A stretch of DNA of 64,000 nucleotides from Halodesulfovibrio spirochaetisodalis (lineage in GTDB: Bacteria; Desulfobacterota; Desulfovibrionia; Desulfovibrionales; Desulfovibrionaceae), in assembly GCF_001672295.1 (NCBI RefSeq), contig NZ_JXMS01000001.1, positions 62,001-126,000 on the forward strand, in the 5' to 3' direction. The translations under genes were made by a program, and so were the position numbers. Below, piece after piece: positions 1-64,000 of this stretch. The notes under the pieces are model-generated. The model worked only from the letters and a program-made list of their open reading frames with translations. It had not been told where the DNA came from and searched no databases. Every line of letters starts with the position of its first letter. Position 1 is the stretch's first letter.

Positions 1-32
1 TATCCAGCGGGCGAAGCCGTCGGGAGATTCTC

Positions 33-1979
33 TTGGAACGCTTTTATATTACGACTCCGATTTACTATGTGAATGCGAAGCCGCATCTTGGACACGCCTA
101 TACAACAATCATCGCTGATACCATGAAGCGCTTCCAGCAGATGATGGGGAAAGAAACTTTTTTCCTCACCGGTACAGACGAACACGGCGACAAAATCGTT
201 CAGGCTGCTGAAAAAAATAAATGTACTCCACAGGAATACGTAGATCAAATCAGCCAGCTTTTTAAAGATCTCTGGCCTGAACTGGGCATTTGCAACGATC
301 ACTTTATTCGCACAACAGACTCTGCTCATAAGAAAGTTGTGCAGGACGTATTGCAGAAAGTATATGACTCCGGTGACATTTACTTTGGTGAATATGGCGG
401 ACATTACTGCTACGGTTGTGAGCGTTTCTACACAGAAAAGGAACTGGAAGACGGCCTGTGCCCGCAGCACCAGACCAAACCTGAGTACATTGCAGAGAAG
501 AACTACTTCTTTAAAATGTCTAAGTATCAGGAATGGCTGAAACAGCATATTCTCGATAATCCTGAGTTCATCCGCCCTGAGCGCTACCGCAAAGAAGTGC
601 TTTCTCTGCTTGATAGCGGCGAACTGGAAGACCTTTGTATTTCACGTCCGAAATCTCGTCTTGAGTGGGGCGTAGAGCTTCCGTTCGACAATAATTTTGT
701 TACGTACGTATGGTTTGATGCACTGCTGAACTACGTGTCTGCTCTGGATTATCCTGAAGGTGAGAATTTTAAAAAGTTCTGGCCTGGAGTGCAGCACATT
801 GTGGCAAAAGATATCCTTAAACCGCACGCAATTTTCTGGCCTACCATGCTTAAAGCAGCCGGATTTGAGCCGTATAACAACCTTAATGTGCACGGCTACT
901 GGCTTGTGAATGATACCAAGATGTCCAAATCTCTTGGTAACGTTGTAGCTCCGCTTGATATGGCGAAGAAGTACGGTAACGACACGTTCCGTTTCTTCCT
1001 TCTGCGCGACATGCATTTTGGTAATGATGCAAGCTTCTCTGAAGAAGCTCTGGCTATGCGTCAGAACGCAGAACTTGCTAACGATCTCGGCAACCTGTTC
1101 AGTCGTGTGCTTTCCATGGTTAAAAAGTACTTTGGCGGCGTTGTTCCGCAGCCTGCCGAGTACACTGAAGCAGATATGGAGCTGCGTGAACTTGCATCTA
1201 ACTCTTGTAAGAACTTCCAGCAGCTTTTTGACAACGTGCGCTTCTCATACGGCATTGAATCCCTGTGGGAACTGGTACGTGCGTTGAATAAGTACGTAGA
1301 TTCAAGCCAGCCTTGGACACTTGCTAAAGAAGGCGACACAGCCCGTCTTGGTACTGTTATGTACACTATGCTTGAGTGCATGCGTAAAGTAGCAATTCAT
1401 TTGTGGCCGGTAATGCCTAAATCCGCTGAGAAGCTTGTTGCGCAGCTTGGAGTTGAGTTTGATCCTGTAAAAGCAAATCTTCCTGCGGAAGTTGAAGCTT
1501 GGGGAACATTACCTGTGGGAATTGAAATTGCTCCAGGTTCTAACCTGTTCCCGCGTATCGATATCGACAAGCTTCGTAAAGAGATTGAAGAAGCAACTAA
1601 GGCAGCAGCAGCTGCAGCGAAAAAAGCTGCTGCTCCAGTTCAGGAAGCAGCAGCACCTATCGAGTTTGATGATTTTACAAAAGTTGATCTGCGCGTAGGC
1701 AAGGTACTTGTTGTGGAAGACCATCCAAAAGCTGACCGCCTGTTCCGTTGTGAAGTCGATCTTGGTGAAGAAAAACCGCGTCAGATTCTTGCCGGCTTGA
1801 AAGAGCATTTTACCGCTGAAGATCTTCTTGGTCGTCAGGTTGTAGTTGTAGCTAACTTGAAGCCACGTAAAATCCGTGGGCTTGAGTCACATGGCATGAT
1901 GCTCGCGCTGAAGACTGCTGACGGAATGGAAATGCTTACTGCTTCCGGTGAAGTACCTGCTGGTACAAAAGCTTCCTAG
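33..1979 (+). CDS. metG: Methionyl-tRNA synthetase with C-terminal tRNA-binding domain
   Basis: Charges tRNA-Met with methionine in the cytosol. The 648-residue protein has the class I signature HLGH near residue 18 and KMSKS near 299. The zinc knuckle is of the one-site C-x2-C...C-x2-H type (CYGC, then CPQH). An Ala/Lys-rich linker (about 527-550) leads to a Trbp111/EMAP-like OB domain (about 551-648), which dimerises and grips tRNA. The start is TTG at 33, with GGGAGA at 22-27 five bases ahead. The frame is open to the window edge, so a start further upstream cannot be excluded, but the N-terminus MERFYITTPIYY fits the family. Bases 1-32 are probably the tail of an upstream gene that cannot be named. 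Confidence 0.96.
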   Translation: MERFYITTPIYYVNAKPHLGHAYTTIIADTMKRFQQMMGKETFFLTGTDEHGDKIVQAAEKNKCTPQEYVDQISQLFKDLWPELGICNDHFIRTTDSAHKKVVQDVLQKVYDSGDIYFGEYGGHYCYGCERFYTEKELEDGLCPQHQTKPEYIAEKNYFFKMSKYQEWLKQHILDNPEFIRPERYRKEVLSLLDSGELEDLCISRPKSRLEWGVELPFDNNFVTYVWFDALLNYVSALDYPEGENFKKFWPGVQHIVAKDILKPHAIFWPTMLKAAGFEPYNNLNVHGYWLVNDTKMSKSLGNVVAPLDMAKKYGNDTFRFFLLRDMHFGNDASFSEEALAMRQNAELANDLGNLFSRVLSMVKKYFGGVVPQPAEYTEADMELRELASNSCKNFQQLFDNVRFSYGIESLWELVRALNKYVDSSQPWTLAKEGDTARLGTVMYTMLECMRKVAIHLWPVMPKSAEKLVAQLGVEFDPVKANLPAEVEAWGTLPVGIEIAPGSNLFPRIDIDKLRKEIEEATKAAAAAAKKAAAPVQEAAAPIEFDDFTKVDLRVGKVLVVEDHPKADRLFRCEVDLGEEKPRQILAGLKEHFTAEDLLGRQVVVVANLKPRKIRGLESHGMMLALKTADGMEMLTASGEVPAGTKAS

Positions 1980-2042
1980 CCTGTCAGCTGCCAGGAATGC
2001 GTTGAGAATGTGAATACATTCTACGTATACAGAAATATGAAA

Positions 2043-2073
2043 CCCCGTATCTTTTTTGATGCGGGTTTTTTTT
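2043..2073 (+). terminator. Intrinsic terminator of metG
   Basis: A 7-bp stem (CCCGTAT with ATGCGGG, one G-T wobble) is followed by eight T. It lies about 65 bases after the metG stop. Confidence 0.85.
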
Positions 2074-2103
2074 CTACAAAGCAAGCTGGTTGCGTATTAG
2101 TTA

Positions 2104-2134
2104 TAAAAAAAGGGCGCATCATAATGATGCGCCC
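2104..2134 (-). terminator. Intrinsic terminator of proC
   Basis: A perfect 11-bp stem (GGGCGCATCAT and its complement, one-base loop) at 2112-2134 is followed on the minus strand by a T run (A run at 2104-2111). It closes the convergent minus-strand run ending in proC. Confidence 0.85.
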
Positions 2135-2152
2135 TTACTATTCAGCAGCGAA

Positions 2153-2926
2153 TTATTTACTCATTTCAATACCGCGGTCGCGGGCTTTAAAAATAGAGTC
2201 TATAATATTTCCGCGTAAGGCAGTTCGATCCATGTGGTTTACAGCAGCAATGGTTACACCAGCAGGTGAGCAGACCATTTCGCGTAGCAGGGAAAGGTGA
2301 TGGTCAGACTCATCAGCAAGCTTAGTAGTGCCTTTAAAGAGGTTGATTGCCATTTCTGTAGCCTCTTTTCTGTTAAATCCAACACTGACAGCGGCTTCTG
2401 TTACGGCTTCCATGAAGTAGAGTACGTATGCAGGGCCGCAGCCGGCAATGGCAGTGAATGCGTTGAATTTAGATTCAGGCAACACCATTACCTGACCGAT
2501 TTGTTCGAACATGGTATGCACGGCTGTCTGTTGCGTCTCTGTAAGGGCAGGATCGTCAAAACAGAAAGCAAAGATTCCTTCGCCTACCATTGCCGGAGTA
2601 TTCGGCATACAGCGAATTACAGGGCATTTTCCGCCGCTGTGTTTTGAAAGTGTTTCCATAGAAACACCTGCTGCAATGGAAATGATGACCTTATCCTCAG
2701 TGAGTGCAGGCTGGATAGTTTCGAGCACAGATTCGACATAATCCGGCTTAACAGCAAGCATGATAAAATCTGCCTGCTCGGCAAGCTCAAGGTTAGTGTC
2801 GCACGCAGTGCAAGGGACATTACCGCTCGGGTCATAGCCGATAAGGGAAATATCCTGTTGGGATTCAAGGCCGCCCAAGATGGCGGAGCCCATATTACCA
2901 CAGCCGATACAGCCGAACGTTTTCAT
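2153..2926 (-). CDS. proC: Pyrroline-5-carboxylate reductase
   Basis: Last step of proline synthesis, reducing pyrroline-5-carboxylate with NAD(P)H in the cytosol. The 257-residue protein begins MKTFGCIGCGNMG, the N-terminal Rossmann glycine motif. Near residues 170-220 it has the dimer-domain sequence AIAGCGPAYVLYFMEA and the C-terminal signature SPAGVTIAAVNHMD. The frame is open further upstream, but the ATG at 2926 gives the family start. It begins one base after the ndk stop, so the two are almost certainly cotranscribed. It is slightly shorter than the usual 265-275 residues. Confidence 0.95.
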   Translation of the reverse strand: MKTFGCIGCGNMGSAILGGLESQQDISLIGYDPSGNVPCTACDTNLELAEQADFIMLAVKPDYVESVLETIQPALTEDKVIISIAAGVSMETLSKHSGGKCPVIRCMPNTPAMVGEGIFAFCFDDPALTETQQTAVHTMFEQIGQVMVLPESKFNAFTAIAGCGPAYVLYFMEAVTEAAVSVGFNRKEATEMAINLFKGTTKLADESDHHLSLLREMVCSPAGVTIAAVNHMDRTALRGNIIDSIFKARDRGIEMSK

Positions 2927-2927
2927 G

Positions 2928-3347
2928 TTAGCCAGTAATCTCCAGATGATTAAAGAAGTAATTGATCTCGTACTCAGCAGTTTCAGGAGCATCAGAGCCG
3001 TGAACAGAGTTGGCTTCGATGTTTTCCGCAAACTCTTTACGGATGGTACCTTCAGCTGCATCAGCTGGATTTGTAGCACCCATAATAGCACGGTAGTTTT
3101 CAATAGCGTTTTCGCCTTCAAGAACAGAGCAAACAACAGGGCCTGAAGTCATAAACTCAACAAGGCTCTGGAAGAACGGACGCTCTTTATGAACGTGGTA
3201 AAATCCTTCTGCTTGTTCTTGTGTCATGCGAATTTTTTTCATGGCAACTACATTAAGGCCTGCATCCTGAATGCGTGCAAGTATTTTGCCTTCAAGGTTG
3301 CGTCCAGTTGCGTCTGGTTTAATGATTGAAAATGTTCTCTGAATCAT
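2928..3347 (-). CDS. ndk: Nucleoside diphosphate kinase
   Basis: Transfers phosphate between nucleoside tri- and diphosphates through a phosphohistidine. The 139-residue protein starts [13 protein letters not shown] at 3347, with GGAGG 10 bases ahead. The usual active-site motif N-x-x-H-(G/A)-S-D is present near the end as [11 protein letters not shown], and [14 protein letters not shown] is the nucleotide-binding segment. It precedes proC by one base and follows the deacetylase gene, an order often kept in Desulfovibrionaceae. Confidence 0.97.
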
Positions 3348-3437
3348 TGCCAACAATCCTCCAAATAGAAAGGTAATTGAAGGATACAACAGTCGAGATT
3401 GCATATGTGGTATCCGACGTTAGTTGTATCTAGCCCG

Positions 3438-4631
3438 TCAGAAGTTCAGCAACTCTGTCAAAGAGACAACCTGCACCCTTGTATTGCGCTGTTTTTCCCA
3501 CTCCTGCAGTGCTAGCAGGGTGGTAGGGTACGGGTGGCCTATTGCAATGGCGGTACCTTTTGCCAAAGCAATGCGTTCTGCTTTTTTGATCTGATGTAGA
3601 GTGCTTTGAACCTCTTTTACATTATCGATGAAAACATTTCGCCGGAAGGCAACTAAACCCTGCCTTTTTGCTTCGTTGTAGAACACTGACTTGGCATGCG
3701 TCATACTATCCAGAACAAAGAGCCCACTTTTCTTTGTCTCCTGTACAACCTCTCGTATTCCTTTGCGGTTTTGTGTGAACTTGGAACCCATATGGTTGTT
3801 CAGTCCCACAGCACCGGGAACAAGCTTGATGTTTGCACGGATGATAGCGCGAATGGTTTCAGGTTTCATTTCAACGTAAACGGCACCGGGCCCCGGTTTT
3901 GCATCAGCAGACATCGGCTCCATAGGCTGATGAATGATGATTTCACGGGAGGCAGCACTAGCTACTTTTGCAACTTCTTTTGCATATGACGAATGGGGCC
4001 ATATAGCGAATGTTACTGGGTAGCTTAAGCCTGCAAGCGATTGTGCTGCCGAAATGCTTTCACCAAGGTCGTCTATCACAATAGTGAGATGACCGCCAAT
4101 ATCCAATGTTGAAGCATCCTTATCGGAAGAACCATCCCCATTGATTTTGGTAAATTTGAGAAGATGTGTTTCCACATCATTGTAGGTGACGCGATACAGG
4201 CTGTGAGAAAGTTTGGTCAGCATAGCTTTTTCAGACCACTGTAACAGGGAGGCTGCTATGGGTGTTGCTAGCTCTTCTGCAGTGTATTGCGAACGAATTT
4301 GCAATTGTTGGAAATGGAAGACTTCGTCACCAAATTTTTGTTGTTCAATGCCGGTTAAGTCAATGCCGGACGGAGGAACTCCGGCATCTTCCAGAGCACG
4401 TAGGATTGCAAAGTCAATGCGCTTTACGCCTTCTTCAATTGGTGCATCAAGGCGTTCTTCATATGGGAGGGAGGCGATGCGGACAGGAGCGCGCATCTCA
4501 GACACCGGATGGGCTTTGGGTTTTGTGTTACCGGTGAGTACAAAAATGAGTACGATGAGGGTAATGCAGGTAACTACAGCCAAGGCATAATAAGGCCAGC
4601 GCGGTGACTGTTTAGGTTTAATTTCAGACAT
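3438..4631 (-). CDS. Divergent polysaccharide deacetylase family protein
   Basis: The 397-residue protein has a short cytoplasmic head, one membrane anchor (about residues 14-33), a poorly conserved periplasmic linker and a C-terminal NodB-like fold of the divergent (YibQ/DUF610) type. Recognisable pieces are LTIVIDDLGES (about 180-190), FAIWPHSSYAKEVA, IIIHQPMEPM, LNNHMGSKFT and AIAIGHPYPTT. The family is thought to act on peptidoglycan-linked or other envelope glycans, but no substrate has been shown. It lies directly downstream of ctpA-like and envC-like genes, an envelope context seen in related sulfate reducers. The start at 4631 has GGAGC upstream. Confidence 0.9.
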   Translation of the reverse strand: MSEIKPKQSPRWPYYALAVVTCITLIVLIFVLTGNTKPKAHPVSEMRAPVRIASLPYEERLDAPIEEGVKRIDFAILRALEDAGVPPSGIDLTGIEQQKFGDEVFHFQQLQIRSQYTAEELATPIAASLLQWSEKAMLTKLSHSLYRVTYNDVETHLLKFTKINGDGSSDKDASTLDIGGHLTIVIDDLGESISAAQSLAGLSYPVTFAIWPHSSYAKEVAKVASAASREIIIHQPMEPMSADAKPGPGAVYVEMKPETIRAIIRANIKLVPGAVGLNNHMGSKFTQNRKGIREVVQETKKSGLFVLDSMTHAKSVFYNEAKRQGLVAFRRNVFIDNVKEVQSTLHQIKKAERIALAKGTAIAIGHPYPTTLLALQEWEKQRNTRVQVVSLTELLNF

Positions 4632-5004
4632 CTAAGCTCCAGAAAGAATATGTACCCCAAACACATACCCCAGAGTGGTTAGATTTGAAAGGGCAACATA
4701 CAGTGCGATTTTAGAGCCTTTTTACTCCAAAAAAATCCTGCATTTTTCGTAATTGAACCAAAATATTACAAAAAATACGGGTGTTGTGACAGGTGAGACT
4801 GTTGCGAAGCCCTTACTAGTCAGATTGAGTGAAACCTATGCAATGGAAGGCACAAGATAAAGTCAAGGGTGAAGCAATGTACGTAGGTGGACAGATAGGG
4901 AAAGGACAGATGTGACCAAAAGAGGAGTGTGATATTTTTTTGTTAAACTAACAGAGTACAAAAAAAGGGAGAGCAATATGCTCTCCCTTTGATGGACAGT
5001 GTGC
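4632..5004. other. Intergenic region, deacetylase to ctpA
   Basis: Holds the ctpA-side terminator (4960-4987) and AT-rich DNA expected to carry the deacetylase promoter. No gene and no further strong repeat was seen. Confidence 0.6.
4960..4987 (-). terminator. Intrinsic terminator of ctpA-like gene
   Basis: An 8-bp perfect stem (GGGAGAGC/GCTCTCCC, loop aatat) is followed on the minus strand by seven or more T. It separates ctpA from the deacetylase, so these two neighbours are probably separate transcripts or are coupled only by read-through. Confidence 0.85.
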
Positions 5005-6294
5005 TTAGTTCAGGCTCTTGATGCGAGGCAATGTCTGCACAAGGCTTGCTGCGAGTCTGAGCTGGTTGTCTTTATCAAGACGCTTTTGCACGTCTTCACT
5101 GCGTTTGAAGGCTGTTTTCTTTTTACCTTCATCGGCTGTTTCAAGATGCCCTTCAAGATCCTTTTCGCGTGGTGCGTGGAGGAATTTCACAGCAGGGTCT
5201 TCTTCTTTAGCCGGAGTTTCAAACGGTACCAGTAAGTCAGGCTCAATACCTTTGGCCTGAATGGATGTGCCGTTAGGGGTAAAGTAGCGTGCAATAGTAA
5301 GCTTGATGGCGCTGCCGTCGTTGAGCGGGATAATGTTCTGTACAGAACCCTTACCGAAGCTCGGCTCACCGATAATGAGTGCGCGTTTATGGTCGCGGAG
5401 CGCGCCTGCTACGATTTCAGAAGCAGAAGCGGAACCTGCATTGATGAGCACTACCATAGGAGCGGTGATGTCCGCGGACTGTTTTGCAGCATCAAAGTTA
5501 CGGGAATCGTTGCCCTTACCTTTAATGGATACAACGGTGCCGCCCTGAAGGAAGATGTCCGCAATCTTAATGGACTGATCTAACAGGCCGCCCGGGTTAT
5601 TACGCAGGTCGAGCACTACGCCTTTAATTTTGTGATTCTTTGTGTACGCTGCCAGCTTTTCTTTCAGCTCGTCTGTTGTGTTTTCAGAGAAGCGGCTGAG
5701 GCGAATCCATACAACGCCGTCGTCCAGTTCGCGTACTTTGGCACTGATGAGCGGAATGGAATCGCGCACGATTTCCACTTCGCGTGGTGCTTTTGCTTTT
5801 TTAGAGAGAATGGTCAGCTTAACTTTGCTGCCTTTCTCGCCTTTGATACGGGCTACAGATTCGCGCAGACCAAGATCCTGAGTAAGACTTCCGTTCACTT
5901 CAAGAATCAAGTCTCCGGCAGCAAGACCGGCTTTATCCGCAGGAGTATCTTCGATTGGTGTTACTACGCGCAGTACACCAGTATCGTCTTGCGTGATTTC
6001 TACGCCGATGCCGAAGAATTCACCAGTGGTGGATTCCTGCATGCTTTTGTACTCTTCCTGATCCATAAAGGTAGAGTGCGGGTCAAGAGACTGCAGCATG
6101 CCGTCAATGGCACCATTAATGAGATCCGGCCTCGGAACGTCTTGTACGTAGTAGCGTTCAACAAGATCGAGAATCTGGCTAAATCGCTTGAGAGACTCAA
6201 ACTTGCTTTGTGCATCGGTCGCCATGCCGGGAATAGATGTGAAAGCAAGTAAAGCTGTAGTCATGATGGCGACTAACCACATAGTTAAGCGCAT
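5005..6294 (-). CDS. ctpA: C-terminal processing peptidase (S41 family)
   Basis: Periplasmic serine protease of the Prc/CtpA family, which trims C-termini of envelope proteins and often peptidoglycan hydrolases. The 429-residue protein has a signal peptide (about 1-25), a PDZ domain (about 95-175, GIGVEI...DTPADKAGLAAGD) and the S41 core. The catalytic Ser lies in GSASASEIVAGAL and the Lys in GEPSFGKGSVQ. The C-terminal tail is charged. The ATG at 6294 is 10 bases after GGAGG. A TTG two codons earlier sits only 4 bases from it and is a less likely start. It is the next gene downstream of envC, a typical pairing of protease and hydrolase activator. Confidence 0.94.
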   Translation of the reverse strand: MRLTMWLVAIMTTALLAFTSIPGMATDAQSKFESLKRFSQILDLVERYYVQDVPRPDLINGAIDGMLQSLDPHSTFMDQEEYKSMQESTTGEFFGIGVEITQDDTGVLRVVTPIEDTPADKAGLAAGDLILEVNGSLTQDLGLRESVARIKGEKGSKVKLTILSKKAKAPREVEIVRDSIPLISAKVRELDDGVVWIRLSRFSENTTDELKEKLAAYTKNHKIKGVVLDLRNNPGGLLDQSIKIADIFLQGGTVVSIKGKGNDSRNFDAAKQSADITAPMVVLINAGSASASEIVAGALRDHKRALIIGEPSFGKGSVQNIIPLNDGSAIKLTIARYFTPNGTSIQAKGIEPDLLVPFETPAKEEDPAVKFLHAPREKDLEGHLETADEGKKKTAFKRSEDVQKRLDKDNQLRLAASLVQTLPRIKSLN

Positions 6295-6683
6295 TATCAA
6301 AGATCCTCCAAGTTCGAATTAATGGCAAAACTCAAAATATTGCCGTGCCATGCGAGGCACTGTGTTATAGTATATTTGACGGCTTTTCCGGCTCATTGTC
6401 CGGCATCGCTGCGAAAATACGAGTAAAATATATATGCTGTTTCAGCTGCGTTTACCAGCACCTTACATACTTTCATAACTGGTAATACGCATTGTCAGTA
6501 CGGTGCACTCAGCATATTGCTGATTTAGATGTCAGCACGTCTTTTTTAAACGTGTACGTGCTTGCCCGAGCATTTTCCTGCCCATTTTCGGTATCTGTCT
6601 GGCACCTCAAAGGACTGACGGTGGTCATGCACCCAGCAGCGTTTGTATACAACTTGCTAACGGCTGAAAACTATTAGCAGTTC
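6295..6683. other. Intergenic region, ctpA to envC-like
   Basis: No gene seen. Contains a perfect 15-base hairpin TCAGCA-tat-TGCTGA at 6509-6523 and a weak 6-bp stem (TGCTAA/TTAGCA, about 6656-6679) that may end envC. The ctpA promoter should lie here. Confidence 0.5.
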
Positions 6684-7811
6684 TTAACGCAGTGCTGAAA
6701 GCCACGTCTCTGGATTAATTGCTTTTTGATGAAAGCGCAATTCGAAATACAGTCCGGTACCGTCCACTGCGGGGTAGAAGCCAGCTTCACCGATTATTTG
6801 CTTAGGTTTAACAACAGAGCCTACCTGTAAATTGCTGATGGCAAGAAAGGCGTAGAGCGAATAGTACTCTTCCCCGTGCATGATAATAACAACGCGACCG
6901 AAGCCTCGCAAGACATCGTTATGCACCACTCTGCCACCGGCAACTGCCCGAACCATGCTGCCTTCCTGCAGGGCAATCCCCACACCGCGAACAGGCGGTT
7001 TTCTTTTCGGCCTGAATCGTTGGGAGATAATACCTTTAGCAGGCCACGGCAGCACACCTTTAAGCAGTGAAATATTGGAGCCAGCCTGACTGTGCGCTTC
7101 CATTTTGTAATTCAGTGTATCAATAATAGAGAGAACATTGCGCAGTGATGACTCTGCGGTTGCCCGCTCTTTGCTTACTTTTGCAAGCTGTCTGCTGTGG
7201 CGCAACTTTTGCGCAAGCAGGACATCTTTCTTTTTGTTTACCTTTGCAAGCTGCTGTCCGGCCTCTTTGGAGAGTGCCGTTTGCTTTTCAGCCAGCTGCT
7301 TAAGCTTGTTTTGCTGCGCAACAAGTTCGCGCTGCTTTGCTTCTACCGTTGCATACAGGGTGGAAGCCCATGTGTAGCGCCTGTCCAGCTCATCCCAGTT
7401 CTCTGCGGAATTGTTAGAAAGGACACGGCTATTAATGTACAACGGCCATAACTTTTTAACCAATGATATCAATTCTTTTTGCGCTGCACTATTCTTGGTC
7501 TCAAGCTTTTTATACTCAAGAGTAAGCGTCTTACTCTTCGTATTAAGCGCAGCGTATTTTTTTTCCTGCTTTTTGATCTCGCCGGAAAGGGCAGCAATAG
7601 TCGCCTCTTCAGTGCTCAGCTTGCGCTTAAGATGCTGTGTTTTTCTGTTGAGTACTTTGAGCTTTTTCTTTTTTTGCTCAGCTTCGCGTTTTTCACGCTT
7701 CAGCTTTTTAGCAAGGCTGGAAGCATTTTCAGCATAGGCAGGAGAGTACGTGGCGACTGAACAGAGCAACGTGATGAGAATGAGGAGTAGGGAGGTGAGT
7801 GTTTTCTTCAT
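6684..7811 (-). CDS. envC: EnvC-like murein hydrolase activator (degenerate LytM domain)
   Basis: A periplasmic 375-residue protein with a signal peptide (MKKTLTSLLLILITLL..., cleavage after AYA), a long Lys/Glu/Gln-rich coiled coil (about 30-230) and a C-terminal LytM/M23 domain (about 255-375). In catalytic M23 enzymes zinc is held by H-x3-D and H-x-H motifs. Here the corresponding sites read RGVGIAL, SLYAFLA and LYFELR, so the ligands appear lost. This matches EnvC/NlpD-type proteins, which switch on amidases rather than cut. The open frame extends to 7955, but that part crosses a repeat element. The ATG at 7811 gives the signal peptide. The gene precedes ctpA. Confidence 0.9.
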   Translation of the reverse strand: MKKTLTSLLLILITLLCSVATYSPAYAENASSLAKKLKREKREAEQKKKKLKVLNRKTQHLKRKLSTEEATIAALSGEIKKQEKKYAALNTKSKTLTLEYKKLETKNSAAQKELISLVKKLWPLYINSRVLSNNSAENWDELDRRYTWASTLYATVEAKQRELVAQQNKLKQLAEKQTALSKEAGQQLAKVNKKKDVLLAQKLRHSRQLAKVSKERATAESSLRNVLSIIDTLNYKMEAHSQAGSNISLLKGVLPWPAKGIISQRFRPKRKPPVRGVGIALQEGSMVRAVAGGRVVHNDVLRGFGRVVIIMHGEEYYSLYAFLAISNLQVGSVVKPKQIIGEAGFYPAVDGTGLYFELRFHQKAINPETWLSALR

Positions 7812-7819
7812 GTGTATTT

Positions 7820-7897
7820 TTCTGGTGCCTTCGGCGAGTCTCCGACGGGCAGGGGCTCTGCCCCGCACCCGCAAGGGGGACGCCCCCTTGACCGCGA
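7820..7897. repeat. GC-rich dispersed repeat, copy A
   Basis: Contains the blocks GTGCCTTCGGCG, CTCCGACGGGCAGGGGC, CTGCCCC and GCAAGGGGGA-x-CCCCCTTGACC. It matches copy B at 14765-14856 block by block and copy C (reverse) near 15001-15053 in its first half. The second half forms a strong hairpin (AAGGGGG/CCCCCTT). It starts nine bases upstream of the envC-like ATG, so it would lie in that gene's leader. Confidence 0.8.
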
Positions 7898-7907
7898 ATA
7901 GTTTGTT

Positions 7908-8109
7908 CACCTTCGGTGTGGACATGTCATTACGGTTGTATCGTAACATGTCCACTTTGCTCTGTGTATGCGGTTAACCAGACTATGTTAGGCTATAAAG
8001 CGTTAACCGCAGGTGAAGTTTTACCTGCAACTGCTGTGAAATTTCTTTCAGCTCATCATGAACTCGCATTCGAGCAGTAAAGCTCGTTCGTTGAGTTGGT
8101 ATCCAACTC
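7908..8109. repeat. Chain of perfect hairpins
   Basis: In order: CACC-ttc-GGTG at 7908-7918; GTGGACATGT (7918-7927) with ACATGTCCAC (7946-7955); GCGGTTAAC (7970-7978) with GTTAACCGC (8002-8010); GCAGGT (8009-8014) with ACCTGC (8023-8028); CGAGC/GCTCG at 8071-8086; GAGTTGG-tat-CCAACTC at 8093-8109. All stems are perfect and closely spaced, which chance is unlikely to give. Confidence 0.75.
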
Positions 8110-8324
8110 CGTGCTCATTGAGAACCATCTGTAAATTCAATCGAAAAGCCTGACTGACACTATGAATAGTGATCTACTATGACAGCCTAGAATATTCTGT
8201 TCGGCAGAGCGTGTTGTGAGCTTTAATTCAAAGTGAGCAGGATGAACTATCTATATAGCAGATAACAGCAATGCGTGGATTTATTTAGTGTGCAAAAGCA
8301 AGGTGCTATGTGCAGCGATGTTTT

Positions 8325-8490
8325 GCAGAGTGTGTCTAGAGGGCAGGGATGGTGTTCCGTTCCGTGTTCTCGTGCTGTTTTTAGTATATTGTTTTGGCGC
8401 AGAATGCAAAACGTGGCAGCTAGCAAAGCCTGCTCGGGAACATGGGACGGAATATCATTCTCTGCCCATACTCGAACCTAGTGCAACAAA
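8325..8490 (+). ncRNA. Candidate structured RNA with long G-U compatible stem
   Basis: Arm 8341-8372 pairs with arm 8433-8467 over about 34 positions, with one bulged base. Wherever the two arms deviate from perfect complementarity, the plus-strand RNA has a G-U wobble, while the minus strand would have A-C clashes. Inside is a smaller hairpin (GTTTTG 8391-8396 with CAAAAC 8407-8412). Outside, GAGTGT and TTTTGCA can pair with ATACTC and TGCAACA across bulges. The pattern argues for a functional plus-strand transcript. No promoter was identified and no known RNA family was recognised. Confidence 0.5.
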
Positions 8491-8649
8491 AAAGCTTCTC
8501 AGCTTACGTTTCACACTTACGCATGAGGCATACGCGCTTAGACCACGGAACACTTGTTCCCTAGTCTTTGATGCAAAGGAAAATTTCAGCGTCGCACATG
8601 CCAGCCTATCATTATATATAAAGGTTAGCTCACCACATTAAATGCAAAC

Positions 8650-9300
8650 CTATTCTAAGAACGGCTGTAACGGACATGTTTCGCAGCGCGGCTCTTTTTT
8701 TAAGCACCATTCTTTAGCAACGCGAACGACAAGGGCGTGATACTCATTAAAGAGCTGTACATCCTGCGGCAGCACATCCATGAAGTAATCACGAAGATCA
8801 TCATAGTAAATATCTTCTTCTACTAAACTGTGCCGATTAAAAATACGCCGAGTGTAGGTGTCTACCACAAAGGAAGGACGCTCTAAGGCGTAGAGAAGGA
8901 TAGAATCTGCTGTTTCCTGCCCTATGCCGTTAACAGTGAGCAGTTCTGCCCGTAAGTCGTCTGTGGAGAACGTATCGAGTGCAGCAAAGGAATAGTCTGC
9001 TGTTTCTTGAAACCAGCGCAAGAGGTTCTGTAGGCGTTTTGCTTTAACATTGAAATATCCGGCAGGTCGGATAAGTGCAGCCAGCTCGTCCTGAGGCAGG
9101 GCAAGTATAGCTTGCGGAGTTAGCATCTTCTGGTCTTTAAGAGCATGGATGGCTTTTTCAACATTCTTCCAGTTTGTATTCTGGGTAAGAACTGCACCCA
9201 CCATTACCTCAAATGCACTTTCAGCAGGCCACCATTCGCTGTTGCCAAGTTCATTTTGCATGGCTGCGAACATGTCTAGTAATAATGATTCACGATTCAT
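8650..9300 (-). CDS. Endonuclease III-superfamily DNA glycosylase, MagIII-like
   Basis: A 216-residue HhH-GPD base-excision enzyme. The helix-hairpin-helix reads TVNGIGQETADSIL (about 125-138), and the conserved Asp follows in FVVDTYTRRIF. In endonuclease III a Lys in GRKTA forms the Schiff base. Here the same place is GQETA, so lyase chemistry is not expected, and the closest remembered relative is the 3-methyladenine glycosylase MagIII (GKESADAI). C-terminal cysteines (EWCLKKEPRCETCPL) suggest a 4Fe-4S loop. I chose the ATG at 9300 (MNRESLLLD). The frame continues upstream without family similarity. Base specificity is inference. Confidence 0.85.
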   Translation of the reverse strand: MNRESLLLDMFAAMQNELGNSEWWPAESAFEVMVGAVLTQNTNWKNVEKAIHALKDQKMLTPQAILALPQDELAALIRPAGYFNVKAKRLQNLLRWFQETADYSFAALDTFSTDDLRAELLTVNGIGQETADSILLYALERPSFVVDTYTRRIFNRHSLVEEDIYYDDLRDYFMDVLPQDVQLFNEYHALVVRVAKEWCLKKEPRCETCPLQPFLE

Positions 9301-9370
9301 AGTGTGTTCAACACTACTCTTAACCATACAGACTAGCAAGAAAGCACAACGTGGAACGCTGTGCTTTGAC

Positions 9371-9404
9371 AAAAAAGAAGCCCCCTCGGCAAGCCGAGGG
9401 GGCT
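9371..9404 (-). terminator. Intrinsic terminator of the large lipoprotein gene
   Basis: A perfect 12-bp stem (AGCCCCCTCGGC/GCCGAGGGGGCT, two-base loop) is followed on the minus strand by TTCTTTTTT. Confidence 0.88.
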
Positions 9405-9425
9405 GGGAGTCGCAAACTAAATTAA

Positions 9426-12362
9426 CTATGCGTCATTGTCATTAACTTGCAGTGCATCGGCAGCTTCCTGAGCTGGGTTTGTACCGTCATTGTAAATAAC
9501 TTTATACATAGCTGGATCAGCTTGATGGTCACCAACTGCGATAGTGAAGGTTGCGTCGTCTGCACTCTGAGCAGTGATAGTTACGTTGTAACCATCGCCT
9601 GGAGCGTCATCAACAACAACTGCACTAACTGTAGCGTTTTCAGCAGTTGCAGCACCACCTGTTTTAACAAGTGACCAATGATCTTTGTTGCCTACAGCAG
9701 TAGCAGTAGCTGCACTCTTAACAACAGTAACTTTAACAACAGGTGCTGTTGTCACTGCTGCATTAGCACCAGAGGCTTCAGTAGCTTCACCTTTAGTTGT
9801 TACAGCAACGCCAGCAGCAGCGTTAGGTGCAGGAGGTGCATCAGCTGTGTTAGTTACAGTCATAACAACTACAGATTCTACGCTACCATCAAAGGTAACT
9901 TTAGCAGTAGTTTCACCAGTGTCAGCTGCGTTGATGGTAGTGTCTTCGAATGTAAGTACTGCAGTGTAGTGAGTATCATCTACTCGTGCTGCAGCAGTTA
10001 CAGATGTAAGTTCAACAGCATCGGTAGCAGCAGTTACTGGAGAGTTAAGAACTACGTTCCAGTTAGCTTTTTTGTTGAGTTCTGCGATGTATGCAGCGTT
10101 ATCTGCAGGTGCCATTGCAAGGTTGATAGCAACGGTTACGGTACCGCTTGCAGCTACGCTAGCGCCGTTAGCACCAGTAGCTGTTGCAGCTGCGCTGCCG
10201 CCATTGATTGTGATAGAAGCGATATCGCCAGGAGCTGCTGGTTTAGCCTGAATTGCTTTTACGCCACCAGTTGTATCGGTAACAGCAACAGCGAATTCAG
10301 AATCAGCAATGCTAGGTTTGATTGTAACTTTAACGTACTCACCAGCGTTAAGAGCAGGTGCTTCTACAGTAAGTGCGCTGAGGTCAACAGTGAACTTCTG
10401 CATGCCGTAGAGGTACTCTGCAGCAGCAGCAGGTGCGATTGGCTGTGCGCCAAAAGTTACGCCGTCAACTTTAGCTGCAGCCCATGTGAGGTTTGCAGCA
10501 GCGTTGTCTTTATCAAAGCCCTGTACAGGAGCGTTAACACCAGCAACAGAGTTCCATGTTTTACCGTAGAATACTACGTTGTTAGCTTCTGCACCAAGTG
10601 CAATAGCTGCGCTGTAGTCTTTAGTAACTTCAACTGCTTTTTCAGAGAACGCGATGCTCTGAAGGATGTTTTTAGTATCGTCAGAAGCTACTACTTTGTA
10701 GCTAGGACGAGTAGACATGAGTACTTTTGGAGTTGCTTCAGCAGAAATAACTTCCATACCGAAAGTTACAGCGCCAGCAGGGAGTTCTTTAGTTGTGATA
10801 AGTGAGTAACCGCCGCCAGCAACTGCGTATGTACCTACGCTTGCAACTGCAGGGTCAGTAGCTTCAATAACGATGCTCTGGCTGTCGTCTTCGCCAGCCT
10901 TTTTGAACATGAGGCCTTCAGGTGCAGTAAAGCGAACTTTAAATGCAGCATTAAGAAGAGCAAAAGCAACGTTATCTGTAGTGTTAACCTGCGCGTCGTA
11001 TGTTACAGCTGCTTTCAGGGTGTCGTCAGCGATTGCAACGGTTGCACCTTTTGCAATTTTGCTAACAACTTTTCCACCATCGGTGAAAGGAAGAAGCTTT
11101 ACTGTTGCAGTGTTTTCTACTTTTGTTGGGATAAGAGTGTCTGCTTTTTTGATAACAATTGTAGCAGTATTTTCAATCTTGTCGTCAGCAACAATAGATA
11201 CTGTGAATGTTACAGTAGCATCTTCATCAGCAGTTCTATCAACGTTTACTGCATGAACAAAGTCGTAAGGTGTGTTAAGAGCAGCAGGAGCGCCGTTAAC
11301 TTCGAGCTTTGAGATATCAGAAGCAGCAGTAATCTGGTACTTGTTTGCAGCTGCAAAGCCAACTGGTGCTGAACCATCTGCAACGTTACCTACTGGAGAA
11401 ACTAATACAGGGATATCTGCACCAGTAGCCTTGAAGTAAGGAGAAATACCACCAAGGCTGAGAGCTACAACTTTATGTTCAACTGTTGCATCAGCAATAT
11501 TGAGCTCGCCCTGTGTTTTTGCAATCGCAGCAGCTTTTGTGCCATCTTCGATGTCTTTGTCTGTAACAACAGTAATGGTGCTAGCAACGCGGTTTGCGAT
11601 AGCAACTTTATTGTCATTTAAGAACTTAGCAATGGTTTCACCATCAACGAGGGCAGCGTTAGCAGCTTTTGCAGCCTGAGCGTAAGTGCCACCATCATTG
11701 AGTGAAGTAGCTACGTCATCAATAGCATTAGCAAATGCAGGCTGATCTGTTGCAACGAGAACACCAGTACGTGGAGCTTCTTCAACAGCAATTGTAGCGA
11801 GGAAAGACTGAGTAAGAAGCTCGTGTTTTTCCAGTGCTGCAAGTGGGTTTGCGAAAGGATCGATAGTAGCGCCAAAAGTGTCTTTAGCGATTGCTTTAAC
11901 TTCTGCTTTAGCAGCAGCTGCAAATTCTTTTTCAAGTTCTGCAGTCACTACAGCAACATTTTCAAGTTTTTTTTCGTAAATAGCAGCTGCGAGAGTGCTG
12001 AGCGGAGTTACGTACACAGGGTTGGTTGCATCATTCATGATTGCACGAAGCTCTAAGCCGAATGCATCCTGTGTGTTTGAGTTGGTACCTGCTGTAGTTT
12101 TAACTACGATAGGGAAGGTTTTGATTGTAGCAACAGCTGCTTTATCAAAAACGATAGTACCTTTTTTGGAAACACCAATAACGGTATCTACGCCTTCGAT
12201 GTTAGCTACTACGTTAGCACCATCAATAGGACCAGCTACTACTGCGCCAGTAAGGCCGCTAGATGCTGCTGGGGTGCTGTCGCTGCTGCCACTGCTGCCG
12301 CCACACGCGGTGAGGGAAACAGTGAGAACGAGAAGGGATAATAACCAAAGTGCTTTTTTCAT
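9426..12362 (-). CDS. Large Ala/Thr/Val-rich surface lipoprotein, function unknown
   Basis: A 978-residue protein with a clear lipoprotein signal (MKKALWLLSLLVLTVSLTAC, Cys20 then GGSSGSS), so it is likely anchored in the outer membrane. It has almost no Cys, is acidic, and is poor in aromatic residues. It looks like a string of beta-sandwich (Ig-like) modules. Two modules in the last third seem related: one has NKKANWNVVLN then RVDDTHYTAVLTF, the other NKDHWSLVKT then VVDDAPGDGYNVTIT. I do not recognise the family. An adhesin, a surface-layer-like role or a carrier are all possible. It stands alone, with its own terminator, upstream SD AAAGGAG and a very AT-rich upstream region. Confidence 0.85.
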   Translation of the reverse strand: MKKALWLLSLLVLTVSLTACGGSSGSSDSTPAASSGLTGAVVAGPIDGANVVANIEGVDTVIGVSKKGTIVFDKAAVATIKTFPIVVKTTAGTNSNTQDAFGLELRAIMNDATNPVYVTPLSTLAAAIYEKKLENVAVVTAELEKEFAAAAKAEVKAIAKDTFGATIDPFANPLAALEKHELLTQSFLATIAVEEAPRTGVLVATDQPAFANAIDDVATSLNDGGTYAQAAKAANAALVDGETIAKFLNDNKVAIANRVASTITVVTDKDIEDGTKAAAIAKTQGELNIADATVEHKVVALSLGGISPYFKATGADIPVLVSPVGNVADGSAPVGFAAANKYQITAASDISKLEVNGAPAALNTPYDFVHAVNVDRTADEDATVTFTVSIVADDKIENTATIVIKKADTLIPTKVENTATVKLLPFTDGGKVVSKIAKGATVAIADDTLKAAVTYDAQVNTTDNVAFALLNAAFKVRFTAPEGLMFKKAGEDDSQSIVIEATDPAVASVGTYAVAGGGYSLITTKELPAGAVTFGMEVISAEATPKVLMSTRPSYKVVASDDTKNILQSIAFSEKAVEVTKDYSAAIALGAEANNVVFYGKTWNSVAGVNAPVQGFDKDNAAANLTWAAAKVDGVTFGAQPIAPAAAAEYLYGMQKFTVDLSALTVEAPALNAGEYVKVTIKPSIADSEFAVAVTDTTGGVKAIQAKPAAPGDIASITINGGSAAATATGANGASVAASGTVTVAINLAMAPADNAAYIAELNKKANWNVVLNSPVTAATDAVELTSVTAAARVDDTHYTAVLTFEDTTINAADTGETTAKVTFDGSVESVVVMTVTNTADAPPAPNAAAGVAVTTKGEATEASGANAAVTTAPVVKVTVVKSAATATAVGNKDHWSLVKTGGAATAENATVSAVVVDDAPGDGYNVTITAQSADDATFTIAVGDHQADPAMYKVIYNDGTNPAQEAADALQVNDNDA

Positions 12363-13055
12363 AGTTGCTCCTTTTGAAAAAGCAAATTCATAGAGAGTGG
12401 GGTCTGTTTACATATTCTAACAATTTGTAAACGGACTAAATTTTTTTCAAGCTAATGAGAAAAATTGCCTATAAATAGGAACTTCTTAGCGGTTGTATAT
12501 GTTTTAGCCGAAATGTGTCAATAAATTAATTTGTGTTAATCTTGTGTCAAATCTATGAATGCCGTGCGTTGAGCGGAAATTGATTCATACTGAAATATAA
12601 AAAAAATGAAAAGTCTGCTTTGCGTAGTTAGCAGTTGCTTGCAACATTTGTTAAATTTTCAAAGAGTTGACATTAACACTGCTTGCTTGTTGAGTATAGT
12701 TGATGTGACAATGAAAACTGTATATTAATCCTATCCAACTTAAGTTCTTAACGGCAGATATGAAAAATGCATTAGGGTTTTGACAATAAATTTTTTAAAA
12801 AAACATTACTATCTGTAGTTATTGTTTATTTGAACGAGTGGGAATTGTTATTGCGGTGCTCCTGACTGTGTTTTTTGCACTAAACGCGGTGCGAAAAGGA
12901 TAGGGATAAAGGACGTAGTTGTTGTTTTACATATTAACAACTGAGTGTTTCTAGTTAACAACTTGCGTTTCAGATTCTCTTTTTGTCATTTGTCTGAGTT
13001 GTGTAAAAATATGGTTGTGTAATTTTTTTTTGAAGTTTCGCTTCTATATTACGTA

Positions 13056-13084
13056 TTGACATTACAAAATTGCAAGTTTACAAC
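13056..13084 (+). promoter_or_regulatory. Candidate sigma70 promoter of small RNA
   Basis: TTGACA (13056-13061), a 17-base spacer, then TACAAC (13079-13084). The -35 is perfect and the -10 is weak. The next feature downstream on this strand is the terminator at 13211, with no gene between. Confidence 0.4.
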
Positions 13085-13090
13085 AGTTTC

Positions 13091-13240
13091 TAAGCTTTTA
13101 CATACGTAGAAGTTTTTCGTTGATTTAGTGCTGAGGCATATCATTACGCCTATTGGTGCTTCAGTAACTAACTCTTCCCTACACTTTATATGCTACCCCA
13201 TATAACTTAAGAGCGTCCTGCAACGGCAGGGCGCTCTTTT
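13091..13240 (+). ncRNA. Candidate small RNA of about 150 nt
   Basis: Runs from the expected start of the promoter at 13056-13084 to a strong terminator. Internal pairing includes TTATATG with CATATAA just before the terminator stem. No convincing ORF overlaps on this strand. It is inferred only from the promoter-terminator pair and has no recognised family. Confidence 0.4.
13211..13240 (+). terminator. Orphan intrinsic terminator
   Basis: An 11-bp stem GAGCGTCCTGC/GCAGGGCGCTC (one T-G wobble), loop aacg, then TTTT. No plus-strand gene lies upstream of it for several kilobases. Confidence 0.8.
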
Positions 13241-13501
13241 GCTTTATGTGGTTTTTAGTAGTAATTTCTGCATGTAGACGTATAGCGATGTTGCAAAAAA
13301 AGTTTTTCATGTGTGTCACTGCGTACTCTAAAAATGTTTTAACAAATGTTAGCTCTATATAATGCTGCATTGTGGTGGCTGGCGATTGCAGCAGCGTGCG
13401 TCGATGTGAGGAGTATTGCGCAGGTTATTTGCGCACGGTAGTTCTTTTCCATGTTCTACTATGGAGTATCAGCTTATCCATTGATATTTTGGTGAGATAT
13501 G

Positions 13502-13555
13502 AAAAAAGCCAAGCTCTATGCATACGTGTACGTTTGCTGTGAGCTTGGCTTTTTT
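13502..13555. terminator. Bidirectional terminator
   Basis: AAAAAAGCCAAGCTC and GAGCTTGGCTTTTTT form a perfect 15-bp stem around a 24-base loop, with T runs on both strands. It may end the AraC-type gene on the minus strand (about 270 bases away), an unknown plus-strand transcript, or both. Confidence 0.75.
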
Positions 13556-13822
13556 ATAGTTAGTGTATTGTGCAGAGTGGTCATGCTCTGACAAGTAAAG
13601 GTGTTATCAGCTTATTACATAGAAGTACTATGCGTTATTTGATGGCACGTTACTTCAACTGGAATTGAGTATTCAGGTATTTCTATCTGTCGCGCATTAC
13701 TGGCGTATAGTTACCTGCGGTCTTGGTGAAGGGTCTACACAGGCATTTGGACTGAACGCATACCGGTTGGTGCATGGTGAACGATATACGTCTCCTACTA
13801 TTAAAAACAGCACTTAGTAATA

Positions 13823-14674
13823 CTACTTCAACTCTACACGGATCTCCGTAAGGAGTTCTTCCTCCGGCATGTCCTGATCATGCTTCAGATACACCTGCTG
13901 GCAGGGGGCGTCTGTCAGTTCCTCGCCGGACTGTGGTAGCCATTCGCCAAGCAGGGCTGCATAGGTCAGGTACAGCGTGCTATATGAGCCTTTGTGCAGG
14001 ATAGTTGCGTAGCGGCCTGCTTCGATCACTCTTTTTTCTGCGCCTTCGGGCACGTCATACGTGTCCGGAACTGTAATGCAGGCATCGTAGCGGCATTTTT
14101 CCGCAGGGGTGATTTTGGGATCGTCGTAGCATAACCCCAACCATTCTTCTTCTCCCGTAAACAAGTCGTGCTTGGCTGCCCAGTCTCCCAGTTGCTCGTG
14201 CACAACACCGCAGCCGTGGTAGTCGCCAGTGTAGCGCATGGATGCCACATGCTTCTCAGGGAAGGTCTTTACCTCAACCGTCAAATTATACTCTTTCAGC
14301 AAACTCTGTTTCGATTCCATCAGCATTTCTCCTGAAATGTATTCGTGTGCGGGTGCCCATTTTCTGTAATGCTTGGGCGTAAAACCGCTCCAACGTTTAA
14401 AGGCTCGAGTGAACGCTTCCTGTGAGCCGTAGCCTGCCTGCAACGCGATATCGATAATCTGCCTGTTACTGTAGAGTAACGAGCCGGCAGCACGCTGCAT
14501 TTTTAACCTGCGCTGGTATTCCGCAACACCTTCACCAATGAGGCCTCTGAATACATGGTGGAAATGATGCGGCGCGTACATGCTGATATCGGCAAGCACC
14601 GCTAACGAAACAGGCTCGTCCAAATGTAACTCCATGTACCGCAAGGCGCGGCGGATACGTTCGTGTGCGTTCAT
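13823..14674 (-). CDS. AraC-family regulator with GyrI-like effector domain
   Basis: A 283-residue protein. The N-terminal part (about 1-105) carries the two AraC helix-turn-helix units (PVSLAVLADISMYAPHHFHH and DIALQAGYGSQEAFTRAFKR). The C-terminal part (about 125-283) is a GyrI/Rob-like small-molecule-binding domain. This layout is that of MarA/Rob-related or BltR-like multidrug sensors. The ATG at 14674 has GGAGG eight bases ahead. No target gene is adjacent. The neighbours are noncoding DNA and repeat copy B, so its regulon cannot be read from context. Confidence 0.9.
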   Translation of the reverse strand: MNAHERIRRALRYMELHLDEPVSLAVLADISMYAPHHFHHVFRGLIGEGVAEYQRRLKMQRAAGSLLYSNRQIIDIALQAGYGSQEAFTRAFKRWSGFTPKHYRKWAPAHEYISGEMLMESKQSLLKEYNLTVEVKTFPEKHVASMRYTGDYHGCGVVHEQLGDWAAKHDLFTGEEEWLGLCYDDPKITPAEKCRYDACITVPDTYDVPEGAEKRVIEAGRYATILHKGSYSTLYLTYAALLGEWLPQSGEELTDAPCQQVYLKHDQDMPEEELLTEIRVELK

Positions 14675-15065
14675 GTTCGTCCTCCGTTCAAGGTACACTG
14701 CATGAATCTTGAAACTATTTCTTGATCGTTTTTGCTAATTTGTTGCTTTTGGAAGAGCTTTTTGTGCCTGCGGCGCTTGAGTTTTTTTGTCTCCGACGGG
14801 GAGGGGCGCTGCCCCTCCACCCCGCAAGGGGGAATCCCCCTTGACCCGATTAGGTAGGTGTGGGGTGGGAGGGACATGAAAATCTGTGTATCGGCATCAC
14901 TACTTACTTGAGGCGTGACGCTATATGAATTTGGACTGAGTACTTATAGAGCCGTGAATGCAACCTTATTTCGGAATATCTCGAATAATAGGGGTGCAGG
15001 GGGATTATCTCCCTGCCCGCCGGAGGCAAAAAAACTCAAGCGCCGCAGGCATACCAAATAAACCC
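14675..15065. other. Intergenic region with inverted pair of repeats
   Basis: Holds repeat copies B and C facing each other, about 130 bases apart, between the AraC-type gene and hrpB. No gene was seen. The promoter of the regulator should lie close to 14675-14760. Confidence 0.6.
14765..14856 (+). repeat. GC-rich dispersed repeat, copy B
   Basis: Blocks GTGCCTGCGGCGCTTGAG, a T run, CTCCGACGGGGAGGGGC, CTGCCCC and GCAAGGGGGA-x-CCCCCTTGACCC. It shares the left half (GCCTGCGGCGCTTGAG plus T run plus CTCCGxCGGG) with copy C in reverse, and the right half with copy A. Confidence 0.85.
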
Positions 15066-15070
15066 CTATT
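14984..15070 (-). repeat. GC-rich dispersed repeat, copy C, doubling as hrpB terminator region
   Basis: Read on the minus strand it contains GCCTGCGGCGCTTGAG, seven T, GCCTCCGGCGGGCAGGG and CCCCCTGC. It is bounded by AATAGGGGT (14987-14995, plus strand) and ACCCCTATT (15062-15070), a perfect 9-bp inverted pair whose right half overlaps the hrpB stop codon. The internal CAGGG/CCCTG stem may terminate hrpB. Confidence 0.8.
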
Positions 15071-17588
15071 CTTTTCTCAAAGCTCTTTTGGTTTTGCGGG
15101 TTGGTTCGGCTGTGAGCGGATTTTCCGGCCACGGGTGTTTGGGGTATCTGCCGCGCATTTCTGCTCGTACTGACGGGTAGCCGTTTTGCCAGAAGGATAT
15201 GAGGTCGCGTGTGACTTGCAGCGGCCTGTTTGCTGGCGAAAGCAGGTGTATTGTGAGCGGAAGTTTGCCTTCTGCTATTGTTGGTGTTTGCGTTGCGCCG
15301 AACATTTCTTGCAGCTTAACGGGCAGTGTTGGCGTTGCCGGGTCACTGTAGTCTATACGGATGCTTGACCCTGACGGGACGGTGAAATGGGTTGGCGCTT
15401 GTTGTTGCAGTGTTTGTTGCTGCGTCCATTCTAATGATGCGAGCAGGATGGATTCGAGGTTGAGCTTGCGCAGGTCTGCTGCTTTGCGCATGCCTGTTGT
15501 GTAAGGGGCGAGCCATGTTGTGAGACTGGCGAGGAGCGCTTTGTCTGAGATGTCCGGCCAGATTGGGGAATCTTCTTTGGTGAAGAGGTGGCTGTGTTTG
15601 TGCATGAACGCAAGGCGCTCGCGTAGACGCAGGGCTTCTTTTGTCCACGGAAGGGTTGTGATGCCAAGCTTGCGGATGCCTGTAAACAGGGCTTCTTGGA
15701 TTTGCTCATCTGATGCTGAATCTGACGGTTGCTGAGTAAGGACAAGTTCACCAAGTTGCTCTGTGCGGATGGTGGAGACGGATGCTGTTTTTTCGTCCCA
15801 TGTGACGATGTCGTGCTCGTGGATATCTGTTTGGAACAGGGTGTAGATGTCGTCTATGTCGATGGGGGCGCAACGCCAGATGCGGCTTGTTGCGTGGGCG
15901 TCGTTAAGCTCTGCTGCGACTATGAAAGGCGATGCTGCGAGTGGTGAGTCTTCTGGCAGCTGTGCTTTGCGTCCGTTGCTGAGCTTGTAGTCGGTGCGGC
16001 TGTTTTCACGCAGCTTACCTATGCGGTCGGGATAGGCAAGGGCAAGGCAGGCACCGACTTTGCTGGTGTGGATTGGTTCTGTTGTGGAAATATTTTGACG
16101 CTTGCAGAGGTGTTGTGTGGCTTTTTTGAGCGCGGGATTAGCTGTGGCTTGTTCTACAGCATGGCGCAGATCTGTACCGAGTGATCTTTCTGAAAGAACG
16201 GCTGCAAGGGTGCATGCGGTGTGCCCGTAGCCGTTTTTCTGTGCCGTCAGCACCATGTGCGCAAGGCGTGGATGCAGGGGTAGGGCAGCAACAGCTTTGC
16301 CGTGGTCGGTTATGGATAAATCTGCATTGAGTGCTCCCAGCTGGTGCAGGAGGGTGAGCGCTTGGGTGTAGGCACTGGTGGGCGGAGTATCCAGCCATGC
16401 AAGGGCGTGGGCTCCTTCTTCACCATAGGCACCCCACTGGGCAAGTTCCAGCGCAAGGGGGGCAAGATCTGCTTCTTTGATTTCCGGCGATGCGAATGCG
16501 CGGAATGAGTTTTCCTGTGTTTGTGACCAGAGACGGTAGCAGATGCCGCTTTCTGTACGTCCGGCTCGGCCTGTGCGCTGTGTTGCTGCTGCCAGAGAAA
16601 CGGGTTCTGTGATGAGCCTGTTCATGCCTGTTGCAGGAGAAAAGCGGGATGAGCGGGAGAGGCCGCTGTCTATGACAATGCGGATTCCTTCAATGGTCAG
16701 GGAGGTTTCTGCAATGGAGGTGGCGAGCACTATTTTACGGCGTCCTGCTGGTGCTGGGAGAATGGCTGCGTCCTGCTGTTTTTGCGGCAGGTTGCCGTAG
16801 AGCGGAGCAACGTCCACATGCGGGGGCAGAGCGCTGCTGAGCATATCGGCAACTTTGTTGATCTCTCCGGCACCGGGGAGGAACGCAAGAATGCTTCCTT
16901 CGTCATGAGCAAGGGCATGGTGGATTGTTTTCACCATGTGGTTCAGCAGGGCAGGAATATTTTGATCCGTGCGCGCCGCTAGTGCTTGCGGCAGCGGAAT
17001 ATGGTTGATTGTGACAGGATAGCTTTTTCCTTCACTGCTGACGATGGGGCTGTTATTCAACAGAGTTGCGATTTCCTGCGTGTCCAGTGTGGCGGACATG
17101 ACAAGAATGCGTAGGTCATCGCGCAATGCTTCTTGAATCTCCAAAGCAAGGGCGAGACCTAAATCTGCATGAAGGCTGCGTTCGTGGAATTCATCAAAAA
17201 TGATACAAGAATATGCGGAAAGTTCAGGGTCATTTTGCATTATGCGCGTAAGAACGCCTTCTGTAACGACCTCGACCTTTGTTTGTGCGGAAATTTTGGT
17301 ATCATTTTTAATACGATATCCAATGGTTTTGCCTACTTGCTCACCAAGAGTGGCTGCAAGGCGTGCTGCGGCTGTCCGCGCTGCAAGACGACGCGGTTCG
17401 AGCATAATAATTTTTTTTTCGTCTTGTGCGAAATTTTTTATCAGCGCAAGGGGAACGCGTGTTGTTTTACCTGCACCCGGAGGCGCGTGAAGCACGCAGT
17501 TCGGGGATTTTGTCAAAACAGAAACAAGTTCCGGCAAGGTTGTGTCGATGGGAAGCGCTGGAAAAGTATCAAAAAAGTTTGTGTGCAT
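15066..17588 (-). CDS. hrpB: ATP-dependent RNA helicase HrpB
   Basis: An 840-residue DEAH-type helicase. It has Walker A APPGAGKTTR (about 40-48), the DEAH-box variant DEFH in FDEFHERSLHA, SAT in VMSATLD, motif VI QRTGRAGR (about 340), the helicase-associated domain, and the C-terminal HrpB domain ending near LTAEPTRKTKRALRKE. Its cellular RNA substrate is not established in most bacteria. The ATG at 17588 (MHTNFFDTF) is preferred. A TTG two codons upstream is possible, and neither has a strong SD. It is transcribed alone. Confidence 0.95.
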   Translation of the reverse strand: MHTNFFDTFPALPIDTTLPELVSVLTKSPNCVLHAPPGAGKTTRVPLALIKNFAQDEKKIIMLEPRRLAARTAAARLAATLGEQVGKTIGYRIKNDTKISAQTKVEVVTEGVLTRIMQNDPELSAYSCIIFDEFHERSLHADLGLALALEIQEALRDDLRILVMSATLDTQEIATLLNNSPIVSSEGKSYPVTINHIPLPQALAARTDQNIPALLNHMVKTIHHALAHDEGSILAFLPGAGEINKVADMLSSALPPHVDVAPLYGNLPQKQQDAAILPAPAGRRKIVLATSIAETSLTIEGIRIVIDSGLSRSSRFSPATGMNRLITEPVSLAAATQRTGRAGRTESGICYRLWSQTQENSFRAFASPEIKEADLAPLALELAQWGAYGEEGAHALAWLDTPPTSAYTQALTLLHQLGALNADLSITDHGKAVAALPLHPRLAHMVLTAQKNGYGHTACTLAAVLSERSLGTDLRHAVEQATANPALKKATQHLCKRQNISTTEPIHTSKVGACLALAYPDRIGKLRENSRTDYKLSNGRKAQLPEDSPLAASPFIVAAELNDAHATSRIWRCAPIDIDDIYTLFQTDIHEHDIVTWDEKTASVSTIRTEQLGELVLTQQPSDSASDEQIQEALFTGIRKLGITTLPWTKEALRLRERLAFMHKHSHLFTKEDSPIWPDISDKALLASLTTWLAPYTTGMRKAADLRKLNLESILLASLEWTQQQTLQQQAPTHFTVPSGSSIRIDYSDPATPTLPVKLQEMFGATQTPTIAEGKLPLTIHLLSPANRPLQVTRDLISFWQNGYPSVRAEMRGRYPKHPWPENPLTAEPTRKTKRALRKE

Positions 17589-18154
17589 AAACAATTCGCT
17601 AGGGCGTTTTATGTGAATAAAGTAACATGCGGTTTATACCGGAGAAAGCCTTGCAACGTAAGAGCATTTGCAGTGTAGAGAAAAAAGAAAATGCAGTTTT
17701 CGAAGCATCTTTTGCAGGGTTGCGTGATTTTAGCACTCAATTGTTGGTTTTTCTGCAAAAAAATCTACGGTTATTGACGTAAACGCAATAGTGTGTGTAT
17801 GCAATTAAGAACTACTTAGCAGTATGCACAATATTTGCGGGATGATTGGACGGATGCAGGCGTATGCTCATAGGTTTCCATCCACTTAAGTAGCCGTACT
17901 GGGAAGGCCGCTTTTCTTTTCTACTCGCATCGAGCTGCATAACGTTTCGTACAGCAGGGTGAATAACGCTGCAACGTTGGATTATTCACACCTGTATGAC
18001 TGGCTTGATGTACGTTAATAATGCTTGCGCTGAGTGCTTTTTTCCGGTTTGGACTGGGCGCTTTTATTGAGATTCTTATGTTGAGACGCAAAGTAAGATG
18101 ATTTCCTCTGTGTAAGCATATATGTTCTTTTACCTTTTAAGGGAGGGTGAAGAA
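17589..18154. other. Intergenic region upstream of fhs
   Basis: Divergent promoter region of hrpB and fhs, with no gene. It contains the inverted repeat GTGAATAA (17959-17966) / TTATTCAC (17982-17989), with the palindrome CAACGTTG (17972-17979) nested between the arms. I looked for a ZTP or THF riboswitch, common before fhs, and did not find its conserved core. Confidence 0.55.
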
Positions 18155-19954
18155 ATGACCTCTGTGGGAACAGAAAACAAGACCTTGGACCCGAAAAATC
18201 ATGCAGACTGGGAAGTAGCTCAGGACGCAGAAAAACGGATGAAGACCATCTACGCAATTGCTGATGAGATGGGACTGACCGAAAAAGAGCTTCTTCCGTA
18301 CGGGCACTATATGGGTAAAATTGATTACCGTGCAGTGCTTGATCGTCTTGAGAACAAACCCAACGGCAAATACATTAACGTAACTGCTATTACCCCGACC
18401 CCGCTTGGTGAAGGCAAGTCCACAACGACTATTGGTCTTGTACAGGGACTTGGCAAGCGCGGGAAAAAAGCTTCCGCAGCTATCCGTCAGCCGTCCGGCG
18501 GCCCGACCATGGGCGTAAAAGGCTCTGCTGCTGGCGGCGGCCGTTCACAGTGCATTCCACTGACTCCTTTCTCCTTGGGCTTTACCGGCGACATCAACTC
18601 CATCATGAACGCGCATAACCTTGCGATGGTTGCCCTTACCTCCCGCATGCAGCATGAGCGTAACTACGACGATGAGAAGTTGGAAAAGCTGTCCGGTATG
18701 AAGCGTCTCGATATTGATCCGACCCGTGTTGAGATGGGCTGGGTAATCGACTTCTGCTGTCAGGCACTGCGTAATGTCATTATCGGCATTGACGGTGTTA
18801 ATGGACAGCGCGACGGCTACATGATGCGCTCTAAGTTCGATATTGCTGTATCTTCTGAAGTTATGGCGATTCTTGCTGTTGCGAAAGATTTACGCGACCT
18901 GCGTGAGCGTATGTCAAAAATCATCCTTGCCTACGATAAAAAAGGTAATCCGCTTACAACAAAAGATTTTGAAGTAGACGGTGCCATGACTGCATGGATT
19001 GTTGAGGCTGTGAACCCGAACCTTATCCAGACTCTGGAAGGGCAGCCGGTTATCGTGCATGCCGGTCCTTTTGCGAATATCGCGATTGGCCAGTCTTCCA
19101 TTATTGCCGATCAGGTCGGCCTTAAACTTTCCGAATATCACGTGACAGAATCTGGATTCGGCGCTGACATCGGCTACGAAAAATTTTGGAACTTGAAGTG
19201 TCACTACTCAGGCCTTAAACCGGATGCAGCAGTTGTTGTTGCAACTATCCGCGCACTCAAGTGCCACGGCGGTGCTCCTGTACCTCTTCCTGGTAAACCA
19301 TTGCCGGAAGAATACAGCACCGAGAATGTGGAATGGGTGGAAAAAGGCTGCGCAAACCTTCTGCACCATGTAGATATCGTGAAGAAATCCGGTGTGTCTC
19401 CAGTTGTCTGCATTAACGCGTTTGTAACTGATACAGAAGCTGAAATTGCGAAAGTCCGTGAGCTGTGTGAAGCAGCCGGTGCCCGTGTAGCGCTGTCCCG
19501 TCACTGGGAAGATGGCGGCGACGGAGCACTTGAACTTGCTGATGCTGTTATCGCAGCGTGTCAGGATGAGACAGAGTTTACACCGCTGTATACTTGGGAT
19601 ATGCCAGCACGCGAACGTATTGAGCGGGTGGCTACCGAAGTATATGGTGCTGATGGTGTGGACTATTCTGTTGAGGCACTGCGTAAGCTGAAAGCGATTG
19701 AAGCTGATCCGAAAGCCAGTGAGCTTGGTATGTGTATGGTAAAAAGCCACTTGTCACTTTCGGATAACCCTGCGTTAAAAGGTGTCCCAAAAGGCTGGCG
19801 TCTCACTATCCGCGATGTTCTTGTCTTCGGTGGTGCTGGATTCTTCGTACCGGTAGCAGGTGCTATTTCACTTATGCCGGGTACTGGTTCCAACCCTTCA
19901 TTCAGAAGAATTGATGTTGATCCTGATACCGGACAGGTAAAAGGGTTGTTCTAG
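18155..19954 (+). CDS. fhs: Formate-tetrahydrofolate ligase
   Basis: ATP-dependent activation of formate to 10-formyl-THF, the entry to the methyl branch of one-carbon metabolism. The 599-residue protein carries the P-loop motif [13 protein letters not shown] (about 80-92), [19 protein letters not shown], and the family C-terminus with [17 protein letters not shown] at 18155 follows GGGAGGG at a good distance. The in-frame upstream ATG at 18122 has none. It is followed by folD 84 bases later and then by the formate dehydrogenase operon, so formate made or consumed by FDH can feed directly into folate intermediates. Confidence 0.97.
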
Positions 19955-20038
19955 CAAGAAAAAGCGCGTGTGCGTTATTATGGCAGGCTCCGCTGCTGGC
20001 GGAGTCTGCATATAGACGCATTGCAGAAGGAGCAGACG

Positions 20039-20929
20039 ATGAGTGCTGAAATTATCAGTGGAACAGAGATGCGCGCAGCGATTCTTGAAGAACTGCGTGG
20101 TGAAGTGGCGGCTATTAAAGAAAAATACGATACCGTTCCAGGTCTTGTAACAATTCTTGTCGGAGAAAATCCGGCGTCCGTAAGCTATGTGACCCTTAAA
20201 GTGAAAACCGCATTAGGGCTTGGTTTTCACGAAATTCAGGATAATCAGCCTGAAGATATTACTGAAGATGAGCTCCTTGCGCTTATCGACAAGTACAACA
20301 ACGATCCTTCCATTCACGGCATCTTAGTTCAGTTGCCGCTTCCTAAGCATATTGATGAAGAAAAAGTCATCACTGCTATTAATCCTGATAAAGACGTGGA
20401 CGGGTTCCACCCTGTAAACCTCGGGCGAATGGTTTTGGGCGACAAGGATGGCTTCCTCCCTTGTACTCCAGCAGGTATTCAGGAAATGATCGTGCGTTCC
20501 GGCACAGAAACCAGCGGTGCAGAAGTAGTGGTTGTGGGCCGCTCTAACATCGTGGGTAAACCTATCTCTATTATGATGGGTCAAAAAGGTGTGGGCGCCA
20601 ACAGTACCGTGACCATGGTACACACCCGTACTAAAAATTTAGAGGAACACTGCAAACGTGCAGATATCCTTATTGTTGCAGCAGGGGTACCTAACCTTGT
20701 GAAGCCGGAATGGATTAAGCCGGGCTCTACTGTTATCGACGTTGGTGTAAACCGCATCGGTACAGCTCCTTCCGGTAAAGCACTTTTGAGCGGTGATGTT
20801 GAATTTGACAAAGCCAAAGAAATTGCAGGTAAAATTACTCCGGTTCCGGGCGGTGTAGGCCCTATGACAATCGCAATGCTCATGAAAAATACGGTCGCTT
20901 CTGCCTGGCGTCACCTCGGGGCAGAATAA
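20039..20929 (+). CDS. folD: Methylene-THF dehydrogenase / methenyl-THF cyclohydrolase
   Basis: Bifunctional enzyme interconverting 10-formyl-, methenyl- and methylene-THF with NAD(P). The 296-residue protein has the YVTLKVK motif with the catalytic Lys (about 53-59), QLPLPKHI, and the Rossmann signature VVVGRSNIVGKP (about 162-173). The C-terminal TPVPGGVGPMTIAMLM is diagnostic. ATG at 20039 is six bases after AAGGAG. The frame is open upstream but without family similarity. It acts on the product of fhs. A terminator closes the fhs-folD pair. Confidence 0.97.
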   Translation: MSAEIISGTEMRAAILEELRGEVAAIKEKYDTVPGLVTILVGENPASVSYVTLKVKTALGLGFHEIQDNQPEDITEDELLALIDKYNNDPSIHGILVQLPLPKHIDEEKVITAINPDKDVDGFHPVNLGRMVLGDKDGFLPCTPAGIQEMIVRSGTETSGAEVVVVGRSNIVGKPISIMMGQKGVGANSTVTMVHTRTKNLEEHCKRADILIVAAGVPNLVKPEWIKPGSTVIDVGVNRIGTAPSGKALLSGDVEFDKAKEIAGKITPVPGGVGPMTIAMLMKNTVASAWRHLGAE

Positions 20930-20978
20930 GCTCTGTGTGTTTGAAACGTATTTAGAGGATTGAATGATACGATAGTAT

Positions 20979-21019
20979 AAAGGCCGTTAACTACAGATTT
21001 TGTGAGTTAGCGGCCTTTT
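20979..21019 (+). terminator. Intrinsic terminator of folD
   Basis: AAAGGCCG-TTAACT pairs with AGTTAG-CGGCCTTTT around a 12-base loop (one mismatch). It separates fhs-folD from the formate dehydrogenase operon. Confidence 0.8.
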
Positions 21020-21071
21020 GTCCTTTTAACGGCATGCGTTAGATCGTCGTTATAAGCGGCATACTGCAGGA

Positions 21072-21094
21072 TTGCAGGCAAATATTGTCTGCAA
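21072..21094 (+). promoter_or_regulatory. Near-perfect dyad abutting the SD of the FDH operon
   Basis: TTGCAG (21072-21077) and CTGCAA (21089-21094) flank CAA-ATA-TTG, giving a 23-base dyad with a single mismatched pair. Its last two bases are the first two of the SD AAGGAGG (21093-21099) of the first FDH gene. It could be an operator or an RNA hairpin that limits ribosome access. Confidence 0.5.
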
Positions 21095-21103
21095 GGAGGA
21101 AGA

Positions 21104-21586
21104 ATGAGCTGCTGCAGCGAAGAAATTTCTCAAGAGATGTGGAGCGAGGTTGATAGCGTTATTGAGCGCCATCGTGAAACTCCCGGGGCGCTGATCACAG
21201 TGCTCCGTGAAGCGCAGGATGTTGTGGGGTGGTTCCCGCAGGCGCTGATTGAATATATTGCAAAAGGTATGAATATCCCTGCCAGCGATGTGTTCGGGGT
21301 TGTCTCTTTTTACTCTCTCTTTTCCCTTACGCCTAAAGGGCGAAATTCTATTAAGGTCTGTACCGGTACGGCCTGTTACGTAAAAGGTGCCAGAGAAGTT
21401 ATTGGCAGGATCTCCGGTGAATACGGCATTGCAGAAGGTGAAACCACTGAAGACAGACGGTTTGATCTGGAAGGGGTTCGGTGTGTAGGTGCCTGCGGAT
21501 TAGCTCCGGCAATGGTGATCAATGGAGATGTGCATGGTGATGTCACCGCTGATTCCGTATTGAAAATTTTAGAAAAGTATTCGTAA
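21104..21586 (+). CDS. NuoE-like 2Fe-2S subunit of NAD-dependent formate dehydrogenase
   Basis: A 160-residue thioredoxin-like ferredoxin. Cys86, Cys91 (VCTGTACY), Cys127 and Cys131 (CVGACG) hold a 2Fe-2S cluster. It belongs to the family of NuoE, HydC and HndA. In this operon it would pass electrons to or from the NuoF-like subunit. The start at 21104 has AAGGAGG four bases ahead. The next gene begins 10 bases after its stop. The N-terminus contains an extra CC pair (MSCCSEE) with no assigned role. Confidence 0.94.
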   Translation: MSCCSEEISQEMWSEVDSVIERHRETPGALITVLREAQDVVGWFPQALIEYIAKGMNIPASDVFGVVSFYSLFSLTPKGRNSIKVCTGTACYVKGAREVIGRISGEYGIAEGETTEDRRFDLEGVRCVGACGLAPAMVINGDVHGDVTADSVLKILEKYS

Positions 21587-21596
21587 TGGAGCTCGT

Positions 21597-23444
21597 ATGA
21601 CACATATTACTCCAACGAAACTTGAAGCAATGCGAAAGGAATATGCAGCAAGGCTCACGCAGCCGCATATCCGGCACCTGTTTATTTGTGGCGGTACAGG
21701 GTGCCATGCCACGGGCAGCTTAAAGGTAAAAGACGCACTGCATGAAGAAATTGCAAAGCACGGACTGGAAGAAAAAGTCCGTGTTGTTGAAACCGGTTGT
21801 AACGGTTTCTGTGCGCTTGGCCCGTTAATGGTCGTGCATCCGGATAATGTTTTTTACCAAAAAATGACTGTCGATGATGTGGCAGAAATTGTCAGCGAAC
21901 ATCTTGTGCATGAAAAGCCGGTCGAACGGCTTATGTACAAAGACCCGCAGTCTAAAAAAAGAGTTCCGCTCTTTTCCGATATCCCATTCTTTGCACTGCA
22001 GAAGCCGTGGACATTGCGCAACAAAGGGATAATTAACCCTGAGTCCATTGAAGACTACATCGGGCGCGAAGGATACATGGGGCTTTCTAAAGTGCTGCTC
22101 GAGATGGAGCCTTCTCAGATTATTGATGAGATGAAAGCCTCCGGTATTCGCGGCCGTGGTGGTGCCGGTTTCCCTACAGGCATGAAATGGTCATTTGCTG
22201 CGCAGAATGACAGTGACATTAAATATGTTCTTTGCAACGCGGACGAGGGTGACCCGGGTGCGTTCATGGACAGAAGTATTCTGGAAGCAGACCCGCATGC
22301 CGTACTTGAGGGCATGACCATTGCTGCACGCGCTATTAATGCGACAGAAGGCTACATCTACTGCCGTTCTGAATATCCGCTGGCAATCAAGCGGGTGCAG
22401 ATTGCAATTGATCAGGCTCGCTCACTGGGACTGCTCGGTGAAAACATTATGGGTACCGGCTTCTCCTTTGATATCTCTATTTATCAGGGAGCCGGAGCGT
22501 TTGTGTGCGGTGAAGAGACTGCGCTGATGCGTTCCATTGAAGGTAAACGCGGTATGCCTATTCCACGTCCTCCGTTTCCTGCAGCACAGGGCTTATGGAA
22601 AAAGCCGACCATCCTTAATAATGTCGAGACCCTTGCGAACGTCGGGCAGATTATGCTCAACGGCGGTAAGTGGTATTCTTCGGTAGGTACGGAAAACAGC
22701 AAGGGAACCAAAGTGTTCGCGCTTTCCGGTGATGTGAATAACATCGGCCTTGTTGAAGTGCCTATGGGAACCTCGCTGCGTTCCATTGTCTACGACATTG
22801 GCGGCGGTATTCCTAAAAAACGTAAGCTCAAGGCTGTTCAGCTTGGTGGTCCGTCCGGCGGTTGTATTCCTGAAGACCATATGGATGTTGTTGTCGATTA
22901 CGAAGAAATTGCCAAAGTCGGGGCTATTATGGGCTCGGGTGGCGTTATCGTAATGGATGACAAGACCTGCATGGTCGATATGGCGCGTTTTTTCCTTGAA
23001 TTTATTCAGGAGGAATCATGCGGTAAATGTACCCCGTGTCGGGAGGGCACACGCAGGCAGCTGGAAATTCTGGAACGAATTTGTGAGGGGCATGGTAAGC
23101 CTGAAGACATTACTCTTATTGAAGAGTTGTCCGAAATGATTACCGCCTCTGCCTTATGCGGACTGGGACAGACTGCATCTAATCCTGTTCTTTCTGTTCT
23201 TCGCCATTTCCGTAACGAATTTGAAGCGCATATTTTTGATAAAAAATGTCCAGCCAAGCGCTGTCCGGCGTTGGTTGAATTCAAAGTTATTGATGAACGT
23301 TGTAAAAAATGCGGTAAATGTGCGGCGGTCTGTCCTGTGGGGGCAGTGGAATGGCAGAAGAAAGAAGTTGCAAAAATCAATACGGAAGCATGCGTACAAT
23401 GTATGAGTTGTTACTCGGCATGTCCGTTTGATGCCATAGATTAG
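21597..23444 (+). CDS. NuoF-like flavin/NADH-binding subunit of formate dehydrogenase
   Basis: A 615-residue diaphorase subunit. In order it has an N-terminal 2Fe-2S thioredoxin-like domain (Cys31, 36, 68, 72), the NADH/FMN core (GRGGAGFPTGMKW; GAGAFVCGEETALMRSIEG), the SLBB segment, a 4Fe-4S site (ESCGKCTPCREG), and a C-terminal 2x(4Fe-4S) ferredoxin domain (CKKCGKCAAVCP; CVQCMSCYSACP). This long version is typical of HydB/HylB-type subunits in soluble NAD(P)-linked hydrogenases and formate dehydrogenases. Some of these bifurcate electrons with ferredoxin, but whether this one does is not readable from sequence. The catalytic gene follows 10 bases downstream. Confidence 0.95.
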   Translation: MTHITPTKLEAMRKEYAARLTQPHIRHLFICGGTGCHATGSLKVKDALHEEIAKHGLEEKVRVVETGCNGFCALGPLMVVHPDNVFYQKMTVDDVAEIVSEHLVHEKPVERLMYKDPQSKKRVPLFSDIPFFALQKPWTLRNKGIINPESIEDYIGREGYMGLSKVLLEMEPSQIIDEMKASGIRGRGGAGFPTGMKWSFAAQNDSDIKYVLCNADEGDPGAFMDRSILEADPHAVLEGMTIAARAINATEGYIYCRSEYPLAIKRVQIAIDQARSLGLLGENIMGTGFSFDISIYQGAGAFVCGEETALMRSIEGKRGMPIPRPPFPAAQGLWKKPTILNNVETLANVGQIMLNGGKWYSSVGTENSKGTKVFALSGDVNNIGLVEVPMGTSLRSIVYDIGGGIPKKRKLKAVQLGGPSGGCIPEDHMDVVVDYEEIAKVGAIMGSGGVIVMDDKTCMVDMARFFLEFIQEESCGKCTPCREGTRRQLEILERICEGHGKPEDITLIEELSEMITASALCGLGQTASNPVLSVLRHFRNEFEAHIFDKKCPAKRCPALVEFKVIDERCKKCGKCAAVCPVGAVEWQKKEVAKINTEACVQCMSCYSACPFDAID

Positions 23445-23454
23445 GCGGTGATCC

Positions 23455-26151
23455 ATGAGTACCTTAGAATTGACCATTAATGGCAAGGGATATGCGTTCA
23501 CCCAGGGAGAAACCATTCTGGACGTGGCGTGCAGGAACGATATTGTTATCCCCACACTGTGTCATTTAAAAAACACCACGCCTACAGGTGCCTGCCGTAT
23601 GTGTGTGGTGGAAGTAAAGGGTGCACGTTCACTGGTTGCATCATGCACAGTACCTGCCAGTGCCGGTATGGAAGTGCAGACGGAATCTCCATCTGTTGTT
23701 AAATCCCGCAAAATGAATCTAGAGTTATTGCTGTCTTCCGGCTCACATGACTGCCTCCTTTGTCCGGCCTCCGGTGACTGCCGTCTTCAAGATTTAGCAT
23801 TCAAATATAATGCAACAGGAAAGCGGTTTGAACGAACCAAGCCGAAGTATTCTCCTGATGTGTCCAATCCGTTTTTAATTCGTGACTTCTCCAAATGTAT
23901 TCTGTGCGGGCGTTGTGTTCAGGCATGCAAAGATGTGCAGGTCAACAACGCCATTGATTACGGCTATCGCGGCAGTGATGCAAAGATTATTGCCAAATGT
24001 GATCTCCCGTTAGGTGATTCCGACTGCGTATTCTGCGGGGAATGCCTGCAAGTATGTCCTGTGGGTGCGCTTACGCTAAAGAAAGCGCGCCAGAAGCCAC
24101 GCATTTGTGAAACAGAAGCAGTGCGGACAACGTGCGCTTACTGTGGTGTGGGATGCCAGATGAATCTGCATGTAAAAGACAATGTTGTGCAGATGGTGAC
24201 TGGTGCAGATGCTGTTCCGAACCATGGCAGCCTGTGTGTTAAAGGGCGGTTCGGCATGCAGTTCATCAACTCCCCGGAACGTCTCACAACACCGCTTATC
24301 CGTAAAGACGGAGAGCTTGTTCCTGCAGAGTGGGATGAAGCACTCGGGCTGGTTGCAGAAAAACTGGGAACATACAAAGCAGAAAACGGTGCAGATTCTA
24401 TCGGCGTATTAGCTTCAGCCCGTTGTACAAATGAAGAAAACTACCTGTTTCAAAAGTTTGCACGTGCAGTAATCGGGACAAACAATGTCGATCATTGTGC
24501 GCGGTACTGACACTCCCCAACGGTAGCCGGTCTGGCTGCTGCATTTGGAAGCGGTGCTGCTACAAACCCGATTGATGATCTGCAACATGCAGATACGGTG
24601 TTGATAACAGGTTCAAATATTACAGAGAATCATCCTGTGATGGGGGCGGCGCTAAAACGTGCCATTACTCAGCACGGGACCAAACTGATTGTGTCAGACC
24701 CGCGCAATATTGATGTTGTGCGTTTTGCAGACGTCTGGCTGCGGTCCCAGCCGGGGACAGATGTTATCTGGATTAACACACTTGCGCATATAATATTGCG
24801 CGATGGTCTGCACAATCAGGAGTACATTGATGAGCGCACAGAAAACTTCACAGCCTATTCGCAATCCCTTGCGAAGTTCACACCGGAGTACGCAGAGAAG
24901 AAGTGCGGTATTCCAGTTGCTGAACTTGAAAAAGCAGCACACTTGTATGCAAAAGGACGCAGTGCCATCCTCTACTGTATGGGAATCACCCAGCACGTAA
25001 GCGGCACTGATAACGTAAAAGCCCTCGCAAATCTTGCCATGTTATGCGGTAATATTGGTATACAAGGTGGTGGATTGAATCCGCTTCGCGGGCAAAATAA
25101 TGTTCAGGGTGCGTGCGATATGGGCGCACTTCCGACAACATATCCAGCGTACGGAAAGGTTATAGACGAGAGCGTCCGTGCCCGTTTTGAGGCAGCGTGG
25201 GATGTCAAATTGTCCGAATCTAACGGTATGACATCACGACAAATGTTTGATGCTGTTGATGCAGGGACGCTAAACGCCTTGTATCTTATTGGTGAAAATC
25301 CTGTGGTCTCTCATGCAGATTCAGCTCATGCGGTGCATTGTTTAGAGAAAATTCCGTTTCTGGTTGTTCAGGATATCTTCCTAACAGAAACAGCAAAACT
25401 GGCTGATGTAGTACTTCCTGCTGCATGTTTTGCTGAAAAAAATGGAACATTCACTAACACGGAACGGCGTGTTCAGCGTGTACGAAAAGCCGTAACTGCG
25501 CCGCAAGGTGCTCGCGATGACGCACAGATTGTGTGTGATATTGCAGCAAAAATGGGTACAGAACTCATTCAGGATAACGGGGAAAATGCTGCTGCCGTGT
25601 TTGATGAAATGGTATCGGTGACACCTTCTTATGGTGGGTTAACCTACAGCCGGATTGATGAAACTGGCATTCAATGGCCGTGTCCTGATACAGAAAGTAA
25701 GGGAACGCCAATTTTGCATGCAGAAAAATTTGTATGTGGAAAAGGCAAGTTTCATGAAGTGGACTTTGTTGCTCCTGCTGAAGAAGCAGATGAAGAGTAC
25801 CCGTTAATTCTTACAACAGGACGGGTGTTGTACCAGTATCACACAGGAACCATGACCCGTAAGTCTACAGGACTTTATGCAAAAGCACCTGCTGCATATC
25901 TGGAAATAAGCCGGAATGATGCAGCAGCGTACAACGTGAACGATGGTGATCGAGTGAAGGTCTCATCCCGTCGCGGTGCCATTGAAGTTTCCGTTCAGTT
26001 GTCAGAAAAAGCTGTGGACGGCACAGTGTTTATTCCGTTCCATTTTGCGGAAGCTGCTGCAAACGTCCTCACAAACAGCGCGGCGTGTCCTGAATCCGGC
26101 ATTGCCGAGGTAAAGGTCTGCGCTGTAACTATAGAACCAGTCGGCGATTAG
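23455..26151 (+). CDS. fdhF: Selenocysteine formate dehydrogenase, catalytic subunit
   Basis: Reversible formate/CO2 conversion at a molybdenum- or tungsten-bis(MGD) centre. The product is 898 residues if the in-frame TGA at 24508-24510 is read as Sec352, in the context DHCARY-U-HSPTVAG. The N-terminal NuoG-like part holds a 2Fe-2S (Cys36, 47, 50, 64), a His-Cys3 4Fe-4S (His98, Cys100, 103, 109) and two ferredoxin-type clusters (Cys148-158, Cys191-201). The FdhF part starts with a 4Fe-4S (Cys227, 230, 234, 261). The C-terminal domain (about 775-895) is molydopterin-dinucleotide binding. Both halves of the frame align with one family, so this is recoding rather than a nonsense mutation. Third gene of the operon, so likely NAD-linked. 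Confidence 0.95.
24508..24546 (+). promoter_or_regulatory. bSECIS element with UGA-Sec codon
   Basis: Directly after the UGA, GTAGCC and GGCTGC form a 6-bp stem (one T-G wobble) capped by GGTCT. This is the same apical loop and spacing as the SelB-binding hairpin of Escherichia coli fdhF. It recruits SelB/Sec-tRNA in the family. It implies selA, selB, selC and selD elsewhere in the genome. Confidence 0.92.
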
Positions 26152-26187
26152 ATTGCCCGTCTAAGTAGCCACAACAACCACATAATA

Positions 26188-26219
26188 GGAGCGGAGCTGC
26201 AGTAATGCGGCTCCGCTCC
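26188..26219 (+). terminator. Hairpin after the formate dehydrogenase operon
   Basis: A perfect 10-bp stem GGAGCGGAGC/GCTCCGCTCC with a 12-base loop. The following T run is poor, so it may act as an mRNA-stabilising end or a weak terminator between convergent genes. Confidence 0.7.
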
Positions 26220-26313
26220 GAAATATATACTGAATGAGTAACTATAGGAGGGCTGCTGAGGGTTGCAATAAGAGGCGACAGCCTGTTTGCAGCTCAGCAT
26301 AAAGGAATTAGAT

Positions 26314-26778
26314 TTACTCGCTCAATGTATTCGGGTCGAGAATGTATGGAGTCATGAGGTTAGAGCCTTTGTATACAACAAAGCTTTCCACAGACCGAAT
26401 ACCGTCGACCTTGGACATTTCTTCGGAGTAAAATTCAAGCAGCCCGTACCCGTCGCGTAGTAGCAAGGTTAAAATGATATCAAATCGTCCTGTTACAACC
26501 GCACCGGAAACAACGCCTCGTAACTGGCTTAATTCCTGACACTTTGCAAAAAGATCACGCTCGTCGAGCAGAACACCGGTAAACACCATTGTGTGACCCG
26601 GTAGTTTTTCTATGTCGAGACGCGCAACAATATCCATCACGCCTTCTTTCTGCATCTTATTGATTCTGGAACGTACAGTGTTTTCCGCAACTGCAAGTTC
26701 CTGCGCAATTTCTCTGAACGACTTACGCCCTTCCAGAAGTTGTCCTGCTATCTGAAAGCTCAACTTATCAATCTTCAT
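26314..26778 (-). CDS. Lrp/AsnC-family transcriptional regulator
   Basis: A 154-residue protein with an N-terminal winged HTH (SFREIAQELAVAENTVRSRI, about 20-39) and a C-terminal RAM/ligand domain (about 65-145, with GVVSGAVVTGRFDIILTLLL). ATG at 26778 has GGGAG six bases ahead. The open frame upstream adds 20 unlikely residues. It is convergent with the formate dehydrogenase operon, and its target is not evident. Siroheme decarboxylases share this fold but come as a pair with a different core, so a regulator is the better reading. Confidence 0.88.
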   Translation of the reverse strand: MKIDKLSFQIAGQLLEGRKSFREIAQELAVAENTVRSRINKMQKEGVMDIVARLDIEKLPGHTMVFTGVLLDERDLFAKCQELSQLRGVVSGAVVTGRFDIILTLLLRDGYGLLEFYSEEMSKVDGIRSVESFVVYKGSNLMTPYILDPNTLSE

Positions 26779-26948
26779 AAACTCCCTCCAGTTACAGCTT
26801 TGTCTTGCACCACCTACAGACATAATCATGAACGACAAAGCGCTAGTACAATTTTAGATACTAATTTTTATAAAAAAACTCAATAAGACCGACTGAAAAG
26901 AGCATATTTCTTCATTAGCGACTCAACTTTGCCCGGAGAAATGCAGAA

Positions 26949-26969
26949 ACGCCGTAGTAAATACGGCGT
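26949..26969 (-). terminator. Hairpin downstream of the Mla operon
   Basis: A perfect 8-bp stem ACGCCGTA/TACGGCGT (loop gtaaa), followed on the minus strand by TTTCTGCATTTCT. Probably ends the minus-strand lipid transport operon, though it is 60 bases from its last stop. Confidence 0.55.
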
Positions 26970-27030
26970 GTTCTGTTTGTGATGCATGTGCGAATTGAGG
27001 AACTCTTCAATAGTATATTTTGCTTTTTTA

Positions 27031-27708
27031 TTATTGATTATAGGTGGTTTGAGTGTGCTTTTGTCTTGCTTTTTCTACTTCTGCCCTTTGAATGGTGGAA
27101 AGCACCCATGTGTCCATGCTGCGTAATAATGCAGCTGTTGAGGCATTGAATGAACGGACAATAGTTTCAAGCTCAGTTCCGGCTGCAGGTCGTTGCCGTG
27201 AGAAAACGGAAGTGGCAAGAGTGGTTCCGGTGTCAGTATCCAGCAGCCAGCATGTGAAGGAGATATTGATGGTAGGTGGCATTTTTTTGCTGCCGTAACG
27301 GGCGTAGAAATCTTCAATGCTCCATACCAGCTTGTAATCAGGGAAGATACCCGGCTGTACTTTGCTGAAGGCACTGACCTGTTGACCAGCATTAAGAGAA
27401 CGGATTGCAGCTTCCTGCATCATTTCCGGTAATGGAGTTGCCCATGTACCTTTTGCGAAATAGAGTACTTTTTGATTCGGTTGAATAAGAGCGATACCGG
27501 TTGAGTTCAAAAACGCATTTGCTTGCGGTCGTTCAACAGAAACGGTCGGGCAAGCCTGGTGCGTTGCTGTGGCTTGAGAGTCGGTTGCTACTGACAACAT
27601 ATACCGTTCAGATGCTGATGGGGGCTTAAGTCCCACATCGAGTGCACACCCTGAGCAGGCTGTGAGTACCAGAGTCACAGTAAGTAGTTTATTGATAAGT
27701 TTGCGCAT
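27031..27708 (-). CDS. ABC-type transport auxiliary lipoprotein (PqiC/YmbA-like)
   Basis: A 225-residue protein with a lipoprotein signal; SGC at residues 19-21 puts the lipidated Cys about residue 21. The mature part matches the auxiliary lipoprotein family that accompanies MCE transporters (SERYML... near the start, FYARYGSKKMPPTINISFTC). Likely anchored in the outer membrane, working with the MlaD-like protein. It starts eight bases after the mlaD-like stop and is the last gene of the operon. Confidence 0.82.
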   Translation of the reverse strand: MRKLINKLLTVTLVLTACSGCALDVGLKPPSASERYMLSVATDSQATATHQACPTVSVERPQANAFLNSTGIALIQPNQKVLYFAKGTWATPLPEMMQEAAIRSLNAGQQVSAFSKVQPGIFPDYKLVWSIEDFYARYGSKKMPPTINISFTCWLLDTDTGTTLATSVFSRQRPAAGTELETIVRSFNASTAALLRSMDTWVLSTIQRAEVEKARQKHTQTTYNQ

Positions 27709-27716
27709 AAAGAGTC

Positions 27717-28640
27717 CTATGGCGTTTGAAATTCGGGTACTGTTTTCCCAAGCAGGAATTGCTTCGGATCGCTATTTAATTTTTGTGAAATATTTTCGAG
27801 TGTATTCACAAGAATTCTGCTTTCGTTCACGAGCGAGTTCAGGTCGCTCAGGCCGTCTTTACTGAACCTGCTTAATCCCGGCTCCATATTTTTAACAACT
27901 TGATCGATGCGTTTTACAAGGTCACCAACTTTATCCGTGGCAGGGACAAGTTGTTTTGAGACATACCCGTTGATGGCATTGGCTGCCTGTTCTGTGGCAC
28001 CCATGGCATTACTTGTCTGATCAGCAGCTTTGTTGAGATTGGTGATGGCTGCCTGTATCTGTTGTTCATTTTTGACAAGCATGTTGGTGACTGACGCAAT
28101 GTTAGCCAGAATAGTTTTAATATGTTCTCGGTTGTCCGGATCAACTACTTTTCGCAGGTCAGCAAGGAGCTTTTTGCCTGTGTTCAGCATTTCCGGCAGT
28201 GCATTCATAAGTTCATTGATTGGTGACGGAACCGTTTTAATTACTGGAACATTTCCTGTGAACAATGGGCGAAGTAATGGGCTGGCTGCGGTTCCACCGG
28301 AAATGAAGACCGCGGATTGACCAGTGATTCCGATAGGAACAAGCTTTGCCCTTGAGTCATCACGGATTGGTGTAGTGCGGCGCACAAGAATGCGGACACG
28401 GATTTCGTCCGGCTTATCCTGACTGAGCGTAATAGCAGTAACCTTACCGACCCGTACCCCGTTGAGCAGTACCGGGTTGGCAATGGAGAGTCCGTCTACA
28501 CTGTTGAAAAATAGGATATCGTAGGGCAGGTCATCAGAGTCTGAATTGGTGTTGGCTCCCCAGAGGATGAAGCCGAAACCGCAGACAATAGATGCTATGA
28601 TGAAGAGACCTACTATGATGTAGTGAGCTTTTGTTTCCAT
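27717..28640 (-). CDS. mlaD: MlaD-like MCE-domain protein
   Basis: A 307-residue periplasmic lipid-binding component with one N-terminal membrane anchor (about 7-28) and one MCE domain (about 38-118, with VDGLSIANPVLLNGVRVGKV and PIGITGQSAVFISGG). A long helical C-terminal part (about 150-300) is probably the needle-forming region. It is longer than E. coli MlaD (about 183) and closer to the MCE proteins of LetB/PqiB-less systems. It begins immediately after the ATPase stop, so translation is coupled. Confidence 0.92.
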   Translation of the reverse strand: METKAHYIIVGLFIIASIVCGFGFILWGANTNSDSDDLPYDILFFNSVDGLSIANPVLLNGVRVGKVTAITLSQDKPDEIRVRILVRRTTPIRDDSRAKLVPIGITGQSAVFISGGTAASPLLRPLFTGNVPVIKTVPSPINELMNALPEMLNTGKKLLADLRKVVDPDNREHIKTILANIASVTNMLVKNEQQIQAAITNLNKAADQTSNAMGATEQAANAINGYVSKQLVPATDKVGDLVKRIDQVVKNMEPGLSRFSKDGLSDLNSLVNESRILVNTLENISQKLNSDPKQFLLGKTVPEFQTP

Positions 28641-29417
28641 TTATTTCTCCCCGCAAGGCACAGGTTTTGCGCTTCTTCCGCGTGGTCCGTTGAAATATTC
28701 CTGAATCCACGGGTAAGGATTCTTGACCACTTCATCCAGCTTGCCGACTGCATAGATGCGCTTTTCTGCAAGTACGGCCACGCGGTCACAGATTGTGTAG
28801 AGTGTGTCCAAATCGTGTGTAACGAGAAACACGGTGAATCCCAGTGCATGCTGCAGCGTCTTCAGTAACTCATCAAACGCATTGGCTGTAATAGGGTCCA
28901 GACCGGCTGTCGGCTCATCAAGAAACAGTATTTCAGGGTCCATAGCCAGTGCTCTGGCAAGGCTGGCACGTTTACGCATTCCGCCGGAAAGTTCTGACGG
29001 CATCAACTCTGCTGATTCTGCTGGAAGACCTGCCAGAAAGATTTTGAGCATGGCTATTTCATTACGCGTTGCACTGCTGAGTTTTGTATATTCCTTCAAG
29101 GCAACATCAACGTTTTCCATTACGTTTAATGAGGAATAGAGTGCGCCGTCCTGAAACAGGACTCCCCATCGTTGTTCAATCTTGTGTTTCTCTTTGGTAT
29201 TCAGCTTATGGTATTGCTTGCCAAATATTTCTATTTTCCCACCCGCATGGGTGTTCAGTCCTAAAATGGTACGCAGAAGAACTGTTTTACCGGAACCTGA
29301 CCCGCCGATCACGCCGATAATTTCCCCTTTGTACACGTCAAGATTGACATCATCATGAATGACCCTGCTTCCAAAGCGGGTTTTGACATTGCGGAGTGAG
29401 AGAATGACATCATTCAT
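28641..29417 (-). CDS. mlaF: MlaF-like ABC ATPase
   Basis: The 258-residue ATPase powers lipid transfer across the envelope. Walker A GGSGSGKT (about 37-44), signature LSGGMRKR (about 144), Walker B ILFLDEPTAGLDP, and the H-loop in VTHDLDT. It lies between the permease (two-base gap) and the MCE gene (no gap). In the family it binds a permease dimer at the inner membrane. Confidence 0.95.
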   Translation of the reverse strand: MNDVILSLRNVKTRFGSRVIHDDVNLDVYKGEIIGVIGGSGSGKTVLLRTILGLNTHAGGKIEIFGKQYHKLNTKEKHKIEQRWGVLFQDGALYSSLNVMENVDVALKEYTKLSSATRNEIAMLKIFLAGLPAESAELMPSELSGGMRKRASLARALAMDPEILFLDEPTAGLDPITANAFDELLKTLQHALGFTVFLVTHDLDTLYTICDRVAVLAEKRIYAVGKLDEVVKNPYPWIQEYFNGPRGRSAKPVPCGEK

Positions 29418-29419
29418 GG

Positions 29420-30553
29420 CTATATCCCGATTGCTGCGAAAAAGATTGCGAATCCGGCATCAATAACAATAACGGCAAAGATGGATTCAATAACAGATGT
29501 TGTTGTGAGCCTGCCCACTGATTCCGCACTTCCTGTAACCTGAAGTCCTTGAAAGCAACCGACGGTTGCGATGACTACGGCAAAAAACGGCGCTTTAACG
29601 AGGCCGACATAAAAGTTGTTAATGTTCATTGTTTCGTGCAGGCGGACAATGAAGCCGCTTAGACCGATATCGAGAGATTGCCATACCATGAGGGCGCCTC
29701 CGAGAAGGCCCATGATGTCGGCAATGAATCCAAGAATGGGCAGCATGATAAGTAAGGCGAGTACGCGGGGAATGACGAGTGTATCTACGGGGTCGAGTCC
29801 GGTGGTTTTCATGGCGCGAACCTCTTCGTTGGCAACCATGGCTCCTATTTGGGCTGTAAATGCTGAACCGGAGCGTCCCGCGATAACAATAGCTGTAAGC
29901 AGAATGCCCAGCTCCCTGAGCACAGAAACTTGAACGAGTTGAATGACAAAGACTTGTGCTCCGAACTTTTGCAGCTGTTGGGCGCCCATATACGCCAGTA
30001 CCATGCCGATAAGAAATGAAAGCAGAGCAATGATGGGAATACCGCGCAACCCGACATGTTCCAGATGGTAGAAAAACGCCGTGGTTCGGAACCGTTTTGG
30101 CTTGATGCATGACCGCACAAGAGCAATGAGTACTTCACCGAGAAATCCGATAATGTGCAGCGTTGTTCGAGATTCTGTAACGACGGTTTCTCCAATGTCA
30201 TACAGCAGGGTGATGTAAAAAGGGTCGGGCTTCTGTTTTTCTGGAGACTTTGGTCTGTTTTTTACGGTATCTAGCAGTACACCTGCGTTTTCACTGGCAC
30301 CGGTTACTGTACAGCTTTTTCCTAGGGCATCGGCCTTACGGTTAAATTGTTCAACAAGCCATGCCCCGTTTGTATCAATGGATGAGATTCCGGTAAGGTT
30401 GAGCGCAATAGAGTGCGCTGCATTTTTAACAGACCGCAAAAAAGCGCGCTCTACGGCAGCAAGATGCAGAGTTGTCCATGCACCGGAAAGTGAGATTGTG
30501 GTCGCGTCAGAACCGGTCTGCACGTCAAAAGAGGGTGTAGGCTGTGTTGTCAT
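29420..30553 (-). CDS. mlaE: MlaE-like permease with N-terminal STAS domain
   Basis: The 377-residue inner-membrane permease of the Mla-type importer/exporter. Residues about 1-100 form a STAS-like domain (ISLSGAWTTLHLAA, ISSIDTNGAWLVEQF). The rest is the MlaE domain with five or so membrane helices and the coupling motif (TGLDPVDTLVIPRVLAL). In many systems the STAS part is a separate protein (MlaB), so here it is fused. First gene of the operon, with a promoter expected in 30554-30690. Confidence 0.93.
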   Translation of the reverse strand: MTTQPTPSFDVQTGSDATTISLSGAWTTLHLAAVERAFLRSVKNAAHSIALNLTGISSIDTNGAWLVEQFNRKADALGKSCTVTGASENAGVLLDTVKNRPKSPEKQKPDPFYITLLYDIGETVVTESRTTLHIIGFLGEVLIALVRSCIKPKRFRTTAFFYHLEHVGLRGIPIIALLSFLIGMVLAYMGAQQLQKFGAQVFVIQLVQVSVLRELGILLTAIVIAGRSGSAFTAQIGAMVANEEVRAMKTTGLDPVDTLVIPRVLALLIMLPILGFIADIMGLLGGALMVWQSLDIGLSGFIVRLHETMNINNFYVGLVKAPFFAVVIATVGCFQGLQVTGSAESVGRLTTTSVIESIFAVIVIDAGFAIFFAAIGI

Positions 30554-30692
30554 AGTCTTTGTATATGGCTGATGATAAAAAACACTATGAGTACAGTAGC
30601 ATATTCAAAGAGCTTTTCTGAACCGTATATACAGAAAAATACAAGATAGCTTTAGATGACAATGACTAACCATCATTTACCGATTGATGGAT

Positions 30693-30731
30693 AAAAAAAC
30701 GCCCTGCAACGTATGGTGCAGGGCGTTTTTT
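30693..30731 (-). terminator. Terminator of the SulP gene
   Basis: AAAAACGCCCTGC and GCAGGGCGTTTTT form a perfect 13-bp stem with T runs on both strands. It lies just after the SulP stop. Confidence 0.9.
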
Positions 30732-30740
30732 AGAGAATAG

Positions 30741-32438
30741 TTAGCTCAGAGCCTGAGCCTCTTGAGGAGGAGTTGGATGAGTATCGAGGTGTTGTTGTGC
30801 TTGGGTCCATGCTGAACCGAATGTCGCGTGGATATTATCCCTGTTGATATGGTTCAGCAGGCCGAAGCGTATCATCTGCTGTTGAATCGAATTGTCGACT
30901 CCTGAAAAGAGAATTTCAACATCAAGTTGCTTCATACGGATCAAAACAAGTTCTAAAGCATGTAACGCCGTGGCATCAATTGTATGTACATGACGCATTC
31001 TGAAGATAATAACTTGCGGTGGCTTACTCATCAGCCTGAATGTTTGCGAGAAGCGTTCTGCGCAGCCGAAAAAGAATGGCCCGTTAATTTCGTAGACTTC
31101 TATGCCGTGATCCCAGTCAGGAACTTGCTGTGACGGCATTGTTTTTTTGTGCTCCCAGCTTTGGAATTGTGTCGCGTCGCTGATTCTACCTATGAGAAGT
31201 AGTGCAGCAAGAACAACTCCGAACTGGACCCCCACTGTAAGGTCGATGAGCACTGTCAGCAGAAACGTACCCAACATGACCGCTGCATCAGATTTTGGTG
31301 CGCGGAGGATGTGGATAAACTTAGGAAGCTCGCTCATATCCCATGCGACATAGGCAAGGACACCCGCAAGACTTGCAAGAGGGATAGCTGAAGCAATCGG
31401 GGCAAAGAATTTGATGAACAAGGCAAGAACAAGCGCGTGTACTATGCCTGAGACCGGTGAAAACGCTCCGGCGCGAATGTTCGTTGCGGTGCGTGCAATA
31501 GCCCCTGTTGCCGGAATACCACCGAAAAGTGATGAAGCAATATTCGCAAAGCCCTGTGCGATGAGTTCTGTTGATGAATTGTGCTGTTGTCCGGTCATCC
31601 CGTCGGCAACAACGGCACTGAGAAGAGATTCAATTGCAGCAAGCAGGGCAATTGTGATGGCGTCGGGCATCATGACAATCATTAAGTCGCCGAAGTGTTC
31701 CGGCAGTGCAAAAGAGGGCAGGCTTGCTGGAATGCCGCCAAAACGTGTGCCGATGGTGGATATATCCAGTCCGCAGAGCATGGTGATAGCTGTTGCACTG
31801 ATAATGCCTGCGATGTGGGACGGAAAGCGCGGTATAAATCTGCGAGTAAGAAAAATAGTTAGTAGTGTAATTCCTGCCACTAGCATTGAGTTTTGACTGG
31901 CTGTCGGCACGGCATGGAAAAGTGTGGTGACTTTAGGAAGAAATTCAGCAGGCAGTGCAGAAACTCGCAGCCCGAGAAGATCTTTGACCTGAGTGGTAAA
32001 GATAAGCAGAGCAATGCCTGTCGTGAATCCTGTTGTTACAGGGTATGGTATGAATTTCAGAAGCCTTCCGAGTCCGCAGCATCCCATGACAAGAAGAATT
32101 ACCCCTGCCATGGCTGTGGCAATAACCAGCCCCGTATACCCGTGTCTGGCGATGATTCCCGCAACAATGACAACAAATGCCCCTGTAGGGCCACCTATCT
32201 GGAAGCGAGAGCCGCCGAGAGCAGAAATGATAAAACCGGCAACAATGGCTGTGAACAACCCTCGTTCCGGTGGACAACCGCTTGCGATAGCAAAAGCCAT
32301 GGCAAGCGGTAAGGCAACAATTCCTACGGTTGAGCCGGAAACAATATCTTTGAAAAACCGGGTGCGATTGTAGCCTGAAGTAAACGTGTTGAGCAGGGCA
32401 GGACGAAAAGTCCTGAAAAAGAAAGCGTGTGAACGCAC
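30741..32438 (-). CDS. SulP-family anion transporter with STAS domain
   Basis: A 565-residue inner-membrane transporter (SLC26/SulP) with 12-14 membrane segments (core motif SGSTVGIVALPLAMAFAIASG; GGSRFQIGGPTGAFVVIV) and a C-terminal cytosolic STAS domain (about 440-545, VIIFRMRHVHTIDATALHAL). The substrate could be sulfate, bicarbonate or another anion, and sequence alone does not decide. The GTG at 32438 is seven bases after GGAGG. The longer frame to 32549 has no better signal and no family match. Confidence 0.92.
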   Translation of the reverse strand: MRSHAFFFRTFRPALLNTFTSGYNRTRFFKDIVSGSTVGIVALPLAMAFAIASGCPPERGLFTAIVAGFIISALGGSRFQIGGPTGAFVVIVAGIIARHGYTGLVIATAMAGVILLVMGCCGLGRLLKFIPYPVTTGFTTGIALLIFTTQVKDLLGLRVSALPAEFLPKVTTLFHAVPTASQNSMLVAGITLLTIFLTRRFIPRFPSHIAGIISATAITMLCGLDISTIGTRFGGIPASLPSFALPEHFGDLMIVMMPDAITIALLAAIESLLSAVVADGMTGQQHNSSTELIAQGFANIASSLFGGIPATGAIARTATNIRAGAFSPVSGIVHALVLALFIKFFAPIASAIPLASLAGVLAYVAWDMSELPKFIHILRAPKSDAAVMLGTFLLTVLIDLTVGVQFGVVLAALLLIGRISDATQFQSWEHKKTMPSQQVPDWDHGIEVYEINGPFFFGCAERFSQTFRLMSKPPQVIIFRMRHVHTIDATALHALELVLIRMKQLDVEILFSGVDNSIQQQMIRFGLLNHINRDNIHATFGSAWTQAQQHLDTHPTPPQEAQALS

Positions 32439-33113
32439 AGTGTATCCTCCATGAGATAATAAACACATAGGGTGGACACAGGCGCGGTCCGTTTTGAAAA
32501 GTCGGATCGGTCTGGAGGTCTTCGCCTTACTGAATAAAAGTGTTGGCAATCATTAGTAACAAAAACAAGCAAGTGAGTGAGTACTTGTTTGCTTTTTCTG
32601 TGAGCTATGTACTGGGCTTTTGTGGATGATGCAAGGCATGAGTTTATGCAAAATTGATAAATTCGACGTAAACATTATTGTTAATTTGGTATGCAAAAAT
32701 GTTCAAACTATATACAAATTTGTAATGCGTAAGCATTATGTGCTGGTGTAGATTGCTTTTTAGTATGTATTTGCCATATTGAAATTTTCCAGAAACGTAA
32801 AAAATATGCACTACAGTGCTTGACCTTGTCTGTTAACAACGTGTACTTGGTGCAAGCTATAAAGATTAATCGCGCAACTATATAAGCTGCTACTGTTACT
32901 GTATCGCTGCACACAACTTAGCAGGTTTTACATTAGAAAAATAAAGTAAGCCTGCAAAGAGCGAGCGGTAGCATCTTGTTTTTACCCATATATGCTCATT
33001 GCTACGAGTGATTTTTAGTCTGATTCGAAAACGGTTGAAGCAGACATACGGGCACTGTTGTTTGTTATTAGGTGTAGGCGCGAGCACAAATGACCTATGG
33101 GGGTTATATTATT
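32439..33113. other. Divergent intergenic region, SulP to amino-acid permease
   Basis: AT-rich, no gene. One hairpin stands out: CAAGCAAGT (32566-32574) with ACTTGTTTG (32583-32591), flanked by A and T runs and pairing fully only on the plus strand. Promoters for both flanking genes are expected but no convincing pair was found. Confidence 0.5.
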
Positions 33114-34289
33114 ATGAAGTCTCAATCTCTGGATGCAGTATTTGTTGTAGCCGGAACCACCATTGGTGCCGGAATGCTCGGTTTGCCGATGGCAATCGGT
33201 TTTCTGGGCTTTAAAGTCAGCATGGTACTGCTTCTGGTCATGTGGGCTTTGGCATTCTACACTTCCCTTCTCCTGCTCGAAGTTAACCTTCAGGTAGGTA
33301 CCGGGTTAAATGTAAATATGATGGTGAAGAAAGTTCTCGGACGCGGTGGACAGGTAATTGCTGTTCTCTGTCTTGCATTTCTTCTCTACGCCGTTCTCGT
33401 TGCTTATGTAACTGCAATGGGTGGCATTATTGCCAGCGCACTGGATGTAAGTGGCGATGCCTTTAGTACCGGTCTGTGCGCAGTTGGTTTTTCTGTGGCC
33501 ATGGCTGTAATTATGTTCTGCGGAACCAATGCCATTATCAGATTTAACAGCTTGTTCTTTATGACCATGCTTGTTGCCATGGCTGTTGCGTTTGCCACAT
33601 TGAGCACCACTGTAAATACAACCGTATTGCTGAACAGCGTGCCGAACTATGACTACCTTGTTGCAGCTATTCCGGTACTGTTTGCTTCTTTCTCATTCCA
33701 CTTCTGTATTCCAAGTATTACCAGCGTGGTGGGAACCAATACCAGACAGCTCGTGCGCATCATGTTCTGGGGAACACTTCTTCCGCTTCTTTGCTACATG
33801 CTTTGGCTCTTCCTTTCCCTTGGCAGTGTACCAATGGATCAGATTGTGAATATGAGCGGCAGTGTTGATGCTCTCATTAAGTCCATGTGTAACGGTTCTG
33901 TGGTCATTCAGACTATTCTGTCCGTATTTGCAGCATTTGCGCTTGTTACCTCTTTCTTCGGGGTGGCATTGTCATTGTTTGACCTGATGGCGGAAACACT
34001 GCGCCGCGGCAACTCTGCAAAAGAGAGAATGGGTACAACCTTTATTGTGTTCGTACCAGTTGTCATCGCATCCTTGCTTGCTCCAGGCGGCTTTATCGCA
34101 GCACTCGCGCACGCTGGTGCGGCTCTCGCTGTTATCTGTATCCTTCTTCCATGCGCAATGAGCTTTAAGCTTCGTCGTGAAGCAAAAGCAGCAGCAAAAA
34201 AGATTGCATACATGACACCCGGCGGCAGCATGGGCATTGCTACCGCGGCAGTTTGCGGTGTAGTTATCCTTGTTGCTAACTACGTATAA
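33114..34289 (+). CDS. Aromatic amino-acid permease (HAAAP/TyrP-like)
   Basis: A 391-residue inner-membrane protein with about 11 helices. The N-terminal signature AGTTIGAGMLGLPMAIGFLG is that of the hydroxy/aromatic amino-acid permease family (TyrP, Mtr, TnaB), which import Tyr or Trp with protons. ATG at 33114 (MKSQSLDAVF) is chosen, with GGGGG about nine bases ahead. Which amino acid it carries cannot be told. It is a single gene followed by a strong terminator. Confidence 0.9.
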   Translation: MKSQSLDAVFVVAGTTIGAGMLGLPMAIGFLGFKVSMVLLLVMWALAFYTSLLLLEVNLQVGTGLNVNMMVKKVLGRGGQVIAVLCLAFLLYAVLVAYVTAMGGIIASALDVSGDAFSTGLCAVGFSVAMAVIMFCGTNAIIRFNSLFFMTMLVAMAVAFATLSTTVNTTVLLNSVPNYDYLVAAIPVLFASFSFHFCIPSITSVVGTNTRQLVRIMFWGTLLPLLCYMLWLFLSLGSVPMDQIVNMSGSVDALIKSMCNGSVVIQTILSVFAAFALVTSFFGVALSLFDLMAETLRRGNSAKERMGTTFIVFVPVVIASLLAPGGFIAALAHAGAALAVICILLPCAMSFKLRREAKAAAKKIAYMTPGGSMGIATAAVCGVVILVANYV

Positions 34290-34305
34290 GCTGTTTTTTG
34301 ATAGT

Positions 34306-34344
34306 AAAAGCCCCCGTTTTCTCAGGAAAACGGGGGCTTTTTTT
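34306..34344. terminator. Bidirectional terminator, permease/proX
   Basis: AAAAGCCCCCGTTTT pairs perfectly with AAAACGGGGGCTTTT (six-base loop), with T runs on both strands, between two convergent genes. Confidence 0.92.
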
Positions 34345-34367
34345 ATATAACGATACGGGCAGCGTGT

Positions 34368-35387
34368 TTATTTAGCAGCATGACGCGCCTGATCAAGCCA
34401 GCTGTTCCATAACTTCTGATTGTTTTTGATCCATTCGTCCGCATGGCGGTTGATATCTTTCTGGGATTTTTCACCTTCCATCAGCTTAGTGTATTGGGCA
34501 CTAAGGTCAGCAAGATCAATAGTGAATAGTTCTAAAAACTTTTTAGCAGCCGGATTTTTTTGTAGAAATTTGTTGTTTGCCACAACACGGATATCGGCAA
34601 CGCTGAAGCCCATATCGATAGGACTGGTTACAGCGCCTTGAACTTCTTCCAGATGCATAAGTTCCAGCTCATCTTTTGAGCCTGTAAGGGGAATATTAAA
34701 CGGAACGTTAAGCCACACTACATCTTCACCTGGAACCAGCTTGTAGATTGTCCAGCTAGGTGTCCATGTGTAGTAGAAAATAGGCTCACCACTTTTGTAC
34801 GCAGCAATATTGGCTGCCATTGAGGCTTCATAGGCAGCATTAATTTGCTTCACATGTTTACCGAGTCCGTATTCTTTAAGATGGGTGTTGATAACCTTCA
34901 CATTTTCCCATCCATGAGGGGCTCCTGTAAGGTCTGCCTTGCCGTCACCGTCTTTATCAAATGCTTTGCGTACTTCCGGACGCTTGAAGTCTTCAAGTGA
35001 CGTAATATTGAGAAGCTCTGCATGCTTTCTGTCAATCACATAGCCTTGCAGAGCCTGCTTTTTTAAAACATAGCCGACAGCTGAAATAGCGTTTGCTTCT
35101 TTTTCCAAGTAGTTATCGTAGAGCGGGAACCAGCCGTTCGGCCAGTAATCAACGTCTCCTAACGCCACGGTTTTGAAGAACAATGCCACAGGTAGTTCTT
35201 TGGATTTTTTAACGTCATACCCTAATTCACGCAGACCTTTTTCTATGATCATGGCATGGAAATAGCCAGTGGTCCATGTGGCGCGGGCAGGTTTAATAGT
35301 GATGCCTTTGCCGGGGGTAGCGTTATAGGCAAAGGCGGGAACCGAAATACAGATAATAAGTAAGGTGAGTAAGAGCTTTTTGGTCAT
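34368..35387 (-). CDS. proX: Glycine betaine/proline ABC transporter, binding protein
   Basis: A 339-residue periplasmic solute-binding protein with a signal peptide (cleavage after VPAFA). ProX/OpuAC features include ARATWTTGYFHAMIIEKGLRELGY, DYWPNGWFPLYDN and EPIFYYTWTPSWTIYKL. Trp and Tyr residues of this kind form the aromatic cage for quaternary amines in the family. It is the last gene of proV-proW-proX, 62 bases after proW. Osmoprotectant uptake fits a marine organism. Confidence 0.93.
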   Translation of the reverse strand: MTKKLLLTLLIICISVPAFAYNATPGKGITIKPARATWTTGYFHAMIIEKGLRELGYDVKKSKELPVALFFKTVALGDVDYWPNGWFPLYDNYLEKEANAISAVGYVLKKQALQGYVIDRKHAELLNITSLEDFKRPEVRKAFDKDGDGKADLTGAPHGWENVKVINTHLKEYGLGKHVKQINAAYEASMAANIAAYKSGEPIFYYTWTPSWTIYKLVPGEDVVWLNVPFNIPLTGSKDELELMHLEEVQGAVTSPIDMGFSVADIRVVANNKFLQKNPAAKKFLELFTIDLADLSAQYTKLMEGEKSQKDINRHADEWIKNNQKLWNSWLDQARHAAK

Positions 35388-35449
35388 GGTAGCGTATTTC
35401 CTACTATTCTAAAGGTTATCGTACTACGCATCAGGAATGCAGTGGTTGG

Positions 35450-36283
35450 TTAATTTTTCTTCTGGGCGGCTGCTTGTGTAATGCGGTCCAGCATGACAGC
35501 CATAAGCACAATGCCGATACCGCCAATGGCAGCAAGTCCGATATCGAGCGAATTCAGGCCGATAATAACGGGAGAGCCAAGGCCGCCTGCTCCGATAAGT
35601 GCTGCTACAACCACCATGGACAGTGCCATCATGATAGTTTGGTTCAGGCCGGCCAGAATAGTCGGCATAGCAAGCGGAATTTGCACTTTCACCAGAACCT
35701 GAAAGTTTGTAGCACCAAATGCTTCTGCAGCCTCCACAAGTTCTTGAGGTACTTGCCGTATCCCAAGTGATGTTAAGCGGATAATTGGAGGGAGAGAGAA
35801 TATGATAGTTGCAAGGACACCGGCAGCGTTACCAATGGAAAAGAGCATAACAATCGGGACAAGATATACAAACGACGGTGTTGTCTGCATTGCATCAAGC
35901 ATAGGGCGAATGAACTGCTCAAAGCGATCGCTTCTTCCTGCATAAATTCCCAGCGGGACTCCTGCAATAACACAGAATATGACTGAAGAAAGAACCATCG
36001 CCAATGTGATCATGGTATTTTCCCATAATCCGAGCAGGCCGATTAAGATAAGAGAGCAGCTCGAAAAAAGGGAGGTTCTCCAGCCTGCAAGACGCCATGC
36101 GAGTAATACCACGGCTATTATGACGATCAGTGGGTGCAGTGCATTCAGGCCATGTTCAATTCCGGTAAGAGTCTGCTCCACTGGCCATTTGAGTTTGAGA
36201 AAAATACTGCGGTGGTTGTCGACAAGCCAGTTGATACAAGTGGAAATCCATACATCCAATGGGATAACTTGTTCTTCAAACAT
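35450..36283 (-). CDS. proW: Glycine betaine/proline ABC transporter, permease
   Basis: A 277-residue inner-membrane permease with about six helices and the BPD coupling motif (EAAEAFGATNFQVLVKVQIPLAMPTILAGL, about 185-214). The N-terminal extension with LVDNHRSIFLKLKWPVEQTL is typical of ProW. ATG at 36283 has AGGAG five bases ahead. The GTG two codons upstream would sit too close. It starts nine bases after the proV stop. Confidence 0.94.
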   Translation of the reverse strand: MFEEQVIPLDVWISTCINWLVDNHRSIFLKLKWPVEQTLTGIEHGLNALHPLIVIIAVVLLAWRLAGWRTSLFSSCSLILIGLLGLWENTMITLAMVLSSVIFCVIAGVPLGIYAGRSDRFEQFIRPMLDAMQTTPSFVYLVPIVMLFSIGNAAGVLATIIFSLPPIIRLTSLGIRQVPQELVEAAEAFGATNFQVLVKVQIPLAMPTILAGLNQTIMMALSMVVVAALIGAGGLGSPVIIGLNSLDIGLAAIGGIGIVLMAVMLDRITQAAAQKKN

Positions 36284-36292
36284 GTGCACTCC

Positions 36293-37531
36293 TTACATTC
36301 CCTGAGCTTTTGCGTGAGTTGAAGCTTCGCCGTTGCGATGAAGCGTATTAAGAAAACGGGCTTTAGATACAACACCTTTAAAGCGGTTTTCAGAATCAAT
36401 GACAGGGACAGGGTACGTACAGTGGGCAACAAGCGGAAGAATGTCCTGCATTGTGTCATCTTCATGAACAGAGAGAATATGCGGGAGAAATGCGTCACGC
36501 AGGGTATTGTCCGGATTCTTTTCTTCCAGCATATCCTGTATCGAATCTGCGGACACAACTCCTTGCAACTGGTGTTGCGGGTCGAGCACAAATGCATAGT
36601 CTCGTTCGCTTGAACTGAGTATTTCATGCGAGGTGCGCAGGTTTCCGCCTTTAGTAATGATAATAGTGGGGTAGTTACTGGATGCAATGTCCTTTGCGCT
36701 AAGGACGCTTGTCGGGTCAACGCCTTTGAAAAAAGCCCTGACGTAGTCATTAACCGGATTTTGCAGCACGTCTTCCGGTGTACCTACTTGAATAAGGCGC
36801 CCGCCTTCCATGATACCTATTCTGTCACCAATTCTAAGTGCTTCATTAAGATCGTGCGATATAAAGATAATGGTGCGGCGGTATTTTTCCTGCAACTTGA
36901 GTAACTCATCCTGCATTTCTGTACGTATGAGCGGGTCAAGGGCAGAGAAAGCTTCGTCCATAAGCATAATTTCAGGGTCTACAGCAAGGCCGCGTGCTAA
37001 ACCTACACGTTGCTGCATGCCCCCGCTGAGTTGATCCGGTCGGGAGTTTTCCCAGCCTGCCAATCCAACCTGCTCGAGTGCTTGCGTTGCTCGTTTATGG
37101 CGCTCCGGCTTGGATATTCCGGCAAGCTCCAGCCCGAATGCTGCATTTTCCAGTACAGAAAGGTGCGGCATAAGTGCAAAAGATTGAAAGACCATACTCA
37201 TGTTATGGAGACGAAATTGGACCAGTTCGTCATGGTTCATTTTTGTGATGTTGTTACCGTGCATGGATACGCTTCCGGCATTTGGTTCAATAAGCCGGTT
37301 CAGCATGCGTACAAGGGTGGACTTACCAGAGCCTGATAAGCCCATAATGACAAATATTTCTCCCTCATACACAGTAAACGATGCATCATGGACTCCGACA
37401 GTGAGTCCAGTTTGTTGCAGAATATCCTCCTTGGTTGCTCCTTGCTCCAGCAACGGAAGGGCGCGTTTAGGATTTGATCCAAAAAGTTTTGTGAGATTTT
37501 GTACTTCAAGCATCACCTTCTGGGATGTCAT
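36293..37531 (-). CDS. proV: Glycine betaine/proline ABC transporter, ATPase with CBS domains
   Basis: A 412-residue ATPase. Walker A MGLSGSGKSTLVRM (about 62-75), signature LSGGMQQRVGLARGLA, Walker B IMLMDEAFSALDP, then a C-terminal pair of CBS domains (about 290-400), which sense ionic strength in related OpuA proteins. Start at 37531 (MTSQKVMLEVQNL), with AAAGGA upstream. First gene of the operon. Confidence 0.95.
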   Translation of the reverse strand: MTSQKVMLEVQNLTKLFGSNPKRALPLLEQGATKEDILQQTGLTVGVHDASFTVYEGEIFVIMGLSGSGKSTLVRMLNRLIEPNAGSVSMHGNNITKMNHDELVQFRLHNMSMVFQSFALMPHLSVLENAAFGLELAGISKPERHKRATQALEQVGLAGWENSRPDQLSGGMQQRVGLARGLAVDPEIMLMDEAFSALDPLIRTEMQDELLKLQEKYRRTIIFISHDLNEALRIGDRIGIMEGGRLIQVGTPEDVLQNPVNDYVRAFFKGVDPTSVLSAKDIASSNYPTIIITKGGNLRTSHEILSSSERDYAFVLDPQHQLQGVVSADSIQDMLEEKNPDNTLRDAFLPHILSVHEDDTMQDILPLVAHCTYPVPVIDSENRFKGVVSKARFLNTLHRNGEASTHAKAQGM

Positions 37532-37974
37532 GTAGTTTCCTTTTTCCTCCAAACCATAGAAAGAGCCTTGTTCATAGTCGGTTCGTTATACATCAGGACC
37601 GGAAGAGGCATAATTGCATTCAATTCATAAGGCACAATGCAAGAGTGGGTACGAAAGTCGTACTCACAACATATGCAGCTTCATACAAACAAGCTGCCTA
37701 TAACCGATGAAGCTCTTGAAGAATCTCGAAATGAAAGAAAATAGGCTGAAAATAGATACAATATAGTGCGTACATATCGACCACAACGAGATACCTAAAG
37801 AAAACTCTGAGGTTTAGGCTGCTTATAAACAGAGCAGTATAGTCTACTCTGCCTAAGTATTGTATTTTATTTTCAATAAAAAAATATAACGAAGGAATGG
37901 AAGGAATTGTGCTGGGGGAGTGCAGCGGAAAGCTTGGATGAGTAAGCACCTGCAAGTGAAGGGACAAGAATTTG

Positions 37975-38229
37975 CTATGATGAAAATATGGAATTGAGCA
38001 CAGAGTTAGGGGCGGCAGTATTCTGTTTTTTCTGAATACGGGCAGGTGACATTGCGTTTTTATTTCGCTGTGCAATTGAGCTGATTAAATCTTCCATAAT
38101 GACAGGTGAATGTGTTTTTTCATTCATATGGAACGAGTTTGTTTTGCCGTTAGAGGAAGGCTGCGGGGCGCCATGCGTCGTAGTGTGGGGTTCTGCTGTA
38201 AGCAATGATTGCGGGATATGTTTTTTCAT
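37975..38229 (-). CDS. Doubtful small hypothetical protein
   Basis: An 84-residue frame (starts MKKHIPQSLLTAEPH), polar and rich in Ser, Asn and Thr, with no recognised domain. There is no clear SD before the ATG. A GTATTC/GAATAC hairpin lies inside it. It stands alone behind the dsr terminator. It may equally be noncoding. Confidence 0.2.
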   Translation of the reverse strand: MKKHIPQSLLTAEPHTTTHGAPQPSSNGKTNSFHMNEKTHSPVIMEDLISSIAQRNKNAMSPARIQKKQNTAAPNSVLNSIFSS

Positions 38230-38262
38230 TATGCAGGATAGTAAGCCTGTTGCTGATGCTAT

Positions 38263-38291
38263 AAAAAAAGGGTCTGCCCGAGAGCAGACCC
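38263..38291 (-). terminator. Terminator of the dsr operon
   Basis: A perfect 8-bp stem GGGTCTGC/GCAGACCC, followed on the minus strand by seven T, 24 bases after the dsrP stop. Confidence 0.88.
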
Positions 38292-38314
38292 TGATGTACG
38301 TAAAGAGACCGGTC

Positions 38315-39478
38315 TTATAAGGTGCCAGCTTCTTTTTTCACGTCGATTGCGATCTTCCAGAGGATGGACACTACGAATGCGCCAACACCGAAGATGCCGA
38401 GAGAGATCAGCAGTTCAGGTACGGTTGGTGCGTAAGTAGCCCAAGTCTCGAACGGAGATGGTGCGAAACCACCGATGATGAGGCCGAGACCTTTGTCGAT
38501 CCATGTTGCGAGAACGAGCATGCCGAGAGCCCAAGGAAGGATCTTCATGTTTTCACGCAGGGAGGTAGGAATGAGGAGTACGAGGCTTGCAATAGCGAGC
38601 ACTGCGCCGATCCACATCCAGTAAGTTACCCAAGGAAGACCCTGCTCTGTACCTGCAAAGAGGTAGTGGAGCGGGTGCATGTGACCTGGAATGTTACTGT
38701 AGAACGCTGTGAATACTTCACAGAGGAACAGGAACACGTTGAGGCACATTGCGTAGGTGATGATGATGGTAAGAGTCTTGATAGCTTCTTTACCAATTTC
38801 AAACTTAGCAATTTTCTTCACTACCATGAGGAGGAGAAGAAGAAGAGCTGGACCTGCGCAGAAAGCGGATGCGAGGAATCGTGCAGCAAGAACTGCAGTC
38901 AACCAGTAGTGACGACCCGGCAGACCCTGAGAGAGGAACGCAGTAACTGTGTGAATTGAGAACGCCCAGATTACGGAAGTGTAAATGAGGTACTTAACCC
39001 ACTGTGGAGGAGCAATCTGGAAGCGTTCGCATTCCAGAGTTTTCCAACCGATGATTGCGTTCAGGCAGAGGTAACCGATAAGTACCATCATATCGTAGAA
39101 CATAACGGAGTTAAGGGTCGGGTGGAGCATTACGTTAAGCATACGCTGTGGCATACCCATATCAACTACGATAAAGAGCATGCACATGATAACTGCGCCG
39201 ATTGCCATGAATTCACCAAAAATGATGATCTTCTTGAACTGCTTGTAGCCGTGGAAGTATGCAGGAAGAACCAGCATAACCGCGGAAGCTGCAATACCTA
39301 CGAGGTAGGTGAACTGAGCAATGTAGAAGCCCCAGGTTACGTCACGGTTCATGCCTGTGAGGCCGAGACCGTACTGAAGCTGGAACAGGTATGTAATTGC
39401 GCCGATGCCGATGATGCCGCCGAGGAAAGCCAACCACATGTAGTACTTTGGAGATCCTTTCAGAACTTTTTCGAGCAT
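38315..39478 (-). CDS. dsrP: DsrP, integral membrane quinone-interacting subunit
   Basis: A 387-residue NrfD/PsrC-family protein with about ten membrane helices. In DsrMKJOP it exchanges electrons with the menaquinone pool and pairs with the DsrO ferredoxin. Typical features are the N-terminal SPKYYMWLAFLGGIIGIG and QGLPGRHYWLTAVLAARFLA. AGGAGG lies just before its ATG, and it begins nine bases after the dsrO stop. Last gene of the operon. Confidence 0.95.
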   Translation of the reverse strand: MLEKVLKGSPKYYMWLAFLGGIIGIGAITYLFQLQYGLGLTGMNRDVTWGFYIAQFTYLVGIAASAVMLVLPAYFHGYKQFKKIIIFGEFMAIGAVIMCMLFIVVDMGMPQRMLNVMLHPTLNSVMFYDMMVLIGYLCLNAIIGWKTLECERFQIAPPQWVKYLIYTSVIWAFSIHTVTAFLSQGLPGRHYWLTAVLAARFLASAFCAGPALLLLLLMVVKKIAKFEIGKEAIKTLTIIITYAMCLNVFLFLCEVFTAFYSNIPGHMHPLHYLFAGTEQGLPWVTYWMWIGAVLAIASLVLLIPTSLRENMKILPWALGMLVLATWIDKGLGLIIGGFAPSPFETWATYAPTVPELLISLGIFGVGAFVVSILWKIAIDVKKEAGTL

Positions 39479-39487
39479 GATGGCCTC

Positions 39488-40264
39488 CTAAATTATGTAG
39501 AATACACCAGGCTCAGTGCCGAGTGCAGGTTTACGACGGAGAGTGTAGTTCTCTTCGAGCAACTTACGTACTTCAGACTCAGGGTCTGAAAGGTCGCCGA
39601 AGTGAATTTTGCCCGGAGCGGCTTCAACACAAGCTGGAAGCTTGCCTTCATCAAGACGTTCAACACAGAAGTTACACTTCTCAACTACACCGATCATACG
39701 GGTAGGGAACTTAGGGTTGATTTCTTTGATGTAAGGACGAGGATCAGTAAAGTTGAAGGAACGTGCGCCGAATGGGCAGCCTGCCATGCAGAAACGACAA
39801 CCGATACAGCGATGGTAGTCCATTGCCACGATGCCGTTTTCAAGCTTGTAAGTAGCCTGAGTAGGACATACGCGAACACATGGAGGGTTTTCGCAATGGT
39901 TGCAGAGCATGAAGTATTCACGGTCTTCAATTTCTTTAGACTGATACTTGTTGGTTGTTTCAGTGAAGGTGTGCTCGTATGCGTCTTTCCAGATCCATTT
40001 GATTTCAGTTTTACCTGGAATCTCAGGAACGTTGTGCGCAAAGTTACAAGCATTGATGCAAGCATCAAAATCTTCTTTAGAAGCAAACTCGCGTGTATCA
40101 ATTACCATCGCCCAGCGCTTAGCTTTAAGCGCAAGAGCGTCTTCTTTGTAACTAGGTTTTACAGCAGCAGCTGCTTTGGTCACGCCGCCAGCAGCAAGCT
40201 GAGCACCAAGACCTGCAACAGAAAGGCTGGCAACCTTAAGGAATTGTCTTCTGCTACGTTTCAT
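39488..40264 (-). CDS. dsrO: DsrO, periplasmic ferredoxin-like subunit
   Basis: A 258-residue protein with a Tat signal (MKRSRRQFLKVASLSV). It has multiple 4Fe-4S motifs of the NrfC/PsrB type: CINACN, CNHCENPPCVRVCP, CIGCRFCMAGCPFGA, and CNFCVERLDEGKLPACVEA. It would relay electrons between DsrJ and DsrP on the periplasmic side. Its ATG overlaps the dsrJ stop by one base (TAATG), so translation is coupled. Confidence 0.96.
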   Translation of the reverse strand: MKRSRRQFLKVASLSVAGLGAQLAAGGVTKAAAAVKPSYKEDALALKAKRWAMVIDTREFASKEDFDACINACNFAHNVPEIPGKTEIKWIWKDAYEHTFTETTNKYQSKEIEDREYFMLCNHCENPPCVRVCPTQATYKLENGIVAMDYHRCIGCRFCMAGCPFGARSFNFTDPRPYIKEINPKFPTRMIGVVEKCNFCVERLDEGKLPACVEAAPGKIHFGDLSDPESEVRKLLEENYTLRRKPALGTEPGVFYII

Positions 40265-40644
40265 TATTCATTCCCCTTAGGCGGAACGTGGCAAGTCCAA
40301 CAGTATGGTTCCACGGCGTTCTCAAGGTGACAAGTGTCACAGAACTCAGCCTTATTGGTATGACAGCTCATACAGGTTTTCTGCAGGCTTGCTTCCCAGG
40401 TTGCACCGTTGGATGCAACGTATACTCGCTTACCGTCGCGAAGAGCGGAGTCGCGCCACTGGTTCAACAGAGTCATATGCTCAGCGCGCATAAACTCTAC
40501 AGGCTCAATGCACTGCTTTTGATCAGCAGGCAGGCTCAGTTTAGGACCAGTGTAGTCTTTGGAAGCCAGGTTGCCCCAGAAAGGGTACGAAAATACGGCT
40601 AAAAAGATTACCAGTCCGGAGATAACATACTTGCTGTTATACAT
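40264..40644 (-). CDS. dsrJ: DsrJ, periplasmic triheme cytochrome c
   Basis: A 126-residue protein anchored by an uncleaved N-terminal helix (about 7-24). Three CxxCH heme sites: 91-95 (CMSCH), 102-106 (CDTCH) and 115-119 (CWTCH). Cys45 in KQCIEPVEF is a candidate for the unusual His/Cys heme ligand reported for DsrJ. Three-gene spacing is tight on both sides. Confidence 0.96.
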   Translation of the reverse strand: MYNSKYVISGLVIFLAVFSYPFWGNLASKDYTGPKLSLPADQKQCIEPVEFMRAEHMTLLNQWRDSALRDGKRVYVASNGATWEASLQKTCMSCHTNKAEFCDTCHLENAVEPYCWTCHVPPKGNE

Positions 40645-40646
40645 GA

Positions 40647-42257
40647 TTATTCATCCTCCATTCCTGGCAGTTCTTCCTGCCTGAGGTCCATAGTACGCTT
40701 TTTCTCGCCTTTCATAACAAGGGCGTTAGCGACAAGTTCGTGCATACCGGAAACGTCTACACCCGGTGCCCAGTAATCGGCAAGCGGAGGCAGGGTTGCG
40801 CGGTCAATAGCACAAACACAAGACATCATGTTAACACCGTGTTTTTCCTGTACGTGACGCAGAGCGTTACCACGAGGAAGAGCGCCACGCATGCGGATTT
40901 CCATGATCTCGTCTGTGTTGAGACCGGAACCAGCACCACAGCAGAAAGTCTGCTCGCGGATGGTGTTTTCAGGCATTTCGTAGAAGTTATTACAAGCAGC
41001 CTTAAGAACTTCACGAGGTTCATCCATAAGACCCATTGCACGAGCTGGGTTACAGCTGTCGTGGTAGGTAACATTGAGATGATCGTTACGGGAAGGATCA
41101 AGGCGGATTTTGTTGTGCTTAATGAGGTCAGCTGTGAACTCAGCAATGTGAACCATTTTGGTTTCAGCAGCGTTTTCAAACACGGTACCTGTAATTGGGC
41201 TTACAGGAGTTTCCATGCAGGAAGGTGCAGGACCGTTCATGGTAGACATGTACTGGTTAATAACACGCCACATGTGACCACACTCACCACCGAGAATCCA
41301 TTTGGAGCCTAAGCGTTCTGCTTCAGCGTACATTTTGGCGTTCAGTTTCTTCATCATGCTGGATGAGGTGAAGAGACCGAAGTTACCGCCCTCGGAGGCG
41401 TAAGTGGACAAGGTGTAATCAAGCCCGATTTCTTCGAAGAGCATCAGGTAACCCATGAAGGTGTAAATACCTGGCTCAGCAAATGCGTCACCGGAAGGAG
41501 TGATGAAGAGAACTTCATGTCCCGGTTCGTTGAAGGTCGGGTTGATGGAGATACCGGTCACTTCTTCAATGTCTTCGCAGAGGAATTCTACGATTTCTTT
41601 GAAGGCGTGCGGTGTAATACCAAGGTGGTTACCTGTGCGGTTACAGTTACTTACAGGGTCCATGATCCAGTGCAGACCGAGACCGAGTTCGTGCAGCAAC
41701 TCACGAGCCATCATGGTGATTTCAGCGGTATCAATACCGTATGGGCAGTACAGGGAGCAACGACGACATTCAGTACACTGGTAGAAGTAGTAGAACCATT
41801 CTTTAATTACGTCTTTGTCGAGCTTGCGTGCACCGGCAAGTTTACCAAGGATTTTACCGGCAGTGGTAAAGTCTTTACGGTAAACGGAGCGGAGCAGTTC
41901 TGCACGCAGAACAGGCATGTTTTTAGGGTCGCCGGAACCGATGAAGTAGTGACACTTATCAGCACAGGCACCACAGCGAACACAGATGTCCATGAAAAGT
42001 TTAAGAGAACGGTATTTTTCAAGACGTTCTTTCAAACCGTTGTAGATGATTTCTTCCCAGTTTTCCGGGAGGTGCCAATCTTCCTCAAATGGATTCCAAT
42101 CGTGTGGATTAGGCATTCCAAGAGGTTCCATGGTCACTTTCTTAGCTGGATACGCTACCGCGCCTTCTGTAATCTCAGGCTTGGTGTCCATCCAGTTTTC
42201 ACGAGGCATATCGTAGCTGACTTGCATCAGCTCTTCTGGTGAAGGGATTTTAGCCAT
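40647..42257 (-). CDS. dsrK: DsrK, HdrD-like iron-sulfur catalytic subunit
   Basis: A 536-residue cytoplasmic subunit related to the heterodisulfide reductase HdrD. It has two 4Fe-4S sites (Cys92, 95, 98, 102 and Cys161, 164, 167, 171). Cysteine-rich CCG-like sites (GGECGHMW, YHDSCNPAR, TFCCGAGSG, SCVCAID) hold the noncubane-type cluster. It is thought to reduce the DsrC trisulfide made during sulfite reduction. SD AAGGAG precedes the ATG. It lies between dsrM (nine-base gap) and dsrJ (two-base gap). Confidence 0.97.
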   Translation of the reverse strand: MAKIPSPEELMQVSYDMPRENWMDTKPEITEGAVAYPAKKVTMEPLGMPNPHDWNPFEEDWHLPENWEEIIYNGLKERLEKYRSLKLFMDICVRCGACADKCHYFIGSGDPKNMPVLRAELLRSVYRKDFTTAGKILGKLAGARKLDKDVIKEWFYYFYQCTECRRCSLYCPYGIDTAEITMMARELLHELGLGLHWIMDPVSNCNRTGNHLGITPHAFKEIVEFLCEDIEEVTGISINPTFNEPGHEVLFITPSGDAFAEPGIYTFMGYLMLFEEIGLDYTLSTYASEGGNFGLFTSSSMMKKLNAKMYAEAERLGSKWILGGECGHMWRVINQYMSTMNGPAPSCMETPVSPITGTVFENAAETKMVHIAEFTADLIKHNKIRLDPSRNDHLNVTYHDSCNPARAMGLMDEPREVLKAACNNFYEMPENTIREQTFCCGAGSGLNTDEIMEIRMRGALPRGNALRHVQEKHGVNMMSCVCAIDRATLPPLADYWAPGVDVSGMHELVANALVMKGEKKRTMDLRQEELPGMEDE

Positions 42258-42266
42258 AACTACTCC

Positions 42267-43262
42267 TTATTCCTCCGGCTTCTTTACGACCGGGAGTCCT
42301 GCCTCAGCCATAGGTACTCTGAACTCGTCTTCGTATTCTTCGTATGTGCGGTATACTTTTTCCGGGTTCCATGGGTTAACGTGCAGCTTCATACGGCTGT
42401 CGTTTGCCATGTTACGTGTCGGGCTAAGGAATACACCGCCGGCATGCATAAGCTTACTGAACGGGAAGTACATAAGGAGTACTGCAAGGAAGAACATGTG
42501 CACGTAGAAAATGCTTCCGATTTTTGCAAGAGCAGCAGTATCCGGTGAGAAGTGCAGCAAGCTCATTACAAAAACTTTTACAGTCGCAATATCCACTTTC
42601 ATGAAGTAGCGCATTGCGATGCCGGTAGCACAGAGACCAAAAATCAGGAAAAGCGGGAAGTAATCGCTCAAAAGAGAGATGTAACGCACTTTCTGATTAA
42701 AGATACGGCGACCGATCAGGTACAGCAGAGCAACGATCACAAGTGGACCAGTCATAAACAGACGTGGAGCACCGATCTGCAGAATGCCGTCAATCATTTC
42801 GACACCGTTTACGAAAAACGGTACCGGCTCAGCAAAGAACCTGAAGTGGCGTACAAAAATAATAAGAAAAGAGTAGTGGAAGATGAGTGCGAAGAGCCAC
42901 AGGAACTTTGAGGACCAGTAGACTACGCGGTCGCCTTCGATTGAAACGTTAGTGTTGCGGAACAGGGAGCGAAACATAAGTACTTCAAGGATCATGCGTC
43001 CCCAAACACCCGCTTTATCAGACGGGTTATCGAGGGTGGCAGGCTTAATCCAAGGAAGGGACTTTTGTTGGCCACCTGTAGTAGGAATGCTGAACGGAAC
43101 CGGACGCTTTGCCCAGTCTATAATCCGCCATGCAAAACCTACAAGGAATACGATTACTGCTGTGTACGGTAAACAAACACCCAGAACATACTGGAATCCC
43201 ATCATTGATCCCATCCAGGCAAGTATACCCAAAGCAATAACCGCGAGAAGTGAAATGATCAT
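42267..43262 (-). CDS. dsrM: DsrM, membrane cytochrome b subunit
   Basis: A 331-residue NarI-like diheme cytochrome b with five to six membrane helices, the first at about 3-22. It oxidises menaquinol and passes electrons to DsrK. Histidines in the helices (FALIFHYSFLIIFVRHFRFF; FYVHMFFLAVLLMYFPFSKLMH) are candidates for heme ligands. It follows the RsbRD_N gene by 30 bases and precedes dsrK by nine. Confidence 0.95.
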   Translation of the reverse strand: MIISLLAVIALGILAWMGSMMGFQYVLGVCLPYTAVIVFLVGFAWRIIDWAKRPVPFSIPTTGGQQKSLPWIKPATLDNPSDKAGVWGRMILEVLMFRSLFRNTNVSIEGDRVVYWSSKFLWLFALIFHYSFLIIFVRHFRFFAEPVPFFVNGVEMIDGILQIGAPRLFMTGPLVIVALLYLIGRRIFNQKVRYISLLSDYFPLFLIFGLCATGIAMRYFMKVDIATVKVFVMSLLHFSPDTAALAKIGSIFYVHMFFLAVLLMYFPFSKLMHAGGVFLSPTRNMANDSRMKLHVNPWNPEKVYRTYEEYEDEFRVPMAEAGLPVVKKPEE

Positions 43263-43292
43263 TCCGTTACCTCGCTGCTAGGCTATTGGTTG

Positions 43293-43835
43293 TTATGATT
43301 CCGGTTCCCCAACCGGTTTCTCCAATATACGTTCTGCTCTCTTCAAGAGCTGAAAGTGCTTCCTTTTGAATTCATCAACGCGCATTCTCTGAATCTTGTC
43401 ACGGCATTCCGCATAAATTCGGAATCCCACAAGTGCCAGAGAATCTATCTTTGATTCTAGTTCCAGAAGATCAGCAAATTCTTCGGACTTAGAAAGTTTG
43501 GGGACAATATGTTTGCGGATAATGCTTTTTAAAACAAAGAGAACGGACATAGCCTGATCTGCTTCGAATTGCTGAACTGCGCGTACCTGAATAATCTCAT
43601 TCACGGCCGGTGTGACAGTATCGCTGTCCAGCTCATCATCCAAGAGTGCATCAATAAGGGCTACAGTTGCTTTTTTTGTTTTGTTTCCTACCGGATTCAA
43701 AAAAGCATTGTCCTGAGTACGCAGGAACCCTACGGTATCGATGTCATAAGTACCGAAAATGGCGGCAACCCATTCATCGGTAATTTGTTGTTTATGTTCG
43801 GAAAAAATAGCTTTTAGTTCGTGTCGCATAGACAT
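43293..43835 (-). CDS. RsbRD N-terminal-domain protein at the head of dsrMKJOP
   Basis: A 180-residue, all-helical, acidic soluble protein that matches the RsbRD_N (globin-like sensor/co-antagonist) domain family, with EWVAAIFGTY near the start and DFADLLELESKIDSLALVGFRIYAECRD-type helices in the second half. There is no STAS or output domain after it. It lies 30 bases before dsrM behind a recognisable promoter, so it is probably cotranscribed. A sensory or regulatory role toward the Dsr complex is inference. ATG at 43829 (MRHEL) is an alternative start. Neither has a strong SD. Confidence 0.85.
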   Translation of the reverse strand: MSMRHELKAIFSEHKQQITDEWVAAIFGTYDIDTVGFLRTQDNAFLNPVGNKTKKATVALIDALLDDELDSDTVTPAVNEIIQVRAVQQFEADQAMSVLFVLKSIIRKHIVPKLSKSEEFADLLELESKIDSLALVGFRIYAECRDKIQRMRVDEFKRKHFQLLKRAERILEKPVGEPES

Positions 43836-43870
43836 ACTTCGCTTAATCTAAAAGGATTGCGGCGGGAGAC

Positions 43871-43899
43871 CCTATAAAGCGTTTTTTGCTCTTTGTCCA
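43871..43899 (-). promoter_or_regulatory. Sigma70-like promoter of the dsr operon
   Basis: On the minus strand TTGGAC (43899-43894), a 17-base spacer, then TTATAG (43876-43871). It lies about 36 bases before the first start codon of the RsbRD_N-dsrMKJOP unit. Confidence 0.55.
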
Positions 43900-43977
43900 A
43901 GTAATTTGCCAAAAAAAGTATGGCACCAAAGGACAATAGTGCCCAATCGCCGACACTCCGGTTTCAAATGATTTTTT

Positions 43978-43990
43978 TCACATAATGTGA
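43978..43990 (-). promoter_or_regulatory. Perfect 13-base dyad upstream of the dsr promoter
   Basis: TCACAT-a-ATGTGA, about 80 bases upstream of the -35. The half-site resembles CRP/FNR-superfamily boxes. The position suits an activator. Confidence 0.45.
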
Positions 43991-44071
43991 TTACATGGTT
44001 GCGTCAACACATTCAATAAGATTGGTTGGCCAACCAGCCTGTTGAAAAAAGAAATGACTAAGGTGTGTTAG

Positions 44072-44989
44072 TTAGTCACACGATGTTGGATCCTCTTCTG
44101 TGCAGCCGGAAAAGCCGTCAGTAAAGTCAAGCACATCCTGCTTGCCGGGCTGCTTTTGCTCGTTGGAGAGCAGTGATCGTGGGACACCATTGGTAATAAG
44201 GACGGGGAGTCGGGTGACACCCATTGATGCCAGTCTGGATTTGTTTCTGAAAAGATTCCAATGCAGTTCCAGTCTTGTCATAAGCGGCATGGAGACTTCT
44301 TCCGGGTTTCCGCGAAGGGCACGATTGAACGCTATGTAGACTGAGGTGCCGTCTTCCAGTGCTTTTTGCATTAGAAATATTCTTTCAATATCGTCATCGG
44401 TTTCGGCAACTGGGTAGTAGGTGATGTTGTCCGGATTATCTTTGGACAGTTTAGGAACAAGTTCTTTGCATGCATTACAGCTTGGTGAAAAGAATACCTG
44501 CACGTCGGACTGGTGCTTGCCGTGGATAGCCCATGTGCCGATCTGTTCATTGGCAGTGGCAAAAAGGCTAGGCGTAACCAGCAGCGTCCAGATGACGGCA
44601 GTCGGGATAATCAGCATTGCAGGGCGCTTGAGTATGGAGCACTGCATGAAGAAGACGATAAGCAGAATTGCAGCAAAAAAGAGGCATGGTACACATGGCG
44701 CAGTGAAGATCATGAAGAGAAGAAAGCCAAGATCAATTATGACTGCGGTGAGTGCCAGAAGAAGCGCTGTTCTGAAAAGTTTTACGAGATTGAGGAGAGT
44801 GAGTGTAAGAAAAAGCGCAGTGCCGATCCACCATAAGGAAATTCCGAATACGGAAATGTCCTTAAAAATTTCACAGCCGGTGGTGATACAGATAGCGTCT
44901 AAATTTTTTGTGGCGTTGAGAGCACAGAAAACTGCGCCAACAAAAGCGACGAAAGCAGTGCCGTATGCAGATCGCTTTGTAAGGGACAT
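44072..44989 (-). CDS. VKOR-like membrane domain fused to thioredoxin-like domain
   Basis: A 305-residue protein. The N-terminal half has four to five membrane helices. A loop Cys pair lies in CITTGCEIFKDISVFGISLW, and the active-site CVPC lies in TAPCVPCLFF, both as in vitamin K epoxide reductase homologues. The C-terminal half (about 160-305) is a periplasmic thioredoxin-like domain with CNAC in FFSPSCNACKELV. The fusion would oxidise envelope proteins using quinone, a replacement for DsbA/DsbB. Ends with a Cys-containing tail (GCTEEDPTSCD). Start at 44989 with GGAG eight bases ahead. Confidence 0.85.
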   Translation of the reverse strand: MSLTKRSAYGTAFVAFVGAVFCALNATKNLDAICITTGCEIFKDISVFGISLWWIGTALFLTLTLLNLVKLFRTALLLALTAVIIDLGFLLFMIFTAPCVPCLFFAAILLIVFFMQCSILKRPAMLIIPTAVIWTLLVTPSLFATANEQIGTWAIHGKHQSDVQVFFSPSCNACKELVPKLSKDNPDNITYYPVAETDDDIERIFLMQKALEDGTSVYIAFNRALRGNPEEVSMPLMTRLELHWNLFRNKSRLASMGVTRLPVLITNGVPRSLLSNEQKQPGKQDVLDFTDGFSGCTEEDPTSCD

Positions 44990-45159
44990 GCAAAATCTCC
45001 AAAAGTTGCAGTAGATAATGGGTGTAATAGGCTGTTAGAGTGCGTAGATAGCCAATTACGAAGTGGTGTCTTACAAGCCGCAAGATGAGAAGACTGTACT
45101 GTGATTGCAATTGCGGGTAAAGGGGTAAGCTCGATTTTTATGCATGTGGAGGTTGTGTT

Positions 45160-45918
45160 TTGATCTTCAGGGAAGATGGTTCCATTCAATATACGCTCAC
45201 GCGCAGCAAACGGGCAAAGCATGTGCGGTTAAAAGTTTCACGAACAAAGGGGCTTGAGGTTGTTGTCCCCGTTACGTTTAAAAAAGCGTGGCTTTCACCG
45301 ATTCTTGAAAAACGATCCGAGTGGATCCGGAAAACAGCCAAGCGACTTGAGCTTCCAGATACCGTAGAAAACCTCTCTGTTATTCCGTCGACCATATCGC
45401 TTCCGGTTTTGGGGTGCGAGTACGCTGTCAAATATGTTCCTATAGAAGAAATTAGTCGCTTGATTGTTGAGGCTCAAAAGATCATACGGACATCGACTGG
45501 TGCGTTATCGGTTGAGTATAAAGGAACTATTTTTTTACCGGAAGAGCAGGAACAAGAGGTCTGTATCGAATTATTACGCCTTTGGCTCATCCGCTGTGGT
45601 AAAGAAACTCTCCCTGAGTTGTTGGAAGATGCTTCTGAAAAAGTGAATATTCCTTTCACTAAGGTTCAGGTGCGTCTGCAGAAGGGACGCTGGGGCAGTT
45701 GCTCCAGCCGTGGAACGATTTCTTTGAACGCACGTCTCTTGCTGTTACCGCCTCACTTGCTGAACTATATTTTACTGCACGAACTTGCACATGTGCGGCA
45801 TCCAAACCACTCCTCTGCATATTGGAACTATCTGCAAAGTCTAGACCCGCAAGCTTTGGAGTATGATGCTGCCATGCAGGATGCGTGGCGCTACATTCCG
45901 CTGTGCTTCTCCATGTAA
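45160..45918 (+). CDS. YgjP-type (SprT-like, DUF45) zinc metallopeptidase
   Basis: A 252-residue soluble protein of the YgjP/WLM-like family. The zincin motif HELAH is at about 207-211, with the third ligand region HPNHSSAYWNYL after it, and QKGRWGSCSSRGTISLNARL before it. Substrates are unknown. The start is TTG at 45160, supported by GGAGG at 45149-45153 six to seven bases ahead. No ATG is available near it. Convergent with sat. Confidence 0.9.
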   Translation: MIFREDGSIQYTLTRSKRAKHVRLKVSRTKGLEVVVPVTFKKAWLSPILEKRSEWIRKTAKRLELPDTVENLSVIPSTISLPVLGCEYAVKYVPIEEISRLIVEAQKIIRTSTGALSVEYKGTIFLPEEQEQEVCIELLRLWLIRCGKETLPELLEDASEKVNIPFTKVQVRLQKGRWGSCSSRGTISLNARLLLLPPHLLNYILLHELAHVRHPNHSSAYWNYLQSLDPQALEYDAAMQDAWRYIPLCFSM

Positions 45919-45977
45919 GCCACTGTTTTCAGGAGTAAGGAAGTGGTCATATAATGTAGAGGCTGTGCGAAAGGTAT

Positions 45978-46011
45978 AAAAAAAAGGGGATCGGTTGCCC
46001 GATCCCCTTTT
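45978..46011. terminator. Bidirectional terminator, YgjP-like/sat
   Basis: AAAAGGGGATCGG and CCGATCCCCTTTT pair almost perfectly around a short loop, with A/T runs on both sides. It lies between convergent genes, 20 bases from the sat stop. Confidence 0.9.
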
Positions 46012-46030
46012 ATAATCAGAGTAGCTAAAA

Positions 46031-47308
46031 CTACATGGATTCGCCGGAAGCAGCACCCTGCATTTTAACTTCAACTTTCTCGGTAAGACCTTCGTAGTAT
46101 TCACGAAGGATAACGAGAACTTCGTCACGACCGAAGTGATCTGGAATTTCAGCGCCTTCGGAAAGTGCTTTACGGAGTTTAGTACCGGAAAGGATAACAC
46201 GATCTTCTTTAGTGTGTGGGCAGGTACGCAGGGAAGCCATGCCGTCACACTTGTAGCAGTAGAAGGTCCAGTCAATTTTCATTGGCTTACAAAGCAGTGC
46301 TTTGCCCTGATCTGCAGGAGTAGGGATGCGATCGAAGATTTCCTGTGCTTCGAAGAGACCGTAGAAGTCACCTACACCAGCGTGGTCACGACCGATGAGC
46401 ATGTTGTTAACACCGTAGTTCTGACGGAAGGTAGCGTGGAGCAGGCCTTCACGTGGACCAGCGTAACGCATGTCAAGTGGGTAACCAGCCTGAATTACGT
46501 TTGCTTTTACGAAGTAGTGCTCAACAAGAGTGTCGATAGCTTTTACGCGAACGTCAGCTGGGATGTCCCCTGGCTTGAGGTTACCGATGAGAGAGTGAAT
46601 GAGCACGCCGTCACAAACTTCGATAGCGATTTTTGCGAGGAATTCGTGAGAACGGTGCATTGGGTTACGGAGCTGGAGAGCAGCAACTTCAGACCAGCCG
46701 CGCTCTTCGAACATTGCACGAACTTCAGCAGGGCGGAGGTAAACGCCTTCGTATTCTGCAGGGTACTCACCTTCGGAGAGAACTTTAACAGGGCCGGCAA
46801 GGTTTACTTCTTTCTGAGCCATTACCATCTGTACACCTGGGTGATCGTCAAGAGCGATTTTCCAGAATACGTCGTCAGCAGACTCTTCGCCTTCGCCTTT
46901 AAATACTTTTTCACATTCCCATTTCTTGTCAGCTTCGGTCATCTCGAATTTTTCTTCTACTTTCATAGTAGCGAAAACGATGCCGTCACGAACGAGAGCA
47001 ATTTCTTCACCAACTGCGATTGCGTCAGCTTCTGCTTTGGAAGCGTCAAGAGTAACTGGTACAGGCCAGAAAGTGCCGTCTGCGAGAGTGAAGTTCTCAC
47101 ATACGTTCTTCCAGTCTTCTTTACCCATGAAGCCGTTAAGCGGGGAGAAGCCACCGATACCCATCATGATGAGGTCGCCTTTTGCACGAGCGGAGATGTC
47201 GAGCTTTTTGAGGCCTTCAGCTTTTTTTACTTCTGCTTCAAGTTCAGCACCTTCGAGCAGGCAACATACGAGACCTTTACCACCGTGTGGGGCTACCAGT
47301 TTAGACAT
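46031..47308 (-). CDS. sat: Sulfate adenylyltransferase (ATP sulfurylase)
   Basis: Activates sulfate to APS, the first step of dissimilatory sulfate reduction, in the cytosol. The 425-residue protein has the nucleotide-binding HxxH motif [11 protein letters not shown] (about 215-225), the motif [14 protein letters not shown] (about 290-303) and a C-terminal Cys cluster ([15 protein letters not shown]) for the metal-binding site of the dissimilatory enzymes. The start has GGAGGAAGGAAG directly upstream. It is transcribed alone, with a long upstream region bearing Rex-like boxes. Confidence 0.97.
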
Positions 47309-47390
47309 AACTTCCTTCCTCCGGAATATAAAAGTTTGTAACTTGTGAATTACCGATTAGGTTTTTCATAAATCTAATCTTGTAGTTACT

Positions 47391-47437
47391 CTAACTAGAT
47401 AGACGATTGCGCTTGTGTCTGTAAAAATTCTAGTTAG
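47391..47437 (-). promoter_or_regulatory. 9-bp inverted repeat upstream of sat
   Basis: CTAACTAGA (47391-47399) and TCTAGTTAG (47429-47437) are perfect complements 29 bases apart, about 85-130 bases ahead of the sat start. Possible operator or leader hairpin. Confidence 0.45.
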
Positions 47438-47451
47438 TGCTTGAGACTGGT

Positions 47452-47469
47452 TTGTGAAAAAATAGACAA
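47452..47469 (-). promoter_or_regulatory. Rex-like box 1
   Basis: TTGTGAAAAAATAGACAA matches TTGTGA-N6-TCACAA except for two bases in the second half. It is 144 bases upstream of the sat ATG. Rex is known to repress sat in Desulfovibrio vulgaris in an NADH-dependent manner. Confidence 0.5.
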
Positions 47470-47641
47470 AAAGTCAAGAGCAAAAAAATAACTTTTTTAA
47501 ATGAATAAAATTAAATGTTTATATTGATGACATGGTGTCAAGAAAAAATAAAATAATGCCCTATATGCCGGAGCTTGGGAATAATAGTACAAATTAAACT
47601 CTGAAAAACGATCGAATTAGTAATTATAAAGCAAAAAAACT

Positions 47642-47659
47642 TTGTGAAAAAAGTCTCAA
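47642..47659. promoter_or_regulatory. Rex-like box 2
   Basis: TTGTGAAAAAAGTCTCAA differs from TTGTGA-N6-TCACAA at one base. It lies about 334 bases before sat and 318 before rpsL, close to a TATATATAGT element at 47681-47690. Confidence 0.45.
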
Positions 47660-47779
47660 TAGGGTGACCGCAGCGTTACATATATATAGTCAGATTAGCG
47701 CGATGATTATATCTGAAAAAAATAGCAAAAATTACTTGAACCCTATGGTAAAAAGACGTAAGTACCTGATTCGAAATTT

Positions 47780-47945
47780 CACGGGTCTGACTGTCGATGC
47801 CGAGCGGGCTGCTGGGCTGCATCGGGTCCCCGTTTGGAATAGATGAGCTGCTAACTTGCTTTTAGTTCTCCACTAAAGGCTTGTTGGTGCTTTTGTTGTG
47901 ATTGAGTTGCACCACGCAACGGAGCTGCTCATCCTGTACTAAGCG
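47780..47945 (+). promoter_or_regulatory. Structured leader of the str operon
   Basis: Hairpin arms CGATGC (47795-47800)/GCATCG (47819-47824) with extra GGGTC/GGGTC symmetry, then CTTTTAGT/ACTAAAGG (47859-47879), all followed by GATGAGC (47842-47848)/GCTCATC (47937-47943) as a closing stem. A candidate S7- or S12-responsive leader. Confidence 0.4.
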
Positions 47946-47976
47946 AACGACTTTGATTAATTCCTTTGGAGGAAAA

Positions 47977-48348
47977 ATGCCCACTATCAACCAACTTATC
48001 CGTAAGGAACGTAAGAAGGTTGTAAAACGTAAGAAAACCCCAGCGCTGCAGGCTTGTCCACAGCGTCGCGGCGTTTGTACTCGTGTTTACACCACTACGC
48101 CTAAAAAACCTAACTCCGCGCTGCGTAAAGTAGCTCGTGTACGCCTCACCAACGGCATCGAAGTAACTGCCTACATCCCTGGTGAAGGTCATAACCTGCA
48201 GGAACACTCCGTTGTTATGATCCGTGGTGGTCGTGTAAAAGACTTACCAGGTGTACGTTACCATATCGTACGTGGTACCCTCGACACCGCTGGTGTTGCA
48301 GATCGTCGCCAGGGCCGTTCCAAGTACGGCGCTAAGCGTCCTAAGTAA
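47977..48348 (+). CDS. rpsL: 30S ribosomal protein S12
   Basis: A 123-residue decoding-centre protein. Starts [13 protein letters not shown], with GGAGG five bases ahead of ATG 47977. [16 protein letters not shown] and [13 protein letters not shown] are unchanged at the positions linked to streptomycin resistance. First gene of rpsL-rpsG-fusA. Confidence 0.98.
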
Positions 48349-48843
<495 letters not shown>

Positions 48844-48858
48844 TCTGAGGAGCTTGCT

Positions 48859-50934
48859 GTGTCTGCTAAAGTAGCTGTATCAAAACAGAGAAATATTGGT
48901 ATCATGGCCCACATTGATGCGGGCAAGACTACCACTACTGAACGTATTCTTTACTACACCGGCGTGTCTCACAAAATTGGTGAAACACATGACGGTGAGT
49001 CCAACATGGACTGGATGGAGCAGGAAAAAGAGCGTGGTATTACTATTACCTCTGCTGCTACCACCTGTTTCTGGAAAGATTACCGCATCAACATCATTGA
49101 TACACCGGGTCACGTTGACTTCACAATGGAAGTAGAACGTTCCCTTCGTGTTCTTGATGGTTCTGTGTGTGTATTTGACGCTGTTGCTGGTGTTGAGCCT
49201 CAGTCTGAGACTGTATGGCGTCAGGCTGACCGTTACGGTGTGCCTCGCATCTGCTTCATCAACAAAATGGACCGTATCGGTTCCGATTACTGGCGTGCAG
49301 TAGGCATGATCTCCGATCGTCTCGGTGCTAAGCCTATCTCTCTCCAGATTCCAATCGGTGCTGAAGACCATTTTGAAGGTATCATCGACCTCGTAACCGG
49401 CGAAGCTATCTACTACGATAAAGCTACCAAAGGTGCTGAGTTCGAAATCAAGCCTGTTCCTGCTGACCTGCAGGACCTGTTTGACGAAAAACGCCTTGAA
49501 ATGATGGAAGCTGCAGCTGAAGAAGACGAAGAGCTTTTCGAAAAATACCTCGGTGGTGAAGAACTCTCCGCTGATGAAATTAAGAATGCTCTGCGTAAAG
49601 CTACAATTGCGCGTTCAATCGTGCCTGTATTCTGTGGCTCTGCATTCCGTAACATGGGCGTACAGCCTCTGCTTGACGCGGTAGTTGACTACCTCCCAAG
49701 CCCGGTTGATATCCCAGCAATGGAAGGTAGCGATCCTGATAACGAAGAAGTGAAAATTCCTTGTCCATGTGATGACAAAGAACCTTTCTCCGCTCTCGTT
49801 TTCAAACTCGCTTCTGACCCATACATCGGTCACCTTTCTTTCAGCCGTATTTACTCCGGTAAAATCGAAACTGGTATGACCATTTACAATGCGAATACTG
49901 GTAAGAAAGAACGTGTTGGTCGTCTTCTCAAGATGCATGCTAACAAGCGTGAGGACATCAAAGAAGCATACGCTGGTGACATCGTAGCTGTTGTTGGTCT
50001 GAAAAACGTATCTACTGGTGACACCATCTGCGCGATGGATCGTCCGGTAGTTCTCGAGTCTCTCGATATTCCAGATCCAGTTATCGAAGTTGCTATTGAG
50101 CCTAAAACAAAAGCTGACCGTGACGCTCTGTCCGCAGCTCTTGCTAAGCTCGCTAAAGAAGATCCATCCTTCCGTGTTAAAGGTGATGACGAAACTGGTC
50201 AGACCCTTATCTCCGGTATGGGTGAGCTTCACCTCGACATCATTGTTGACCGTCTTACCCGCGAATTTAGCGTTAACGCTAACGTTGGTAAGCCTCAGGT
50301 AGCCTACCGTGAAACTATCACCAAGGTTGCTAAAGAAGATCACAAGTACGCTAAGCAGTCTGGTGGTCGCGGTCAGTACGGTCATGTTGTTATTGAAATC
50401 GAGCCTAACCCAGAGAAAGGCTACGAGTTCACTAACTCCATTACCGGTGGTGTTATTCCTAAAGAATACATCCCAGCTGTTGACAAAGGTATTCAGGAAG
50501 CACTCAAAAGCGGTGTTTACGCTGGATTCCCAACTGTTGACGTTAAAGTTAACCTCGTATTCGGTTCTTACCACGACGTTGACTCCTCTGAGCAGGCATT
50601 CTACATCGCTGGTTCTATGGCGATTAAAGCTGCTTGTAAGAAAGCTGGTCCTCAGATCCTCGAGCCTATCATGGGCGTAGAGGTTGTAACTCCTGAGGAA
50701 TACCTTGGCGACGTAATGGGTGACCTTAACGGTCGTCGTGGTCGTGTACAGGGTATGAACACCCGTGCTAACGCTCAGGTTATTGATGCGATGGTTCCGC
50801 TTTCCGAAATGTTCGGTTACGCAACTGACCTTCGCTCTAAAACTCAGGGTCGTGCGAACTTCACTATGCAGTTCGACCACTACGAGCCTGTACCTAACTC
50901 TATTGCTGACGAAATCGTTAGCAGTAAAGCTTAG
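48859..50934 (+). CDS. fusA: Elongation factor G
   Basis: The 691-residue translational GTPase drives translocation and ribosome recycling. G1 [10 protein letters not shown] (about 17-26), switch/G2 [12 protein letters not shown]3 DTPGHVDF, G4 NKMD. Domains II-V follow, with GRGRVQGMN near the end. The start is GTG at 48859, with GAGGAG eight bases ahead. The gene ends in a terminator, and tuf, the usual next gene, is absent. Confidence 0.98.
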
Positions 50935-50959
50935 TATCTGAGTAATCAGACGATATAAT

Positions 50960-50991
50960 GCTCCGGTCATCGCAAGGTGGCCGGAGCTTTT
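50960..50991 (+). terminator. Terminator of the str operon
   Basis: A perfect 7-bp stem GCTCCGG/CCGGAGC with a 14-base loop, followed by TTTTCT. Confidence 0.85.
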
Positions 50992-51054
50992 CTGGTTAGA
51001 AAAGGTAGGCTAAGTATAATTCAACATATCGTAAGAAAAAATACGAAAAAGGTG

Positions 51055-51083
51055 TTGACGTTAGTGCTTGTCTCACATATAAG
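51055..51083 (+). promoter_or_regulatory. Sigma70 promoter of the S10 operon
   Basis: TTGACG (51055-51060), exactly 17 bases, then TATAAG (51078-51083). The best-matching promoter seen in the window. Transcription would start near 51090, about 580 bases before rpsJ. Confidence 0.75.
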
Positions 51084-51113
51084 TCTTTCTCGCTTGAGAC
51101 GAACTCTGTTTTG

Positions 51114-51185
51114 TTCTTAAGCACAAAAACTCCTCCTCACAAATTTGGAGGTTAAGAATGGGTTGAGCCCATTCTGCTGTTTTTT
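51114..51185 (+). promoter_or_regulatory. Attenuator-like element of the S10 leader
   Basis: AGAATGGG (51155-51162) and CCCATTCT (51168-51175) form a perfect terminator stem followed by GCTG and six T. Its left arm overlaps TTAAGAA (51152-51158), which can instead pair with TTCTTAA (51114-51120), stabilised by CTCC/GGAG. The two folds exclude each other. Confidence 0.6.
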
Positions 51186-51479
51186 GACATTTGCAGGCGT
51201 TTCTTGATGCTGCATTATGTCGTGCCGTTCCAGCAAGGACCGTGTTTTGCTGTAAGGTGCACATACAAATTTAAGTGTTTATACCACTTGCATCTTGGAA
51301 CCCCTGCGGGCCCTCCATGTCTATTGTTTCTACACAATATGCATGGAACGGGTGACGACATTTGGGCGTTCTTCGCAAATAGTGGAGTAGAGGTCTTTTG
51401 ATGTTGTCACGCTGGGCTGGCATGTCACACATCACAATCCCTCTCTTCTTTTCTCCATTATTTACGAATAACAAATTTC

Positions 51480-51626
51480 GAACTCGCTTCGAGTTCTCCT
51501 GTCCTCTGTCGTTCTTAGGGCAAGATGCATCTGTTCAGCCGTTACTTTACAGAGATTTTCATCTTGTACCGTCGTGAGGAAATTTCTGCTTATTGCAGTT
51601 TGGATCATTCCCCTCACGGAATGATC
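51480..51626 (+). promoter_or_regulatory. Hairpins in the rpsJ-proximal leader
   Basis: GAACTCG-ctt-CGAGTTC (51480-51496) and GATCATTCC/GGAATGATC with a six-base loop (51603-51626) are perfect stems. A candidate S4/L4-type feedback structure. No known motif is matched. Confidence 0.45.
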
Positions 51627-51667
51627 ACAGGTAAGGGTCTCGTATCCCTAATATGGAGTAATAAACT

Positions 51668-51985
51668 ATGACAACTGTTAGCAGTGATCGTATCAGAATC
51701 AAGCTTAAAGCTTACGATTACCGCATCCTTGATAAGGCTGTGGCAGAGATCGTTGATACGGCGCGCAACACGGGTGCAGGGGTTGCTGGTCCAATCCCAC
51801 TCCCAACAAACATTCACAAGTTCACGGTCAACCGTTCTGTACACGTAGACAAAAAGTCTCGCGAGCAGTTCGAAATGCGCATCCACAAGCGTCTTATGGA
51901 TATCCTTGAGCCTACTCAACAGACCGTTGATGCTCTTGGAAAGCTCAGTCTACCTGCTGGCGTGGACGTTGAGATTAAACTCTAG
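51668..51985 (+). CDS. rpsJ: 30S ribosomal protein S10
   Basis: A 105-residue small-subunit protein, also the NusE partner of NusB in antitermination. Contains [17 protein letters not shown] at the start and the S10 loop [17 protein letters not shown]. First gene of the long S10-spc-alpha run. SD ATGGAGT lies upstream. Confidence 0.98.
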
Positions 51986-51997
51986 CGAGAGGTAATC

Positions 51998-52627
51998 ATG
52001 ACTGAGAAATTAGGAATCTTGGGCCGCAAGGTTGGCATGACCCGTATTTTCGCTAACGATGGTTCTGCTGTTGCAGTAACAGTTATCGAAGCAGGTCCAT
52101 GCCCTGTAATCCAGAAAAAAGATGCGGCTACTGACGGATATAATGCAGTTCAGATTGCATTTGGTGAAGCTAAAGAAAAGCACGTAACCAAAGCAATGCG
52201 TGGTCACTTTGCAAAAGCTGATCGCGGTCTGTTCCGCAACACATGCGAAATTCGTCTCGCGGAAGCACCAGAACTGGAAGTTGGTCAGGACATCACTGCA
52301 GAGATCTTCGCTGCAGGTGAAAAAGTTCGTGTGACCGGCACTACAATTGGTAAAGGCTTCCAGGGCGTAATGAAGCGCTGGAACTTCGCTGGTATGCCTG
52401 CTTCCCACGGTCACGAAAAAGTGCACCGTTCCCCAGGCTCCATTGGTCACGCAACTTTCCCGGGTAAAGTGTTCAAAGGCAAGAAAATGCCTGGTCACAT
52501 GGGTAACGTTCGTCAGACCACATCTAACCTCGAAGTCGTCGCTGTTCGCGCCGATGAGAACCTCATCCTGGTTAAGGGTGCAGTACCTGGTCCTAAGAAT
52601 GGCCTCGTACTGGTACGTAAGCAGTAA
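51998..52627 (+). CDS. rplC: 50S ribosomal protein L3
   Basis: A 209-residue protein that nucleates 50S assembly. Signature [13 protein letters not shown] (about 113-125) and the conserved Gln-bearing loop in [16 protein letters not shown], which reaches the peptidyl-transferase centre. 12-base gap from rpsJ. Confidence 0.98.
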
Positions 52628-52639
52628 AGGGGTACTACA

Positions 52640-53260
52640 GTGGCTGTTGTAAAATTATACGATCAGAACAAAGCAGAAGCTGGTGAAATCACTCTGGCTC
52701 CTGAAGTGTTCGAGGTCGAGGTAAAACCCGAGATCCTGAACCTTGTTGTACGCGCACAGCGTGCAGCTAAGCGTGCAGGCACCCACGCAGTTAAGGGCCG
52801 CTCCGATGTTCGTGGCGGTGGCGCTAAACCTTGGCGTCAGAAAGGTACCGGTCGCGCACGTGCTGGTTCCTCCCGTTCCCCAATCTGGCGTGGTGGTGCT
52901 GTGACTTTTGGTCCTCAGCCCCGCGACTATGGGTTTAAGGTAAATAAAAAGGTTCGTCGCCTTGCTATTAAAATGGCTCTGTCTTCCCGCCTTGCTGGTG
53001 AGAATCTCATGGTCGTTAAAGGCATCGAACTGCCGGAAGTAAAGACTAAGCTCATGGCTGGTGTTACCGAAGCACTCGGTCTGAACAAAGCACTCATCGT
53101 TGCAAAAGACCTCGATGAAAAGCTCGTTCTTTCCGCACGTAACCTTCCAGGTATCACTGTACAGTCCGTTGAGCAGCTGAACGTATACGATGTTCTTCGT
53201 CACAAGCAGCTTGTTCTGCTCGAAGGCGCTGTTGAATCCGTTCAGGAACGACTGAAGTAG
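52640..53260 (+). CDS. rplD: 50S ribosomal protein L4
   Basis: A 206-residue exit-tunnel protein and the classical repressor of the S10 operon. Tunnel loop KPWRQKGTGRARAGSSRSP (about 63-81). GTG start at 52640, supported by AAAGGGG upstream. If autoregulation is kept here, the long leader before rpsJ is the likely target. Confidence 0.98.
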   Translation: MAVVKLYDQNKAEAGEITLAPEVFEVEVKPEILNLVVRAQRAAKRAGTHAVKGRSDVRGGGAKPWRQKGTGRARAGSSRSPIWRGGAVTFGPQPRDYGFKVNKKVRRLAIKMALSSRLAGENLMVVKGIELPEVKTKLMAGVTEALGLNKALIVAKDLDEKLVLSARNLPGITVQSVEQLNVYDVLRHKQLVLLEGAVESVQERLK

Positions 53261-53272
53261 AGGTAGGGTCAC

Positions 53273-53563
53273 ATGAATTATACTAAGATCCTCATCAAGC
53301 CGCTTGTCTCTGAAAAAGCTACCTTCCTCAAAGAAGAAGCTCAGCAGGTTACATTTTATGTAGCACCTTCTGCTAACAAGATTGAGATCAAGAAGGCTGT
53401 AGAAGAAGCCTACAATGTTAAAGTTGCAGGTGTTAACGTAGTGAGACGTCGCCCTCAGCCTAGAGTACGTCATGGCCGCACTGTTGGTCAGATCTCTGGC
53501 TACAAGAAAGCGTACGTGACTCTGGCCGCTGGCGAAAAAATCGAATTCTTCGAGGGAGTGTAA
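53273..53563 (+). CDS. rplW: 50S ribosomal protein L23
   Basis: A 96-residue tunnel-exit protein that docks trigger factor and SRP. LIKPLVSEKATFLKEE at the N-terminus and ANKIEIKKAVEEAYNVKV are typical. Three bases separate its stop from rplB. Confidence 0.97.
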   Translation: MNYTKILIKPLVSEKATFLKEEAQQVTFYVAPSANKIEIKKAVEEAYNVKVAGVNVVRRRPQPRVRHGRTVGQISGYKKAYVTLAAGEKIEFFEGV

Positions 53564-53566
53564 GCA

Positions 53567-54397
53567 ATGGCTGTTCGTAAGCTTAAGCCTACTTCTCCGG
53601 GTCGTCGCTCCCAGACTATTTCCCTCTTCGAGGAAATCACTCGTAGCACCCCAGAGAAGTCTTTGACTGAAGGCCTGTCCAAAAAAGCAGGTCGCAACAA
53701 CTACGGTCGTATTACTCAGCGTCGTCGTGGCGGTGGACACAAACGTCTTTACCGTATCATCGATTTTAAACGTAACAAGTTCGATATCCCTGCAACTATT
53801 GCACACATCGAATACGACCCTAACCGTTCCGCTCGTATCGCTCTTCTGCACTACGCAGACGGCGAAAAGCGTTACATCATTGCTCCGGTTGGCGTAAAAC
53901 AGGGTGATGTTATTATTGCAGGTGAAACTGCAGACATCAAACCTGGTAACGCTCTTCCAATGAGCAAGATTCCGGTTGGTACAATCATTCACAACATCGA
54001 GCTTGCTCCTGGCCGTGGCGGACAGTTCTGCCGTGCTGCTGGTGCATATGCACAGCTCGTTGCTAAAGAAGGCAAATACGCTCTCTTGCGCATGCCTTCT
54101 GGTGAAGTGCGTAAGGTTCTTTTGACCTGTATCGCAACCGTTGGTCAGGTTGGTAACGTAACTCACGAGAAAATTCGTATCGGTAAAGCTGGCCGTAACC
54201 GCTGGCTCGGTAACCGTCCGAAAGTTCGTGGTGTTGCAATGAACCCTATCGATCACCCACTCGGTGGTGGTGAAGGTCGTAGCTCTGGTGGTCGCCATCC
54301 GGTTACCCCTTGGGGCGTACCTACCAAAGGCTACAAGACTCGCGACAAGAAGAAAGCTTCCAACAAGCTCATCGTTAAGCGTCGCGGTCAGAAGTAG
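53567..54397 (+). CDS. rplB: 50S ribosomal protein L2
   Basis: A 276-residue protein needed for subunit association and peptidyl transfer. Carries the conserved C-terminal [20 protein letters not shown] with the functionally important His. ATG at 53567. Confidence 0.98.
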
Positions 54398-54406
54398 GAG
54401 TAGAAA

Positions 54407-54688
54407 ATGCCTAGGTCTCTTAAAAAAGGTCCTTTTGTCGACGACCATCTTCTCCGAAAAGTTGAGAAGGCTCAGGAAAGTGGCGATCGCCGCGTGATCA
54501 AGACTTGGTCCCGTCGTTCCATGATTCTTCCTGAAATGGTAGGCCTTACCTTTGCGGTTCATAATGGTAAGAAATTCATCCCTGTATTCGTGACTGAGAA
54601 CATGGTTGGTCACAAATTCGGTGAATTCTCCCCGACCCGCACTTACTACGGCCATGCTGCCGACAAAAAGAGCAAGGCTAAACGCTAG
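54407..54688 (+). CDS. rpsS: 30S ribosomal protein S19
   Basis: A 93-residue head protein that contacts tRNA in the A site with S13. [16 protein letters not shown] and [17 protein letters not shown] are diagnostic. Nine bases after rplB. Confidence 0.98.
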
Positions 54689-54703
54689 GGCAGGTGAAGT
54701 AAT

Positions 54704-55036
54704 ATGCAAGCTCAAGCTACCGCCAAGTTCGTACGCGTATCTACACGCAAGACCCGTCTCGTTGCTAAAAACGTTGTTGGTCTGCCAGTAGAAGACGCTG
54801 TAAATATCCTTAAGTTCACCCCGAACAAAGGTGCAGCAGTTATTAACAAAGTGCTGCACTCTGCAATTGCCAACGCCGAACAGGTTCCTGGCTCTGATGT
54901 GGATGCTCTCGTGGTGAAACAGGTTATAGTCAACGAGGGTCCAACCTGGAAACGCTTTATGCCTCGTGCACAGGGTCGCGCAACTCGCATCCTGAAGCGT
55001 ACCAGCCACATCACTGTCATTCTCGAAGAAAGTTAG
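54704..55036 (+). CDS. rplV: 50S ribosomal protein L22
   Basis: A 110-residue protein whose hairpin lines the exit tunnel near the macrolide site. Signature ATRILKRTSHITVILEE at the C-terminus, and KFVRVSTRKTRLVAKNV at the start. 15-base gap from rpsS. Confidence 0.98.
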   Translation: MQAQATAKFVRVSTRKTRLVAKNVVGLPVEDAVNILKFTPNKGAAVINKVLHSAIANAEQVPGSDVDALVVKQVIVNEGPTWKRFMPRAQGRATRILKRTSHITVILEES

Positions 55037-55045
55037 GATACAGTT

Positions 55046-55687
55046 ATGGGACAAAAAGTACATCCATATGGTTTCCGTCTTGGTTTTAACAAGAACTGGA
55101 GATCTCGCTGGTTCAGCAAAAAAGAATATCCTGCCTTTGTCTTCGAAGATAATAAAATTCGTAAGTACGTAAAAAAGGCCCTGTATCACGCAGGTATTGC
55201 TGACATTGAAATCGAACGCGCTGGCGGAAAAGTTCGTCTTATCCTTAGCACAGCACGTCCGGGTATTGTCATCGGCCGTAAGGGCGTAGAAATCGAAAAG
55301 CTTCGTGCTGATCTTCGTGGTAAATTCCAGCGTGAATTCTCCATCGAAGTTAACGAAATCCGTCGCCCTGAAACCAATGCACAGCTTGTAGCTGAGAACA
55401 TTGCTATGCAGCTGGAACGCCGTGTTGCTTTCCGTCGCGCTATGAAACGCACTGTTTCCATGGCTCGCAAGTTCGGTGCAGAAGGTATCAAAGTATCTTG
55501 TGCTGGCCGTCTGGCAGGCGCTGAAATCGCACGTACCGAATGGTACCGCGAAGGTCAGGTTCCGCTTCAGACTCTGCGCGCTGATATCGACTACGGTTTT
55601 GCAGAAGCTTCCACCACTTACGGTATCATCGGTATTAAAGTCTGGATCTACAAAGGCGAAATCCTTGACAGTGAGGTAGGGCAGTAA
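55046..55687 (+). CDS. rpsC: 30S ribosomal protein S3
   Basis: A 213-residue protein at the mRNA entry channel. N-terminal [16 protein letters not shown]-type motif [13 protein letters not shown] (about 72-84) and C-terminal domain with [14 protein letters not shown]. Its TAA overlaps the rplP ATG by one base. Confidence 0.98.
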
Positions 55688-56100
55688 TGCTTCAGCCTAG
55701 AAAGACTAAATTCCGCAAGCAGCAGACAGGCCGTCTGAGAGGCAAAGCCACTCGCGGTAATACTATTGCTTTCGGTGACATCGGTTTGAAAGCGCTCGAA
55801 CATGGCAAGATCTCCAACCAGCAGATTGAATCTGCTCGTATTGCGATGATCCGTCATATTCGACGTGGTGGTAAAGTTTGGATCCGTATTTTCCCGGATC
55901 ACGTGAAAACCTCTAAGCCTCTTGAAGTTCGTCAGGGTAAAGGTAAGGGCGCACCATGTGGTTGGTACGCACCTGTTAAGCCTGGTCGTATCCTGTACGA
56001 AATCAAAGGTGTTGATATCGAGCTTGCTAAAGAAGCGCTGAAACGTGCATCTTACAAGCTTCCTATCAAGACTACTATCGTGGTTAAGGAGGGGCTCTAG
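55687..56100 (+). CDS. rplP: 50S ribosomal protein L16
   Basis: A 137-residue protein beside the A-site tRNA elbow. Conserved [12 protein letters not shown], and [18 protein letters not shown] in the middle. Start overlaps the rpsC stop. One base from rpmC. Confidence 0.98.
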
Positions 56101-56101
56101 A

Positions 56102-56290
56102 ATGAAAGCCGCAGAACTTAAAAAACTTAGCGTTGAAGAACTCAACACTAAGCTGGAAGAAGCTCGCAAGGAACTTTTTGACTTGCGTTTCAAGCATGCA
56201 ACTGCACAGCTTGATAACACTTCCGGTATTCCTGCTACAAAACGTGCTATTGCACGTATTTTGACCATTTTGAAGGAAAAGGGAGCGTAA
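56102..56290 (+). CDS. rpmC: 50S ribosomal protein L29
   Basis: A 62-residue two-helix protein at the tunnel exit ([18 protein letters not shown]). ATG at 56102 follows AAGGAGG. The open frame upstream belongs to the overlap with rplP. One base from rpsQ. Confidence 0.97.
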
Positions 56291-56291
56291 A

Positions 56292-56558
56292 ATGTCCGAA
56301 GCTATTGAACAGCGGAAGGGTCGCGCGCTCGTTGGTACTGTTGTGAGTGACAAGAACGACAAAACTATTGTTGTTCGCGTTGAGACACTCGTTAAGCACC
56401 CACTTCTCAAAAAGTACATTCGTCGTCGTAAGAAGTTTACTGCTCACGACCCTAACAACGAATGCGCTATGGGTGACAAGGTAAAAATCATCGAGTTCCG
56501 TCCACTCAGTCGCAACAAACGCTGGCATCTCGTTTCTGTTTTGGAAAAAGCCGTTTAG
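56292..56558 (+). CDS. rpsQ: 30S ribosomal protein S17
   Basis: An 88-residue 16S rRNA-binding OB-fold protein. Family core [17 protein letters not shown], and later [19 protein letters not shown]. Coupled to rpmC by a one-base gap. Confidence 0.97.
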
Positions 56559-56567
56559 GGGTTTGCT

Positions 56568-56936
56568 ATGATTCAGGTAGAATCTACTCTTGAAGTAGCG
56601 GACAACTCCGGTGCCAAAAAAGTTGCTTGTATTAAAGTTCTCGGCGGTTCTAAACGCCGTTATGCTTCTGTAGGCGACATCATCGTAGTATCCGTGAAAG
56701 AGGCTATGCCTCATTCTAAGGTGAAAAAAGGTGACGTGATGAAAGCTGTTGTTGTGCGCACGAAGAAAGAAATTCGTCGCGTAGATGGCACTTACATCAA
56801 GTTTGACACCAACGCAGCAGTAGTGCTGAACAAGCAGGGCGAACCTGTAGGTACTCGTATCTTCGGCCCAGTTGCTCGCGAACTTCGCGGCAAGGGTTAC
56901 ATGAAGATTGTATCTCTCGCACCTGAGGTATTGTAG
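56568..56936 (+). CDS. rplN: 50S ribosomal protein L14
   Basis: A 122-residue intersubunit bridge protein. Starts [17 protein letters not shown]. Signature [19 protein letters not shown] near the end. First gene of the spc-type segment, with no gap suggesting a new promoter (nine bases from rpsQ). Confidence 0.98.
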
Positions 56937-56944
56937 GAGAAACC

Positions 56945-57268
56945 ATGAAACAGTATCGTATCCATAAAGACGACAAAGTCATGGTAACCTCCGGTAAGGA
57001 CAAAGGCAAAATCGGCAAAGTTACTAAGATCCTTCGTAAGAAAGATCGTGTAGTTGTCGAGGGTGCAAATATGGTTAAGCGTCACACTAAGGCGAACCCA
57101 TATGCGCAGCAGCCTGGTGGAATCGTCGAAAAAGAGATGCCTATTCACGTTTCTAACGTGATGGTCATGTGTGGTGCTTGTGCTGAACCTACTCGCGTAG
57201 GCTACCGCCGCACCGAAGACGGTAAAAAAGTGCGCTTCTGCAAGAAGTGTAACGAAATTCTTGGGTAG
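56945..57268 (+). CDS. rplX: 50S ribosomal protein L24
   Basis: A 107-residue assembly initiator with a KOW motif ([19 protein letters not shown]). Four Cys in two pairs ([15 protein letters not shown]) form a zinc-ribbon-like tail seen in many delta-proteobacterial L24 proteins. Confidence 0.97.
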
Positions 57269-57279
57269 GGTGAAAGACG

Positions 57280-57819
57280 ATGACCCGTCTGAATAAGATC
57301 TACAAAGAAAACGTGGTGCCGGCCCTGCAGAAAGAGTTCCAGTACAAAGGACCTATGCAGGTTCCCGGGCTGGAGAAGATCTCCCTCAATATCGGCCTTG
57401 GCGAAGCAAGCACAAACAACAAAATCCTCGAAGATGCTGTTGTAGCGCTTACCGCCATTGCTGGTCAGAAGGCCGTTGTTACTCGTGCTAAGAAGTCTAT
57501 CGCTGCATTCAAACTGCGTGAAGGCATGCCTATCGGCTGCCGAGTAACTCTTCGCGGTGCCGTAATGTGGGATTTCCTCGACAAGCTCGTTAACTTTGCA
57601 CTGCCTCGTGTACGTGACTTCCGCGGTATCCCTGATCGTGGTTTTGATGGTCGTGGTAACTTTACCTTGGGTATCAAAGAACACACCATCTTCCCTGAAA
57701 TGGAAGCTGATCGTGTTGATAATGCCTTTGGTATGAACATCACCATCGTTACTACCGCTTCCTCTGACAAAGAAGGCAAATTCCTGCTTGATCAGCTCGG
57801 AATGCCTTTCAAGAAGTAA
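57280..57819 (+). CDS. rplE: 50S ribosomal protein L5
   Basis: A 179-residue 5S rRNA-binding protein. Conserved [15 protein letters not shown], and [17 protein letters not shown] (about 131-147). SD GGGTGAAAG upstream of the ATG. Confidence 0.98.
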
Positions 57820-57831
57820 GGAGAACCAAAG

Positions 57832-58017
57832 ATGTCTCGTAAGTCTCTTGAAGTAAAAGCCGCGCGCAAACCTAAGTTTAGCGCTCGTGCATACAATCGT
57901 TGTCCTATTTGTGGACGCCCACGCGCATTCATGCGTCGTTTCGGCATTTGCCGTATCTGCTTCCGCCAGATGTCTCTGCGCGGTGAGCTTCCAGGCGTTC
58001 GTAAATCGAGCTGGTAA
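57832..58017 (+). CDS. rpsN: 30S ribosomal protein S14, zinc-binding type
   Basis: A 61-residue short S14 with CPIC...CRIC (two C-x2-C pairs), so the zinc-dependent (C+) paralogue type. A zinc-independent copy may exist elsewhere for zinc starvation. Complete, followed by rpsH after 17 bases. Confidence 0.97.
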
Positions 58018-58034
58018 GTCACAAGGAGTTTTAG

Positions 58035-58415
58035 ATGCTGACTGATCCTATTGCTGACATGCTTACACGTGTCCGCAACGCGCACTTGGCCCTTCATAAG
58101 GAAGTGAGTGTGCCGCGCTCGAAGATGAAGGAATCCATTGCCTCCATCCTCAAGGCTGAGGGTTACGTAAACGACTACGCTGTAGAAGATCGTGAAATTA
58201 AGATCACTTTGAAATACGTTAAAGGTAAAGCTGCAGTAGCAGGCCTCAAGCGTATCTCCAAGCCAGGTCGTCGCGTTTACGTTGGTGCACAGGACGTTCC
58301 ATCCGTTCAGAACGGTCTTGGTATTTGTATCCTGTCCACATCCCGTGGTGTACTAGAAGGAAACGCTGCTAAAGAAGCTAATGCTGGCGGCGAAATCCTC
58401 TGCGAAATCTGGTAG
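58035..58415 (+). CDS. rpsH: 30S ribosomal protein S8
   Basis: A 126-residue central-domain protein and the usual spc operon repressor. [16 protein letters not shown] at the start and [18 protein letters not shown] near the end. It follows rpsN, and precedes rplF by 11 bases. Confidence 0.98.
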
Positions 58416-58426
58416 CGGGTGCAGTC

Positions 58427-58963
58427 ATGTCACGTATTGGTAAGCAGCCTGTAGCAATCCCTTCCGGTGTTGAAGTTAAGATTGCGGGCGAAGCTATTAA
58501 TGTAAAGGGCCCTAAGGGCAGCATTTCTACACCAGTAGAAGCTACCCTCAATTACGAAATTGCTGACGGCAACGTAGTAATTACCCGCAAAGATGAGTCC
58601 CGCGTAGCACGTGCACAGCACGGCCTCCGTCGTACTCTCGTTGCTAACTGCATCGAAGGTGTAAGCAAAGGCTTCTCCAAGACTCTCGAAGTCAACGGTG
58701 TTGGTTACAAAGTTGCGGTAAAGGGAAAGAATATTGAACTTGCAGTTGGGTTCTCCCATCCAGTTGTTATGCCTCTTCCAGAAGGACTTGAGGCTAAAGC
58801 TGAGGGTAACAAGCTGACAGTAAGCGGCATCGATAAGCAGCTCGTAGGTGAGTTTGCAGCTACCGTTCGTCGTGTACGTCCGCCAGAACCTTACAAAGGC
58901 AAGGGCATTAAATACGATAATGAGCAGATCCGCCGCAAAGCCGGTAAATCTGCAGGTAAATAG
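58427..58963 (+). CDS. rplF: 50S ribosomal protein L6
   Basis: A 178-residue protein at the factor-binding base. MSRIGKQPVAIPSGVEV at the start and the signature PPEPYKGKGIKYDNEQIRRK at the C-terminus. Confidence 0.98.
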   Translation: MSRIGKQPVAIPSGVEVKIAGEAINVKGPKGSISTPVEATLNYEIADGNVVITRKDESRVARAQHGLRRTLVANCIEGVSKGFSKTLEVNGVGYKVAVKGKNIELAVGFSHPVVMPLPEGLEAKAEGNKLTVSGIDKQLVGEFAATVRRVRPPEPYKGKGIKYDNEQIRRKAGKSAGK

Positions 58964-58977
58964 GCAGGTGTAGACAT

Positions 58978-59334
58978 ATGAAGTCCAAGAACGAAAAAAG
59001 GCTGCGTCGTAAAGTACGCATCCGGAAAAAGATTTCAGGCTCTGCTGAATGTCCGCGTCTCGTTGTCTTCAGGTCTAACCTGCATATCTACGCTCAGCTC
59101 GTGGATGACTGCAAAGGTGCAACCATTGCAGCAACTTCCACACTGACTCTTAGCAAAGACGGCGAAGCTCTTAAATCCAACAAGGCTTCTGCAGCCAAGG
59201 TTGGCACCGAAATCGCTCGCCTTGCTAAGGAACAGAAAATCGAGCGCGTAGTGTTCGACCGTAACGGCTACATCTATCACGGCCGCATTCAGGCAATTGC
59301 TGATGCAGCTCGTGAAGCAGGCCTGAAATTTTAA
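58978..59334 (+). CDS. rplR: 50S ribosomal protein L18
   Basis: A 118-residue 5S rRNA-binding protein, with a basic N-terminus and [19 protein letters not shown]-terminal [20 protein letters not shown] is diagnostic. Confidence 0.98.
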
Positions 59335-59351
59335 CAGGTATAGGTATAGTC

Positions 59352-59843
59352 ATGGAACAAAACGAACTCGGTTTGATTGAAAAGATTGTCTATCTCAACC
59401 GCGTTGCGAAAGTTGTAAAGGGCGGTCGCCGTTTCAGCTTCTCCGCATTGGTTGTAGTTGGTGACGGTCAGGGCAATGTAGGCTTCGGCCTTGGTAAAGC
59501 TCAGGAAGTTCCTGAAGCTCTGCGTAAAGCCTCTGAGCGTGCAAAAAGAGACATGGTTCAGATCTCATTGGTTGACGGTACCTTACCATATGAGGTATTA
59601 GGTCGTTTCGGCGCTGGTCGTGTACTTTTGAAGCCTGCTTCAAAAGGTACTGGTATCATCGCTGGTGGCCCGGTACGTGCGATTATGGAAGCTGTTGGTG
59701 TTACTGATATTCTTGCAAAAGCTATCGGCACTAACAACCCACATAACGTACTCCGTGCAACCATGGCTGGTCTGACATCCCTGCGCAGCGCTGACTATGT
59801 CGGCTCCCTGCGTGGTAAGAAGCTCGAAGCTCCTAGGAAGTAG
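59352..59843 (+). CDS. rpsE: 30S ribosomal protein S5
   Basis: A 163-residue protein at the mRNA entry site. [19 protein letters not shown] (about 25-43) and [18 protein letters not shown]. 17 bases after rplR. Confidence 0.98.
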
Positions 59844-59851
59844 GTATAGCC

Positions 59852-60022
59852 ATGATCAAGGTTAAACTTGTACGTAGCCGGATCGGCTCTCTCCCTAAAC
59901 AGCGTGCTGTATTGGACGCTCTGGGCCTGAAAAAGATCCGTCAGGAAAAACAGTTTAAGGACAATGCTGCAGTGCGCGGTATGATTGCTAAAGTTTCTCA
60001 TATGGTGGAGGTTACGGAGTAA
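59852..60022 (+). CDS. rpmD: 50S ribosomal protein L30
   Basis: A 56-residue protein ([16 protein letters not shown]...[14 protein letters not shown]), of usual length, found by reading the gap between rpsE and rplO. The core [20 protein letters not shown] is typical. Its TAA shares one base with the rplO ATG. Confidence 0.97.
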
Positions 60023-60471
60023 TGCAACTTCATGAACTTTTCCCATTTAAAGAGGAACGCAAGCAGCGTCGTCGTATCGGTCGTGGCTCCGGCTCTGGCT
60101 GGGGTAAGACTGCAGCAAAAGGTCATAAAGGTCAGAATGCTCGCTCAGGCGGCGGCGTTCGTCCAGGTTTCGAAGGTGGCCAGATGCCTCTGGCTCGTCG
60201 TCTGCCTAAGCGTGGTTTCTCCAACGCTAAGTTTAAAGCAGTATACGACGTGATCAATCTTGATCGCCTTGCTGAAGCTTTTGAGGGACAGAATAACATC
60301 ACCCTCGAGGACATCTACGCACGCGGTCTTGCTAAGAACGGTGCAGCTGTAAAAATTCTCGGTCGAGGCGAACTTTCCGCTGCACTGACAATTGAAGCTC
60401 ACAAGTTCACTGCTTCTGCACTCGAAAAAATCCAAAACGCCGGCGGCGAAGCCAAGGCGCTTGAAGGGTAG
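60022..60471 (+). CDS. rplO: 50S ribosomal protein L15
   Basis: A 149-residue assembly protein, Gly/Arg-rich N-terminal half ([38 protein letters not shown]). C-terminal globular part ends [10 protein letters not shown]. Overlaps rpmD by one base and precedes secY by seven. Confidence 0.98.
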
Positions 60472-60478
60472 GTAAAAC

Positions 60479-61789
60479 GTGGCGCTCAGTGGTGTTGATA
60501 ATCTGGCGAAACAGCCAGAACTGAAAAAGAAATTGTTGTGGACCTTCTTCTTACTCGCTGTTTACCGAATCGGTATTCATGTACCAGTACCTGGTGTTGA
60601 TACAGCAGCGTTGTCTGATTTCTTTGCCAGCGTTCAAAACACCCTGTTCGGCCTGTTTGACATGTTTTCCGGGGGCGGACTTCGCAATCTGTCGATTTTC
60701 GCCCTCGGCATCATGCCCTATATTTCTGCCTCTATTATCGTACAGCTTCTTCAGGTAGTTTCACCTGATCTGAAGCGTATGGCAAAAGAGGAGGGGGCTT
60801 CTGGCCGCCAAAAAATTACCCAGTACACCCGATATGGTACTGTTCTCATTACCATCATTCAGGGCCTGGGTATTGCTGTTGGTCTGGAAAGTATGACCAG
60901 TCCAGTAGGCGCGCCAGTTGTACTTACAGCCGGATGGGCTTTCCGACTCACCACGATCATCACGCTTACCGCAGGTACCGTCTTGATTATGTGGATAGGC
61001 GAGCAGATTACTGAAAAAGGTGTGGGAAATGGTATTTCCTTAATCATTTTTGCTGGTATTATTGCTGGTCTTCCGGGTGCCCTGCTTAGATCCTTTAACC
61101 TTGTTGGTGCAGGTGAACTCAGCATTTTTGTTGGTATTCTCATCCTCGCCATCATGGCTGCCGTTTTGGCATTCATTGTCTTTATGGAGCGTGGCCAACG
61201 TCGTATCCCTATCCATTATGCTAAGCGTCAGATGGGTAGAAAAATGGTAGGCGGCCAGACCACACATCTTCCACTGCGAATTAACACCGCTGGTGTTATT
61301 CCGCCGATCTTTGCATCTTCTCTGCTTATGTTCCCGGCTACAATCGGCACATTTGCTCCAGATGTAGAGTGGATTCAGCAGTTCTCTGCTTGGTTTGCTC
61401 CACAGACAATTGTATATAACATCATTTTCATCGCTCTCATTGTATTCTTCTGTTTCTTCTACACTGCAATTGTTTTTGATCCAAAAGACATTGCTGAAAA
61501 CTTGAAGAACTCAGGCGGCTTTATTCCAGGCATCCGTCCGGGTATGAAGACCAAAGAATACATTGATAAGGTTCTTTCCAGAATTACTCTCTGGGGTGCC
61601 TTTTACATCGCAGCTATCTGTGTTCTTCCAATGCTTCTCATCGCAAAACTCAATGTTCCGTTCTACTTCGGTGGTACAAGCCTCTTGATTATTGTGGGTG
61701 TAGCAATGGACTTCATGTCACAGGTAGAGTCTCACATGATCTCTCGCCAATACGAAGGACTTATGAATAAGTCCAAGAAAGGTAGATAG
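60479..61789 (+). CDS. secY: Protein translocase subunit SecY
   Basis: A 436-residue inner-membrane channel of the Sec translocon with ten helices. The family signatures GIMPYISASIIVQLLQ (about 80) and the FFYTAIVFDPKDIAENLKNSGGFIPGIRPG region are present. GTG start at 60479, with AGGT upstream. Position after rplO is the classical one. Confidence 0.98.
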   Translation: MALSGVDNLAKQPELKKKLLWTFFLLAVYRIGIHVPVPGVDTAALSDFFASVQNTLFGLFDMFSGGGLRNLSIFALGIMPYISASIIVQLLQVVSPDLKRMAKEEGASGRQKITQYTRYGTVLITIIQGLGIAVGLESMTSPVGAPVVLTAGWAFRLTTIITLTAGTVLIMWIGEQITEKGVGNGISLIIFAGIIAGLPGALLRSFNLVGAGELSIFVGILILAIMAAVLAFIVFMERGQRRIPIHYAKRQMGRKMVGGQTTHLPLRINTAGVIPPIFASSLLMFPATIGTFAPDVEWIQQFSAWFAPQTIVYNIIFIALIVFFCFFYTAIVFDPKDIAENLKNSGGFIPGIRPGMKTKEYIDKVLSRITLWGAFYIAAICVLPMLLIAKLNVPFYFGGTSLLIIVGVAMDFMSQVESHMISRQYEGLMNKSKKGR

Positions 61790-61794
61790 TAGAA

Positions 61795-62562
61795 GTGAAA
61801 AAATACCGCGGTGTTTTTTTAAAAAATGAGAAAGAAATTGGCCTCCTTCGGGAGGCCAATCGAATTGGTGCTATCATTCTTGACGTCCTGGGTGAACATG
61901 TTCGCCCAGGCGTTAAGACTATCTTTTTCCATGAGCTGACAATGAATCTGTGCAAACAGTTCAATGTTAAACCTGCATTCCTTGGGCTCTATGGCTTCCC
62001 TTATTCTTTATGCTGTTCAGTAAACGAAGAAATCGTTCACGGTTTCCCGTCTGATCGTGTGCTTAAAGAGGGAGATATAGTTTCTTTTGATGTAGGAGTC
62101 CTGTATGAAGGTTTTTATGGTGACAATGCCAGAACCTTTACTGTAGGAACTGTATCGGAAAAAGCTCAGAAGCTTGTCGATGTAACGCGTGAGTCTCTCA
62201 TGCTTGGTATTGAACAAGCTCGACCTGGAAATAATCTTAATGATGTTTCCAGAGCAATTCAGGAACATGCTGAGGCTCACGGTTTTGGCATTGTCCGTCG
62301 TTTTGTTGGGCACGGCATTGGTCGTAAGCTCCACGAAAAGCCGGAAGTTCCTAACTTTGTTCCGCATGAGAGTGCGGGACTTCCTTTGAAAGCTGGGATG
62401 GTTATTGCCATCGAACCGATGGTTACTGAAGGTTCATATGAAGTTGATATTCTCGACGACAATTGGACTGCTGTGACCAAAGACAGAAAGCTTTCTGCTC
62501 ATTTTGAGCATTCTATTGCTATTACATCAGATGGACCGGTTATTCTGAGTTTATCTGATTAA
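61795..62562 (+). CDS. map: Methionine aminopeptidase, type I
   Basis: A 255-residue dinuclear metalloenzyme that removes the initiator Met. Metal ligands are visible in SFDVGVLYEGFYGDNA (two Asp), FVGHGIGRKLHEKP (His), AIEPMVTEG (Glu) and HFEHSIAIT (Glu). GTG start at 61795, five bases after secY, with AGAAG as a weak SD. It is an in-operon neighbour of secY in many bacteria. Confidence 0.96.
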   Translation: MKKYRGVFLKNEKEIGLLREANRIGAIILDVLGEHVRPGVKTIFFHELTMNLCKQFNVKPAFLGLYGFPYSLCCSVNEEIVHGFPSDRVLKEGDIVSFDVGVLYEGFYGDNARTFTVGTVSEKAQKLVDVTRESLMLGIEQARPGNNLNDVSRAIQEHAEAHGFGIVRRFVGHGIGRKLHEKPEVPNFVPHESAGLPLKAGMVIAIEPMVTEGSYEVDILDDNWTAVTKDRKLSAHFEHSIAITSDGPVILSLSD

Positions 62563-62624
62563 TTGTGTCAATACTCGTTATATGTGTTGACTACTTGTGG
62601 AACTTGGTGTTACTGACCTCAGTT

Positions 62625-62650
62625 CTGGGCTTATTCAAGCTCAGTTTTTG
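62625..62650 (+). terminator. Terminator-like hairpin between map and rpmJ
   Basis: CTGGGCTT (62625-62632) and AAGCTCAG (62637-62644) pair with one G-T wobble, followed by TTTTTG. It is 33 bases before rpmJ. A TTGACT box at 62587 with a poor -10 (TTACTG) is the only promoter hint. Confidence 0.6.
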
Positions 62651-62683
62651 TTGTGTCAGAAGATCCAGACTATGGAGTCAAAG

Positions 62684-62797
62684 ATGAAAGTCAGGCCTTC
62701 AGTTAAGAAAATGTGCTCTAAGTGCAAGGTTATCCGGCGCAAGGGCATCCTGAGAGTCATTTGCGAAAATCCCCGACATAAACAGCGTCAGGGCTAA
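62684..62797 (+). CDS. rpmJ: 50S ribosomal protein L36
   Basis: A 37-residue zinc-binding type ([27 protein letters not shown]-like core, with C-x2-C, C and H ligands). Too small for most gene calls, but complete and in its canonical place before rpsM. ATG at 62684, with GGAGTCAAAG upstream. Confidence 0.96.
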
Positions 62798-62815
62798 GCA
62801 TACCAGGAGTAAATT

Positions 62816-63187
62816 GTGGCTCGAATTGCAGGTGTAGATCTCCCAAGAGGTAAGCGTGCTGATATCGCTCTTACCTACATCTTCGGCATTGGTCGTTATA
62901 CAGCTCTCCAGATCCTCGACACAGTAGGTGTTGACTGGACACGCAACATTGACGACGTATCCGCTGAAGAAGTTAACGAGATCCGTAAAGTTATTGAGCA
63001 GGACTACAAGGTAGAGGGCGACCTCCGCCGTGAAGTTTCTTCCAACATCAAACGTCTTATGGACTCCGGTTGTTACCGTGGTCTGCGTCACCGTCGCGGT
63101 CTTCCTGTGAGCGGTCAGCGTACTAAGACCAACGCACGTACCCGTAAAGGTCCACGTCGCGCTGTTGTTGGTAAGAAGAAGAAGTAA
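62816..63187 (+). CDS. rpsM: 30S ribosomal protein S13
   Basis: A 123-residue head protein. [18 protein letters not shown] at the start. [14 protein letters not shown] near the end. GTG start at 62816, with AGGAG seven bases ahead. 159 bases of noncoding DNA separate it from rpsK, unlike the usual tight packing. Confidence 0.98.
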
Positions 63188-63193
63188 GTCCAT

Positions 63194-63302
63194 CCTCATG
63201 TAGGATCAGGCGTGGAATCTCTCCCGAGCTAAGGGTGCTTTCATATGATGCAACACCTTAGTCCGGCGTATCACGGCTTAGTCATACTAAGCTCGTATGA
63301 GG
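63194..63302 (+). promoter_or_regulatory. Candidate S4-type leader between rpsM and rpsK
   Basis: CCTCAT (63194-63199) closes with ATGAGG (63297-63302). Inside are CTAAGGGTG/CACCTTAG (63229-63237, 63254-63261, one bulge) and GCTTAG-tcata-CTAAGC (63276-63292). Together a multibranch fold in front of rpsK-rpsD. Confidence 0.55.
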
Positions 63303-63346
63303 TTCCCAACCCCATCTATCAATTATCTAGTTGAGAGAGTATAGTT

Positions 63347-63736
63347 ATGGCTAGACCCAAGCGTACGGGCAAGAAAAAAGAAAGAAAGAATATTCCCGTA
63401 GGGATCGCCCATATCCAGGCTACCTTCAACAATACCATTATTACCTTTACCGACACTCGTGGTAACGCAGTAAGTTGGGCATCCGCTGGCCAGTCCGGTT
63501 TTAAGGGTTCCCGTAAGTCTACTCCGTTTGCTGCTCAGGTTGCAGCTGATACTGCAGCTAAGAAAGCACAGGAAAACGGAATGCGTACTGTCGGTATCTA
63601 CGTCAAAGGTCCAGGTACCGGTCGCGAAGCCGCCATGCGTGCTATCAACGCTGCTGGATTCAAGGTTGCGTTCATTCGTGACGTAACCCCGATCCCTCAC
63701 AATGGCTGCCGTCCACCTAAGAGACGTCGCGTCTAA
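63347..63736 (+). CDS. rpsK: 30S ribosomal protein S11
   Basis: A 129-residue platform protein. [18 protein letters not shown], and [17 protein letters not shown], with the C-terminal [21 protein letters not shown] at 63347 and a GAGAGAG SD region. Confidence 0.98.
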
Positions 63737-63753
63737 TACAAGAGGAGATTGTT

Positions 63754-64000
63754 TTGGCTAAATATAATGGTGCTAAGTGTCGCATTTGTCGACGCGAAGG
63801 TTCAAAGTTATTCCTGAAAGGCGATCGCTGTTACACTGATAAATGCGCATTTGACCGCCGTCCATACGCACCTGGACAGGCTGGTCGTTCACGCAAAAAA
63901 GTAAGCGATTACGCAGTTATGCTGCGCGAAAAGCAGAAAGTTCGTCGTATGTACGGCATTCTCGAAAAGCAGTTCCGCAGCTACTTTAAAAAGGCTGACA
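63754..64000 (+). CDS. rpsD: 30S ribosomal protein S4, zinc-binding type (partial)
   Basis: First 82 residues, cut by the window end. TTG start at 63754, with GAGGAG seven bases ahead; [16 protein letters not shown] follows. C-x2-C and a later C-x5-C (CYTDKC) suggest the zinc-carrying S4. S4 is an assembly protein and, in other bacteria, the repressor of the alpha operon. Confidence 0.97.

Follow-up and report, generated by a model that had tools for sequence, protein, structure and literature searches.

A genus-restricted family of long intergenic stem-loops in Halodesulfovibrio under selection for pairing

The long hairpin at 8341-8467 of the window, the 64,000-nucleotide stretch of the Halodesulfovibrio spirochaetisodalis genome analysed here, is one of six hairpins in three Halodesulfovibrio genomes (G000, G008 and G009) that form a hitherto undescribed stem-loop family, restricted to the genus, in which pairing is under selection. 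The five other copies lie downstream of deaD, upstream of era and, in three species, upstream of speB. Together the six are dispersed over four kinds of gene junction, all intergenic, as in ERIC/NEMIS-type stem-loop repeats, and the three genomes hold three, two and one copies of the long form. The element comprises a stem of ~26-37 pairs, a hinge of the form CG-Y-GC / GC-Y-CG, a U-rich strand, GCUGUUUUU, and a loop that is large and variable. It has so far been seen in 3 of the 10 genomes of the genus.

Folding of the plus strand gave a stem of 32 pairs with one bulge (8341-8346 with 8462-8467, and 8347-8372 with 8435-8460), which bears out the roughly 34 paired positions between 8341-8372 and 8433-8467 proposed in a sequence-only reading of this DNA, and the fold also contained the small loop hairpin described there. 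Six of the 32 pairs are G-U (8348/8459, 8352/8455, 8354/8453, 8361/8446, 8364/8443 and 8370/8437); an alternative register that pairs 8346 with 8461 yields an unbroken run of 27 pairs and seven G-U. Neither A-C pairs nor other mismatches were found in the plus-strand stem, in agreement with the earlier claim that its imperfections are all G-U on this strand. When both strands of 8325-8490 were folded, as that reading had suggested, the plus strand reached -74.5 kcal/mol (z -6.8, with none of 200 shuffles equally good) and the minus strand -43.3 kcal/mol (z -1.7). The 27-pair run is the longest unbroken stem on either strand of the 350 kb of genome searched, and ~4e-4 such runs are expected from base composition per 272 kb strand. 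By energy the hairpin is the best local fold in 272 kb (-73.4, compared with -62 to -66 for the best fold of each of four shuffled copies), a rank that is less exceptional than its stem length. The hairpin does not have the form of an intrinsic terminator, its loop being ~60 nt long and no U-run lying 3' of the second arm, and a coding role for plus-strand frames of 117 and 68 codons was rejected, with no Pfam match. The features of the hairpin and its surroundings are collected in the table.

Table. Features of the hairpin at 8341-8467, of its junction and of related shorter hairpins (window coordinates unless a locus is named)
Feature	Position	Strand	Basis or remark
Long stem, 5' arm	8341..8372	+	Folding, stem-run search, pair listing
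Long stem, 3' arm, U8461 bulged	8435..8467	+	Folding, pair listing
Small hairpin in loop, GTTTTGG...GCAAAAC	8390..8413	+	Fold; not common to other family members
Conserved 5' hinge CGTGCTGTTTTTAGT; U8373 is half of the pyrimidine-pyrimidine mismatch	8371..8385	+	Exact CGYGCTGTTTTTMGT match common to four other hairpins
Conserved 3' hinge GCTCGGGAA, pairs with 5' hinge; U8434 opposite U8373	8432..8440	+	Member comparison
Flanking gene, HhH-GPD endonuclease III family	8650..9372	-	Gene/domain annotation
Flanking gene, M23 peptidase with coiled coil (EnvC-like)	6684..7808	-	Gene/domain annotation
Terminator-like AAGCTGAGAAGCTTTTTTG at end of endonuclease III-like gene, adjoins hairpin	8487..8505	-	Read from sequence; not in the scan output
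Promoter-like TTTGCA-16-TATACT with imperfect palindrome, in loop	8383..8412	-	Conserved at junction, six species
Shorter related hairpins	L219:700-1340, L220:6290-6380, L221:5430-6320, L222:6660-7140, L223:6936-7042		Near contig ends

Members of the family were sought by three routes: a covariance model, a structure-blind sequence motif and gene orthology. The covariance model built from the single hairpin recovered two more, one downstream of deaD in the genome of the window, the other ahead of era in G008. On the 5' side they have CGTGCTGTTTTTMGT in common and on the 3' side GCTCGGRAA, while their lower stems differ. A motif-only search of ten genomes returned six exact matches to CGYGCTGTTTTTMGT. 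Five of these lie on a long stem, in which 24-30 of the 30 bases nearest the hinge are paired; the sixth does not. The speB-upstream copies of G000 and G008 are orthologous, flanked by the same two genes; a third, in G009, was found by reading orthologous junctions, and the copy was absent at the orthologous junctions of G001, G002 and G005. Presence is patchy throughout, the element being missing at equivalent junctions in most sister species. All six members share the hinge CGYGCUGUUUUU / GCYCG with a pyrimidine-pyrimidine mismatch, U-U in the 8341-8467 copy and C-C at speB, and the hinge pairs themselves covary, CGCGC/GCCCG becoming CACGC/GCCUG in G009 (second pair G-C to A-U). Terminal inverted repeats are not conserved: the outer stems differ by locus, and GCGAAG...TTCGC occurs only in two orthologous copies.

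Beyond the genus, a DNA similarity search of 297 genomes of the class returned only the sequence itself and a 50-base match to the loop. The family model, run over 348 genomes of the order, gave weak matches (23-28 bits) that we do not claim as members. Plasmids, phages and viral contigs yielded no real match, and the family's stem was absent from nine viral contigs that carry the motif. The sequence-only reading had recognised no RNA class, and Rfam likewise gave no gathering-level match in the window and, in the family loci, none on the hairpin strand above chance; a MIR869 match overlapping the G008 era hairpin scored 19.4 bits where the gathering score is 330 and is attributed to chance.

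Selection on pairing in this family is well supported by comparison of its members, which combine different complementary stems with one hinge. In the six-member alignment 89.8% of stem cells fell in standard pairs and 22 of 28 pairs showed change on both sides, a level reached by none of 500 shuffles; when one arm was slid by one, two or three columns, pairing fell to 35-47%. Because the first matches came from a model that rewards pairing, the copies found independently of it matter, namely the speB copy of G008, obtained by motif search, and that of G009, obtained from gene order. Among the three orthologous speB copies (G000, G008 and G009), 11 pairs had changed on both sides, compared with 0-3 in slid controls. 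The ratio of G-U to A-C on the named strand across the six members was 12:1, with arms aligned on Watson-Crick matches only; mutation bias as the sole source of a G-U pattern is possible for one copy and not for the family. Judged from these alignments, the family displays the compensatory change that characterizes structured non-coding RNA. The sequence-only reading had concluded from the wobbles of one copy that an RNA was under selection. The dispersed family upholds selection on pairing; the G-U pattern of the one copy was insufficient for this conclusion, and the RNA nature of the molecule is something we infer.

The 12:1 ratio suggests a folded single strand of the named sense, and the family most likely acts as a single-stranded hairpin, presumably of RNA. 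We infer transcription rather than read it from signals, because no consistent promoter or intrinsic terminator serving the hairpin strand was found across the copies, because the copies are located mostly in gaps beyond terminators, and because a comparable bias is expected of a hairpin of single-stranded DNA, in which G-T would be tolerated better than A-C. Only the deaD copy has a convincing terminator nearby, a strong one that follows it on its own strand. The speB hairpin is probably outside the speB mRNA, since it sits upstream of the apparent speB promoter. In all copies except that at 8341-8467 the two strands fold about equally well. As regards orientation to replication, the long hairpin strand is on the GC-skew-negative strand at three of the four junction kinds and on the positive one for the 8341-8467 copy, numbers that are too few to use.

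On balance we lean towards a low-copy dispersed stem-loop element that would work through its folded RNA and whose stem sequence could change freely provided that its arms keep their complementarity. On transcription, the long duplex would be a substrate for an RNase III-type enzyme or the target of a duplex-binding protein; alternatively, it might serve as a rigid handle that offers the invariant hinge and the U-rich strand, a predicted recognition site, to a protein. By analogy with the ERIC and NEMIS stem-loops, such an element may act on the transcripts that contain it, and its copies would spread and vanish like small palindromic repeats. We regard as improbable the more far-reaching proposal of a new class of bacterial RNA element that spreads among intergenic sites and builds arrays at rRNA operons, and in which a fixed hinge accompanies a long, fast-changing, near-perfect duplex that is itself the informative part, either as a source of double-stranded RNA fragments or as a copy-specific recognition stem.

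The main rival, which we hold to be a serious if lesser possibility, is a mobile palindromic DNA element of the MITE or REP type, in which a single-stranded DNA hairpin would be read by a transposase or recombinase, pairing would be needed for mobility and the RNA would have no function. Such an element would fit copies that are dispersed, patchy and intergenic, that occupy varied gene contexts, often just past terminators, and that lack clear promoters; related tandem arrays adjoin rRNA genes, and the plus strand of the 8341-8467 hairpin also folds better than the minus strand as DNA. Against it, the loci have unrelated stem sequences, unlike REP, ERIC and similar repeats, whose stems are conserved, and the orthologous copies change by compensation, not by fresh insertion. 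No common terminal repeat was seen, nor, by eye, any flanking target-site duplication (often TA in ERIC/NEMIS-type repeats) at the copies, a clean empty site for comparison being lacking, and no transposase-like gene stood out up to 1.5 kb from the copies at speB, era and deaD. It is less probable still that the hairpins are free-standing genes for trans-acting small RNAs with their own promoters and ends, the stem providing stability or a handle for ProQ or RNase III. The conserved hinge and U-rich strand, the strand-specific wobbles and the same-strand terminator after the deaD copy would suit such genes, but that terminator is the only convincing one and no upstream promoter element common to the copies was found.

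Two further explanations concern the 8341-8467 locus itself, where the M23 peptidase/endonuclease III-like junction was found in 9 of the 10 genomes of the genus. No significant stem spans the equivalent spot in five close species. The comparison of related genomes recommended in the sequence-only reading was uninformative at this locus, because none of the close sister species keeps the stem there. What is conserved instead is the loop sequence TTTTGCATTC-N5-CAAAA, then ATAC. Judged by its own locus alone, the stem could pass for lineage-specific, because these five sister species are without it, and one might suppose a chance or neutral inverted duplication in one genome, with mutation on a G-rich leading strand mimicking strand specificity. 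The surrounding intergenic GC skew of 0.14, which makes the plus strand mildly G-rich, favours G-U over A-C, and other inverted repeats of the sampled 350 kb show a G-U:A-C ratio of ~55:45; the all-G-U pattern of this single copy is for these reasons weak evidence. The supposition, to which we give almost no credence, is already contradicted by five other copies that carry this hinge on independently complementary stems, and by the orthology of three of the six. It is also very improbable that a minus-strand promoter and operator in the loop is the functional part, regulating the M23 peptidase gene, with the stem a cruciform or by-product. The promoter-like element and its imperfect palindrome are kept in six species, and, in the genomes that carry it, the intact TTTGCA-16-TATACT form is confined to this junction; it lies on the strand opposite to the hairpin and may drive the M23 peptidase gene as a distal promoter. 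Five other species, however, keep the promoter-like element without the stem, and the loops of the other family copies do not contain it.

Among known systems, ERIC/IRU/RU-1 and NEMIS/Correia elements are dispersed intergenic stem-loops of ~100-160 nt, some of which act on transcripts as RNA (PMC2229807, PMC2267715). The Halodesulfovibrio family resembles them in size, in its dispersed intergenic location and in having one long stem-loop, but they keep stem sequence and terminal repeats, whereas it keeps only pairing and hinge and has a very low copy number. REPs are short, carry a GT(A/G)G head and occur in tens to hundreds of copies (PMC2817692). Like the REP/BIME elements associated with RAYT transposases, which are recognised as single strands, the family consists of intergenic hairpins; unlike them, it has no GT(A/G)G head and only one to three long-form copies per genome. 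Like 6S RNA and other long hairpins of Rfam, it has one long, imperfect stem and conserved features inside it, but it matches no curated model and is dispersed, multi-copy and genus-restricted. Integron attC sites are imperfect hairpins in which structure is preserved more than sequence, with conserved basal R boxes and a variable tip. The family is likewise maintained by structure over sequence, yet it conserves the tip-side hinge and varies the base, and cassette genes were not seen near its copies. The family is most aptly described as a structure-conserved variant among the small intergenic stem-loop families.

The family brings, from a genus of marine sulfate reducers, a structure-conserved element that is not listed in Rfam and is of a kind that sequence-based repeat finding would miss. 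Its near-total stem change with pairing kept, even in orthologues, offers naturally occurring compensatory variants with which to ask what long RNA duplexes do for bacteria. If the DNA reading were true, the family would represent a palindromic mobile element recognised by shape and not by sequence.

The six-member model also matched shorter and weaker hairpins that have UUGUUUUUMGURC at the corresponding position and recur every ~130-290 bases near rRNA operons. They were found at four contig ends of G008, with a single copy near one contig end of G000, and a 5S rRNA was identified beside three of these five ends. Their position is probably due to the breaking of assemblies by rRNA repeats. 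The shorter hairpins look like relatives of the long family, to which a short motif and a common fold link them. Two arrays of short units were also observed in G008, one of the 8-base CCAAGGAA near era, beside the era hairpin (L123:1737-1794), and one of the 6-base GGTCTT near an rRNA operon (L235:18178-18264).

Several other features came to light in the same survey. Upstream of era, six close species (L189 and L181-L184 among the loci) have a conserved intergenic stretch of ~180 nt that ends in a terminator-like hairpin, AAGGATGCAGAAA..CTAGCTAGATTCTGCATCCTTG; Rfam gave nothing for it in L189 at E <= 1, and it is a candidate conserved small RNA. A GC-rich intergenic repeat (TCTCCGACGGGCAGGGG..., GCAAGGGGGACGCCCCCTTGACCGCGA) occurs at 7830-7900 and 14765-15051 of the window, the latter as an inverted pair of 41 positions with 38 matches, and also upstream of the M23 gene in G001. 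The formate dehydrogenase alpha gene has an in-frame TGA at 24508-24510 on the plus strand (CARY*HSP), most likely a selenocysteine codon, and the coding region downstream of it contains a strong stem at 24685-24820.
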